Shown here in pieces: positions 1 to 37,921 of a DNA stretch of 37,921 bases. How positions within the stretch are numbered: position 1 is the stretch's first letter; each line of letters starts with the position of its first letter. The notes under the pieces are model-generated. The model did not search any database and was not told the DNA's origin. It saw nothing but the letters and a program-made list of their open reading frames with translations. This DNA is from a virus. The stretch spans positions 1 to 37,921 of IMG/VR virus record IMGVR_UViG_3300035663_000042; one strand, given 5' to 3'. The position numbers were made by a program, and so were the translations under genes.

Positions 1-1489
1 CAAGATAAGCACCCTTCATAAGTTTTGTATTATAATTGATATAATAGTTCTTAGACTGCAAAGTTGTCAACTGAACACGCTTCTGCATATACACAACAAT
101 ATCTGAGGCTGTGATAGACTTTTCACAGTTCTCAATGTAGTATTGTAGTCTTGACTTTTTATACTTTGCTTTGAATGTGTTTAGTTCGTTGTTGCTATAG
201 TTAATAATGGCCTGTCTAACGATTGCCTGGAGTTCTTCTCCGGTCTTAGTTGTTAGAGATGGATTATATGTAACCTTACCCTGAATCATTAAGAACACAT
301 AATCAGGATCTACGATTTCAGGGATGATAGTTAGAACGTTTCTATTCTCAATTAGTGTATTCTTGATGCGTTCTTTCTCAAGATTAGAAAGAGCATAGAA
401 GCCACGTGTCTTTAGTGATAGATAGACTTTGCCATAAACAACAGGATCATTATCTTCACCACCCCAAATAGAGACTGAATCGATATTATCGTAGTCTTTG
501 GTGATTAGTGATTCATAGTCGTTAACAGTTACGGCTCTGTTCTGTGCTGTGTAGTAATATGGCGCACGGAAACGAATCTTATCGATGTCTTCCTTGTCAA
601 CACCACCATATGATGTTTCTACAGTGGTAACAAGAACACTGTCTCTATAATTAGGACCGCCAATAGGATCAGTAAACTTAAACTTTGAAATGTTGTTTGA
701 GACTGCACCAACTGTGTCGAGGTAAGTTGCAATAACAATATTACCGTCTTTTGGTCTATGACCTAGAACACCATCACCGAAGTAGATGGTATACTTGAGT
801 TGATCATCTTCTTCAACAAAGAATACTTTTGAATCACCAGAAATTTCTGTTAGATCAGCAGCAACCTTATATTCGATTGTGGTTGTATTAGATGACGATT
901 CTTGAACAGTAACAACAAGACTATCAGTATCAACATTAGCGGATGGAATCTGAAAGCGTCTTGATGTATTAATCGAGTCAACTAAGAATTGTTGTGTAAC
1001 AACCTGCCCCTGTTTAATGAATACATTGGCAAAGTTAAATGAGCCAGCCGACTTGTGTGCGGTATTTGAATTAATAGTTACGAATGGGAAATTAACACCG
1101 TTCTTATCTTGTCCAACTAGTCTTGTGTATTTGTCTAGTGTGATAACGTTTGTATCACGATCTTCTGTGGTAGATGGTGTTACGACAATGTTAACCTTAG
1201 ATAATGAACCGTGTGCTGAACTAGGAACATAATTGATTAGTTTAGCATGTGAAAGGATATTGTTACGAACCTGTGCAGTATCTAGGAACGATTCATTAGC
1301 AGCCATGTTAAGATAGAAAGAGTTATAATATGTATTGTATGCAAGAACGTCCAATAGAACAGACATACCAGAACCGTCAAAATCGTAGTCAGTGAATGTG
1401 GACTGACTACGAAGAAAGTTTTTTAGATTTTCTTTAATCTTAAAGAAGTCTAGGTCTGCAACTTGGAGTGTGGTATTAGAAGTTGCCAT
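1..1489 (-). CDS. gp6: Baseplate wedge protein gp6-like (3' end outside window)
   Basis: The minus-strand frame is open from an ATG at 1489 to the window edge, about 496 codons, so the C-terminus is missing. The product begins MATSNTTLQVADLDFFKIKE and continues with a segment about a tube or wedge 'DFDGSGMSVLLDVLAYNTYYN', which is characteristic of gp6 from T4-like phages. In T4, gp6 dimers with gp7 form the heterotrimeric wedge that holds the baseplate ring together and drives the hexagon-to-star change. It lies 4 nt downstream of the gp25 gene, the same 25-then-6 order as T4. Function is by family resemblance and gene order. Confidence 0.85.
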   Translation of the reverse strand, partial: MATSNTTLQVADLDFFKIKENLKNFLRSQSTFTDYDFDGSGMSVLLDVLAYNTYYNSFYLNMAANESFLDTAQVRNNILSHAKLINYVPSSAHGSLSKVNIVVTPSTTEDRDTNVITLDKYTRLVGQDKNGVNFPFVTINSNTAHKSAGSFNFANVFIKQGQVVTQQFLVDSINTSRRFQIPSANVDTDSLVVTVQESSSNTTTIEYKVAADLTEISGDSKVFFVEEDDQLKYTIYFGDGVLGHRPKDGNIVIATYLDTVGAVSNNISKFKFTDPIGGPNYRDSVLVTTVETSYGGVDKEDIDKIRFRAPYYYTAQNRAVTVNDYESLITKDYDNIDSVSIWGGEDNDPVVYGKVYLSLKTRGFYALSNLEKERIKNTLIENRNVLTIIPEIVDPDYVFLMIQGKVTYNPSLTTKTGEELQAIVRQAIINYSNNELNTFKAKYKKSRLQYYIENCEKSITASDIVVYMQKRVQLTTLQSKNYYINYNTKLMKGAYL

Positions 1490-1493
1490 ATTA

Positions 1494-1898
1494 TTAACGA
1501 ACCCTTTCTAGGAATATTGTTGTTAGGACTGGCTGCTCACGGTTCTTAATGACATACATCAGATTAACATTGAAACCATTTCTGTCTACATCAAGATCAA
1601 CTTCAACATTTAAAACAGATACTCTTGGTTCAAAGTTATTTATAACGTCTGTCACAGCAGTCTGTAGTTGATTAGCCGTAAACTGATCAGCGTTATTAAA
1701 TAGTGTGTTACGAATATTTGATCCGATATATGATCTGAATGGACGATCATAATAGTTAGTGAAGATCAAGTTTCTGATTGATCTTTTAATAGCATCATCA
1801 CCAGATTTAACAACCACATCACTCGTAGTAGGGTGACGCAGGAAGTCTAAATCTAAATCTGTATAGTCGGGCTGACGATTGATAAATGACTTTGCCAT
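1494..1898 (-). CDS. gp25: Baseplate wedge protein gp25-like
   Basis: This 134-residue protein has the length and features of the gp25/GpW family: an N-terminal 'TDLDLDFLRHP' segment, then 'SIRNLIFTNYYDRPFRSYIGSNI' and an alternating hydrophobic C-terminus. In contractile tails gp25 sits at the wedge core, contacts the sheath and starts sheath assembly. The reading frame starts at ATG 1898 behind an AAAGGA-type ribosome site and is followed directly by gp6. A possible late promoter lies just upstream, over the stop codon of the spike gene. Confidence 0.88.
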   Translation of the reverse strand: MAKSFINRQPDYTDLDLDFLRHPTTSDVVVKSGDDAIKRSIRNLIFTNYYDRPFRSYIGSNIRNTLFNNADQFTANQLQTAVTDVINNFEPRVSVLNVEVDLDVDRNGFNVNLMYVIKNREQPVLTTIFLERVR

Positions 1899-1920
1899 AG
1901 TAGTCCTTTTAGTATTCCTT

Positions 1921-1928
1921 TATTTATG
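1921..1928 (-). promoter_or_regulatory. Possible T4-type late promoter before gp25
   Basis: The minus strand reads CATAAATA, matching the NATAAATA late-promoter consensus of T4-like phages. It overlaps the stop codon of the upstream spike gene and lies about 25 nt before the gp25 start, so a transcript would start in front of gp25. The motif is short and AT-rich, so a chance match is possible. Confidence 0.4.
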
Positions 1929-2835
1929 CCAGTTTACCGATAGACGCTGCATCTGACGAAGCCACTTGTGGATTGGCAGAAGGTGTTGTCGTTGGTGCAC
2001 CAGGCTTTGCAGCATTGCTAGCCGTCTGGGCTCCTTCTTGCATACGAATCTCTGCTGCTTGTATTTTCTTTTGTCCGCTGAAATTCATATGACTATCTGT
2101 TCCGCTAATCTTAACTGCACCAGATGAATTGATATCTAGACTTGCTGATTTAATTAGAGTGCCTTGACTAGACGTTACATCAACTGATCCTGCTCTTGCT
2201 TCCATCTTAACAGTCTTTGCGCTTTGTGCTAATTGTGAATTGGTGAATAGAGATAGTTGTTTCTCTGAGCCAAGATTAAGCGAACCTTTAGAAGAAGCAA
2301 TAGTGGCATCTTCTCCAGCAGCCATAGCATATGACTTAGCAACCTGTCTTGATTCGCTACCAGCAACCTTGGTTGTTCTGTTACCACCAATAGCAACGTC
2401 CATATTGTTGCGAATAACTGCATTATGACTATCTGCGGTAACATTGTAAGCACCGGTGACTGTCATATTAACATCACCATGAACAGTCTTATTATAATCA
2501 CCATACACCATCATTGACCCATGACCTTTAACTGTAAGATCATGTGCACCAGTGACAGTCATTCTATTTTCACCAAAGATAATATCATATTTACCATGAT
2601 GTGCAGTTACTTGAACAGAACCATCTGGTAGAAATTGAAATGCTGATCCGCTTCTATGTTGAATAGTCATACTCTCTGAACCAGGAGTATCATCGACCAT
2701 CATAGGTATATTACCAGAGCGTGTCTTGGTGATTAATTGATTGGGGTACTTACCAGCGTTTTTCTTGGTACGAGGATCTTTCGCTGATGACCACTTTTGT
2801 GGTGTTTCTTTTTTAGGGTTATCGTGTTCTGCCAT
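1924..2835 (-). CDS. Baseplate central spike, beta-helix protein (gp5 C-terminal-like)
   Basis: This 303-residue protein has a charged N-terminus, then about residues 75-265 consist of short repeated strands rich in T, V, G, S and N, such as 'TVKGHGSMMVYGDYNKTVHG'. That pattern is typical of the triple-stranded beta-helix needle of T4 gp5 and VgrG-type spikes. The C-terminal 40 residues are Ala/Pro/Ser-rich and could be a tip or adaptor-binding tail. It follows the OB-fold gene, so the gp5 functions appear split over two proteins. No lysozyme motif is visible here. Confidence 0.7.
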   Translation of the reverse strand: MAEHDNPKKETPQKWSSAKDPRTKKNAGKYPNQLITKTRSGNIPMMVDDTPGSESMTIQHRSGSAFQFLPDGSVQVTAHHGKYDIIFGENRMTVTGAHDLTVKGHGSMMVYGDYNKTVHGDVNMTVTGAYNVTADSHNAVIRNNMDVAIGGNRTTKVAGSESRQVAKSYAMAAGEDATIASSKGSLNLGSEKQLSLFTNSQLAQSAKTVKMEARAGSVDVTSSQGTLIKSASLDINSSGAVKISGTDSHMNFSGQKKIQAAEIRMQEGAQTASNAAKPGAPTTTPSANPQVASSDAASIGKLA

Positions 2836-2844
2836 TATATCCTC

Positions 2845-4161
2845 TTACGACATAAACTTAGAAAGTGGATTGCCACCTTGAATTGTTTGCATAACTATAC
2901 TCTTTAAATCAACATCTTTATTCATGCCTTCCATCAACTGTTTCATTTGTCCTTCAGCATTTGGTGGTAGACGCTTCATCATATCCATTAGATTAGATAT
3001 CTTATCACCAAACATATTCTGTCCGCTGCCAGAGCCAGGATTAGAAGATGGATTGCTAAGATTGTTACTCATATTCTGCTGTGGTGTTGTATTAGAATAT
3101 TCAGTCTGAATATCACCAGTTGCAGTAATAATAGTATTAGCATTACCCCAGACAGTATTTGATGTAATAACTGTATTGGCTAATTTATCTAAGCCAAACA
3201 ATGTTTCATCATGCTGCAAACGATTAAGAACTTCCATCAAATCTGCTAGACAGGTAACCTGACTGAGTAGTTCCGCAGCATTATCTAGATATGTTTCATC
3301 ATGAACACGGAACATTGTGGTAAATGCAGAATGTGTTGAATTTGCATCAAGCCCCTGTGACATTGTAGCAATACTAGTCAAGGCATCTTGCATTTGTGGG
3401 GATAGGTTTTCTTGGATTTGATCCATTCTGTTATAAGAGAGGCTAGTCTGTAACCCTTGTTGACCCTGGGCACCACCTGCTGCACCACCTCCACCCATGT
3501 TACCCATGAGACCTTGAAACATACCACCAAGAGACATGACAGACCCTGGCAAGTTATTCATCATATCCCCTGTTAGGAGATTAGAGAATTGTTGTTTAGC
3601 AGTAGGAACGTTAGTGACTTCGGGTAATTTATAACCAGTTGTTTCGAACATAGAGCCGTGAGAAGGAGTTCCCTTTAGTAGTGAGTGCTTATGCTTCTTA
3701 CCTTTTTCTTTAATCTTTTTGACCTTGGCACCCTTTTCAACGGTCTCCTCGATATCTGGTGGAATATTAACACCAGTCTCACGATCAAATAGTTCTTGAA
3801 AGTATTGAGCACCTAATAGATTCTTACCACCACCTTGGCTGCCCTTGTCATAATTAACAATATCATTAGCCTGACCAAGAATAACACCACCACTCTGTCC
3901 AGGATACTTGAGAAAATATACAAGCGCACCAGGATCCATTACACCTTGAAACGATTGCTGACCTAATGCAGTTGGTGAGTGCATTAATGGTGAGAACGCT
4001 AGATGTTCTTGTTTAACACCTTCTGGGTCCATTGTAGAAGGTAGAATAACTTTTTGATTACCTGAATGATCTTTGGGATGATCACCATCTCCTTGTGGAT
4101 CACCACCAGAAGCGATGACACCTAATTCGATTAAGCCTAGAGGATTATTACTAATGCCCAT
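2845..4161 (-). CDS. Baseplate hub protein with gp5-like OB-fold segment
   Basis: The protein has 438 residues. Residues about 60-105, including 'DPGALVYFLKYPGQSGGVIL', look like the OB-fold of gp5/VgrG proteins, where a short barrel joins hub and spike. Then come a Lys-rich linker (about 145-165), a Gly/Met-rich stretch (about 205-240) and a helical C-terminus. No glycoside hydrolase catalytic motif is seen, unlike T4 gp5. The start codon overlaps the stop of the preceding hub gene (TAATG), which implies coupled translation. Assignment to the hub rests on the OB-like segment and its place between a gp27-like gene and the spike; the C-terminal half is unrecognised. Confidence 0.55.
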   Translation of the reverse strand: MGISNNPLGLIELGVIASGGDPQGDGDHPKDHSGNQKVILPSTMDPEGVKQEHLAFSPLMHSPTALGQQSFQGVMDPGALVYFLKYPGQSGGVILGQANDIVNYDKGSQGGGKNLLGAQYFQELFDRETGVNIPPDIEETVEKGAKVKKIKEKGKKHKHSLLKGTPSHGSMFETTGYKLPEVTNVPTAKQQFSNLLTGDMMNNLPGSVMSLGGMFQGLMGNMGGGGAAGGAQGQQGLQTSLSYNRMDQIQENLSPQMQDALTSIATMSQGLDANSTHSAFTTMFRVHDETYLDNAAELLSQVTCLADLMEVLNRLQHDETLFGLDKLANTVITSNTVWGNANTIITATGDIQTEYSNTTPQQNMSNNLSNPSSNPGSGSGQNMFGDKISNLMDMMKRLPPNAEGQMKQLMEGMNKDVDLKSIVMQTIQGGNPLSKFMS

Positions 4162-5366
4162 TATACTTCACCTCCACCAGCAGTTTGAGCAACGCATTCC
4201 ATATTAGTAACAGAGAAGCCGCCGAGTTTAATATCGTGAACAAGAGCAGCAATAAGATATTTACCGCTACCATATACAAGTTCACCACTTGTTGATTTAG
4301 AATTGATCCATTTTAGTTCTATCATCTTGCCAGCGTGTAAGTCTAGATTGCAGGGAACAGTAATTCTTAGAGCCATCTTGTCTTTATCTAATAGACTCAT
4401 TCTAGCCTGACGCTTTAATAGATGGCTTTCAGTATCTAAGTTACAACTGTTTCTGTCTTCCGCTGTTGACTCATTAGAGAAGCCTTGCTTGTAATTATAC
4501 TGACCGATACCGCAGTCACAATCTTGTGTGCCACCACGTTGTGTAAAGATTTTGTGCACCATATCCATAAAGGCACCACTGTTCTGGTCTTTACCTTTAT
4601 CATCGACACCGTTTAGAATATCTGTTAGATAATCAAAGTCACAGGGGAACGAAAAGTTAATAGCATAGTCATTATTGGCATATCCAGTTTCATTTTCAAT
4701 ATCGACTTGCTGATATTTCTTAATCACACTACCCTGAGTCATTTTCTTTAATGAGGTAAAATAATGCTTACCACCATCTTCGTATGTCATGAAATGCACA
4801 AATGATGGATCATCACCATCTAATGCTACGCTTGCTTGTTGTGCAATTACCTGGTAGGGGTGAATGTTCTCTGCAATATAATCTCTAGCAGGATCAGCAG
4901 AATCAACTTGCTTTTCGTTTGCTTCAACACAATGACCCAATACATGCTCAACAATCTCGGAAGGTCTGGTGCATTTCCATGATTTAGATACAAGACACTT
5001 GGCATCCAACAATAGTGTTTCATCACAGGCATGAATAACAAATTCTTCAGTCTGACCTACGTTTGTTGGCATGAACTTTCTGTCTGCCATTCTATAGACT
5101 TTTTGATTAACGCTTAGTGTAGTATTATTAGATTTGAGAGTGAACTTGATGCCACTATTCTTCCACTGATCAAAGTCTTTACCGGGAGGATTGTATATCA
5201 ATGATTGCAACTTAACCGCAGTCTGTGGACTTTGTGTCGTAAGACTTTCGATCATTAGAATTTCTTTAATCATAACTCCTTCAAGATTTGATGGTGGTCC
5301 ATCGATATCGAATGCCTCGACGCTGACTATACCATGTTCTTGGAGTATATTAAAATTTTCTGCCAT
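4161..5366 (-). CDS. Baseplate hub protein, gp27-like
   Basis: Starting at ATG 5366 gives 401 residues, close to T4 gp27 (391). I prefer this start because it falls 1 nt after the upstream stop codon; a GTG at 5402 would add 12 residues but overlap gp53. The mixed alpha/beta sequence with 'EGVMIKEILMIESLTTQSPQ' near the N-terminus fits a hub ring protein that mimics tail-tube symmetry and carries the spike. Ten or so cysteines in the middle and C-terminal thirds, including CDCGIGQYNYK, are unusual and might bind metal. Identity as gp27 is inferred from size and position. Confidence 0.5.
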   Translation of the reverse strand: MAENFNILQEHGIVSVEAFDIDGPPSNLEGVMIKEILMIESLTTQSPQTAVKLQSLIYNPPGKDFDQWKNSGIKFTLKSNNTTLSVNQKVYRMADRKFMPTNVGQTEEFVIHACDETLLLDAKCLVSKSWKCTRPSEIVEHVLGHCVEANEKQVDSADPARDYIAENIHPYQVIAQQASVALDGDDPSFVHFMTYEDGGKHYFTSLKKMTQGSVIKKYQQVDIENETGYANNDYAINFSFPCDFDYLTDILNGVDDKGKDQNSGAFMDMVHKIFTQRGGTQDCDCGIGQYNYKQGFSNESTAEDRNSCNLDTESHLLKRQARMSLLDKDKMALRITVPCNLDLHAGKMIELKWINSKSTSGELVYGSGKYLIAALVHDIKLGGFSVTNMECVAQTAGGGEV

Positions 5367-5367
5367 G

Positions 5368-6090
5368 TTACTTTGCGAATCTTCTGAATGATGGATATGC
5401 ACCAGTTAGAATGTTAAACTCGTCCATTATCTTAGAGTGATATTCTTTTTTGATTACCTTAATCAAACGTCTATCTTCATTTAGTTGGTGTTCATAGTCA
5501 TATGCATATACAATCTCACCACTAGTGGTAACTGTTATTGTCTTACCTTCGAAGTCAAATGTTTCCACAGATTGAACTGCTGCTAAAGAACCAGGGTCAC
5601 CGAAATGTGGGTTATAATAGTTATAGGGAACATCTAGATTGTTATCAGTAAGTTTAGTACCATTAACTTCGAATCTTGTTTCTGTCACTACATTATCTGG
5701 CTGCAACTCTCTTGTTACTACCATATTGTAGTGATGCACCAATGTTTCTGCGGCCTCGACTGATCCATACTTATCGATCAGATAGGTATTAAATGCGTCA
5801 TAGTTAAGCGGCCACTCAAACTGCGGATCAATGATCTGATTAGCAATAAGAACCATCCAACCAGCACCCGCATCACCATAAACTTTCTCTGCGACAATCT
5901 CTGGTGTTTCACCATCTTCTACTTCAACCACATAATATGAATTGATGTTATTCAATACTTCCCGAATAACACGGACACGAAAGAAGATATTGGTAACAGT
6001 CTCATAATTGGGGTCAAGCAATGAACGTGTAGGATCATACTTGATCTTAGGTAACTTATCGAAATATGAATTGTATGTTAATAATGCCAT
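5368..6090 (-). CDS. gp53: Baseplate wedge protein gp53-like
   Basis: The 240-residue product begins MALLTYNSYFDKLPKIKYD and contains 'YYVVEVEDGETPEIVAEKVYG' and 'GWMVLIANQIIDPQFEWPL'. These are hallmarks of T4 gp53, whose LysM-like domain clamps neighbouring wedges around the hub. The position between gp4 and the gp5-type genes also matches T4. The start at 6090 has only a weak ribosome site and lies 4 nt after the preceding stop codon, suggesting coupled translation. Confidence 0.88.
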   Translation of the reverse strand: MALLTYNSYFDKLPKIKYDPTRSLLDPNYETVTNIFFRVRVIREVLNNINSYYVVEVEDGETPEIVAEKVYGDAGAGWMVLIANQIIDPQFEWPLNYDAFNTYLIDKYGSVEAAETLVHHYNMVVTRELQPDNVVTETRFEVNGTKLTDNNLDVPYNYYNPHFGDPGSLAAVQSVETFDFEGKTITVTTSGEIVYAYDYEHQLNEDRRLIKVIKKEYHSKIMDEFNILTGAYPSFRRFAK

Positions 6091-6094
6091 TGCT

Positions 6095-6619
6095 TTATTG
6101 GTTAAATACCCAATCCTCTACTGGAAGTTGAATTGCCATATTAAATTCGCTGGGATACACCTCAATAAACTTTGATCGAACCTGAGTAAACACGTATCTA
6201 TGCACACAGGGCATTGCTAACTTCTCTAAACTTGAAAATGCTTTAAGCATATCATAATCAATCATAATCTTTGTTTGATCGTCGATGACCGCTTCACTTT
6301 TAAATCGTAGTAGCATCTCTAGCAATGCTGCTCTGCCACCACTGTTTAGATAGTGAAGATTGATTCCTAAGAACCCGTTGCTATATCTTTCAATAGGTAT
6401 ACACATTGGGAACTTGTCATACTTAGGCAGATATGATCTACCAATCGGATTATACTTAAAGAAATACATACGACCTAGCATTGCAGTAGAACGACCACGC
6501 ATGTCATTTGACATAACGATCTTTCTAACTGTCTTTGGGTCTTTTGTTTCGGCTGCTTTCTCAAACAACCACTTCTGCATCTCTGCGGAAGTATATTTCT
6601 TTTTGCCTTCGTCTGCCAT
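6095..6619 (-). CDS. Conserved T4-like phage protein, probably tail or baseplate
   Basis: This 174-residue protein is not one I can name. It contains 'FKYNPIGRSYLPKYDKFPM' followed by 'SNGFLGINLHYL', a pattern I associate with a conserved structural-region protein of T4-like marine and alphaproteobacterial phages. It lies between gp4 and gp53 with 4-nt gaps on both sides and probably acts in virion assembly. There are no signal or membrane segments. The function is open. Confidence 0.6.
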   Translation of the reverse strand: MADEGKKKYTSAEMQKWLFEKAAETKDPKTVRKIVMSNDMRGRSTAMLGRMYFFKYNPIGRSYLPKYDKFPMCIPIERYSNGFLGINLHYLNSGGRAALLEMLLRFKSEAVIDDQTKIMIDYDMLKAFSSLEKLAMPCVHRYVFTQVRSKFIEVYPSEFNMAIQLPVEDWVFNQ

Positions 6620-6623
6620 ATGA

Positions 6624-7079
6624 CTATTTATTCTTCTTATTAAACAGTTCTTTTTCGGTTATCAGTTTAAATTCCCACCCCTTGTGCTGACAATATTTAG
6701 ATGCAGCATCCCACTTGGCTTGATTCACACCATATGTCATAACCTCATTGAGAAACCTTTTAGTTTGTCTCTGTGGCTTCTTAGGTACTTGTGTCTGTGC
6801 AATAGGCTTAACCTCTAGTAGCATCACCTTAACAGAACCATCTGGTGCTCGTGCTTCAACATAAAAGTCAGGGAAATATCTATGAACTTTATTATCAACA
6901 GGAGACACATAAGGTATAATAATCTCCTCAGATGACCAAGATATAACATTAATATTATCATCTAGTGAATCCATTACTCGTTTCTCCCAACCGGAGCGAT
7001 AGACTATATTGTTTGCATCACCACGATACTTGGAGGGGTTCTTCGGTCTGAAAAAACCCTGTTTGAAATTAGTTGCCAT
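6624..7079 (-). CDS. gp4: Head completion protein gp4-like, PD-(D/E)XK nuclease fold
   Basis: The 151-residue product matches gp4 in length and start. E32 (SGWEKRV), D71 (YFPDFYV) and E89-x-K91 (LEVKP) form the acid-acid-ExK signature of the PD-(D/E)XK nuclease fold, like TnsA. In T4, gp4 acts after DNA packaging, together with gp2, to finish the head before tail joining. The gene is the first of the leftward baseplate run and diverges from the plus-strand tube genes, with 48 bp between the two starts. Confidence 0.85.
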   Translation of the reverse strand: MATNFKQGFFRPKNPSKYRGDANNIVYRSGWEKRVMDSLDDNINVISWSSEEIIIPYVSPVDNKVHRYFPDFYVEARAPDGSVKVMLLEVKPIAQTQVPKKPQRQTKRFLNEVMTYGVNQAKWDAASKYCQHKGWEFKLITEKELFNKKNK

Positions 7080-7127
7080 TATATACCTCTGCTAAATATA
7101 TGTAGCATACTTTTATAGAGGAAACAA

Positions 7128-7961
7128 ATGAAATCAACTTGGGCAGATACGTTTAACACAATGTTTGGTGCGGCATCAGATAGTGTATCAGGTGCTATCA
7201 ATAGGGTTACCGATACAGTATCAGCAGCAGCGAGAGATAAAGCCGTTGCGTTTCTTGAAAGTGCTGGTGGTGAGAAACAGTATCCATATGATGAAAATAG
7301 ATTCCCTGAGGATCTTGGTGATGATCAAACGGGACATTATCTAAGAATATCCGTCTATACAGGTGGTGCACAAGCAACAGGTTCTCTCGGACTTAACCCA
7401 CCAAACTATAACGCATATACAGCATATCTGTTTATTCCTGGTGCGGCACCGGGTGAACAAATGCCATTGATCTATGATATGAACCATAACTTTACTGATA
7501 TTAGATTGACAAACATTATCAATGACAGTCTGTTAGGTGTCACCGCTTCACTAGCAACCAGAAGGGCAATTAACCCAATGGTTCAGGTTCTCTATAGAAG
7601 CAGCAATCTAAGACAGTTTGATTTCTCTTTTCTCATGGTACCACGTAACGAGAAAGAGTCACAGTCTATTGAGAATATTGTCAAGAATATTAGAGCATAT
7701 GCAGCACCAGAGTTTTCAGGACCAGCAGTAATCGCACCAGCAGAATTTCATTTCTCAATTTGGAACAAAGACACAAGATATCCTAACACACATATACCAC
7801 TTATTGAAAGATGTGTTATCAGTAAGGTGCAAGCAAACTTTGCACCACCAGGAACATTCTCTACCTTTAGAAATGGTTACCCAGTCTCATGCTTACTCAC
7901 ATTCTCTGCCACTGAAGTCAGACTCATTGACAGAAGAATGATTAAGGATCAAGGTTTCTAA
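7128..7961 (+). CDS. gp48: Baseplate tail-tube cap protein gp48-like
   Basis: This is the first gene of the rightward block and encodes 277 residues. The segment 'AYLFIPGAAPGEQMPLIYDM' and the later 'NPMVQVLYRSSNLRQFDFSFLMVPRNEKESQSI' region, taken as separate motifs, are typical of gp48-type proteins that cap the baseplate hub and seed the tail tube. The N-terminal 50 residues look helical and amphipathic. The ribosome site GAGGAAA is 6 nt before the ATG. The 48-bp divergent gap upstream is AT-rich with a weak CTAAATA late-promoter-like motif; I do not call it firmly. Confidence 0.75.
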   Translation: MKSTWADTFNTMFGAASDSVSGAINRVTDTVSAAARDKAVAFLESAGGEKQYPYDENRFPEDLGDDQTGHYLRISVYTGGAQATGSLGLNPPNYNAYTAYLFIPGAAPGEQMPLIYDMNHNFTDIRLTNIINDSLLGVTASLATRRAINPMVQVLYRSSNLRQFDFSFLMVPRNEKESQSIENIVKNIRAYAAPEFSGPAVIAPAEFHFSIWNKDTRYPNTHIPLIERCVISKVQANFAPPGTFSTFRNGYPVSCLLTFSATEVRLIDRRMIKDQGF

Positions 7962-7963
7962 TA

Positions 7964-8623
7964 ATGGCATCTTTTACCATAGAAAATCCACCTACAAATA
8001 CTACAATGCTGGACTTCAATGCAGCAATTAATGATCTAGGTGCACCTGCTAAGAACTGTCGATTTGCTATTCAGATATTACCTTCGGGTTTAGGTCCGAA
8101 TGGTCACTTCTTATATAAACTTGGCTATACAAGTATGCTCAAGGACCTCACCTATCTATGTGAAGCGGTAGAGTTTCCTGGTCGTGGCTTCGAGTTCATC
8201 GAATCAAGATATTATGGTCCTTCACAGTTTCTACCATACAACTCAAAGTATAACAACGAGTTTTCTGTTTCAATCCTAACTAGACAAAAAGCATATGAAA
8301 GACAAATGTTTGATGACTGGTTGGAAGTTATTAACCCAACAAACACATTCGACTTTAACTACACAGATGTTTATTATGCCACGATTAGAGTATTTCAATT
8401 AGCAGAAATATCAAATGGTGAAAAGTCACCAACAAGAGGTAAGGCATCATATCTCTGGGAACTTAAACAAGCATGGCCATTTCAGGTTAATCCACAGCAG
8501 GTTACCTGGGCTGATAATGACGTTCTAAGATTGAATATCACATTCACATATAGATACTGGAGTAGACCAGGAAGAGATGCTATACCTGGAGGTTCACCAA
8601 TACCTTTGAGTCCAGCAACATAA
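7964..8623 (+). CDS. gp54: Tail-tube initiator, gp54-like with tube fold
   Basis: The 219-residue protein resembles tail-tube-fold proteins: 'CRFAIQILPSG' opens the barrel, 'YLCEAVEFPGRGFE' is the typical buried loop, and 'YYGPSQFLPYNSKYNNEFS' follows. In T4, gp54 with gp48 forms the platform on which gp19 polymerises. It starts 2 nt after gp48, as expected for a co-assembled partner. It could instead be a minor tube protein; the main gp19 gene is not in the window. Confidence 0.65.
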   Translation: MASFTIENPPTNTTMLDFNAAINDLGAPAKNCRFAIQILPSGLGPNGHFLYKLGYTSMLKDLTYLCEAVEFPGRGFEFIESRYYGPSQFLPYNSKYNNEFSVSILTRQKAYERQMFDDWLEVINPTNTFDFNYTDVYYATIRVFQLAEISNGEKSPTRGKASYLWELKQAWPFQVNPQQVTWADNDVLRLNITFTYRYWSRPGRDAIPGGSPIPLSPAT

Positions 8624-8634
8624 TGGAGTAAATA

Positions 8635-9393
8635 ATGTCTTTGCCTATTGAAACGAGCAACAAACCGTTGCCCAAAATTGATGTGCCAGTTTATACAGTA
8701 AAGATACCATCGAGTCAGAAAACTATTAAGGTCAGACCATTCAACGTTAAAGAAGAAAAACTTCTACTAATGGCAGCAGAGTCTAATAGTGGTGAGGAGA
8801 TTGTTAGCACGGTTAAGCAAGTGATCAATAACTGTATCGTGAGTGGAACTTTTGATGTAGATAAAGCACCATTCTTTGATATCGATTTTTTGTTTATCTT
8901 TCTACGTGCTAAGTCTATCGGTGAGTCAGTTGAGATTAATCTTACCTGCCACAATATATTGAATGATGAAGAAGGAAGAGTTTGTGGTCATACATTCAAG
9001 ACCAATATGGACATTTCTAATAACGAGATTATCTATAATGATGAAGTAAAAGATGATGTCAAACTAGATAAGACCAGTGGTGTCATGATGAAATATCCAA
9101 ACTATGCACTGATTAAGCAGTTGGATGACACTCCGGACAATGAGAAGAAAACCAAAATTATCATGAACTCTATTGAACACATATATGATAAAAAGGGTGT
9201 GTATTCTGCTAAAGACTATTCATCTAAGGAACTTAAAGATTTCATTGAGGGGCTAACAGAAGAAAACTATAAGAAACTGGAATACTATATCGACAACTTC
9301 CCTTCTTTCTTAGTTAAGATCGAAGCAGACTGCCCTAAATGTGGCTTTCATCATGTTGTGAGGTATGCAGATTTCCTAGATTTTTTTCAGTAA
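8635..9393 (+). CDS. gp26: Baseplate hub assembly protein, gp26-like
   Basis: This 252-residue protein belongs to the T4 gp26/baseplate hub assembly family by layout. An N-terminal region gives way to 'FDIDFLFIFLRAKSIGES', a pattern seen in this family. Two cysteine clusters, C..C-G-H near the middle and C-P-K-C-G-F-H-H at the C-terminus, could pair as a zinc ribbon. It is followed by the gp51-like gene, the same order as T4 26-51. It acts transiently in hub assembly rather than as a major virion protein (family knowledge). Confidence 0.75.
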   Translation: MSLPIETSNKPLPKIDVPVYTVKIPSSQKTIKVRPFNVKEEKLLLMAAESNSGEEIVSTVKQVINNCIVSGTFDVDKAPFFDIDFLFIFLRAKSIGESVEINLTCHNILNDEEGRVCGHTFKTNMDISNNEIIYNDEVKDDVKLDKTSGVMMKYPNYALIKQLDDTPDNEKKTKIIMNSIEHIYDKKGVYSAKDYSSKELKDFIEGLTEENYKKLEYYIDNFPSFLVKIEADCPKCGFHHVVRYADFLDFFQ

Positions 9394-9395
9394 TA

Positions 9396-9623
9396 ATGGG
9401 TCATGACAGACTCGGGAATGTATTTAAAACGAACTTTGCATTGATGCAGCATCATCACTGGAGTTTAACAGAACTAGAACAGTTGATGCCGTGGGAAAGA
9501 TATATCTACCTTGACATGCTAAAACAATTCTTAGATGAACAAGAGAAACTAAGAAAGCAACATGAGCAAGAACAAAAAGCAAAACTATCGCAACTAGAGC
9601 GTCAAGCAAAAATGAGAAGGTAA
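9396..9623 (+). CDS. gp51: Baseplate hub assembly catalyst, gp51-like
   Basis: The start is ATG 9396, 2 nt after the gp26-like stop, giving 75 residues; an upstream in-frame start at 9339 would run through the gp26 coding sequence. The motif 'LTELEQLMPWERYIYLDML' is the gp51 signature, followed by a charged coiled-coil tail rich in K, E, Q and R. In T4, gp51 is needed for hub formation but is not found in the virion. Its stop codon TAA is directly followed by the next ATG. Confidence 0.75.
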   Translation: MGHDRLGNVFKTNFALMQHHHWSLTELEQLMPWERYIYLDMLKQFLDEQEKLRKQHEQEQKAKLSQLERQAKMRR

Positions 9624-11891
9624 ATGGCATTATCCTTTAAACTAACAAAAGCAAACTACGATGCTCTAAGAAGCATGAGCATGTCACAGAGAATACAAGT
9701 AGCCAAGAACGATGAAGTCGGTCAATGGCTCTTGTCTCTAATGTCACCTACTCAATTAGCAGAACTCTTCCCACTATACTATCAGAGAATGTTACCTGTA
9801 GATATATCAGGTTTCGCTAAAGCAATGCCAACGTCAATGACAATGGCCAAGCAAAGAGCAATCGAAGAACAGTTACAGAATACGGCTTCTGGAGCATCTG
9901 CCGGTGCCAATATGCAAGCAGGTGGATGGAGAAAGAAGTGGCAAGAGAGTATGACTGCTAAGGTTGGTAAGACACCACCTCCACAATTATCAGAAGAACA
10001 GAAAAAGACATATGATGCATTGAAGTCTACACCAATGGCTGTCGATGATCCTCGTGCTAAGATGTTTGCAGGACTAGATGAAAGTCAATTATCATCTGTT
10101 GGTGTTAAAAAGATTACACAAGATGGTAAAGACTTCTTCAAATATACTGCACCAACTGTAAGTGACGAAGAAGTAAAACGAGCAATCGCAAGTCAAGGCA
10201 ATTTTGAGCAAAGAGCATCAGCCTTTATGCCAAGATTACAAAAAGATTTGAATATTACAAAAGAACAGGCAGCGGGTATTATAGGCAGTCTAGGAGGTGA
10301 AACTGGTGGGCTAAAAGCAGTTCAAGAATTACATCCAGTAATTCCAGGCAGTAGGGGTGGTTTTGGTTGGGCTCAATGGACAGGACCAAGACGAGTTGAG
10401 TTCGAACAGTTTTCTGCTGCTAGAGGATTAAGTATTACCTCTGATGAAGCAAACTATCAATTTTTGGTGCATGAACTCAAAGGTAGTGAATCAAAAGCAC
10501 TTAATCAATTGAAGCAAACTGGCAGCGTCGATGAAGCAGCAAGAGTATTTACTGGTTCAGCAGCCACAGGCATTGGCTATCTGAGACCTGGAATTGAACA
10601 CTACGGCTCAAGTATTTCAAAAGCAAGACAGGCATATGGTGCAATAGGTATTACTAATGACTATTCGGATAAGTCAATGGAACTTGCTAGAGAAAAACTT
10701 ATTCGCAATATGGAAGCCAATAGAATTGGTACACTAGCAGAATATACTAATGCAGGACTACCAGCACCAGGCTCACCAGAAGCCTCAGCAATCGTTGGTG
10801 ATACTAAAGGTGCTAATGCAGTTGCATCAAAGATTAAAGATCAGTTTGGTAATCTAAGCAACCCACAGTGCGTTGCTCTAGCAAAAGCGTATGTTGGTTC
10901 TAATAGTTCTGTCACAGAATGGCGCCGTGGTTCTAATGTTATGGACGGTACACTAAAGCCAGGAACACCTATTGCTACATTCATGGATAGAAAAGGCAAC
11001 CCATCTTCAATGTATGACGGTGGACAAGGTGTCGGTGCACCAGGTAATCACACAACCCACGCTGCTGTCTTCCTAGACTATCAGAGAGATGGTGCAGGTA
11101 AGATTACAGGCATTCGTGTCATGGAGCAATACAAAGGCTCTGGAGGTGCTCATGAACGCACATATCCTGTCGGTGGCTTCGGTACTAACAATGCTGCTAA
11201 CTATCACTCTATTAATGATAAGAGTGGTGCACCATTAGGGTCTACTAATCCTATGGTACAAAACGCAGCAGTTGATCCACCTAAGACACCACTTGCCGAT
11301 TATACTTCTAAAGTTCCTATGCAGGCTAACCCACCACCTAAACCAGTAGAAGCAAAGCCTGCAAACAAAGACAATGCACAACCACCTAAACAAGTAAAAG
11401 CAAATGCTAAAGGTGGTATTAACAAGATTAACACAGAACAAATCTCAGCATATCCAATCGGTGGTGCTCAAGGTGATAATGCAGTTGTTGTCAATGCACA
11501 GCAGCAACCACTCTTTACAATGAATACTAATGAGAAGATGCTTATTGATCCTAAGAAGGATACGGCACAGGTTATCCCTGATCAAAAGCCAGATGTGAGC
11601 CAGAAGCCAACACAAGATACAGGTGTTATGGATGAATTTAAAGCAGCCATTCAGGAACTTAAAAACGAGTTCTCACAGAATGATCCTGGCAAGTTTAAGC
11701 AACCTGATATGCCTAATAGAGAGACATTCGATAAAGATACACAACAGGGTCATATATTAGATGGTATGAATGATTTGTCTAAAGAATGGTATTCAACACC
11801 TTCAATGAAACGTGCTGCATTTAGAACAGGTGGTGTTGAGACCGGTGAACCAGTAAGTAACTTCCATTATAGTCACGGTAACAGATCATAA
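9624..11891 (+). CDS. Tail-associated lysin with tail-lysozyme and NlpC/P60-like domains
   Basis: The protein has 755 residues. Residues about 195-340 match the phage tail lysozyme family, with a putative catalytic acid in the 'GGETGG' loop (about 226) and 'GFGWAQWTGPRR'. Residues about 408-530 resemble the BPSL0067/NlpC-P60-like amidase family, with Cys416 in 'NPQCVALAKAY' and His480 in 'HTTHAAVF'. The last 220 residues are Pro/Gln/Lys-rich, then a charged tail. It probably opens peptidoglycan during DNA injection and replaces the lysozyme domain missing from the split gp5. It lies where T4 has hub genes 28/29. Its stop overlaps the gp32 terminator. Confidence 0.75.
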   Translation: MALSFKLTKANYDALRSMSMSQRIQVAKNDEVGQWLLSLMSPTQLAELFPLYYQRMLPVDISGFAKAMPTSMTMAKQRAIEEQLQNTASGASAGANMQAGGWRKKWQESMTAKVGKTPPPQLSEEQKKTYDALKSTPMAVDDPRAKMFAGLDESQLSSVGVKKITQDGKDFFKYTAPTVSDEEVKRAIASQGNFEQRASAFMPRLQKDLNITKEQAAGIIGSLGGETGGLKAVQELHPVIPGSRGGFGWAQWTGPRRVEFEQFSAARGLSITSDEANYQFLVHELKGSESKALNQLKQTGSVDEAARVFTGSAATGIGYLRPGIEHYGSSISKARQAYGAIGITNDYSDKSMELAREKLIRNMEANRIGTLAEYTNAGLPAPGSPEASAIVGDTKGANAVASKIKDQFGNLSNPQCVALAKAYVGSNSSVTEWRRGSNVMDGTLKPGTPIATFMDRKGNPSSMYDGGQGVGAPGNHTTHAAVFLDYQRDGAGKITGIRVMEQYKGSGGAHERTYPVGGFGTNNAANYHSINDKSGAPLGSTNPMVQNAAVDPPKTPLADYTSKVPMQANPPPKPVEAKPANKDNAQPPKQVKANAKGGINKINTEQISAYPIGGAQGDNAVVVNAQQQPLFTMNTNEKMLIDPKKDTAQVIPDQKPDVSQKPTQDTGVMDEFKAAIQELKNEFSQNDPGKFKQPDMPNRETFDKDTQQGHILDGMNDLSKEWYSTPSMKRAAFRTGGVETGEPVSNFHYSHGNRS

Positions 11892-11915
11892 AAAAGGGGA
11901 GCATTTCTGCTCCCC
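11890..11915 (-). terminator. Rho-independent terminator of gp32
   Basis: On the minus strand an 8-bp stem, GGGGAGCA with TGCTCCCC around a 4-nt loop, is followed by six T residues. It lies 7 nt after the gp32 stop codon and overlaps the stop of the converging lysin gene. The plus direction has no T-run, so it mainly serves gp32. Confidence 0.85.
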
Positions 11916-11922
11916 AATTCTA

Positions 11923-12855
11923 TTAGTCCTCAGCAAGTTTTCTAAACATTGCTAGATCCTCATCCTCGTCATCTTCGACAACGGGAGCCTTCTTAGCAAC
12001 TGGCTTAGACTGGGTGAATGGAACATCATCATCGTCATCAACAACTGGTGACTTCTTAACAACTGCGGTTGCTACAGTCATAGTTGAGGTACCGGTTGAT
12101 AGCCCCATAACGTCATCAAGACGCTTCTTCAATTCATCATAAGACTTGAAGTTCTTAGAGTCAACAATCTCCTTGAGAGAATACTCAGACTTCCAAATTG
12201 TTTCCAACTCAGAGTCATCTTCACTCAAAGGACCTGGTGTTAAGAATGTTGATTCATCGTAGTTTGGAAAACCAGACTGACGGGTCATCTTCAACTTGAA
12301 TGGTGCACCAGCCCATAGATCGAATGGGTTGACCTTGGCTTCTGACTCAAGGTCTGGGTTCATCATCTTTGTAATCTTATCAAAGATTTTCTTACCATAC
12401 TTGAATAGAAATACCTTACCCTCATTCTGTGGGTTCTTAGGATCGTTGATAACCTGAATATTAGAGACATAGTGCAGACGACGCTTCTGATCACGAGCCT
12501 GCTTACGCTCCGGTGAGTTATCATCACCCGAAGCATTCCACAGAGTGGAGTTATACTCAGAAACAGGATCCTTCTGACCTAGAGTCGTTAGGGACTTCTC
12601 AATATACCACTTACCAGTGATCTTATTCTGGAAGCCATGGTCCCAATACTGTACCCATGGTAGAGCATCTTCACCGTCTACTGCTGGGCCAGGAAGAAAG
12701 CGAATAACTGCTAGAGCATTACCTGACTTATCAGGGGTAGGCTTCCAATAGTTATCGGTTTCTTTGTTTTCGTATGTGGGGGTATTGAGTTTGTCCACTT
12801 CCTTTAGTAGGTTATCAAAGGACTTAGACTGCTTCTTGAGGTTTGCAAAGTTCAT
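11923..12855 (-). CDS. gp32: Single-stranded DNA-binding protein gp32
   Basis: The 310-residue product has the gp32 layout: a basic N-terminus with 'LKKQSKSFDNLL' (LAST-type cooperativity motif), an OB core with 'VQYWDHGF' and 'FLFKYGKKIFDKI', and an acidic C-terminus rich in D and E for partner binding. It coats ssDNA in replication and recombination. The protein contains no cysteine at all, so the zinc-binding site of T4 gp32 is absent; the aligned stretch reads 'EKSLTTLGQKDPVSEYN'. It is the last gene of a 33-59-32-type cluster but has its own promoter and terminator. Confidence 0.95.
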   Translation of the reverse strand: MNFANLKKQSKSFDNLLKEVDKLNTPTYENKETDNYWKPTPDKSGNALAVIRFLPGPAVDGEDALPWVQYWDHGFQNKITGKWYIEKSLTTLGQKDPVSEYNSTLWNASGDDNSPERKQARDQKRRLHYVSNIQVINDPKNPQNEGKVFLFKYGKKIFDKITKMMNPDLESEAKVNPFDLWAGAPFKLKMTRQSGFPNYDESTFLTPGPLSEDDSELETIWKSEYSLKEIVDSKNFKSYDELKKRLDDVMGLSTGTSTMTVATAVVKKSPVVDDDDDVPFTQSKPVAKKAPVVEDDEDEDLAMFRKLAED

Positions 12856-12918
12856 ATATTTTCTCCGTATGTTCGTTGTATAGTCGTATTATCCACATAT
12901 TCATAATATAATGTTTGT

Positions 12919-12947
12919 ATTGTAACAGAAGAATCTCCTTCTGTCAA
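12919..12947 (-). promoter_or_regulatory. Sigma70-type promoter for gp32
   Basis: The minus strand has TTGACA (12942-12947), a 17-bp spacer and TACAAT (12919-12924), nearly perfect for the host housekeeping sigma factor. The predicted leader of about 55 nt to the gp32 ATG is AT-rich, has little obvious structure and ends with GGAGAAA. An unstructured leader would suit autoregulation by gp32 binding, as in T4; that part is inference. Confidence 0.8.
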
Positions 12948-12958
12948 GTGATATTTAG

Positions 12959-13276
12959 TCACCATTGCATAGAAGGATCATTTAGATCCTCCCATTCCCA
13001 TTTGCTGATGGGATCCTTTCTTTCATCGACAACAGCCTGACACTCAAACTTGACCTCTTGTATTGTCTTTTCTCCCCATGTGCGACGAGGATTAGCACAC
13101 ATATAGCAACGAGGATTGCCACAGTTCATGGCATGTTTCTTGTGTAACTTGTGCTTATTGTTGTCGTTGTAATACCCATGATCGTGGGTCTTAGCGATAT
13201 CAAACTGTCGTTCGATATGTCTGTCTTTCTGTTGAAATCTCTTTTGTCGTTTAGTCTTGGAGTAACTCATATCCAT
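12959..13276 (-). CDS. Small basic Cys/His-rich phage protein
   Basis: The start at ATG 13276 (MDMSYSK) is chosen because GGAG lies 8 nt before it; an upstream ATG would reach far into the preceding gene. The 105-residue protein has a basic first half, then 'KKHAMNCGNPRCYMCANPRR', where C-x4-C-x2-C plus nearby His could bind zinc. Similar 'NCGNPRC.MCxNPR' proteins are widespread in tailed phages and have no known role. The gene overlaps its upstream neighbour by 26 nt. Confidence 0.75.
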   Translation of the reverse strand: MDMSYSKTKRQKRFQQKDRHIERQFDIAKTHDHGYYNDNNKHKLHKKHAMNCGNPRCYMCANPRRTWGEKTIQEVKFECQAVVDERKDPISKWEWEDLNDPSMQW

Positions 13277-13439
13277 AGATAATCTCCATATAATATAGAA
13301 CTTCATCTGATGGCAGCCAAATAGTTTGTGTATCTTTACATACTAGAACCATTCGACCTTCTTCATTGAATGTTCTAAAGTAATACCCATCTGCAACTTG
13401 CAATAGAATATCTGACGCTTTACCCTGTAGAGTTTCCAT
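13251..13439 (-). CDS. Hypothetical protein, 62 aa
   Basis: This short protein is not recognised. It is mixed alpha/beta with many aromatic residues ('YYFRTFNEEGRMVLVCKDT') and has no signal or membrane segment. It overlaps both the upstream gp59 gene (20 nt) and the downstream gene, which argues that it is a translated member of the operon between gp59 and gp32. Confidence 0.65.
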   Translation of the reverse strand: METLQGKASDILLQVADGYYFRTFNEEGRMVLVCKDTQTIWLPSDEVLYYMEIIYGYELLQD

Positions 13440-14028
13440 TTACTTTCTCCTTGAGTATGGCTTTGATTCTATCCGAGTCATACTTTAGGAAGGGTCTATA
13501 CTTTCGGACTTTCAAAGCAAGTCTTGACCAAATGATATCATCATCTCCTAAGTATTTATCAAACTTATCAGTATAGGGTATGAAATCATTTAGAATGACC
13601 GCAGACTCAAAAGCAATAGATTGACGGAGAGTAAGATTGATAATATGAGGATACTCCCCATCGACAATACTAAAAGCACGTTTACAATCGTGTTCAAATA
13701 CTCTGTCCATGTCATTCTTGAAGATATATGAGAGTGATTGTTGTCGCTTCTGTAACTCATAAAACGCTCCATGTGCATCTTCCTCAAGCATGTCTGTTAT
13801 ATAATGCCGATCTTCTAAGAAGTTTGCAATGTAGAAGTTTTTCAACTCCTCGGCATTATATAGTTTCGCAACCTTTTCAAAGAATGCCTTATCGTTACGC
13901 TTTAGATATGACTCCTTAGTTGCACGGAGTTTACCGTTCATCTGAAAGAAGTCATACTTAGCACTAGTGAAATGAGTTCGCAAGGCTAAGAATAACAGAT
14001 ATGCACCATATCCTGAGAAGTGTTTCAT
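13420..14028 (-). CDS. gp59: Helicase loader gp59-like
   Basis: The 202-residue, helix-rich, basic protein resembles T4 gp59 in length (217) and in pattern: 'AKYDFFQMNGKLRATKESYLK' (partly), 'RNDKAFFEKVAKLYNAEELKNFYIANFL' and a C-terminal 'WSRLALKVRKYRPFL'. Gp59 binds fork DNA and gp32 and loads the gp41 helicase. The neighbouring gp33 and gp32 genes reproduce the T4 33-59-32 order. Identity rests on pattern plus synteny. Confidence 0.8.
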   Translation of the reverse strand: MKHFSGYGAYLLFLALRTHFTSAKYDFFQMNGKLRATKESYLKRNDKAFFEKVAKLYNAEELKNFYIANFLEDRHYITDMLEEDAHGAFYELQKRQQSLSYIFKNDMDRVFEHDCKRAFSIVDGEYPHIINLTLRQSIAFESAVILNDFIPYTDKFDKYLGDDDIIWSRLALKVRKYRPFLKYDSDRIKAILKEKVNGNSTG

Positions 14029-14036
14029 TTTATCCG

Positions 14037-14888
14037 TTAGATATATGATGAATCGGTACGATAACGCTTCATGGTATCTTCCATAGTCTGTGCTGTGATA
14101 CCAGCATCATCTAAGGTCTGCTTATTGATAGTATATTCAGCACCATGAATCAATACTTTGCCGATTGCTTCCTGTTTCAACTTCTCAAATGATTCACGAA
14201 TGGCCTCACGGTGAGCATCTAACAAGTTTTTCTTACTGTTATCATCAAGAGTCCAACCTTTGGTAAGAAAGTTGCTTAGACGATACTGATGGTTCTTACT
14301 ATTCTGATCATTATTAATCTTGAGGATCTTATTCTGGATACAATCAAACGTCTCACGGTTGATATAGAGTTTTACCTCTAGAGGAACATAAGATACCTTG
14401 CAATGCTTATAGTCAAAGTGTGCTAGTAGTTCCTCACGAGTCTTATACTTGGTGAGAATATACTGTGCATCTGTTTTATGATTATTGATGACATCCACAA
14501 TGTTTGAATTGTGCATATATGCCATCATTTCGGAACGTGACCATTCCGTGTCTGCAAAAGGAACATCATCAAAGATTGAATTGATAAGTGTGTTGATAGG
14601 TGTGATAGGATTGTAGGCGTCTGCCATTGCCTTTTTCGCCGCTTCTTGTCTTTCACTCTGCTTCTTGAAACCTTCTGTCAGGTGATTATATACAACAACA
14701 TCATTGTTCAATACAAAGATATCAATGTCCTTGAACTTATTATTTTGTAGGACATTCGTAAAGAATCCACCAGCAATCACGACGTTATGGCCATATAAAC
14801 CTGATAAGAGATTTCGTGATTTGATTAGGGACTGGATTTCGGCCTTGGCGTTTTCAATAGATAAGGATTCATTCGCATTAAACATCAT
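14037..14888 (-). CDS. Nucleotidyltransferase-fold protein
   Basis: The 283-residue protein carries 'VVIAGGFFTNVLQNNKFKDIDIFV' (about residues 36-59), the G-G-x8-x-D-x-D pattern of the polymerase-beta-like nucleotidyltransferase fold. The third acid could lie near 'HFDYKHCKVSYV' (about 155-166), a phrase common in phage members of this group. The C-terminal half is helical and basic. Substrate is unknown: RNA 3'-end addition, a toxin or antitoxin-like activity, or DNA metabolism are all possible. It sits between gp33 and gp59, where T4 has no such gene. Confidence 0.6.
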   Translation of the reverse strand: MMFNANESLSIENAKAEIQSLIKSRNLLSGLYGHNVVIAGGFFTNVLQNNKFKDIDIFVLNNDVVVYNHLTEGFKKQSERQEAAKKAMADAYNPITPINTLINSIFDDVPFADTEWSRSEMMAYMHNSNIVDVINNHKTDAQYILTKYKTREELLAHFDYKHCKVSYVPLEVKLYINRETFDCIQNKILKINNDQNSKNHQYRLSNFLTKGWTLDDNSKKNLLDAHREAIRESFEKLKQEAIGKVLIHGAEYTINKQTLDDAGITAQTMEDTMKRYRTDSSYI

Positions 14889-14897
14889 ATCACCATA

Positions 14898-15122
14898 TTA
14901 AAGAGGGAGTTGGGAAGTGTTTGACTTTTTGAGGTAGTGTAGTTCTTCGGCTTCTAGTTTGATCTTTGACTTGAGGACACCAGAAACTAATTTCGCTGCT
15001 GTCTCTACCTCAAATCCAGTTTCTTCGCAATACATACAGATTGCATCGATGTATGGTATGTCTTTCATATAGACCATCTCCTCGATGGCCATTGAAAAGC
15101 GGCTGATATCTTCTGCGTTCAT
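14898..15122 (-). CDS. gp33: Late transcription co-activator gp33-like
   Basis: Starting at ATG 15122, whose first bases overlap the upstream stop (ATGA), gives 74 residues. The pattern 'IPYIDAICMYCEETGFEVET' followed by 'SKIKLEAEELHYLKK' and a short hydrophobic tail is characteristic of gp33-family proteins. Gp33 links RNA polymerase to the sliding clamp gp45 and works with the late sigma gp55 at TATAAATA promoters. A longer N-terminal extension in this frame would overlap the upstream membrane-protein gene and is unlikely. Position next to gp59 agrees. Confidence 0.75.
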   Translation of the reverse strand: MNAEDISRFSMAIEEMVYMKDIPYIDAICMYCEETGFEVETAAKLVSGVLKSKIKLEAEELHYLKKSNTSQLPL

Positions 15123-15313
15123 ACGAACATACCAAATAGGCCAGAGAGAATACAGATTGTGATAGCGGATGCAATAGTGATTTCGATTACTCCTGTTGCC
15201 CAATAACCAAGAATAGCACCAAGAAACAAACCTGCAAAGGCACAGATATAAACGTTGGCGCTTAGTGCGAAGTTAAACTCACGCATACCAGTGTATTTGT
15301 CTTTCTCACTCAT
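15119..15313 (-). CDS. Small two-helix membrane protein
   Basis: The 64-residue protein has a short charged N-terminus and two hydrophobic segments, about 19-37 ('NVYICAFAGLFLGAILGYW' partly) and 43-64, separated by a small turn. It ends at the membrane segment. It could be a holin-like or other inner-membrane protein, but size and topology alone do not decide. The gene begins about 20 nt after the tmRNA coding piece and its AAAGGA ribosome site lies just past the likely RNA 3' end; its stop overlaps gp33. Confidence 0.65.
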   Translation of the reverse strand: MSEKDKYTGMREFNFALSANVYICAFAGLFLGAILGYWATGVIEITIASAITICILSGLFGMFV

Positions 15314-15330
15314 AATATAATCCTTTCATG

Positions 15331-15482
15331 AAGCGGGCCCGTTCTGTTTCGAGGTGGAGCCCATACCCAAAGGTTATGCTGCTAGAGCAAATGCCTCATA
15401 GGCGTTGTTGTCGTTTGCCTTTACGATTTGCTTTCGATCTCCTTACGCCTTTACCACGTAGATCGATTCCCGGAACACCCCC
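15331..15482 (-). ncRNA. ssrA: tmRNA coding piece (5' acceptor strand and tag frame) of permuted two-piece tmRNA
   Basis: The RNA begins with GGGGGUG (15482-15476), which pairs with CACCUCC of the acceptor piece (15975-15969) in a 7-bp stem with G3-U70, the alanine identity pair. It is followed by a D-domain like tmRNA (UUCCGGGAAUCGA). The tag frame is at 15418-15374: GCA AAC GAC AAC AAC ... GCA GCA TAA, encoding ANDNNAYEAFALAA. ANDN is the usual alphaproteobacterial opening and LAA the ClpXP-recognised end. CGAUCU (15465-15460) can pair with AGAUCG either inside this piece (15440-15435) or in the acceptor piece (16027-16022). The 3' end is a guess, placed after a CGGGCCCG palindrome. Confidence 0.88.
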
Positions 15483-15483
15483 A

Positions 15484-15954
15484 TCATAAAGAAACATATG
15501 GATTGGTCTTTCTCATTACAGATTTTAGTCTTCCACGATCCCATCCTTCTGGATGATCATCTAAAGAATACTGACCTTCTTTATCACCATTGTTGAACCA
15601 GTATCTTTTGTTTCTGACTTTTCTACCATCAACATTTTTAGCATAACCAGATTCTCTCTTATGAAAAGGCAAATAATCTGGATCATCCCTAAACTTTATA
15701 TGCGGACCCCAACGTCTCATATTTGCTATTTTGGCGCCTTGTTTGGCGCCTTCACGAATAGCCAACAATCTACATTCTTCTGTGGACATCAACTTTAGAA
15801 GGCCTTGCCAAGCAGCGTAGTCTTGCCATAGACCGTGTTGTTCATACAAAACACGGTGCGCCTCAGCATGTTCTTCCACAGATAGTTCTACTAAGTTTTC
15901 AGGATCATCATTCCCACCCATATGTTTAGGAATGATATGGTGTTTATGCTTCAT
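15484..15954 (-). CDS. HNH homing endonuclease filling the tmRNA intervening segment
   Basis: The 156-residue protein opens with an HNH motif: H5-H6 in 'KHHIIPKHMGG', N20 in 'DDPENLVELS' and H29/H33 in 'EEHAEAH'. Near the C-terminus 'RYWFNNGD' (117-124) and 'PEGWDRGRL' (135-143) form the W-N-N-G...P-x-G-W-x-x-G-R motif found in phage homing endonucleases, probably for DNA contact. AAGGA lies 6 nt before the ATG. The frame begins 10 nt after the tmRNA CCA and its stop ends 1 nt before G1 of the coding piece, on the same strand, so the ORF occupies 471 of the 482 nt between the mature ends. Maturation of the tmRNA would cut the mRNA at both ends. Confidence 0.93.
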   Translation of the reverse strand: MKHKHHIIPKHMGGNDDPENLVELSVEEHAEAHRVLYEQHGLWQDYAAWQGLLKLMSTEECRLLAIREGAKQGAKIANMRRWGPHIKFRDDPDYLPFHKRESGYAKNVDGRKVRNKRYWFNNGDKEGQYSLDDHPEGWDRGRLKSVMRKTNPYVSL

Positions 15955-15964
15955 TGTTTCCTTA

Positions 15965-16031
15965 TGGTGGAGGTGGGGGGATTTGAACCCCCGTCTCTTC
16001 CGCTTATTCTGCGTCTCTCAACGATCTAAGC
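15965..16031 (-). ncRNA. ssrA: tmRNA acceptor piece (T-arm, acceptor 3' strand, CCA)
   Basis: Read 5' to 3' on the minus strand, this piece ends with a perfect T-arm (GGGGG, loop UUCAAAU, CCCCC; 15992-15976), then CACCUCC (15975-15969), then ACCA (15968-15965). U70 and A73 fit alanine charging. The 3' CCA is encoded. AAGCGG (16005-16000) could pair with CCGCUU near the 3' end of the coding piece (15336-15331), a possible link between the two RNAs. Because the acceptor piece precedes the coding piece, the gene is circularly permuted. The 5' end is placed about 7 nt after the -10 box and is approximate. Confidence 0.88.
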
Positions 16032-16035
16032 ATAC

Positions 16036-16066
16036 TATTTATAGCATAGGTGATTTCAAAAGTCAA
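16036..16066 (-). promoter_or_regulatory. tmRNA promoter: sigma70 boxes with embedded late-promoter motif
   Basis: TTGACT (16061-16066), a 17-bp spacer and TATAAA (16038-16043) form a sigma70-type promoter on the minus strand. The -10 region extends to TATAAATA (16036-16043), an exact match to the T4 late consensus. The same site could therefore be read by host RNA polymerase early and by the gp55/gp33 form late. The -35 box starts 3 nt after the stop of the upstream gene. Confidence 0.75.
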
Positions 16067-16068
16067 GT

Positions 16069-16353
16069 CTAAAGTGGTGCAAAAGTTTTATTATGTCCGT
16101 TTAACGATAAGGTAACGGCACTGACATAGCCACACTCTTTGGTTCCTGGAATAGCGAACCCACCTGAACCATGCCAGTGGAATGAAGGAGCATTACACTC
16201 ACCACCATTAATGCTGACCAACGAAACATCTGTCACCTTCTTCGCTTTACAATGAACAATATGGCTATCGCCAGGTTTCTTCTCACATGAAAAATCTTCT
16301 GACGCCCAAGCGAATGAAGGTACCATGGCAAACAAAAAGAACAGTTTTCTCAT
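16069..16353 (-). CDS. Small secreted Cys-containing protein
   Basis: The 94-residue product has a classic signal peptide: MRKLFFLFAMVPSFAWA, then predicted cleavage after AWA. The mature part of about 77 residues has four or so Cys residues that could form disulfides, two His-rich points ('FHWHGSGG') and beta-rich composition. No family is recognised. Its start overlaps the stop of the upstream gene (ATGA). An exported or periplasmic role during infection, for instance interference with other phages or with lysis, is speculation. Confidence 0.7.
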   Translation of the reverse strand: MRKLFFLFAMVPSFAWASEDFSCEKKPGDSHIVHCKAKKVTDVSLVSINGGECNAPSFHWHGSGGFAIPGTKECGYVSAVTLSLNGHNKTFAPL

Positions 16354-16523
16354 TCTTTGCCTGCTATGTTTTTCATCAACTCAACCGGGTAATCAATAAG
16401 TCTTGCTAGTGACTGAACAGCATTTTCCTGGCTGATACCACCAGCGACCTTATCTTTACTCCATACAACATACTTAATCACGGATGCAATATCGATTGCC
16501 TTTTCATCATTCAATTCTTTCAT
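16350..16523 (-). CDS. Hypothetical protein, 57 aa
   Basis: A short frame from ATG 16523, behind a good GGAG site, encodes 57 residues and ends by overlapping the next start codon (ATGA). The sequence is amphipathic and helical ('EKAIDIASVIKYVVWSKDKV'), with no Cys, signal or membrane segment. It is not recognised. Coupling on its downstream side and a ribosome site support it as real. Confidence 0.65.
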   Translation of the reverse strand: MKELNDEKAIDIASVIKYVVWSKDKVAGGISQENAVQSLARLIDYPVELMKNIAGKE

Positions 16524-16583
16524 TGTGTCTCCAATTCATTTTCAAAATCTTCTAATTCCGTTCCTTGCACACCTCCTGGTCCG

Positions 16584-16703
16584 TTACTGGCACGGACGGC
16601 TAGTTGAGTCCCGTATAATGCACTCACCGACGGTCGCCACGAGGCAACCAGACAAACCCAAACTAAGAAACACCAATGCGATTGCTAGATAAATTTTCTT
16701 CAT
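16584..16703 (-). CDS. Small lipoprotein, 39 aa
   Basis: The frame starts at ATG 16703 behind GGGAGG. It encodes MKKIYLAIALVFLSLGLSGC, a lipoprotein signal with lipobox L-S-G-C (Cys20), followed by only 19 residues of mature protein with two further Cys. The start overlaps the upstream stop (ATGA). Length and lipobox recall Rz1-type spanins, but no Rz partner with a membrane anchor and coiled coil is evident around it, so spanin function is not claimed. Confidence 0.7.
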   Translation of the reverse strand: MKKIYLAIALVFLSLGLSGCLVATVGECIIRDSTSRPCQ

Positions 16704-16903
16704 TTAAATACCTCCCAAAATTCTTTCATTGCCAACTCATAGTCCAGGACAAGTTCCTTGGCCTTGGATAAGTCATCGACAATAGAGATTATTTTCATCC
16801 CTGAGGGATCGTTCTCAAGATAAGCATACTGACCATCCTCGGTCATAGCACACGCAACATAGTTGTCATCCGATATATAACAAGTTTTAGTAGCCTGTTT
16901 CAT
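16700..16903 (-). CDS. Hypothetical protein, 67 aa
   Basis: This 67-residue protein starts MKQATKTCYISDDNY and has a beta-like first half and an amphipathic helical second half ('SKAKELVLDYELAMKEFWEV'). It is not recognised. Its stop codon shares bases with the start of the lipoprotein gene, so the two are probably translated in a coupled way, and it overlaps the upstream 52-residue gene by 17 nt. Confidence 0.65.
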   Translation of the reverse strand: MKQATKTCYISDDNYVACAMTEDGQYAYLENDPSGMKIISIVDDLSKAKELVLDYELAMKEFWEVFK

Positions 16904-17045
16904 ATCTAATCTCTTTCTTCATTTCTTTGGACTGTTCTTTACCACGAAGGTCTCTAACAGCACAACACTTACATGACAAAAGTTTAAACTTCTTACCTTT
17001 AAGATTGGCATTACCCGCTTTAGCATGATTGCCAATTGATTTCAT
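16887..17045 (-). CDS. Small basic Cys-cluster protein, 52 aa
   Basis: The frame from ATG 17045 overlaps the exonuclease stop codon (ATGA) and encodes 52 residues. It is Lys-rich with a C-K-C-C cluster (about 25-28) followed by 'AVRDLRGKEQSKEMKKEIR'. Three close Cys could be part of a metal site, but one more ligand is needed; His7 is the only His. No family is recognised. Confidence 0.6.
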   Translation of the reverse strand: MKSIGNHAKAGNANLKGKKFKLLSCKCCAVRDLRGKEQSKEMKKEIRYETGY

Positions 17046-17716
17046 AGGTCAGTCTCCGATCTAAACTGTTTCACCTTTCGTGCTAACTCTGGTATATAAT
17101 CTCTGCGGTTACGAATAAACACCTGAGGTTGTTCATGGTCAACAGATATAAGCACCACAATTTGCTTACATTGCACTCCTGTCATCTCCTCATACATGAG
17201 AGAATAGCAGGTACACTGTTCAAAGTAATTTAGAATCCATTCTTCCTTCTTAGGCTTTAGAGAAGTTTTAAAGTCAATGATAGAAGGGATGCCATCAAAC
17301 TCGGCAATACAATCAACTTGACCAGCGAGACCAAGTGTTTCTGAATAGAGCATAGTTTCCAGATAGTGAACATTATCAATCCTATTAATCTCAGGTCTAA
17401 TCTCCAGAAATGCATGTTGCATATCTGGCATCACATCTTTTTCAGTGAGGAATCCTTTCTGATTAGAGATATAAGATTCCATAAGAGAATGGAATTTTGT
17501 ACCTCGGCGGCTTGCTCGTGCCGAGATTTTGTTCGCTTCTTCTTCCCCGACTTTTTTGCGCCACTTTGCAATAGAGTCGCCTTTGAAGTGAGATAGGAAA
17601 GTCGTAACCGAGGGGAGTTTAGTACCCTTTGGCGAGATATAAAATCGCTTGCCATTATATTCTTCTCTCTTTAGTTCACATAGAGGGGTTGTGTTTATAT
17701 GGGTAAATGTTTTCAA
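17042..17716 (-). CDS. PD-(D/E)XK exonuclease, RecB/MGME1-like
   Basis: The 224-residue protein has the full nuclease signature: H76 in 'RRGTKFHSLME', E120, D135 in 'GLAGQVDCIAEF', and D148-F-K150 in 'IIDFKTS'. This order (H, E, GxxD, DxK) is that of the RecB/Cas4 family and of MGME1-type single-strand exonucleases, common in tailed phages for DNA processing or recombination. The start codon is TTG at 17716, overlapping the stop of a 13-codon frame (TTGA). No ATG near the N-terminus competes. Its own stop overlaps the next gene. Confidence 0.85.
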   Translation of the reverse strand: MKTFTHINTTPLCELKREEYNGKRFYISPKGTKLPSVTTFLSHFKGDSIAKWRKKVGEEEANKISARASRRGTKFHSLMESYISNQKGFLTEKDVMPDMQHAFLEIRPEINRIDNVHYLETMLYSETLGLAGQVDCIAEFDGIPSIIDFKTSLKPKKEEWILNYFEQCTCYSLMYEEMTGVQCKQIVVLISVDHEQPQVFIRNRRDYIPELARKVKQFRSETDL

Positions 17717-17754
17717 CAGCCCACATCAAAATCGGTATCAGTGATTTCGTCCAT
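17713..17754 (-). CDS. 13-codon leader ORF coupled to the exonuclease
   Basis: ATG 17754 follows ACGGAG at a suitable distance and encodes MDEITDTDFDVGC before TGA. That stop shares bases with the TTG start of the exonuclease, so ribosomes ending here could restart. There is no SD of its own at the TTG. It may be a regulatory leader or the tail of a degraded gene. The frame is too short for coding statistics. Confidence 0.4.
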   Translation of the reverse strand: MDEITDTDFDVGC

Positions 17755-17766
17755 TTTAAAACTCCG

Positions 17767-17796
17767 TAATAAAGGAGGGAGAATTGCTCTCCCTCC
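17767..17796 (-). terminator. Hairpin terminator after the 61-aa gene
   Basis: A perfect 9-bp stem, GGAGGGAGA/TCTCCCTCC with a 5-nt loop (17774-17796), is followed on the minus strand by TTTATTA. It lies 9 nt past the stop of the 17806 gene. The T-run is interrupted, so termination may be partial. Confidence 0.7.
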
Positions 17797-17805
17797 AATA
17801 TATAG

Positions 17806-17991
17806 TCACTGTCCTACGACTGTGATGCCTTCTGTCTGTAGATAGTTTTTAAACTCAACCTCTTTGTCTTGATTAAACTTAACCCAGAATCTAAGATCAT
17901 GTCTAGTGCCATCGGCTTGAACATTAGCCATCTGTGTATTGATAAACTCTTTCAATCGCTTCACATATTCATCTTTTGTAATTTGTGTCAT
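17806..17991 (-). CDS. Hypothetical protein, 61 aa
   Basis: A 61-residue protein beginning MTQITKDEYVKRLKEFINTQ, amphipathic and without Cys. It is not recognised. Its start overlaps the PhoH stop (ATGA) and it is followed by a terminator, so it is the last gene of the PhoH transcript. Confidence 0.65.
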   Translation of the reverse strand: MTQITKDEYVKRLKEFINTQMANVQADGTRHDLRFWVKFNQDKEVEFKNYLQTEGITVVGQ

Positions 17992-18707
17992 AGTCCCATC
18001 TCCGTTTTCTGAATAATATATTCTTTCACAACACCACTTCTTACAATATCTTCAATACCAAATTCAATGTGATCAAAAGATGGCATACGTCTCGTGATGT
18101 TCATCAACTCTTTAATACCAGTTTTCTCGTGTGGCTTATGTAGATCAGTCTGACGATAATCACCACAGAAGATGATACGAGAATTGTTTCCGATACGTGT
18201 CATAACGGTATCAATTTCCTGGAATGTCATATTGTTACATTCGTCCACTATGATAATACTATCATTAAATGTCGTTCCACGCAAGAAGGAAGTTGTGGTA
18301 AACTCAACTAATTTTTTCATTTTCAAAATCTTCCATCCGTCACCACGACCGAAAAGATCGTCACAGATTTCCTGATAAGGTTGTTCATATACTTCCGCTT
18401 TTTGCTTTTCAGATCCAGGAAGAAAACCCATATCTCTGGATGGTACAACGGAGCGGATGATAACGACCCTCTTATATGTCTCGTCTATTAACACCTCCTT
18501 TAGTGCTAGGTATGAGGATAGAAAAGTTTTACCGGTGCCGGCATAACCGTGTAGCATTAGATTAGAACCGTCTTGATATGCGTCCCACACTCTCTGTTGG
18601 TTTACTGTTAGTGGTTTAATGTGACGTAGTTCAAAATGGTTTCTTTCTGCAATGTTCTCATTATTTTGTTGCTGATTACGGTTATTTCTTCTCTGCTTTC
18701 GTGACAT
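17988..18707 (-). CDS. phoH: PhoH-like P-loop ATPase
   Basis: Starting at ATG 18707, behind AAAGG, gives 239 residues. The frame is open further upstream but would run through a terminator hairpin and into another gene. After a basic, Asn/Gln-rich N-terminus come Walker A 'HGYAGTGKT' (53-61), 'RDMGFLPG' (about 91-98) and Walker B 'IIIVDE' (151-156), then 'CGDYRQTD' as sensor region. This is the PhoH family, an ATPase with helicase-like relation to UvrD-type domains, very common in T4-like phages. Its exact role in infection is not settled. Confidence 0.9.
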   Translation of the reverse strand: MSRKQRRNNRNQQQNNENIAERNHFELRHIKPLTVNQQRVWDAYQDGSNLMLHGYAGTGKTFLSSYLALKEVLIDETYKRVVIIRSVVPSRDMGFLPGSEKQKAEVYEQPYQEICDDLFGRGDGWKILKMKKLVEFTTTSFLRGTTFNDSIIIVDECNNMTFQEIDTVMTRIGNNSRIIFCGDYRQTDLHKPHEKTGIKELMNITRRMPSFDHIEFGIEDIVRSGVVKEYIIQKTEMGL

Positions 18708-18749
18708 ATATTTACCTTTATTGCTATTGTTAGTCACATCATCATAACC

Positions 18750-18785
18750 AAAAGAGGTCGAAGCCTTCTTACGGGCTCGACCTCT
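18750..18785 (-). terminator. Hairpin terminator before phoH
   Basis: On the minus strand AGAGGTCGAGCC pairs with GGCTTCGACCTCT (one bulged base) around an 8-nt loop, followed by TTTTGG. It lies about 31 nt after the stop of the 18817 gene and 43 nt before the phoH start, which also argues against a longer phoH. Confidence 0.7.
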
Positions 18786-18816
18786 AAACTTTTTGGAAGG
18801 TGTCTGGTCTGTCAGA

Positions 18817-19080
18817 TTAAATCTCCTTAGGAATATCCCAACGCTTATTAGCCACGGCATCTGCACCAGGTACAGCGGACTTAACACGACCAAGAATATA
18901 CTTTTGAAAATCTGCTGGAGGTTTAGTGACGCCAATTGAGACTGGGTCTACAAAGTTTGCTGCTAGGATCATCTGCTCCCAGTCAGGCTTATCGTCTAGG
19001 TAGGTATCATGTTCAGCCATTGTCATGGTAACAGTAACTTCTTCACCAGTCACTTTGTTTTTATATGTGTAATTAGGCAT
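18817..19080 (-). CDS. FmdB-like phage protein, copy 2
   Basis: The ATG at 19080 overlaps the previous stop (TGATG), giving 87 residues. It opens MPNYTYKNKVTGEEVTVTM, a layout common in T4-like phages ('MPxYxFKNKxTGE') related to FmdB-type small regulatory proteins but without their Cys pairs. It closely resembles the adjacent upstream gene over its first 50 residues, so the two are tandem paralogues. This copy has a longer, basic C-terminus ('FQKYILGRVKSAVPG'). Function is unknown. Confidence 0.75.
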   Translation of the reverse strand: MPNYTYKNKVTGEEVTVTMTMAEHDTYLDDKPDWEQMILAANFVDPVSIGVTKPPADFQKYILGRVKSAVPGADAVANKRWDIPKEI

Positions 19081-19274
19081 CAATCACGTCCTTTTGGGTC
19101 ATAGAATGTATTATTGTTTAGACCACCATTCATATTAGTACCGAGAAACATTGGTGCTGATAATAGTTTCTCAAGTTCTGGATGATTGTCCAGAAAGGTA
19201 TCTAGTTCGGAGACGGACATGAATACGTCGAACACCTCTCCTGTTTGTTTATCACGAAACGAATATGTTGGCAT
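19080..19274 (-). CDS. FmdB-like phage protein, copy 1
   Basis: ATG 19274 overlaps the upstream stop (TAATG) and gives 64 residues beginning MPTYSFRDKQTGEVFDVFM. It shares the start, an 'SELDTFLDNHPELEKLL' helix and a proline-poor tail with the gene that follows, which marks the pair as a duplication. It ends with an Asn/Gly-rich tail. A longer N-terminal reading is rejected because it would overlap the preceding gene. Confidence 0.75.
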   Translation of the reverse strand: MPTYSFRDKQTGEVFDVFMSVSELDTFLDNHPELEKLLSAPMFLGTNMNGGLNNNTFYDPKGRD

Positions 19275-19819
19275 TAGTTCTCCATTATCCATGAAGGTGG
19301 CAATGCAGGTGCTTTCCACTTGTGAAGGTGTGCTTTGCCTACCTTGTAATAGTTTCGATAGTTTGTAATCGAATTTTCTGATATGATGTATTTAGCATCC
19401 ATCGCACTAGGTGGCTGAAAGAAATGTTTGATAGGAATGTTATGCGGAGGAGTCTGCAACACTTTTAGAAGGCCGCTCTGTTCAATCTTATGGACTTTGC
19501 CATAGCGACGGGTATATTCTTTACAATGTTCATACAGATAGCACCACAGCCAGTTGTAGTTGTTATTAGACTCACGAGCCCAGATAGCAGACGGGTGATT
19601 GACATGCGTGGCAGAATATAGAATATTTTCACGGTCATCATCGATGCTCCAACGCTTGATCTTGCGACCAGAAGAAGCGTCAATATACTCGATGCCGTCA
19701 AGCACACGATGGGCAGTAGATAGCAACTGGGCAGCCTCAAGGATCATCTTGACACAATGCGAGTCAACAGCCCACTCGGCACACACTTTAGGATCAGAGT
19801 GTAGATAAAAGATATTCAT
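19274..19819 (-). CDS. Conserved phage protein, 181 aa
   Basis: The protein begins MNIFYLHSDPKVCAEWAVDS and continues 'HCVKMILEAAQLLSTAHRVL', then 'WLWCYLYEHCKEYTRRYGK'. This is a recurrent family in T4-like and other large phages ('FYLDxDPxxxAxxxCDKHVVKMxLE'), with conserved His, Cys, Trp and Tyr that suggest an enzyme. I do not know a tested activity. It overlaps the ligase gene upstream by 4 nt (ATGA) and the next gene by one base. Confidence 0.7.
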   Translation of the reverse strand: MNIFYLHSDPKVCAEWAVDSHCVKMILEAAQLLSTAHRVLDGIEYIDASSGRKIKRWSIDDDRENILYSATHVNHPSAIWARESNNNYNWLWCYLYEHCKEYTRRYGKVHKIEQSGLLKVLQTPPHNIPIKHFFQPPSAMDAKYIISENSITNYRNYYKVGKAHLHKWKAPALPPSWIMEN

Positions 19820-20955
19820 AGGTCACGCTTGCCTTTCCAGAAAGCAACAACAACAGGGAAACGAAGTTTGTCATCTTCGGTTTTGTTCTGATATCTTACG
19901 GTAACGTCCGTACCGATATATTCATCAGCATTATACAGCAGATCCTTGAGCATGTCAAATGAGCCACGCACTCCGGAAAACTGTGTCGTTCCGTCTTTCA
20001 AACGGATTTCGATACGCTTGGCAGCACCTGCCCAGTTACCTTTACCTTCTTCGATAGAGACGATTTCAAATTCATCGTCCTCAAATTCCTTATGCTTGAT
20101 AAGGTTCTTGGAACGCTTACCTTCATATAGTGAGTTAGGAACACGAAGCATCTGTCCTTCATATCCACTTTCGAGATAATGAAGGAGCATTGTTTCAATG
20201 TCATGTTCATCATTGACGTTTGTAGTCTTTACAGTTTGCACGATTGGATGATAACGATTACCAAATGAATTGTATGATCCAATATGCAGATTGATAAAGG
20301 AAAGCCGATCAATGAACGGACCATCCATAATCACATCATAGACATGATACTGAACCAATTTTGAGGCTTCGATATAGTCTTTGGTTTCAGGCTTAGTCTT
20401 ACGAACAAGCGAGATAATCTTTTCGAAGTTGTCTCTTAGTTCATGGTTATAAAGTTCACCATCTAACACGGCATCAGGAAATGCCTGAAAGAACGGATCA
20501 AGCGCCTCAAGAATATGAGGACAAGAAACAATGGGCTTGCCGTTGCGTGACTGCATACCATCTTTAGAGATAAGGCAGCGAACACCATCCAGTTTAGGCT
20601 GTGAGTAATATGGGAACTTGTTATGCTTCTTGGCATCATACTTGTCGGCCAACATGCACTCAAAGAACTTAGCACCAAAGTAAATAGACTCACCAACAGA
20701 GGTGTGATATTTACCCTGGTTCTGTTTCTTTGTATATTCAGACTCAATCTCGGTTAGAACCTGTTCTTCTACCGTCGTAGCATTAGAACGACCAACATTC
20801 TTAGCCTCGGGATATATCCAACCCGAAATTACAATCTTACCACCATCGATACCAGAATGTGTGCGATATCCATCCATACCAACATTATGTTCCATCCACC
20901 AAACACGAGTCTGGCCTTTGGTGTCAATCTTGTAAAGTTTCGGGAAGGTAACCAT
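19816..20955 (-). CDS. lig: ATP-dependent DNA ligase
   Basis: The start ATG 20955 overlaps the preceding stop (TAATG), giving 379 residues. An N-terminal segment of about 80 residues ('FPKLYKIDTKGQTRVWWMEH') resembles a WGR-like domain. The adenylation motif is K121-L-D-G-V-R, followed by 'LDGELYNH' (motif III) and 'EGQMLRVPNSLYEGKRSKNLIKHK' containing motifs IV and V as separate parts. A C-terminal OB domain ends 'VVAFWKGKRDL'. It seals nicks in replication and repair and takes the place of T4 gp30, though shorter (487 in T4). Confidence 0.92.
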   Translation of the reverse strand: MVTFPKLYKIDTKGQTRVWWMEHNVGMDGYRTHSGIDGGKIVISGWIYPEAKNVGRSNATTVEEQVLTEIESEYTKKQNQGKYHTSVGESIYFGAKFFECMLADKYDAKKHNKFPYYSQPKLDGVRCLISKDGMQSRNGKPIVSCPHILEALDPFFQAFPDAVLDGELYNHELRDNFEKIISLVRKTKPETKDYIEASKLVQYHVYDVIMDGPFIDRLSFINLHIGSYNSFGNRYHPIVQTVKTTNVNDEHDIETMLLHYLESGYEGQMLRVPNSLYEGKRSKNLIKHKEFEDDEFEIVSIEEGKGNWAGAAKRIEIRLKDGTTQFSGVRGSFDMLKDLLYNADEYIGTDVTVRYQNKTEDDKLRFPVVVAFWKGKRDL

Positions 20956-21326
20956 TAGCAATCCTCTGATAAGATTTCACGACCAACATCAGGACCCCAA
21001 TTCACTTCTTTATGAATTTGATCCGAACGAGCCTTAGCACTGTCAAAGATAAACTTAAACTTCTCCATCGGCTCCCAGTCACTTAGATAACTGTTATCAC
21101 GGTCAAAGATTTGTAGATACTCGGTTTCAGTAATGACACGGTGATTATAGATATCTTCTGCGATATGGTGCTGTGTTAGTTCTTCCATTTTACCTTGATA
21201 TGGACCACCAGTAATGCTATCAATAACATCATCAACCGCATATTCATTTGGTTCATGGTCGGGCAGTCGCACTACATAAGCATGACGGAATGTGGAAACA
21301 GTTTCGACTAGGACAAGTTTAGACAT
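20955..21326 (-). CDS. Conserved hypothetical protein, 123 aa
   Basis: An acidic 123-residue protein with 'FRHAYVVRLPDHEPNEYAVD' near the start and several Asp/Glu-rich helices. I recognise no domain. Similar short proteins accompany the ligase in other large phages, but I cannot name a family. It is coupled to the ligase gene by overlapping stop and start codons and lies 4 nt after the 68-aa gene. Confidence 0.65.
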   Translation of the reverse strand: MSKLVLVETVSTFRHAYVVRLPDHEPNEYAVDDVIDSITGGPYQGKMEELTQHHIAEDIYNHRVITETEYLQIFDRDNSYLSDWEPMEKFKFIFDSAKARSDQIHKEVNWGPDVGREILSEDC

Positions 21327-21330
21327 TATA

Positions 21331-21537
21331 TCAACTCCGTTCGATCAAGTCAAGCAGTTGGGTGAGGAAACGTTCCTCTTGACCACACTGGCCGACAATA
21401 CCTTCCCAAACTGGATCAATCTTTGCCGTTTGAGCAAAGTCATGTTTGATACGGCGCAGGTCTGCCAGTCGGTTATACAGTTTTTCTTTAATCTCTACCA
21501 GAGCAACGTCTGGGCTTTTAGTTAGTGTATCAGTCAT
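21331..21537 (-). CDS. Hypothetical helical protein, 68 aa
   Basis: The 68-residue protein is predicted to be all-helical with heptad-like patterns ('VEIKEKLYNRLADLRRIKHD' and 'EERFLTQLLDLIER'). No family is recognised. The start codon shares a base with the metallophosphatase stop (TAATG). Confidence 0.65.
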   Translation of the reverse strand: MTDTLTKSPDVALVEIKEKLYNRLADLRRIKHDFAQTAKIDPVWEGIVGQCGQEERFLTQLLDLIERS

Positions 21538-22322
21538 TAAATCTCCACGATAAAGTTAGTGTTAGGGTTCTCACGTTCACCAGGATATCCATGCGGGTTA
21601 CAGACCACACGGGTACCAAATACCTCATAGTCAAAGTCATTGTGCATATGACCATGACACCACAGTTTAACATTAGGTGCCATCATATATTCCAAGTCGG
21701 ATGCATAGCCGCCATTCATATAATGATCTCCCTTATACATTTCATGAATACTTTGATATGACGGAGCATGGTGTGTGACGATTACCGTTGGAGTTTCTCC
21801 ATCAAGTTCACCCTCAATAAACATACGAGAAATCAAATGTTCTCTATATGCCGTCCTTGGGGTAAACTTGAAATAACTATCTATCATATCACGATACTTG
21901 ATGACATGAAAATCGCTCATACTACGCCACAGATGATCCATCGTCAGAGGACAATTATCGTTCATATCGGTCCATAACGTGGTACCCAGAAACTTTACAC
22001 CATCGATCATCACACTTTCATTATCCAGAAAGTGGAAGTTAGGGAGACCTGCTACAGTCTCACGAATAACCGAAGCCGTATCATTAAACAGATGCTTATA
22101 ATGTTCATGATTGCCCATGACATAAACAACGTGTTTAAACTTTTGGGCACACTCCCGAAGAAACTTACCCTCACGAGGTAGCGGCATAAATTCATCTTCG
22201 GTTTTAAGAAACTCAGCCATACAGATATCACCGGCCAGGACCAGAACATCTGCACCAGCATTTTCAACGACTGGGTTATGATTAAACTCCAGATGCAGGT
22301 CACTGACTAGTTGGATTTTCAT
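21537..22322 (-). CDS. Calcineurin-like metallophosphoesterase
   Basis: ATG 22322 is chosen for its AAGGAG site; the frame is open upstream but would enter the previous gene. The 261-residue enzyme shows all motifs: D8-L-H10 ('SDLHLEF'), D32 ('LAGDICM'), G70-N-H-E ('GNHEHY'), 'VTHHAPS' and 'GHMHNDFDY'. These ligate two metal ions. Substrates could be nucleic acid ends, cyclic nucleotides or phosphoproteins. T4-like phages often carry such genes in addition to the SbcCD-type gp47. Confidence 0.88.
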   Translation of the reverse strand: MKIQLVSDLHLEFNHNPVVENAGADVLVLAGDICMAEFLKTEDEFMPLPREGKFLRECAQKFKHVVYVMGNHEHYKHLFNDTASVIRETVAGLPNFHFLDNESVMIDGVKFLGTTLWTDMNDNCPLTMDHLWRSMSDFHVIKYRDMIDSYFKFTPRTAYREHLISRMFIEGELDGETPTVIVTHHAPSYQSIHEMYKGDHYMNGGYASDLEYMMAPNVKLWCHGHMHNDFDYEVFGTRVVCNPHGYPGERENPNTNFIVEI

Positions 22323-22332
22323 ATCTATCTCC

Positions 22333-22755
22333 TTACCACGATGCCTGATAATATACAGAACGATATTCACCATCTTTTGTGTCATTGTGTTTGAGCCAGT
22401 TAAGGGCTCTTGTAAAGATATGAATATCACGATCCTTCTGTTCTTTATAAGAACCGTATTCGTCTTTTTCACCAGGGAAATAAGAACGACCGAAGAAGAA
22501 ACCGGTTACAGGTTCATTATAAAGAGCATCATTCTCTAATGCTGTGATAAGGTTATGCAGATCATCAGCACTAAGATGAATACGCTGGCATTCATCTTCA
22601 CCATCAGCAAATGTATCGACAATGAAACCATGGAGATTAGCATGTTTACGCCAATACCCCATGTCAAGCACGGTGCTCGAAACGGGGAAGCCATCAACAG
22701 TTTCATTCTTTTCATATGAATACTTATCACCGCAGAGGTTCATATCAAGACCCAT
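22333..22755 (-). CDS. Conserved phage protein of the MGLDM family
   Basis: The 140-residue protein starts MGLDMNLCGDKYSYEKNE, then has 'GYWRKHANLHGFIVDTFADG'. Proteins opening MGLDMYL with a following W-R-K-x-N-x-(I/L)-H are widespread in phages and prophages and have no established function. The C-terminus carries 'HIFTRALNWLKHND', a helix typical of the family. The ribosome site AAAGGAG overlaps the end of the preceding 55-aa gene. Confidence 0.75.
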   Translation of the reverse strand: MGLDMNLCGDKYSYEKNETVDGFPVSSTVLDMGYWRKHANLHGFIVDTFADGEDECQRIHLSADDLHNLITALENDALYNEPVTGFFFGRSYFPGEKDEYGSYKEQKDRDIHIFTRALNWLKHNDTKDGEYRSVYYQASW

Positions 22756-22757
22756 GA

Positions 22758-22925
22758 TTATTCTCCTTTGTCGAAAGTTATGATGACTTTATTGAGTGCG
22801 TTTTCTATTGCTACTAACAGAGCATCTTTAACAGGACCTTCGGGCATTACAAAGAATGACAGCGACATAAGATGACTAGAAATCGCATTACGAATTACCT
22901 CTGTGTAATACTCAAGCCTTGTCAT
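22758..22925 (-). CDS. Hypothetical protein, 55 aa
   Basis: The frame starts at ATG 22925, overlapping the upstream stop (TGATG), and ends 2 nt before the MGLDM gene, carrying that gene's ribosome site. The 55 residues are amphipathic with a mildly hydrophobic middle ('ISSHLMSLSFFVM'). It is unrecognised; the tight coupling on both sides supports it. Confidence 0.6.
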   Translation of the reverse strand: MTRLEYYTEVIRNAISSHLMSLSFFVMPEGPVKDALLVAIENALNKVIITFDKGE

Positions 22926-23134
22926 CACTCACCTTTCAGATTAAGATTGACGTTGTTATTGCGGAAGTTATCACTCATAACATTGTATTTGAAACAAGCC
23001 TGACTTTTAATATCACCACTATTCACGCAGTCGAGTTTCAGACGATAATCATACCAAGCGCCGAAGATAATGCAGCCGAACATGATTGCAAAAAGAAGGC
23101 AGAGGAAGGCGAAGAAGTAATCAAAGTGCCGCAT
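22925..23134 (-). CDS. Small membrane protein, 69 aa
   Basis: ATG 23134 is preferred because GGAG lies 7 nt upstream; an earlier ATG has no such site. Residues about 5-27 are strongly hydrophobic with several Cys ('FFAFLCLLFAIMFGCIIFGA'), so a single-span membrane protein with a mature tail of about 40 residues, containing two Cys, is likely. No family is recognised. Confidence 0.65.
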   Translation of the reverse strand: MRHFDYFFAFLCLLFAIMFGCIIFGAWYDYRLKLDCVNSGDIKSQACFKYNVMSDNFRNNNVNLNLKGE

Positions 23135-23477
23135 TTTTAACTCCATCGATATGAGAACATTTATTACGCCATTTATAGGCAGTGCATGTGCATGAATAAC
23201 GCTTGAACGGACCAGCGGTTACAACATACTTGTTATCAGCGATTTTAACATTATCATCGTTATTTGACCTGTCGACCCATGCTTTGATAATGTTTCGTTT
23301 ATCGAGTATGCGAACTGGAGCATCCATATCACCTGTCGTTAGAAAAAACTCATTCTCAGATAGCCAAGATTGACGGGGTGCTACATGCCCAATATATTCA
23401 ACCTCAGACGGATACGGATAAACCCCAGAGTTATTAGGATTAAACGCAGTCTTATAAAGAAGTTTAACAAGAGACAT
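23121..23477 (-). CDS. SWIM zinc-finger protein
   Basis: The start at ATG 23477, behind GGGAG, gives 118 residues. The C-terminus has the SWIM pattern C-x-C-xn-C-x-H: 'YSCTCTAYKWRNKCSHI'. SWIM domains bind DNA or proteins and occur in recombination-linked proteins. The N-terminal 85 residues, beta-rich with 'YPSEVEYIGHVAP', are not recognised. It is the second gene after early promoter module A, so an early regulatory or DNA-binding role is plausible. Confidence 0.75.
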   Translation of the reverse strand: MSLVKLLYKTAFNPNNSGVYPYPSEVEYIGHVAPRQSWLSENEFFLTTGDMDAPVRILDKRNIIKAWVDRSNNDDNVKIADNKYVVTAGPFKRYSCTCTAYKWRNKCSHIDGVKNAAL

Positions 23478-23493
23478 GCAGCACTCCCGATTA

Positions 23494-24087
23494 TTAGATG
23501 CCAAGAGCCTTGAGGTCAAGACCCTCAATGCTATCCCAATCACGATCAATGTTGAAGGACGTACCGACTTCACCACTGGTGCCAAACTGTTCGGTCACAT
23601 CATCAAATTCACGGACATTCTTGGGCTTCATCTTGGCAGCCACAGCCTTCAACTTAGCAAGATTGGCTGCCTTGATATCAGCAACGGACTTTTTAGCAGT
23701 TGCAACCTTGCGGGGAGCAACGGGAGCAGCAGCCTTCTTCGGCACTTTCACTTTAGCAACCTTCGGGGTTGCAGCAGCCTTGGCTTTTGCTTTAGTAGCC
23801 TTGGGACCGATAGCACGAATATCAGCAGCGTTAGCAGGCTCAACGGTGCAGGTGTAAGAAACAATCTTACGACCGGACTTCTGGACAGAGAAGTCAAAGC
23901 CGAGCAAACGCAGGAACGTGATATACTTTGCAGAATAGTCCTTGGTTGAACCAGCAGGACGGACGAGATTGCTGATATCAGTCGGGGTAACGGACTTACC
24001 CAGAGCAATCAAGTGGATAATCGGCTTAACACGACGAGCCATCGTATCAGCAGAGCCAGCCCAAGCAGGAATGTTTACATTCGTCAT
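23494..24087 (-). CDS. Early DNA-binding protein with histone H1-like tail
   Basis: ATG 24087 follows AAGGA and gives 197 residues. Residues 1-90 are compact and may form a winged helix ('MARRVKPIIHLIALGKSVTP' then 'YITFLRLLGFDFSV'). Residues about 95-157 are Lys/Ala/Pro repeats such as 'KATKAKAKAAATPKVAKVKV', like histone H1 or bacterial HU-tail proteins. The last 40 residues are acidic (DFDD, DRDWDSIEG). It is the first gene after module A. A host-DNA-binding or nucleoid-modulating role is inferred. Its Ala-rich, GC-richer codons differ from neighbours. Confidence 0.7.
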   Translation of the reverse strand: MTNVNIPAWAGSADTMARRVKPIIHLIALGKSVTPTDISNLVRPAGSTKDYSAKYITFLRLLGFDFSVQKSGRKIVSYTCTVEPANAADIRAIGPKATKAKAKAAATPKVAKVKVPKKAAAPVAPRKVATAKKSVADIKAANLAKLKAVAAKMKPKNVREFDDVTEQFGTSGEVGTSFNIDRDWDSIEGLDLKALGI

Positions 24088-24119
24088 ATTATATCCTTTC
24101 ACTGTTTTCATTATGTCTT

Positions 24120-24212
24120 ATATTAACATACCCGGAAGCCAAAGTCAAGCGAAATCGTATGTCAACGACTGCGACATGTTGTCGCACCTATAGTCTATAG
24201 ACTTAGTAGACT
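24120..24212 (-). promoter_or_regulatory. Early promoter module A
   Basis: Minus-strand order: AGTCTA-N9-TAGACT (24212-24192), 5 nt, perfect palindrome TGCGACA-N3-TGTCGCA (24186-24170), 21 nt, -35 TTGACT (24148-24143), 17 nt, -10 TAATAT (24125-24120). The same parts with identical spacing occur at 25965-26057 and 27844-27936. It lies 33 nt before the H1-like gene. Just upstream are two direct copies of the 11-mer AGAATGTCAAC. Confidence 0.85.
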
Positions 24213-24235
24213 GTTGACATTCTCTCGTTGACATT

Positions 24236-24613
24236 CTAGACCTCTTGATCCATTCCAGGGATATCACATAGCAGGGTACCCGTTTCGAGAATTTCAATCT
24301 TATCGTAGGTCTTAAAGTCACCAAACAGGGCAAAGTAACTACGACCATTCAGCGATGCACTAGCATTTTCCACATCATTCGGGAAGTAGGTGTTAGCAAA
24401 TGCAACCAGCAACTTATCTAGGCTAGGATAAATCGCACCATCTAACCCAGTGAACAGATTACTGTTATTCACAGGAGTGACCGAACCGATCAGTTCTTTA
24501 CCCCACTTAGTATTAGCGACAAGCCAGAAGCGATTTGACTGACGCTCACCATACGCATTTAGCGAATAGAGATAGTCGTTTAATACATGCTGTCTACCGA
24601 TATGCTTAACCAT
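24236..24613 (-). CDS. Hypothetical protein, 125 aa
   Basis: ATG 24613 is chosen for its GGAGAAA site; the longer frame has no ribosome site. The 125-residue protein begins MVKHIGRQHVLNDYLYSLNA, contains 'RFWLVANTKWGKELIGSV' and ends in a beta-rich acidic tail. It is not recognised. It is the last gene of the run that begins at module B and ends at module A. Confidence 0.6.
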   Translation of the reverse strand: MVKHIGRQHVLNDYLYSLNAYGERQSNRFWLVANTKWGKELIGSVTPVNNSNLFTGLDGAIYPSLDKLLVAFANTYFPNDVENASASLNGRSYFALFGDFKTYDKIEILETGTLLCDIPGMDQEV

Positions 24614-24626
24614 GATATTTCTCCTA

Positions 24627-24839
24627 TTAATGTAATGTGGGTGAGAGTTCATAATCAGTTGCCCATTCATCGTTGAAAAACTTGTCAAGGACTTCCTCAA
24701 CAAAACTCAATTCGATTTTAATAGGCAGCCGTTCATTCACATAATTGAGGACATCATTATCAGTCATAATACCGGGCTCACCCATGGCATCATAAACGAG
24801 ATTTTCAGCCTCGACATAAAGTTCCGACATTTTAGACAT
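24627..24839 (-). CDS. Hypothetical acidic protein, 70 aa
   Basis: The start at ATG 24839 has GGAG 7 nt upstream and overlaps the end of the preceding gene. The 70 residues are acidic and helical ('SELYVEAENLVYDAMGEPG', 'FVEEVLDKFFNDEW'). Phage-encoded small acidic proteins sometimes mimic DNA or bind host enzymes, but nothing here shows this. No family is recognised. Confidence 0.6.
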   Translation of the reverse strand: MSKMSELYVEAENLVYDAMGEPGIMTDNDVLNYVNERLPIKIELSFVEEVLDKFFNDEWATDYELSPTLH

Positions 24840-24972
24840 CAGCAAACTCCAAGACAAGAGTATATTTACCGTCTGACCACTTTTTCTGTTTTACAACATG
24901 CCAGCCGAGAGCAATAAAGTTATTTGCTACACGGCAGACATAACTAAAATCACCAGAGATAATCTTTTGCAT
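24832..24972 (-). CDS. Hypothetical protein, 46 aa
   Basis: ATG 24972, behind AAGGAG, gives 46 residues (MQKIISGDFSYVCRVANNFI...), alpha/beta with a 'GWHVVKQKKWSDGKYTLVLE' strand pair. A longer frame exists upstream but would overlap the previous gene without a ribosome site. It is not recognised. Confidence 0.6.
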   Translation of the reverse strand: MQKIISGDFSYVCRVANNFIALGWHVVKQKKWSDGKYTLVLEFADV

Positions 24973-24973
24973 A

Positions 24974-25105
24974 TTATTCTCCTTCACATTCAACCCAATG
25001 ATCAATGTCGAAAGTTTCGGTTGCTTCGGTAGCAACTATCCAGGCTTCATCACGGGTTCGCAAGCCAGAACGATATAAGCCGGCATCAGAATAAACAGAC
25101 CACAT
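24974..25105 (-). CDS. Hypothetical protein, 43 aa
   Basis: The frame from ATG 25105 has GGAG upstream, located at the end of the gp88-like gene, and stops 1 nt before the next start. The product (MWSVYSDAGLYRSGLRTRDE...) has 43 residues and a Trp/Asp-rich end. Such 'rtrdEAW' proteins are common as small phage early genes of unknown role. Confidence 0.6.
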   Translation of the reverse strand: MWSVYSDAGLYRSGLRTRDEAWIVATEATETFDIDHWVECEGE

Positions 25106-25106
25106 A

Positions 25107-25751
25107 TTAGGCTCCTTGTTTCATCTTACGGACTTTGGACATCATGCGACGACCATGAGCGGGATAAGCGATTACTTTAATCTCTTTATCCCAACATGCA
25201 CGGCAATCACCACACTTGCCATTGCGAGAATAAGCACCACAAACAGTTGCAGTCGTTTCATCGTCTGCATAAGCAATTACAGTTGAGCCATGATCAACAT
25301 TAAACTCACCAGTAATAGACGGGGACGAATAGCGAACAGCAGCATTGGGAAGCATTTTCATACGCTCAAGGACTGCACGTATCTTGGGAATGTTATAAGA
25401 CTTAGTAGGCAGCCAATGCTGCACTTGCGGAGTCTTTTGCATAACCAGATAAATCTTGAAAGCCAGAGCGGGATGATAAACGTCTCCCGAGTCGAACCAG
25501 CGAAAGAACTTTTGCTTTTTAAGCAAAGCAACCATTTCATCGACCCATTCGGCACGTTTCCAATCTTCACGATTAGACTCACGGACTGATTTGACGTTGG
25601 GCATATTATACATGCCGTCTTTCGCATAGCAGCCAGCACAAACGGGGAGGGGTTGCTTAGTAATGGGATCAATAGAACCAGGACACGTGGACCCCGCTTG
25701 CAGGGACCAGGACTTAGCAGGCATTTTCGAAGCCTTAGAAAGATTGATCAT
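25107..25751 (-). CDS. Gp88-family Cys-rich protein
   Basis: The 214-residue protein resembles the phage gene product 88 family: 'SWSLQAGSTCPGS' with C23, 'PVCAGCYAKDGMYN' with C38 and C41, 'FRWFDSGDVYHP' and 'WLPTKSYNIPKI', then a C-terminal 'CGAYSRNGKCGDCRACW' cluster. The many conserved Cys suggest a metal or Fe-S site, and some authors compare the fold to radical-SAM proteins; no activity is known to me. Start 25751 is behind GGGGA. It is the second gene after module B. Confidence 0.75.
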   Translation of the reverse strand: MINLSKASKMPAKSWSLQAGSTCPGSIDPITKQPLPVCAGCYAKDGMYNMPNVKSVRESNREDWKRAEWVDEMVALLKKQKFFRWFDSGDVYHPALAFKIYLVMQKTPQVQHWLPTKSYNIPKIRAVLERMKMLPNAAVRYSSPSITGEFNVDHGSTVIAYADDETTATVCGAYSRNGKCGDCRACWDKEIKVIAYPAHGRRMMSKVRKMKQGA

Positions 25752-25769
25752 ATAAAATCCCCTTTCAGA

Positions 25770-25937
25770 TTAGAGCGAGTTAAATTGATCAACAGCATCA
25801 GCCCAATCATAATCAAAATACTCATTTACTTTAGTCTGTAAAGACAAAATAAACTCAGCAACAATGAACCCGAACACGACATTAACAGTCATGTAAGCAA
25901 AGAAACTATTCAACTTGAACAAAAGAGCGTTTTTCAT
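25770..25937 (-). CDS. Small membrane protein, 55 aa
   Basis: The first gene after module B starts at ATG 25937 behind GGATAG. Residues about 12-32 are hydrophobic ('FFAYMTVNVVFGFIVAEFIL'), giving one membrane span, and the rest is acidic ('EYFDYDWADAVDQF'). An early inner-membrane protein with a cytoplasmic or periplasmic acidic tail is likely; no family is recognised. Confidence 0.65.
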   Translation of the reverse strand: MKNALLFKLNSFFAYMTVNVVFGFIVAEFILSLQTKVNEYFDYDWADAVDQFNSL

Positions 25938-25964
25938 GTTTACTATCCTTTCTGATTATGTCTA

Positions 25965-26057
25965 ATCATAACACAAAGGACGGAACAAATCAAGCGAAAT
26001 CGTATGTAAACAGGTGCGACATGATGACGCACCCTTAGTCTATAGTTTTGGTAGTCT
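25965..26057 (-). promoter_or_regulatory. Early promoter module B
   Basis: AGTCTA-N9-TAGTCT-type element (on the plus strand 26037-26057, one mismatch from a perfect repeat), 5 nt, palindrome TGCGTCA-N3-TGTCGCA in minus reading (26031-26015, one mismatch), 21 nt, -35 TTGATT (25993-25988), 17 nt, -10 TATGAT (25970-25965). Spacing equals modules A and D exactly. The stretch between palindrome and -35, GTTTACATACGATTTCGC, is nearly identical to module A. Confidence 0.85.
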
Positions 26058-26064
26058 TTTGCGA

Positions 26065-26089
26065 TTGTAGACAGATTTCTTGTCTACAA
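26065..26089 (-). repeat. Perfect inverted repeat at the end of the mini-gene operon
   Basis: TTGTAGACA and TGTCTACAA (9 bp each, perfect) flank a 7-nt loop, 11 nt past the stop of the 26101 gene and 7 nt from module B. No T-run follows in either direction, so it is not a standard intrinsic terminator. It could be a factor-dependent terminator, an RNA-stabilising hairpin or an operator: its core TAGAC/GTCTA echoes the AGTCTA/TAGACT element of the modules. Confidence 0.6.
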
Positions 26090-26100
26090 ACACCTTCGGT

Positions 26101-26331
26101 CTACATACAGGAGTCCGGAGTGCCTTCGCTACCGGGTTTATCGTTTTGCGTTTCATCTTTCTTTCCTATCTCCAGATTGTGTAAATCAATAATGAGTTGG
26201 ATCGTTTTTAATCGAATACGATCTCCACCAAGACCGGCATCTATCTTATTCTTTTCTTTTGCTTCAATGAGGCGAATAAGAATTTCTCGTTCCTTATTGA
26301 TATACTCAATTTGTTTAGGCGAGAGTTTCAT
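26101..26331 (-). CDS. Hypothetical helical protein, 76 aa
   Basis: The last gene of the mini-gene operon starts at ATG 26331, overlapping the preceding stop (ATGA), with GGAGG upstream. The 76 residues are charged and helical ('KQIEYINKEREILIRLIEAK' and 'RLKTIQLIIDLHNLEIGKK'), a likely coiled coil, with a disordered tail. Not recognised. Confidence 0.65.
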   Translation of the reverse strand: MKLSPKQIEYINKEREILIRLIEAKEKNKIDAGLGGDRIRLKTIQLIIDLHNLEIGKKDETQNDKPGSEGTPDSCM

Positions 26332-26480
26332 CTTGCCTCCACATAAAAATCGGGCTTGATATACTTATTGAGGTAATACTTTTTATATCGCTCAACAGCA
26401 ACCCGTGAGATACCACGAAAGGTTATGGTCGTGCTATCAACAAAATATACCGACAGATTGAAAGTCTTAACATTAGCCAT
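26328..26480 (-). CDS. Hypothetical protein, 50 aa
   Basis: The frame from ATG 26480 is preceded by GGAG and overlaps both neighbours (8 nt upstream, ATGA downstream). It encodes 50 residues with a beta-rich first half and a basic aromatic C-terminus ('RVAVERYKKYYLNKYIKPDF'). Not recognised. Confidence 0.6.
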   Translation of the reverse strand: MANVKTFNLSVYFVDSTTITFRGISRVAVERYKKYYLNKYIKPDFYVEAR

Positions 26481-26598
26481 TATATTTGCTCCTTAGCCAA
26501 AGATAAACACCGAGGACAATGATTGTATATGCGATAACCATCCACTCCGACACAAAAGCATAAAGCGGATAGCCGTCAAAGCGGATGGATATTGTCAT
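26473..26598 (-). CDS. Small membrane protein, 41 aa
   Basis: ATG 26598 overlaps the upstream stop (TAATG). The 41 residues include one membrane span ('WMVIAYTIIVLGVYLWL', about 19-35) and a basic C-terminus (RSKYNG), which predicts an N-out, C-in single-pass protein. Not recognised. Confidence 0.6.
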   Translation of the reverse strand: MTISIRFDGYPLYAFVSEWMVIAYTIIVLGVYLWLRSKYNG

Positions 26599-26702
26599 TA
26601 GTTCATCCCATCAATAGCAAGCCACAGCATAGTGCCGACAAAAGCAAACGTAGCAATCATACCGAGTGCCACATATTGCATGATTTTAGTTTCGTCCATC
26701 AT
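26598..26702 (-). CDS. Small membrane protein, 34 aa
   Basis: ATG 26702 is preceded by GGAG and the frame ends by overlapping the next start. The 34 residues are mainly one hydrophobic span ('VALGMIATFAFVGTMLWLAI'). Not recognised. A second ATG directly follows the first. Confidence 0.6.
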   Translation of the reverse strand: MMDETKIMQYVALGMIATFAFVGTMLWLAIDGMN

Positions 26703-26703
26703 A

Positions 26704-26787
26704 TTAATTCTCCATGTTAGTAAGAGCGATTAACGCAAACGCAACAGGCGGAGCAAACACTACAATAAAGAGAACGATATCAGTCAT
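26704..26787 (-). CDS. Very small membrane protein, 27 aa
   Basis: ATG 26787 is preceded by GGAGG and overlaps the upstream stop (TAATG). The 27 residues are almost only one hydrophobic span, 'IVLFIVVFAPPVAFALIAL' with a central Pro-Pro. The frame carries the next gene's ribosome site. Its size leaves little to judge, but its place in an unbroken coupled series supports it. Confidence 0.55.
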   Translation of the reverse strand: MTDIVLFIVVFAPPVAFALIALTNMEN

Positions 26788-26918
26788 TATACCTCCAAAG
26801 TGCCAGGAACAATCCACCAAGTAACACGGTTCTGTGCGGTCATCGCTTTATTGACATTGCCAATATACATGACCATATAACCATTAACATCCAGATCATC
26901 ATGGAAAACAGTTTTCAT
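26787..26918 (-). CDS. Hypothetical protein, 43 aa, WIVPGTL paralogue 2
   Basis: ATG 26918 is chosen because GGAGG lies upstream and the previous gene stops 1 nt before. The 43-residue product ends 'VTWWIVPGTLEV', nearly the same as the preceding gene's end, so the two are diverged tandem copies. No family is recognised. A longer upstream frame would overlap the whole neighbouring gene and is rejected. Confidence 0.65.
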   Translation of the reverse strand: MKTVFHDDLDVNGYMVMYIGNVNKAMTAQNRVTWWIVPGTLEV

Positions 26919-26919
26919 A

Positions 26920-27078
26920 TTAATCCTCCAGATTAAGAGTGCCGGGGACGATCCAATAGGACTCGGACGGATATTTGCCGCTATTGTGATTAGCACAATA
27001 GTAAGCAACCATCCAATCGTTATCAAAACCATCGGGTTCGAACACCGAAAGAGCATAGATATGGCGCATAAAATACAT
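26920..27078 (-). CDS. Hypothetical protein, 52 aa, WIVPGTL paralogue 1
   Basis: ATG 27078 overlaps the upstream stop (TAATG) and has GGAGG in front. The 52 residues end 'SESYWIVPGTLNLED' and share the '(W/Y)WIVPGTL' end and an 'N..(W/Y)MV.Y' middle with the next gene. It is a compact, aromatic-rich protein of unknown function. Confidence 0.65.
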   Translation of the reverse strand: MYFMRHIYALSVFEPDGFDNDWMVAYYCANHNSGKYPSESYWIVPGTLNLED

Positions 27079-27257
27079 TATATTTCCTCCCCACAAGCAC
27101 CGAACATATAGATCTCGTTCATTACTACCTTGCGAATATACAAGTTGTCGTTGCCGTCGGCCAGCACAAATTCACGAGCCTTCACGTAGTCCGAGAAGAT
27201 TCCCATGAGAACTTCTCCCTCATACTCCGTAAACCATATTACAGCGAAAACTTCCAT
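27078..27257 (-). CDS. Hypothetical protein, 59 aa
   Basis: The frame from ATG 27257 gives 59 residues and ends by sharing bases with the next start. It looks like a small alpha/beta protein: 'EVFAVIWFTEYEGEVLMGIF', then 'YVKAREFVLAD' and 'NLYIRKVVMNEI'. This resembles short phage proteins with a 'S..Y..A..F' helix but no known role. Confidence 0.65.
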   Translation of the reverse strand: MEVFAVIWFTEYEGEVLMGIFSDYVKAREFVLADGNDNLYIRKVVMNEIYMFGACGEEI

Positions 27258-27259
27258 GA

Positions 27260-27424
27260 TTAACCCCTAACGTTTATCGATTTGCCTTTATTAACGCCAC
27301 TCTTCGGACGTTTAGCAGGTTTAGCCACTTTAATAGTGCCCCCATTTTCAAAATAGTTAGTGAGAGCATTAAGAGTGTTAAGGTCCAGGTTGAAGGACTT
27401 TTTAACGAAACGAGGATTAGACAT
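27260..27424 (-). CDS. Small basic protein, 54 aa
   Basis: First gene after module C, starting at ATG 27424 with AAAGGA upstream. It has 54 residues: an N-terminal 'NPRFVKKSFNLDLNTLNALT' helix and a strongly basic C-terminal half ('KVAKPAKRPKSGVNKGKS'). Nucleic-acid binding is plausible from charge alone. Not recognised. Confidence 0.65.
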   Translation of the reverse strand: MSNPRFVKKSFNLDLNTLNALTNYFENGGTIKVAKPAKRPKSGVNKGKSINVRG

Positions 27425-27455
27425 AGGATTTCCTTTCACGATTGATTATGGACAT

Positions 27456-27501
27456 ATAGTAGCACGGTTCGGAACATTTGTCTATGTGACATAATGTCGC
27501 A
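27456..27501 (-). promoter_or_regulatory. Early promoter module C (short form)
   Basis: Palindrome TGCGACA-N3-TGTCACA (27501-27485, one mismatch) directly abuts the -35 box TAGACA (27484-27479), then 17 nt and -10 TACTAT (27461-27456). The 21-nt spacer and the AGTCTA element of the full modules are missing; instead ATGTAAACATGG lies just upstream of the palindrome. It serves the nine-gene run 27424-26101. Confidence 0.75.
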
Positions 27502-27513
27502 CCATGTTTACAT

Positions 27514-27837
27514 TTACCGAACGTCTGTGTTAAGTTTGGGTTTACGTTCACGGATCAATTCCCGTTCACGTATATGAGCCTCGGACTTGCCTCGAACAAC
27601 CTCAAGGACACCTACGTGGAAATTATCAGGACCATACTTACGAATAGCCACACACAATTTCCAGTCTTTGCCCTCGGTCATTGCACGACGGACGTGTTTA
27701 TTCCAGCGACGGGTAAGCGAAGGCATTACCCGACCCTGGTCGACAACTGTAACCCCGATATACTCTCGGCCGTTTATAGCCAAGTTATAGATTACGTGTT
27801 TACAGTCAGAACGGCGTTTACGTTTGTTTTTGATCAT
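27514..27837 (-). CDS. GIY-YIG endonuclease domain protein
   Basis: The 107-residue protein after module D has the GIY-YIG core: 'VIYNLAINGREYIGVT' (about 15-30), R43/R44 in 'LTRRWNKH', 'AIRKYGPDNFHVGVLEV' and an acidic 'HIRERELIRERKPKLNT' near the end with the expected Glu and the P-x-L-N tail. It is only the catalytic domain plus a basic N-terminus, so it is a free-standing nuclease, possibly a homing type (Seg-like) or host-DNA-degrading. It is the only gene between modules D and C. Confidence 0.82.
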   Translation of the reverse strand: MIKNKRKRRSDCKHVIYNLAINGREYIGVTVVDQGRVMPSLTRRWNKHVRRAMTEGKDWKLCVAIRKYGPDNFHVGVLEVVRGKSEAHIRERELIRERKPKLNTDVR

Positions 27838-27843
27838 GTGCTA

Positions 27844-27936
27844 ATACTAGCATAAAGGAACGGAAGAGTCAATAGAAAAGTGATTGTAAACCCTGCGACA
27901 TTTTGTCGCACCCTAAGTCTATCGATTTAGTAGACT
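27844..27936 (-). promoter_or_regulatory. Early promoter module D
   Basis: AGTCTA-N9-TAGACT (27936-27916), 5 nt, perfect palindrome TGCGACA-N3-TGTCGCA (27910-27894), 21 nt, -35 TTGACT (27872-27867), 17 nt, -10 TAGTAT (27849-27844). ATGTAAACA precedes the first element and GTTTACA follows the palindrome, forming an outer inverted pair. It lies 7 nt before the GIY-YIG gene, so the leader is very short. Confidence 0.85.
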
Positions 27937-27948
27937 ATGTTTACATAC

Positions 27949-27973
27949 AAAAAAGAGGGGAACTAGTCCCCTC
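27949..27973 (-). terminator. Rho-independent terminator
   Basis: A 7-bp stem GAGGGGA/TCCCCTC with a 5-nt loop (27955-27973) is followed on the minus strand by six T residues. It lies 4 nt past the stop of the 27978 gene and separates the upstream transcript from module D. Confidence 0.85.
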
Positions 27974-27977
27974 AATT

Positions 27978-28181
27978 TTAATGCTCATAAAAATCATCGA
28001 CCTCATCATAATCGTCGGTGTGTTCCATCCACGCCTTCTTTAGATTCTTCAACGGTCGTCGGTCTCGAATCTCGGACTGTGGTCGCTCCAACCGTTTGCC
28101 ACCATACTTCTTATCTTCTTCATATAGTTCGGCATATAGAGGATCAATTTTGTGATGATTTGACTTATGCTTCATTGTCAT
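27978..28181 (-). CDS. Hypothetical charged protein, 67 aa
   Basis: The 67-residue protein has a basic first half ('MKHKSNHHKIDPLYAELYEE' region then 'KRLERPQSEIRDRRP') and a strongly acidic C-terminus. It is probably disordered in part. No family is recognised. Start overlaps the SprT-like stop (ATGA); it is the last gene before the terminator. Confidence 0.6.
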   Translation of the reverse strand: MTMKHKSNHHKIDPLYAELYEEDKKYGGKRLERPQSEIRDRRPLKNLKKAWMEHTDDYDEVDDFYEH

Positions 28182-28582
28182 GCTACCTTATGTAACGTTA
28201 GTCCCTTTAAGTTAAAATTATCACGCCATACCCAGAACGACGGTCCGTGTCCGAGTGGTTCATCATATTGAAACTGGAATAGATGGATCATTTCATGTGC
28301 TAGAATTTCGACAAACAATTTCTTATTGTCATATACCTTGTTCATCTTTAACTGATTACCCTTTTCTTTCTCACCAGGCCAATACAGGAACAATGCATGA
28401 GCATTATGTGGTCGACCGATATGCAACTTATCAAAAGGCTTGAGTTTGTTACCGAAGATAGTTGCATTGAGTATATCGAACCATAGGTTTAGTTCATCCA
28501 TTGTGGGTCTGTATTTGCCCTTCTCATTCTTTAAACTCTTTACTAACTTATGATAGTTGTAGTAAGTCTGGGAACGCTTCAT
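28178..28582 (-). CDS. SprT-like zinc metalloprotease
   Basis: The 134-residue protein has H96-E-M-I-H100 in 'EILAHEMIHLFQFQ' and a third ligand at H112 in 'GHGPSFW', the SprT/Spartan pattern (HExxH...H). 'NLWFDILNATIFGNKLKP' upstream is the usual N-terminal helix-strand unit of the family. Spartan removes DNA-protein crosslinks; phage members may do the same or process a phage protein. It lacks a C-terminal zinc ribbon. It overlaps the next upstream gene by 35 nt. Confidence 0.85.
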   Translation of the reverse strand: MKRSQTYYNYHKLVKSLKNEKGKYRPTMDELNLWFDILNATIFGNKLKPFDKLHIGRPHNAHALFLYWPGEKEKGNQLKMNKVYDNKKLFVEILAHEMIHLFQFQYDEPLGHGPSFWVWRDNFNLKGLTLHKVA

Positions 28583-28982
28583 TTACTAATGCCGGTGTTA
28601 GATGTGGAACCTTTAGTTTCTTGGTTAACATAGCAGCAAATACGTCTGCTTCGTCTTCCTCTAAGGACTCTAGTATCTGTATCAATATCTCTGTCTTTCG
28701 CTTTTCTGTCAAGCCAGCGGGAGTGCGTGGGTTATCTTTCATGAACAGATAGATCCTACCAAGTTCATTGGTCATATGTGAGTATGACATACCCGCTGGC
28801 ATCTTCTCACGCTTGAAGTCCGGGATCTTATCCACATTGAATACAATACGTGGATCAAATGCACCCATCAGCACGTTACGTAGTGCATAGGTATCATTCT
28901 TTCTTAGAACCTCAATACGTTCTGCTTTAGTCTTGGCATTCTTAAACTCATTGAATACCTCATATACATTCTTATTGCTCAT
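28548..28982 (-). CDS. Conserved T4-like phage protein, 144 aa
   Basis: A helix-rich protein with 'KAERIEVLRKNDTYALRNVL', 'GAFDPRIVFNVDKIPDFK' and 'ELGRIYLFMKDNP'. The combination 'L..ND...LR..L...FDPRI' followed by 'P' and an ELxRLYLF-like segment is a recurrent family of T4-like phages near RNase H, with no known function. The ribosome site is weak and the gene lies 9 nt after rnh. Confidence 0.7.
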   Translation of the reverse strand: MSNKNVYEVFNEFKNAKTKAERIEVLRKNDTYALRNVLMGAFDPRIVFNVDKIPDFKREKMPAGMSYSHMTNELGRIYLFMKDNPRTPAGLTEKRKTEILIQILESLEEDEADVFAAMLTKKLKVPHLTPALVNEAFPDLLQLS

Positions 28983-28991
28983 TTTACATCC

Positions 28992-29885
28992 TTAAAAATC
29001 ATGTATGCTTTCAATCATAACTTTCAAGCCTTTCGACATGAAATAATTCAGCATAGTTTCTTTGGTAGCAGGAGTTGAATCATCGAACGCTTGGACGATT
29101 GCAGCCTGAATGTTGTTCGGTATATAATCAAAGTCAACGAGAGTTTGATTACGCTTAAAGCCTCGAAGCATAGCATCCGTGGTACAAAACGTTTCAGCGT
29201 CTTGCTTCAACCATTCTTGTAGTTTCTTGCTATTTAGAACTTTTTGACGTTCACCAGCAACGAATGTGTTATCAGGTGATAGAATGTTAGGAATGCCATC
29301 ACCACGATCACCCTTTAGAATATGCTCCTTAGTGAAAGAGGCAGGGTCATCGATCTTGATGAACCGCTTTAGAATAGGAGAATACTGGGTAACGTTAGGA
29401 TACTTCTGCAACTGGGCAAAGTCCTTATCAGATGACAGGATAAGAACGCTAGAAGATGCAGCAAACCGAGCGGTGAGAACAGCGATCACATCGTCTGCCT
29501 CTGCACCGTCAACGTCGATAATCTTATAGGGGAAGTTTGCTTTCAGTTCGTCACGAATACGGTTCAGGGTATCAAAGATCATACCCCAATCAAGACCAGA
29601 AGCCTCACGATCCGTTTTACGATTTGCCTTATAGAAAGGGAAATAGTCCTTACGCCAGTAATGACGGTTATCACAGCAGATGATAACATTAGGATACTTA
29701 TTCTTGAATTGACGCACCTGGGAACGAATGGTATTGATGCACATATGACGGATTAGATTTTCATTCAATCCATCTTTGGCTTTAACCAAGTTACCATTCT
29801 CGTCGGGTACCATCATGCGTCCGGAAATGGACTGCATTAGGTTAGATATTAGGACCTGATTAAGGTCGATTAGCATATAAGACAT
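28992..29885 (-). CDS. rnh: RNase H / 5'-3' exonuclease (T4 Rnh-like, FEN1 family)
   Basis: The 297-residue enzyme has the FEN1-type acids: D7 in 'YMLIDLNQV', then 'VIICCDNRHYWRKDYFPFYK' (arch region in T4 RNase H style), 'VDGAEADDVIAVL' and 'LILSSDKDFAQL', followed by 'GDRGDGIPNILSPDN', the helix-hairpin-helix region. It removes RNA primers and neighbouring DNA from Okazaki fragments in the T4 system, stimulated by gp32. A strong promoter lies just upstream. Confidence 0.92.
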   Translation of the reverse strand: MSYMLIDLNQVLISNLMQSISGRMMVPDENGNLVKAKDGLNENLIRHMCINTIRSQVRQFKNKYPNVIICCDNRHYWRKDYFPFYKANRKTDREASGLDWGMIFDTLNRIRDELKANFPYKIIDVDGAEADDVIAVLTARFAASSSVLILSSDKDFAQLQKYPNVTQYSPILKRFIKIDDPASFTKEHILKGDRGDGIPNILSPDNTFVAGERQKVLNSKKLQEWLKQDAETFCTTDAMLRGFKRNQTLVDFDYIPNNIQAAIVQAFDDSTPATKETMLNYFMSKGLKVMIESIHDF

Positions 29886-29911
29886 AACAATTCCTTCATG
29901 ATGATATAGTA

Positions 29912-29940
29912 ATTATATCACTATTCCTCCGTGTCGTCAA
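29912..29940 (-). promoter_or_regulatory. Sigma70-type promoter for rnh
   Basis: TTGACG (29940-29935), 17 nt, TATAAT (29917-29912) on the minus strand, inside the end of the upstream gene and about 27 nt before the rnh start. The -10 region is in a near-palindrome, ATAGTGATATAATTACTAT, which could be an operator. Confidence 0.75.
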
Positions 29941-30319
29941 GTTCTTTTTTAGCGACAAGCAAATCCTTCATTACCGAGTCTATCTTTTCCTGAATCTGTT
30001 CCTTGGATAGGGTATCAAAATCCGCTTCTAGCAGGGTAACGTTGTTGTCAATGAAATCATGGAAATGATGTTCAAATCCGAACTGACGATATACTGCGGA
30101 TTTTAATGCATCGATAACAAGGATGAAGTCTTTAGAGAATTGCTTATCGGTAACTTCCACATAATAGTTATCTAGTTCTGTTATGAGGACACCAACAACC
30201 TCGTCAACAATGGCATCAGCGGCTTTCTGTTCTGCTCGACGGTTTCGCTCCTCAATCACCTCGCCAGGGACATCCCTGACGACCTTGTGTTTTGGGAACT
30301 CGATTACTTTCTCGGTCAT
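29921..30319 (-). CDS. Conserved hypothetical protein, 132 aa
   Basis: The 132-residue acidic, helix-rich protein begins MTEKVIEFPKHKVVRDVPGE and resembles a short family of T4-like phages with an 'IEFP' start and a heptad-like middle. No enzyme motif is seen. The start overlaps the stop of the small membrane gene (ATGA). The rnh promoter lies within its 3' end. Confidence 0.65.
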   Translation of the reverse strand: MTEKVIEFPKHKVVRDVPGEVIEERNRRAEQKAADAIVDEVVGVLITELDNYYVEVTDKQFSKDFILVIDALKSAVYRQFGFEHHFHDFIDNNVTLLEADFDTLSKEQIQEKIDSVMKDLLVAKKELDDTEE

Positions 30320-30438
30320 TTCTCATCCTTGTTCTTTAAGTCGTAGTATGTGGCAGCCAGCACAATGAACACTGCCAGGACACCGACTATAATGCCCATG
30401 TAAATCGCAACCCAAATCATAGCATGTGTGGTACTCAT
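30316..30438 (-). CDS. Small membrane protein, 40 aa
   Basis: ATG 30438 overlaps the preceding stop and its own stop overlaps the next start (ATGA both times). The 40 residues have one span ('AIYMGIIVGVLAVFIVLAAT', 11-30) followed by a charged tail YYDLKNKDEK. Orientation N-out, C-in is likely. Not recognised. Confidence 0.65.
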   Translation of the reverse strand: MSTTHAMIWVAIYMGIIVGVLAVFIVLAATYYDLKNKDEK

Positions 30439-31559
30439 CGTATTACTCTCAAAAGGATTGTATCTGCATTGATACGACCAGTTGCCTTCTGTTCTGTGGT
30501 TGTGATATTCTCCATGACCTTACGTAGATAAATCTTACCACCTTCTAGTAGTGGCTTGATTACTGCTTCTGGCTTACGGAGTTTCTTTGTAACCGAAGTT
30601 GCTTCGTCAAATCCTGTAATCGTAGTCCCTCTGACCGAAAGGCCAGAATGACCCACGGCATTATACACAGAAAGATTACGAGTTTTAACATTGAAAGTCC
30701 AAAGTTGTTCAGCACCGATGATTCCTTTCGGGTCTACGCTGGTGAGTGTATCAGAGGATGCACAGTAATTCATCTTAGCCACTAGAACATGGGCAGGCTT
30801 AACCTTCTTCTTGCGTGGCTTGCGGACAGCCTGACCAGCAGAGTCAAGTTCAACCATGTGGTCAATGATACGCTTTATGAAAAGCCCCATGATTTTAAGA
30901 ACCGGCTTACGCCATCCTTTATACGCTTCCACAAGTTCGGGGTCTTTACTTGTTTGGGCTTCGGTGATTTCATCGTATTGAGGACGGAAGTGTTCTGCAA
31001 TCCTCTTCGCAATTTGCGGTTTAATTCCCTTCTCAAGGGACCACTTCTTAACGTCAAACTGAATTACTCCTTCTTGGAAGAAAACGTCTAACTGTTCTTC
31101 CAGTTCACCGATTAGGTCCGACGCTTTGTTATTGATACGATCTTGGATAGAAACAACTTTTTGAATCGGCTGTTCCGTTTCATCTTCGGCCGTTTCCACA
31201 ACATCTTTCGTGAGTTCTCCAATCTTTGCTTCAATCTTTTCCCAAACATCATCGGGTAAGATGGAACCGGAAGCCAATAGTCTACAGTTCCATCCGATGT
31301 TGTGGAGTTCGAAGGCCTTGACGGAAGCCAGTTTTTGAATAACGCTCTTATCATACTTAATAGACTTTAGGTAGGAGATAGTGAATGACTTTGCGTCATC
31401 ACTTGAATAGAAGTAGTTGAACCAGTTGTATGCCCTGGCTAGGTCTGATTGTGTAGATTCCTCAGTCACAGTGGGTTCAGGACCGAGATACTTTTCGTCT
31501 GCGAACTTAGGTCTTTTAACCGCTGCCGACTTTCTCACTTTTTTCTCCTTATCTGTCAT
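30435..31559 (-). CDS. Conserved T4-like phage protein, 374 aa
   Basis: Using ATG 31559 gives 374 residues. The N-terminus is basic and disordered; about 40-110 is helical ('LARAYNWFNYFYSSDDAKSF'); about 115-150 is acidic; about 215-270 holds basic stretches ('RKPRKKKVKP'); the C-terminal part ('VDPKGIIGAEQLWTFNVKTR', 'NAVGHSGLSVRGTTITGFD') is beta-rich and typical of a T4-like conserved protein seen in cyanophage and alphaproteobacterial phage genomes. Function is unknown. The start has no clear SD and overlaps the preceding gene by 11 nt. Confidence 0.7.
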   Translation of the reverse strand: MTDKEKKVRKSAAVKRPKFADEKYLGPEPTVTEESTQSDLARAYNWFNYFYSSDDAKSFTISYLKSIKYDKSVIQKLASVKAFELHNIGWNCRLLASGSILPDDVWEKIEAKIGELTKDVVETAEDETEQPIQKVVSIQDRINNKASDLIGELEEQLDVFFQEGVIQFDVKKWSLEKGIKPQIAKRIAEHFRPQYDEITEAQTSKDPELVEAYKGWRKPVLKIMGLFIKRIIDHMVELDSAGQAVRKPRKKKVKPAHVLVAKMNYCASSDTLTSVDPKGIIGAEQLWTFNVKTRNLSVYNAVGHSGLSVRGTTITGFDEATSVTKKLRKPEAVIKPLLEGGKIYLRKVMENITTTEQKATGRINADTILLRVIR

Positions 31560-32151
31560 GTGCTTCAAATACAAAGTTTACAGTTAGGCGTTTTTTAGTT
31601 TTAGCAGGCGTCGATGATGAATGAAAGTGGGTACCGTCAAACATCACAAATTTGTTTTCTTCTGGTGTTATTCGTTTTAGTTCTGTCACTTGTCGATTTA
31701 AAGTATCCTCATAGTAAGATGCTACATCTAATGTACCGTAAGGATTAAACCTTTCATTGTATATGATGGTGTCACCGTCACTGTCATTTAGATATAGCAA
31801 TCCTACTGTATGATTGTATGGTACATCGACATGAGGATGGTTCACAAAATTAGATTGACCGATAGGTATCAGTGCAATTCTAATTCTATGTAATTTGTTT
31901 AACTCCTTACCCATAGGATCGAGAATGGTTAGAAGAATGTCCTCTAGACAATCAGCACTTATACTATTCTTTCTCTCATCCATAACAGCAATATGACTGA
32001 AACTACCATTGTGTAGTTCATCAAACTGAGGCATACTATTTGAATAGGCTGTATTGTTCTGATAAAACCATGAGAAATTTTCACTCTCAATGATCTTTCT
32101 AGCCTTTTCGAGGAGTAGTTTGGGTGCAGCGTTACACTTTTCGATAATCAT
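31549..32151 (-). CDS. 2OG-Fe(II) oxygenase
   Basis: The 200-residue protein has the iron triad H-x-D in 'NHPHVDVPYNH' and a distal His with Arg in 'GTHFHSSSTPAKTKKRLTV', typical of the 2-oxoglutarate/Fe(II) dioxygenase superfamily. 'VGLLYLNDSDGDTIIYNERF' forms the core jelly-roll strand region. In phages such enzymes are linked to protein hydroxylation or DNA base modification, but the substrate here is unknown. A second such gene lies at 34626-35108. Confidence 0.82.
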   Translation of the reverse strand: MIIEKCNAAPKLLLEKARKIIESENFSWFYQNNTAYSNSMPQFDELHNGSFSHIAVMDERKNSISADCLEDILLTILDPMGKELNKLHRIRIALIPIGQSNFVNHPHVDVPYNHTVGLLYLNDSDGDTIIYNERFNPYGTLDVASYYEDTLNRQVTELKRITPEENKFVMFDGTHFHSSSTPAKTKKRLTVNFVFEAHDR

Positions 32152-32441
32152 CCGAAGATTTTTCCATGATCCTTAAACTCGTTGATGACGCAGATACCAT
32201 CTTCTAGGTAATTATAGTTCTGTTCCAGTTCTTCTGCATGATCAAGTGCCTCATTCAAAGTATGATAGACTTCTGCGTTCTGAAAGATATCACGAATTGC
32301 CTCAAGGTCACCATCCCATTTGAAAGTTTCTTCATTAAACTTACCATAGATGGAGTCGATGGCTTGAGCGTATGCTACACGATATTCAGGACCCTTAGGG
32401 CTTTCTGTTAGTAGAACATAGATGCCATTATCTGCGGACAT
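32148..32441 (-). CDS. Conserved phage protein, MSADNGIYV family, 97 aa
   Basis: The product starts MSADNGIYVLLTESPKGPEY and contains 'YRVAYAQAIDSIYG' and 'AEVYHTLNEALDHAEELE'. Proteins with 'MSADNGIYIL' followed by a 'EYRV.....IENI' strand are very common in phages, without assigned function. It overlaps both neighbours (ATGA downstream, one base upstream). Confidence 0.75.
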   Translation of the reverse strand: MSADNGIYVLLTESPKGPEYRVAYAQAIDSIYGKFNEETFKWDGDLEAIRDIFQNAEVYHTLNEALDHAEELEQNYNYLEDGICVINEFKDHGKIFG

Positions 32442-32695
32442 TACTCGTCCTCCTCATTTACATCATCGAAGAAAGTTGCTGTAATGAGACTGATCAACCA
32501 CTTCAACATAAATGGACCCCATAGAGGAGATAGAATCTCTACCCATGTCCAGTTTTCTAGGTGACCGGTTAGATGCAGACCGATAAACAACAGGGCTAAT
32601 GCATCCATAAAGTTGATTGCGTCTGACGTTGTGGTGACGCTGATGATCTTCATGTCTTTCATTTTGGAAACCTTTGATGGAAAATCTGTAGACAT
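32441..32695 (-). CDS. Small membrane protein, 84 aa
   Basis: The 84-residue protein has two hydrophobic parts, about 28-42 ('FMDALALLFIGLHLTGH' region) and 55-75 ('SPLWGPFMLKWLISLITAT'), with the pattern 'LLFIGLKLTGxIxWSWWxVLSPLW' found in many phages. The C-terminus is acidic. It starts at ATG 32695, overlapping the stop of the 31-aa gene (TAATG). Function is unknown. Confidence 0.7.
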   Translation of the reverse strand: MSTDFPSKVSKMKDMKIISVTTTSDAINFMDALALLFIGLHLTGHLENWTWVEILSPLWGPFMLKWLISLITATFFDDVNEEDE

Positions 32696-32790
32696 TACTT
32701 CTTCTTTCCTTTGGTACGACGCATCTTGCGCTTGTTAGAACCGACTTTACGACGACCCTTGCGAGGTCTATTCTTGTGTGGCCACGGCAT
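32695..32790 (-). CDS. Highly basic 31-aa protein
   Basis: ATG 32790, behind GGAG, encodes MPWPHKNRPRKGRRKVGSNK followed by RKMRRTKGKKK. Sixteen of 31 residues are Lys or Arg. The stop overlaps the next start (TAATG). Charge suggests nucleic-acid or polyanion binding. A family of small 'PHKNRPRKGRRK' proteins seems to recur in T4-like phages, but I know no function. Confidence 0.65.
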   Translation of the reverse strand: MPWPHKNRPRKGRRKVGSNKRKMRRTKGKKK

Positions 32791-32793
32791 ATT

Positions 32794-33066
32794 CTACTCC
32801 TTCAATAGTTGTTTCACAGAATCAATACGGAATGAACGCCATCCACCAGCATCGATATCCCATACCGCCTGGACGTTATCATTCAACTGCCGAGCATTTT
32901 TAGGAACTTGTCCATCATACTCGGATAACATAGCAGGTTCAACCTGCGGAACATATAGATCAGAAAGGGTCGCTCTCATCGTGCGTTCCGTTCCGTCAGT
33001 CTTTTCAAACACAACAGTAACGACCCCATTCTTGAGGTCTTCCTTCAGAGCATACTTATCAATCAT
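32794..33066 (-). CDS. Small beta-barrel phage protein, 90 aa
   Basis: The start at ATG 33066 follows GGAAAG and overlaps the end of the glutaredoxin gene. The 90-residue product has 'GVVTVVFEKTDGTERTMRAT' followed by 'LSDLYVPQ', a widespread phage family ('V.F.K.DGT.R.M..TL') with an SH3-like beta-barrel look, and ends 'WDIDAGGWRSFRIDSVKQL'. Function unknown; a nucleic-acid or protein adaptor is plausible. Confidence 0.75.
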   Translation of the reverse strand: MIDKYALKEDLKNGVVTVVFEKTDGTERTMRATLSDLYVPQVEPAMLSEYDGQVPKNARQLNDNVQAVWDIDAGGWRSFRIDSVKQLLKE

Positions 33067-33295
33067 CTTTCTTTCCCTCATTGAGCAACTTTTCTAACTC
33101 ATTATAGCCCCCGATGAAGGCTTTGTCAATAGTTATTATCGGAAAAGTCCGAGCCTGCGGGAACATTTCCAGGATTGTATCCCGGTCAAAGTCCTTGCCC
33201 AACTTATAGACAATGTGATCCTTTGCCTTTAGTTTTAGTAGTGTGATTGCCTTGTCGCAAAACACACAGGCATCTTTTGAATATACTGTAATCAT
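33059..33295 (-). CDS. nrdC: Glutaredoxin
   Basis: The 78-residue protein has the C-x-x-C motif 'DACVFCDKAITLL' near residue 10-13, then 'RTFPIITIDKAFIGGYNEL' with the cis-Pro and GG of glutaredoxin. It has the NrdC role in T4: reduces ribonucleotide reductase. The RNR gene lies about 2.7 kb upstream on the same strand, which fits. Confidence 0.88.
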   Translation of the reverse strand: MITVYSKDACVFCDKAITLLKLKAKDHIVYKLGKDFDRDTILEMFPQARTFPIITIDKAFIGGYNELEKLLNEGKKDD

Positions 33296-33302
33296 TCTTC
33301 CC

Positions 33303-33695
33303 TCACTTCTTTACATGAGACTTTCTAACTCTCACCATAATCCATTCGTTATAGTATTGCTCAGAGATTAGAGCATCCCTGTCGAATTGTTCCTTAGCCT
33401 CATAATACGACGCTTCGCCTTTGCTCTTACATAGACGGATGATTTCTCGTGTGAATTTCTCCTTACCGAAGATTTCCACGTGTTGTAGAAGTTCTTTATT
33501 GCTGCCATAGTAATCTAGCCAATCTGAATCGACCTGTTTCTTTACTCGCTTCCCCTTCTTCTTGGTGGTGCGAGTAAACTTGAATAGTTTTTTACCGATA
33601 TACTTTCTTCCTGTAGGAACACAGGTGATAAGATATACGAAAGCCTGATAGCCTTCTGGGATTTCTGTAAGAGGTTCGTTTTGATAGGTCCACAT
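33303..33695 (-). CDS. GIY-YIG-like (Hef-type) homing endonuclease
   Basis: The 130-residue protein has 'AFVYLITCVPTGRKYIGKKL' (GIY-YIG with VYL...KYIG), 'DWLDYYGSNKELLQHVEIFG' and a Glu in 'GEASYYEAKEQFDRDAL', then 'YYNEWIMVRVR'. This is the conserved form in T4-like phages annotated as Hef-like or Seg-like free-standing endonuclease. It may no longer be mobile and instead serve recombination. Between the catalytic Tyr and Arg is a long Lys-rich insertion (about 45-57). Confidence 0.8.
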   Translation of the reverse strand: MWTYQNEPLTEIPEGYQAFVYLITCVPTGRKYIGKKLFKFTRTTKKKGKRVKKQVDSDWLDYYGSNKELLQHVEIFGKEKFTREIIRLCKSKGEASYYEAKEQFDRDALISEQYYNEWIMVRVRKSHVKK

Positions 33696-33707
33696 AGACC
33701 TATATAG

Positions 33708-33926
33708 TTATTCTTCGTATTCTTCAATTTCAGGTGGGTACTTTTCGTTCCAAACTTCATCAAAGGCAGGATCGATATCTAGATAACCATCCATACCTTT
33801 GATTTCAAAATCTTCTAAGATTTCTAGTAAAACTTTGTAGACTTGTTCCCTATCAGAAACGGCTACATCGCTTTCTACCAACTGTTCGATAAACTGTCCA
33901 AATATTGCGGCTCGTTCTCCTGTCAT
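33708..33926 (-). CDS. Hypothetical acidic protein, 72 aa
   Basis: A 72-residue acidic protein starting MTGERAAIFGQFIEQLVESD, with an amphipathic helical N-terminal half and an acid-rich C-terminus. No family is recognised. Its start codon overlaps by one base with the upstream gene's stop (TAATG). Confidence 0.6.
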   Translation of the reverse strand: MTGERAAIFGQFIEQLVESDVAVSDREQVYKVLLEILEDFEIKGMDGYLDIDPAFDEVWNEKYPPEIEEYEE

Positions 33927-34267
33927 TACTCTTTATCCTTTTTGAAATAGGACATATAGGCCTGGAACGAATCAATCATCATCTTGTATCCGATATTGGA
34001 CATTACCATAAAATTTCTGTACCACTCGTAGGAGGTACTCCTTGCCAGTATGTCTGGGTTTTGTTGCTTCTTTCGTTTATGCTTCTTGTGTAATAACGTT
34101 TTGTCATTAATCATATACTCAAAATATTGTATTCTCTTTTCATTCTGTTCTTGACAGGAAAGCAAGTAAGGATCAGGACCCATCACCTTTCTCGCTTTCC
34201 TCATTTTCTTTGCTAGATGTCTAGCAACATGTAGTTGTTCAAGTAAAATTTCATCCAGTTCATTCAT
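33926..34267 (-). CDS. Hypothetical basic helical protein, 113 aa
   Basis: The 113-residue protein is helical and basic with 'RHLAKKMRKARKVMGPDPY' and 'HKKHKRKKQQNPD'. It contains one Cys and several aromatic residues near the C-terminus ('EWYRNFMVMSNIGYKMM'). Nucleic-acid binding is plausible; no family is recognised. Overlaps on both sides (ATGA and TAATG) suggest coupled translation. Confidence 0.6.
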   Translation of the reverse strand: MNELDEILLEQLHVARHLAKKMRKARKVMGPDPYLLSCQEQNEKRIQYFEYMINDKTLLHKKHKRKKQQNPDILARSTSYEWYRNFMVMSNIGYKMMIDSFQAYMSYFKKDKE

Positions 34268-34629
34268 AAAACTTCCATGGTGAACAATGCTCGAACATAC
34301 TTGTTTGAATCAAACTGAATACGTTGCCGAGCAAATACTACGAATCCCATGTCACCCTTCTGCATTACTTCATTCATGCTGGTGCCAGTTGTCCACACAT
34401 CATCGACAACCAAGCGAATAGGGTTCTTGGGGTCTGCATACTTTTCTAGTGCATTAGCAAGTTTGGTACCACCACGTGGGATACCATAGACTTTACCAAA
34501 CTGGGTCTTTTCGCTAATCATCTTAGCAAGACATTCCCAGTCATCGTCTGTTAAAGCATCACACTCAATCTTCCAATCGAGTTCATTACCAGCATGTGAA
34601 GTGAATTTGCCTAATTGAAATAGATTCAT
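34264..34629 (-). CDS. Phosphoribosyltransferase-like protein
   Basis: ATG 34629 follows AAGGA and gives 121 residues. The PRPP-loop 'IRLVVDDVWTTGTSM' (about 77-91) has the D-D-x-x-T-x-G-T-S pattern of type I phosphoribosyltransferases, and 'GKVYGIPRGGTKLAN' is the usual preceding loop. The family includes orotate and purine salvage enzymes; the short length suggests a reduced salvage-type domain. Which base or nucleoside it handles is unknown. It lies near RNR and glutaredoxin. Confidence 0.8.
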   Translation of the reverse strand: MNLFQLGKFTSHAGNELDWKIECDALTDDDWECLAKMISEKTQFGKVYGIPRGGTKLANALEKYADPKNPIRLVVDDVWTTGTSMNEVMQKGDMGFVVFARQRIQFDSNKYVRALFTMEVL

Positions 34630-35108
34630 ATTCCTTCCCCTTCTACGTTCCACCAAAAGATTATACAATATCTAGGCTTATCCAATATGGTACTAACACC
34701 GTGATAAACTTCTCTACCATTGAATAGTGTCAATCTTCCAGGAACAGGTTTGATTTGAATATCATCTGTGTAGAATATTCCACTCTCAAAGTCATCATTT
34801 AGATACAACATACCAGTATAGTTCCAGTCTCCGGCTTCTGGACTGTCATGCACATGTCGCATTGAGAACGAATGTACCGGCCATATTTGTAACTGTGTTG
34901 AACGATGATTTAGTTTGATCTTGATTTTTGATTCAAATAGTTTATGAACTTCTTCCGTAATAGGATCATCATTAATGATCTTCAGACGGGCCTGATCAAA
35001 ACTATATGGGTCAGCACCATCATCTACCTGTTGTTGGTAATATTCTGCAATACGGGCAATATACTCCTGACACCTTTCTTTGGTGATAACATTGTCGATG
35101 ATTATCAT
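34626..35108 (-). CDS. 2OG-Fe(II) oxygenase-like protein
   Basis: The 160-residue protein looks like a prolyl-hydroxylase-type dioxygenase: 'QLQIWPVHSFSMRHVHDSPE', 'YTGMLYLNDDFESGIFYTDD', then 'KPVPGRLTLFNGREVYHGVS' (distal His) and 'KPRYCIIFWW' (Arg). The usual H-x-D is here R-H-V-H-D-S, so the first two ligands are H-x-x-D or shifted by one; activity is uncertain. It overlaps both neighbours by 4 nt. Confidence 0.72.
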   Translation of the reverse strand: MIIIDNVITKERCQEYIARIAEYYQQQVDDGADPYSFDQARLKIINDDPITEEVHKLFESKIKIKLNHRSTQLQIWPVHSFSMRHVHDSPEAGDWNYTGMLYLNDDFESGIFYTDDIQIKPVPGRLTLFNGREVYHGVSTILDKPRYCIIFWWNVEGEGI

Positions 35109-35503
35109 GGGACAATCCTAATAGTTGTGTTGGGGTCGTGCTTTACAATCTCATATAGCGTTCTGGCATTAGTAGGACTAAGCCTAACACATCCATGAGA
35201 AGCAGGTCGTCCAAGGGCACCGACATGAGGTGTTGCATGAATAGCGTAACCGCCACTAAAGAAAATAGAATGAGGCATTGGCGCATTGTCATACTTCTTT
35301 GAATAGTGCATTAGTTGAAGGGAATAAGGATGGAAAGTACCAGTGGGAGTATAATAACCTTTGCGGGCGGTTGAGACTCGCCACTGATACGAGCCATAAT
35401 CACTATCAACCTGCATCATCTGGTGCGACTTGCTAATAGTGATATTGGTTTCTGCTGCGGCTGGTGTTGCGATTAGCATTGCTGCAATAAGTAGTTTCTT
35501 CAT
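35105..35503 (-). CDS. L,D-transpeptidase (YkuD) with signal peptide
   Basis: ATG 35503 with GGAG upstream gives 132 residues. Residues 1-17 are a signal peptide (MKKLLIAAMLIATPAAA). The YkuD domain has 'YAIHAT' (H89), 'GALGRPASHGCVRLSP' with catalytic C105 and H103. These enzymes form or exchange 3-3 crosslinks in peptidoglycan in the periplasm, or attach proteins to it. The domain is short but complete in motifs. It overlaps the following oxygenase gene by 4 nt (ATGA). Confidence 0.88.
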   Translation of the reverse strand: MKKLLIAAMLIATPAAAETNITISKSHQMMQVDSDYGSYQWRVSTARKGYYTPTGTFHPYSLQLMHYSKKYDNAPMPHSIFFSGGYAIHATPHVGALGRPASHGCVRLSPTNARTLYEIVKHDPNTTIRIVP

Positions 35504-36003
35504 TTCACTTTCTCCATATATGTAGCACACGACGCTGGTAGTTTATTATCATACTTACAATATGCGGCGATCCAATCTGTAGCGATTGCTTTCTGTGCTT
35601 CCTCTAACGAGATTTTACCGTCACATACCATTCTATTCAAGTGATGTTCTAATACGTCCTTAACTCTAGCATTCCATGTTTCCGTAAAGTATGCTTGAGG
35701 CCAGAGATTCCGCATAGAGTTTGATCCGCCTAGTTCTAAACTGATTAGATGGTCGACTTCAAACTGTCCGGAAATCCTTGTTATACCGTATAACTCATAG
35801 ACATGATCCTTTTTAGACTGGGAAACATGTCTAACTGTCTTAGTATAGCCTACGGAGCAGATTTTGTCAAGCCCCGCTGGCAAGGTATCGCCAGGGGTCA
35901 TGACAGGATTAGGAAGGATGGGAGGGCTTCTGTCTGCGGTTGGATCCGCAGCAGCCAAGTTGATCCCTCCCATAATGAGTAATGCGACGATTAGATTTCG
36001 CAT
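35500..36003 (-). CDS. Secreted HNH/His-Me finger nuclease-like protein
   Basis: ATG 36003 gives 167 residues, overlapping the RNR stop region. Residues 1-19 are a signal peptide (MRNLIVALLIMGGINLAAA). The core 'FEVDHLISLELGGSNSMRNL' followed by WPQ has D84-H85, N95/N99 and a Trp, resembling exported HNH nucleases that cut DNA. Two or so Cys pairs may form disulfides. It could degrade DNA outside the membrane, or act as a host-wall/superinfection factor together with the adjacent transpeptidase. No experimental role is known to me. Confidence 0.75.
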   Translation of the reverse strand: MRNLIVALLIMGGINLAAADPTADRSPPILPNPVMTPGDTLPAGLDKICSVGYTKTVRHVSQSKKDHVYELYGITRISGQFEVDHLISLELGGSNSMRNLWPQAYFTETWNARVKDVLEHHLNRMVCDGKISLEEAQKAIATDWIAAYCKYDNKLPASCATYMEKVK

Positions 36004-37886
36004 CCGCCAGCGGTACATGCTAGAGTTTGGACACCTTCAACATTGTCATCCATTTCAACCAATGTATCCCAATCAAGTGATTTAGGAATTGAAGGTAGCA
36101 TTGCTTCATAGAGGTCTTTGGTGATTTCCTCGTATGGAGCCTGACGATAAGATCCACCATCATGTGGTAGGAACGATACACCAGACATTTCATCAAAGTG
36201 ATCATATACCCATGCACCAACTTTCATCCATTCTTCTTCACGGACGTTGATAGTGACTGATGGCTTGTGTTCACACCACGCTTCTTGGTAAACTGCCCAT
36301 AGTTCGAGATGCTTGATAGCGTCAATGTCATCACGAACAACTGCACCCTTTGGTGCTTTCATTGGGAAAGAGAACACCGTTGTGGAATCAGGCTTCATAA
36401 AGTCTGGCTCCCATGGTACACCCTTGTCCTTCATAAACTGTGTTAGAGGATCTTTGTTATCTGCTCGAACACGGCGAATATAATAGTTGGAATGACGAGG
36501 ATGAATACCAGAAGCCGAGTCACAAAGTTGCGAGACTGTTCCAGATGGCTTGACGCAAGTAATAGCAGCAGCAGGATTAATACCCAGTTTATCAGCCAGT
36601 CCATTGTTCACCTCAATAGCAAAGTCACGGAGTTCACTTAGTCTCTCCTTTATATTCTTATCTTCTGGATTGTTGAATAGTTTTGAATCATAGATGCCTG
36701 TAAGAGAAACACCAAGTAGTCTTTCTTCTTCGGCGTTCTTGACCCAAATCTTTCTTAGATACGGGAAATCAGTGAGAGTAGATTGGAAAGTACCGAGAAT
36801 AGTAGCAATCTCAATTTTCTCCTTAATCTGTTCAATGGTGTCTGTGGCTCTGATAACCACTTCGGTAAGGTTACAAAATCCATACGGTCTAAGGATAATT
36901 TCACTACACGGATTGGTGCCGAATAGTTGGTCAGCATTTCTTCTTCCGTTTCGTTTTGCGATCTTTTGACATGCTTCACGGCTGAATAGTCCTCTCTCTC
37001 CTGATTTCGACTCATATAGTGATACCCATTCGGACATGAATGAACCGATTTCAGGCTTCTCGTTATATACTGCCGAGTTGTTTGATAATGCTCGCTGTGG
37101 ATTTGCTTCCCACCAAGCACCTGCTTTAGCATGACGCATACGGTCATCTGATAGATTAGATAGGCTGATCATTGCTGAACGGCGAACACCACCAACAACA
37201 ACGACTTCGCCTATCTTGCACATGATGTCATGGCACTCAAGCGATGTGAGGCGTCGACCATGTGCATTACGGAACATCTTGACAACAAACTTAAATAGTT
37301 CCGAAAGTGGGCCTGGTCCAGATGAACGGCCACCAAATGTCTTTAGAGGAGCACCTGCTGGTCGAACCTTGGTCAGGTCCCACTTTGGAACTTCGCCCGT
37401 ATAGAGAAGTGCAATAAGCATACGGAGAGCCTTTGCCCATCCTTCCTTACTGTCTCTAACGACGATTACGGTTTCAGAGTCGAATAGACGCTCTGGAATT
37501 TCTGGTAGTTGATTGATAAACTGACGCTCAACGGAGAACCCAACACCTGTGCCACATAGTAGAATAAACATGGCTTCGTCAAAGGCCTTAGGATCATCAA
37601 TAGGTAGAAACGAACAATTATAACCACAAGTGTGGTCACGCATGAGTGCCTTGCCAGATGTCATCAATGCTCTCATGGAAGGCATGACCTTCATGTCATG
37701 AATATGATCGAATATGCGTTTACGAAGGTCTGGTGTTATATCGTAACTATGATTTGTATGTAAGTGCATATACATAAAGTCAAGATAACGATTGATTGTC
37801 TCTTCCCAATTCTCACGGCGATTCTGTTCTGGCAGATAACGTGAATATCTGCTCTTATAGATAAATTCCGAATACAAACTGTCCAT
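35991..37886 (-). CDS. nrdJ: Ribonucleotide reductase, class II (cobalamin-dependent type)
   Basis: The 631-residue protein has the RNR barrel: C91 (CGYNCSFLP), 'GTGVGFSVERQF', 'VGGVRRSAMISLSN', 'FGTNPCSEIIL' with C327 and E329 (thiyl radical and catalytic acid), 'CNLTEV' (C338) and 'CVKPSGTVSQL'. The C-terminus ends LACTAGGCEI with redox pair C624/C629 (C-x4-C), as in the monomeric Lactobacillus-type class II enzyme. It makes deoxynucleotides for the phage without oxygen dependence, using adenosylcobalamin. No small-subunit gene is next to it. The ribosome site is GAGGAAG. The assignment to class II is by size and C-terminus. Confidence 0.85.
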   Translation of the reverse strand: MDSLYSEFIYKSRYSRYLPEQNRRENWEETINRYLDFMYMHLHTNHSYDITPDLRKRIFDHIHDMKVMPSMRALMTSGKALMRDHTCGYNCSFLPIDDPKAFDEAMFILLCGTGVGFSVERQFINQLPEIPERLFDSETVIVVRDSKEGWAKALRMLIALLYTGEVPKWDLTKVRPAGAPLKTFGGRSSGPGPLSELFKFVVKMFRNAHGRRLTSLECHDIMCKIGEVVVVGGVRRSAMISLSNLSDDRMRHAKAGAWWEANPQRALSNNSAVYNEKPEIGSFMSEWVSLYESKSGERGLFSREACQKIAKRNGRRNADQLFGTNPCSEIILRPYGFCNLTEVVIRATDTIEQIKEKIEIATILGTFQSTLTDFPYLRKIWVKNAEEERLLGVSLTGIYDSKLFNNPEDKNIKERLSELRDFAIEVNNGLADKLGINPAAAITCVKPSGTVSQLCDSASGIHPRHSNYYIRRVRADNKDPLTQFMKDKGVPWEPDFMKPDSTTVFSFPMKAPKGAVVRDDIDAIKHLELWAVYQEAWCEHKPSVTINVREEEWMKVGAWVYDHFDEMSGVSFLPHDGGSYRQAPYEEITKDLYEAMLPSIPKSLDWDTLVEMDDNVEGVQTLACTAGGCEI

Positions 37887-37921
37887 TCTTACTTCCTCTT
37901 TAAAAATCTTCTATGATTTCA

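Follow-up and report, generated by a model that had tools for sequence, protein, structure and literature searches.

A repeated palindrome-promoter module with a candidate RegA-type site in a T4-superfamily phage

A palindrome-promoter module is repeated in the window, the whole stretch of 37,921 nucleotides that was analysed, and its repetition is not due to chance. The phage belongs to the T4 superfamily and probably infects an alphaproteobacterium. Judged from the sequence, the balance tips slightly towards a host regulator of the RegA/PrrA/RegR type that activates early-type promoters of this phage from position -65. In each promoter there is a symmetric, near-optimal candidate site for a RegA/PrrA/RegR/ActR-family response regulator of the host; members of this family have a Fis-type helix-turn-helix and exert global redox control.

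Promoter modules of the window

The module is composed of AGTCTA-N9-TAGACT, 5 nt, TGCGACA-N3-TGTCGCA, 21 nt, the -35 element, 17 nt and the -10 element. The original prediction of three 93-bp modules at 24212-24120 (copy A), 26057-25965 (copy B) and 27936-27844 (copy C) was confirmed; they lie on the minus strand, which is the coding strand of the adjoining genes. Copy A reads AGTCTACTAAGTCTATAGACT-ATAGG-TGCGACAACATGTCGCA-21 nt-TTGACT-17 nt-TAATAT. Copy B deviates at one position of the upstream dyad (AGACTA..) and at one of the palindrome (TGCGTCA..). The features are as follows, all on the minus strand.

24213-24220, minus: ATGTCAAC, left arm of an outer inverted repeat, copy A; pairs with GTTGACAT
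24192-24212, minus: optional upstream dyad AGTCTA-N9-TAGACT, copy A (motif count, slot survey)
24170-24186, minus: RegA-like palindrome TGCGACA-ACA-TGTCGCA, copy A (RegA ChIP matrix, rank 2 of 37,907)
24159-24166, minus: half-site GTTGACAT in the spacer, copy A (mirror ATGTCAAC at 24213-24220)
24120-24148, minus: promoter TTGACT-N17-TAATAT, copy A, 21 nt past the palindrome (promoter scan)
23494-24111, minus: 205-aa ORF predicted to be driven by copy A (ORF list; no Pfam match)
26037-26057, minus: optional upstream dyad with one mismatch, copy B (motif count, slot survey)
26015-26031, minus: RegA-like palindrome TGCGTCA-TCA-TGTCGCA, copy B (arm change at the N position of the RegA consensus)
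25965-25993, minus: promoter TTGATT-N17-TATGAT, copy B (promoter scan)
25770-25937, minus: 55-aa ORF predicted to be driven by copy B (ORF list, Pfam)
25107-25751, minus: GP88-like ORF, next after the 55-aa ORF of copy B (ORF list, Pfam)
27955-27973, minus: intrinsic terminator of the preceding gene, directly upstream of copy C (terminator scan)
27916-27936, minus: optional upstream dyad, copy C (motif count, slot survey)
27894-27910, minus: RegA-like palindrome TGCGACA-AAA-TGTCGCA, copy C (RegA matrix, rank 1)
27844-27872, minus: promoter TTGACT-N17-TAGTAT, copy C (promoter scan)
27514-27837, minus: 107-aa GIY-YIG-like ORF predicted to be driven by copy C (ORF list, Pfam)
27485-27501, minus: fourth palindrome TGCGACA-TTA-TGTCACA, copy D, 0 nt from the -35 element (RegA matrix, rank 4)
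27456-27484, minus: promoter TAGACA-N17-TACTAT, copy D (promoter scan)

Palindromes with at most one mismatch number four in the window and zero in every shuffle. The palindrome of copy D abuts its -35 element and the module is therefore not fully rigid; offsets of 0 and 21 nt differ by two helical turns.

The sigma-70 type of the promoters and the small size of the downstream ORFs suggest that transcription from them is early. We know of no upstream palindrome of this kind described for T4. The early promoters of that phage are likewise host sigma-70 type promoters found ahead of small early ORFs (PMC1524935). A conserved spacer sequence, GTTTAC/GTTGAC, is similar to the -35 sequence of T4 early promoters and to the T/G variant of that sequence (PMC1524935), except that GTTKAC lies here 17-18 nt ahead of a normal -35 element, TTGACT.

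Spacing and accessory elements in relatives

Close relatives, hereafter the clade, were chosen by homology of another gene, coding for an exonuclease, and total 371 kb. They carry 78 palindromes with at most two mismatches, against 0-1 in shuffles, while loci of more distant T4-like relatives, 510 kb in total, have none. Among T4-like relatives the box is thus limited to this one clade. Among named phages the module had no real match. An alpha-type tmRNA scored above the cut-off in four clade contigs, and points to Alphaproteobacteria as the probable host class. RegA orthologs are widespread in these bacteria. The distant T4-like relative G010 also has an alpha-type tmRNA; the box is not a general need of phages with such a tmRNA because distant relatives of this sort lack it. 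A host assignment from tRNAs was abandoned, as these were found in only one (L021) of the 12 loci scanned.

The proposal that the spacing itself is under selection was supported. A simple promoter scan gave 47 palindrome-promoter pairings in the clade, of which 44 have exactly 21 nt between palindrome and -35 element, and there are 51 distinct sites with this distance. It is kept across six groups of spacers with less than 60% mutual identity, so that the loss of spacing in relatives which would have spoken against selection was not seen. The module had been called rigid. This holds for the dominance of 21 nt but not for its exclusivity, since clade sites are also found at 0, 10, 31 and 31 nt, all of them in helical phase. 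When viral contigs were scanned with the palindrome alone, offsets gathered at 0, 10-11 and 20-22 nt, with 19 in-phase cases for 1.9 expected and 5 out-of-phase cases for 5.6 expected; after removal of clade-like sites the in-phase count was 10 for 1.6 expected.

Upstream of the palindrome, a slot centred about 16 nt away has varied content. In the 51 clade sites it harbours the AGTCTA dyad in 13, a TGTMAAC/GTTKACA dyad in eight and an FNR-like box in three, the rest having none of these. The AGTCTA element is hence optional and not the obligatory second site that had been envisaged. FNR/FixK boxes (TTGA-N6-TCAA) are also centred at -41.5 in two promoters of relative L024 (TTGACTTATATCAA and TTGACTTTAGTCAA), while in other promoters of the relatives FNR boxes occupy the slot upstream of the palindrome. 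No FNR/FixK box was found in the promoters of the window.

Probable identity of the binding protein

The 17-bp palindrome encloses a 15-bp core, GCGACA-N3-TGTCGC. Sites of RegA/PrrA/RegR/ActR regulators are 15-bp dyads of the form GCG-N-C-R-N3-Y-G-N-CGC (PMC5359404, PMC5506826), and the RegA 15-mer consensus SSGNVRDNHYSNCSS (PMC5506826) is matched at every position by GCGACANNNTGTCGC. The only variable position of the palindrome (A/T) coincides with an N of the RegA consensus. With a scoring matrix built from 33 RegA ChIP-seq sites (PMC5359404), GCGACA is the top symmetric half-site, first of 4096, and the four palindromes of the window take ranks 1 to 4 among 37,907 positions. Note that published RegA/PrrA/RegR consensuses are degenerate and mutually different, and that no strong motif emerged from PrrA ChIP-seq; the phage palindrome is for these reasons stricter than typical host sites. 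Near-perfect symmetry and a fixed spacing to the -35 element set the phage sites apart from the degenerate sites of the hosts. Only 5 of 385 alphaproteobacterial genomes contain the exact palindrome-promoter module, and there is therefore no host regulon with exact sites.

A protein of the RegA family would be the binder of the palindrome. Its dimer, centred at about -65, would share a face of the helix with RNA polymerase and recruit it in a class I manner, probably touching the alpha-subunit C-terminal domains within the 21-nt spacer. The earlier model of a dimeric protein bound two turns upstream of -35 is supported. Other promoters would be served by the same box moved closer by one turn (-54) or two (-44), or away by one (-75), and a further host redox regulator, of FNR/FixK type, may join in some relatives. 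The outcome would be activation rather than repression, and presumably a response to redox conditions. The near-perfect RegA-like site at a fixed distance implies that the virus may read the respiratory state of its host to set gene expression.

The original prediction had hesitated between a host factor and a phage protein. The host option gains support and is narrowed by the RegA/PrrA/RegR match and by the lack of a gene for a Fis-type helix-turn-helix (HTH_8) in nine clade phage records. It is rather unlikely, though the most serious of the alternatives, that another host transcription factor of Fis fold or OmpR type (e.g., CopR/CusR- or PrsR-like), with a comparable dyad as its site, binds with the same geometry and action. 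Regulators of CusR/CopR type also have GACA..TGTC half-sites. Exact palindromes precede DUF2946-like and other genes in Betaproteobacteria, and in Burkholderiales they are found in 72 of 300 genomes, more commonly than a reversed-pattern control; the degeneracy of published RegA sites also fits with another factor. The first rank of the half-site and the match between the free position of matrix and consensus and the variable position of the phage sites argue against it. CRP, FNR, MetJ and TyrR were discarded as binders because their spacing or half-site differs. An improbable reading is that a phage-encoded protein binds the palindrome, either as delayed-early activator or to shut off early promoters. 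It would agree with the restriction of the box to one clade and with the small ORFs of the region, which are mostly without known function. Against it, promoters active at the start of infection need a factor that is there from the outset, steric repression does not fit a site 21 nt upstream of -35, and phages without the other motifs of the clade, as well as bacterial operons, have this box in the same helical phase. The HTH_8 result also weighs against this reading as far as the Fis-type fold is concerned.

The palindrome could, with very low probability, act as an RNA stem-loop in the transcript of the upstream gene, a terminator or 3'-end stabiliser within a cassette comparable to the PeSLs, which Arbiol et al. 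reportedly described in 2010 from T4-type phages as mobile cassettes of an early promoter and a stem-loop. These likewise combine an inverted repeat with an early promoter and recur ahead of various small genes within a T4-type genome. The modules come after gene ends, and as single strands they fold well (z -2.8, -1.7 and -2.5). In 32 of 41 cases the two outer arms agree, and 12 module pairs with identities of 85% or more have unrelated proteins encoded downstream. Unlike in PeSLs, the inverted repeat does not behave as a stem in RNA and has the character of a fixed protein site: stem pair 5/13 is mismatched in 17 of the 51 sites with no compensation, while flanking pairs are near-invariant in sequence. 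The helically phased distance to -35 would also be left unexplained. The palindrome is not an intrinsic terminator, having no T-run after it and no call in the terminator scan. A hairpin promoter of N4 type was dismissed since the palindrome usually lies some 65 nt ahead of the start and is separated from it by normal -35 and -10 elements; those large proteins that were identified belong to T4-type tails and DNA metabolism, and no RNA polymerase was seen in this fragment, at odds with an N4-type virion RNA polymerase system.

Phage and bacterial counterparts

Lytic T4-like phages are usually held to begin transcription from strong promoters independent of activators. The precedent known to us for host control is limited to phosphate in cyanophages. 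PhoB boxes of the T4-like cyanophages S-PM2 and P-SSM2 (PMC10976474) share with the modules the association of phage promoters with sites for a host two-component response regulator, putative here, and in both cases phage genes would follow host physiology. The cyanophage boxes serve phosphate control by an OmpR-type protein, have variable positions and were demonstrated by EMSA; the modules differ by a Fis-type redox candidate, a strict palindrome, a fixed, helically phased position and a repeated cassette, as read from the sequence. The PhoB case also illustrates that a host box predicted in a phage need not be functional. A wider proposal, more doubtful than the RegA-type activation itself, is that a family of lytic T4-like phages ties its early promoters to the host redox network through a composable cassette made of a phased RegA-type box and an interchangeable upstream slot (FNR/FixK box or either of two dyads), so that the strength of the early programme would follow the respiratory state of the cell entered. 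If true, a promoter class dependent on or tuned by a host redox regulator would tie infection outcome to oxygen and respiratory state. It would also offer a clean natural test of DNA recognition and activation by RegA-type regulators, whose host sites are degenerate.

Matches of the genome scan in Bacteroidales were rejected as promoters, their near-identical shared flank being apparently inside one conserved gene. No link to formate dehydrogenase was found in the B. pseudomallei RegAB paper. In seven formate dehydrogenase promoters of Burkholderiales the palindrome, -35 and -10 are invariant, with the phage spacing in six and 1 nt more in L212, a match that is partly selected since the scan demanded 20-22 nt.

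The promoter module and its distribution

The 37.9-kb viral fragment from IMG/VR belongs to a T4-superfamily myovirus and encodes baseplate wedge gp6, ribonucleotide reductase, PhoH, DNA ligase and a T4-type exonuclease. The latter has at most ~48% identity to exonucleases of named phages (Synechococcus phage S-PM2, 48%; Methylophilales phage Melnitz, 47%), all of which are distant. Three promoter modules, all on the minus strand, are located among small ORFs. Read on that strand, they comprise AGTCTA-N9-TAGACT, 5 nt, the palindrome TGCGACA-N3-TGTCGCA, 21 nt, TTGACT/TTGATT, 17 nt and TAATAT/TATGAT/TAGTAT, an order and spacing present in all three copies exactly as originally described. Two further features are found nearby:

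27485-27501, minus strand: fourth palindrome, abutting its own -35 (promoter TAGACA-17-TACTAT)
27955-27973: intrinsic terminator (terminator scan) of the gene that precedes the third module

Relatives were gathered via the exonuclease gene, without use of the motif, to avoid circular selection. In the close set (loci with exonuclease of at least 71% protein identity, 371 kb), exact palindromes number 53, rising to 73 with one mismatch allowed and to 78 with two, versus 0–1 in shuffles; some of its contigs overlap, leaving 57 distinct palindrome sites. None was found in the distant set (loci of 48–61% identity, 510 kb). The palindrome exceeds chance and is restricted to the close clade among the T4-like loci compared. 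A 164-kb relative has five palindromes, four of them inside 4 kb and the remaining one ~41 kb off.

Spacing and helical phase

The distance from palindrome to -35 is exactly 21 nt in 44 of 47 offsets of the close clade, using a simple promoter criterion. The 51 spacers form six groups at 60% identity, some of them unrelated (CCCTACCCCCTCAGATTTTCC, CCCTTTCCGCCAAAAAAGTCC, GGGGGTGACCCGATTTTTTCC; the common spacer is SYYGTTTACAWACSWTTTYNC), and all are 21 nt long. The fixed spacing noticed in the window is kept in relatives across six spacer groups. Its rigidity holds for most clade promoters, but offsets of 0 nt (one, in the window), 10 nt (clade locus L024) and 31 nt (two, L024) are also present. 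These exceptions suggested a rule of whole helical turns, which was then tested on separate data, viral contigs scanned for the palindrome only with spacing left free. Among the matches listed, offsets cluster at 0, 10–11 and 20–22, with 19 in-phase sites versus 1.9 expected and 5 out-of-phase sites versus 5.6 expected; after removal of clade-like sites, 10 in-phase sites among the matches listed compare with 1.6 expected. The plain reading of these spacings is that the palindrome would carry a protein obliged to face RNA polymerase.

The module strand folds well, which raises the alternative of an RNA device. This was rejected: 17 of 51 sites have a broken stem pair 5/13 with no compensation, a T-run after the palindrome is absent, and phased spacing to the -35 is needless for an RNA. 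Near-identical modules precede unrelated genes (12 pairs), so that the module has likely been shuffled between genes as a cassette. T4 PeSL cassettes (T4-type promoter plus stem-loop) are likewise near-identical modules before unrelated genes, and it is this placement that the clade modules share with them.

GCGACA-N3-TGTCGC boxes also adjoin promoters, some in tandem, in nine phage contigs (L085, L100, L112, L148, L102, L125, L277, L287, L323) that are devoid of the clade GTTKACA motif, several having other terminase/portal types.

The upstream slot and the outer repeat

The AGTCTA element, originally proposed as a second site, turned out to be optional. Its slot has its centre 16 nt upstream of the palindrome and is filled by the AGTCTA dyad in 13 of 51 clade sites, by a TGTMAAC/GTTKACA dyad in 8/51, by an FNR-like box in 3/51 and otherwise by none of these. 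The FNR/FixK-like sequence TTGATCTAAGTCAA occupies the slot in clade loci L026 and L036, and in L024 two promoters that lack a good -35 have FNR/FixK-like boxes, TTGACTTATATCAA and TTGACTTTAGTCAA, at the classical class II position (centre at -41.5). GTTKACAWWC half-sites (122 in the clade versus 8 in the distant set) flank the palindrome as an outer inverted repeat whose arms agree in 32/41 and change jointly (GTAAAC/GTTTAC versus GTCAAC/GTTGAC). They resemble both forms of the T4 early -35, GTTTAC and its T/G variant GTTGAC (PMC1524935).

24159-24166 and 24213-24220: arms of the outer inverted repeat GGTATGTAAACG..CGTTTACATACC, one on each side of the palindrome, found also in clade loci

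RegA as candidate binder and the host class

RegA-type redox response regulators are widespread in Alphaproteobacteria, and FNR, like RegA, is a redox regulator. The core GCGACA-N3-TGTCGC agrees at every position with the Rhodobacter capsulatus RegA consensus SSGNVRDNHYSNCSS (quoted in PMC5506826), and the main variable position of the phage palindromes, 17-mer position 5 (A or T), is N in that consensus. With a matrix made from 33 ChIP-seq sites printed in PMC5359404 (for example ccoN GCGACCGTTCGTCGC, cydA GTGACAATTTGTCCC and GCGTCAATATGGCGC), GCGACA has the top score among 4096 symmetric half-sites and is also first among 90 rearrangements of the same letters, while the four window palindromes take ranks 1 to 4 of 37,907 window positions. 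A search of nine clade records for the Fis-type HTH (PF02954) found none. Host RegA is a candidate binder with roughly an even chance of being the right one; we infer activation, early timing and a redox response. The nearest precedent for such predicted RegA-like boxes is the cyanophage PhoB boxes, for which EMSA also found that a predicted box is not always genuine (PMC10976474).

When 85,000 genomes were scanned for the pattern palindrome-20..22 nt-TTG-..-TA, 58 matches were obtained. Seven of these, from Burkholderiales or unclassified betaproteobacteria, precede an operon that encodes formate dehydrogenase (TAT leader, alpha subunit):

L172, L180, L183, L209, L211, L212, L219: conserved formate dehydrogenase promoters, Burkholderiales, palindrome-21 nt-(-35)-17 nt-(-10)

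The invariant columns of their alignment fall mainly in ATTG, TAAT and the palindrome, which are spaced as in the phage (L212, +1 nt). Since the scan fixed the spacing at 20–22 nt and the operons are orthologous, the seven count as one example; as predicted promoters, they show that a bacterial respiratory promoter with the layout of the phage module exists. The same palindrome stands before further betaproteobacterial and other proteobacterial genes (L198, L203, L169, L205, L191), including those for a DUF2946-like protein, an 'AHEGHNQ' protein and a Nitrosomonas secreted protein, perhaps another regulon.

Clade phages carry a permuted tmRNA of alphaproteobacterial type (five matches, four above cut-off), the window copy falling under the cut-off because of an insert. 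This gene (15332-16070, minus strand; predicted tag ~ANDNNAYEAFALAA) has, between its acceptor and coding pieces, an intervening segment containing a 156-aa ORF (15484-15954) that weakly matches an HNH endonuclease. Homing endonucleases were reported within tmRNA group I introns (PMC11915505); no case in the intervening segment of a permuted tmRNA was met in the literature searched. Alpha-type permuted tmRNA genes are also found in related T4-like phage contigs, both close and distant (L096:7249-7528, L263-L267), the L096 tag being ANDNSAYQDLALAA.
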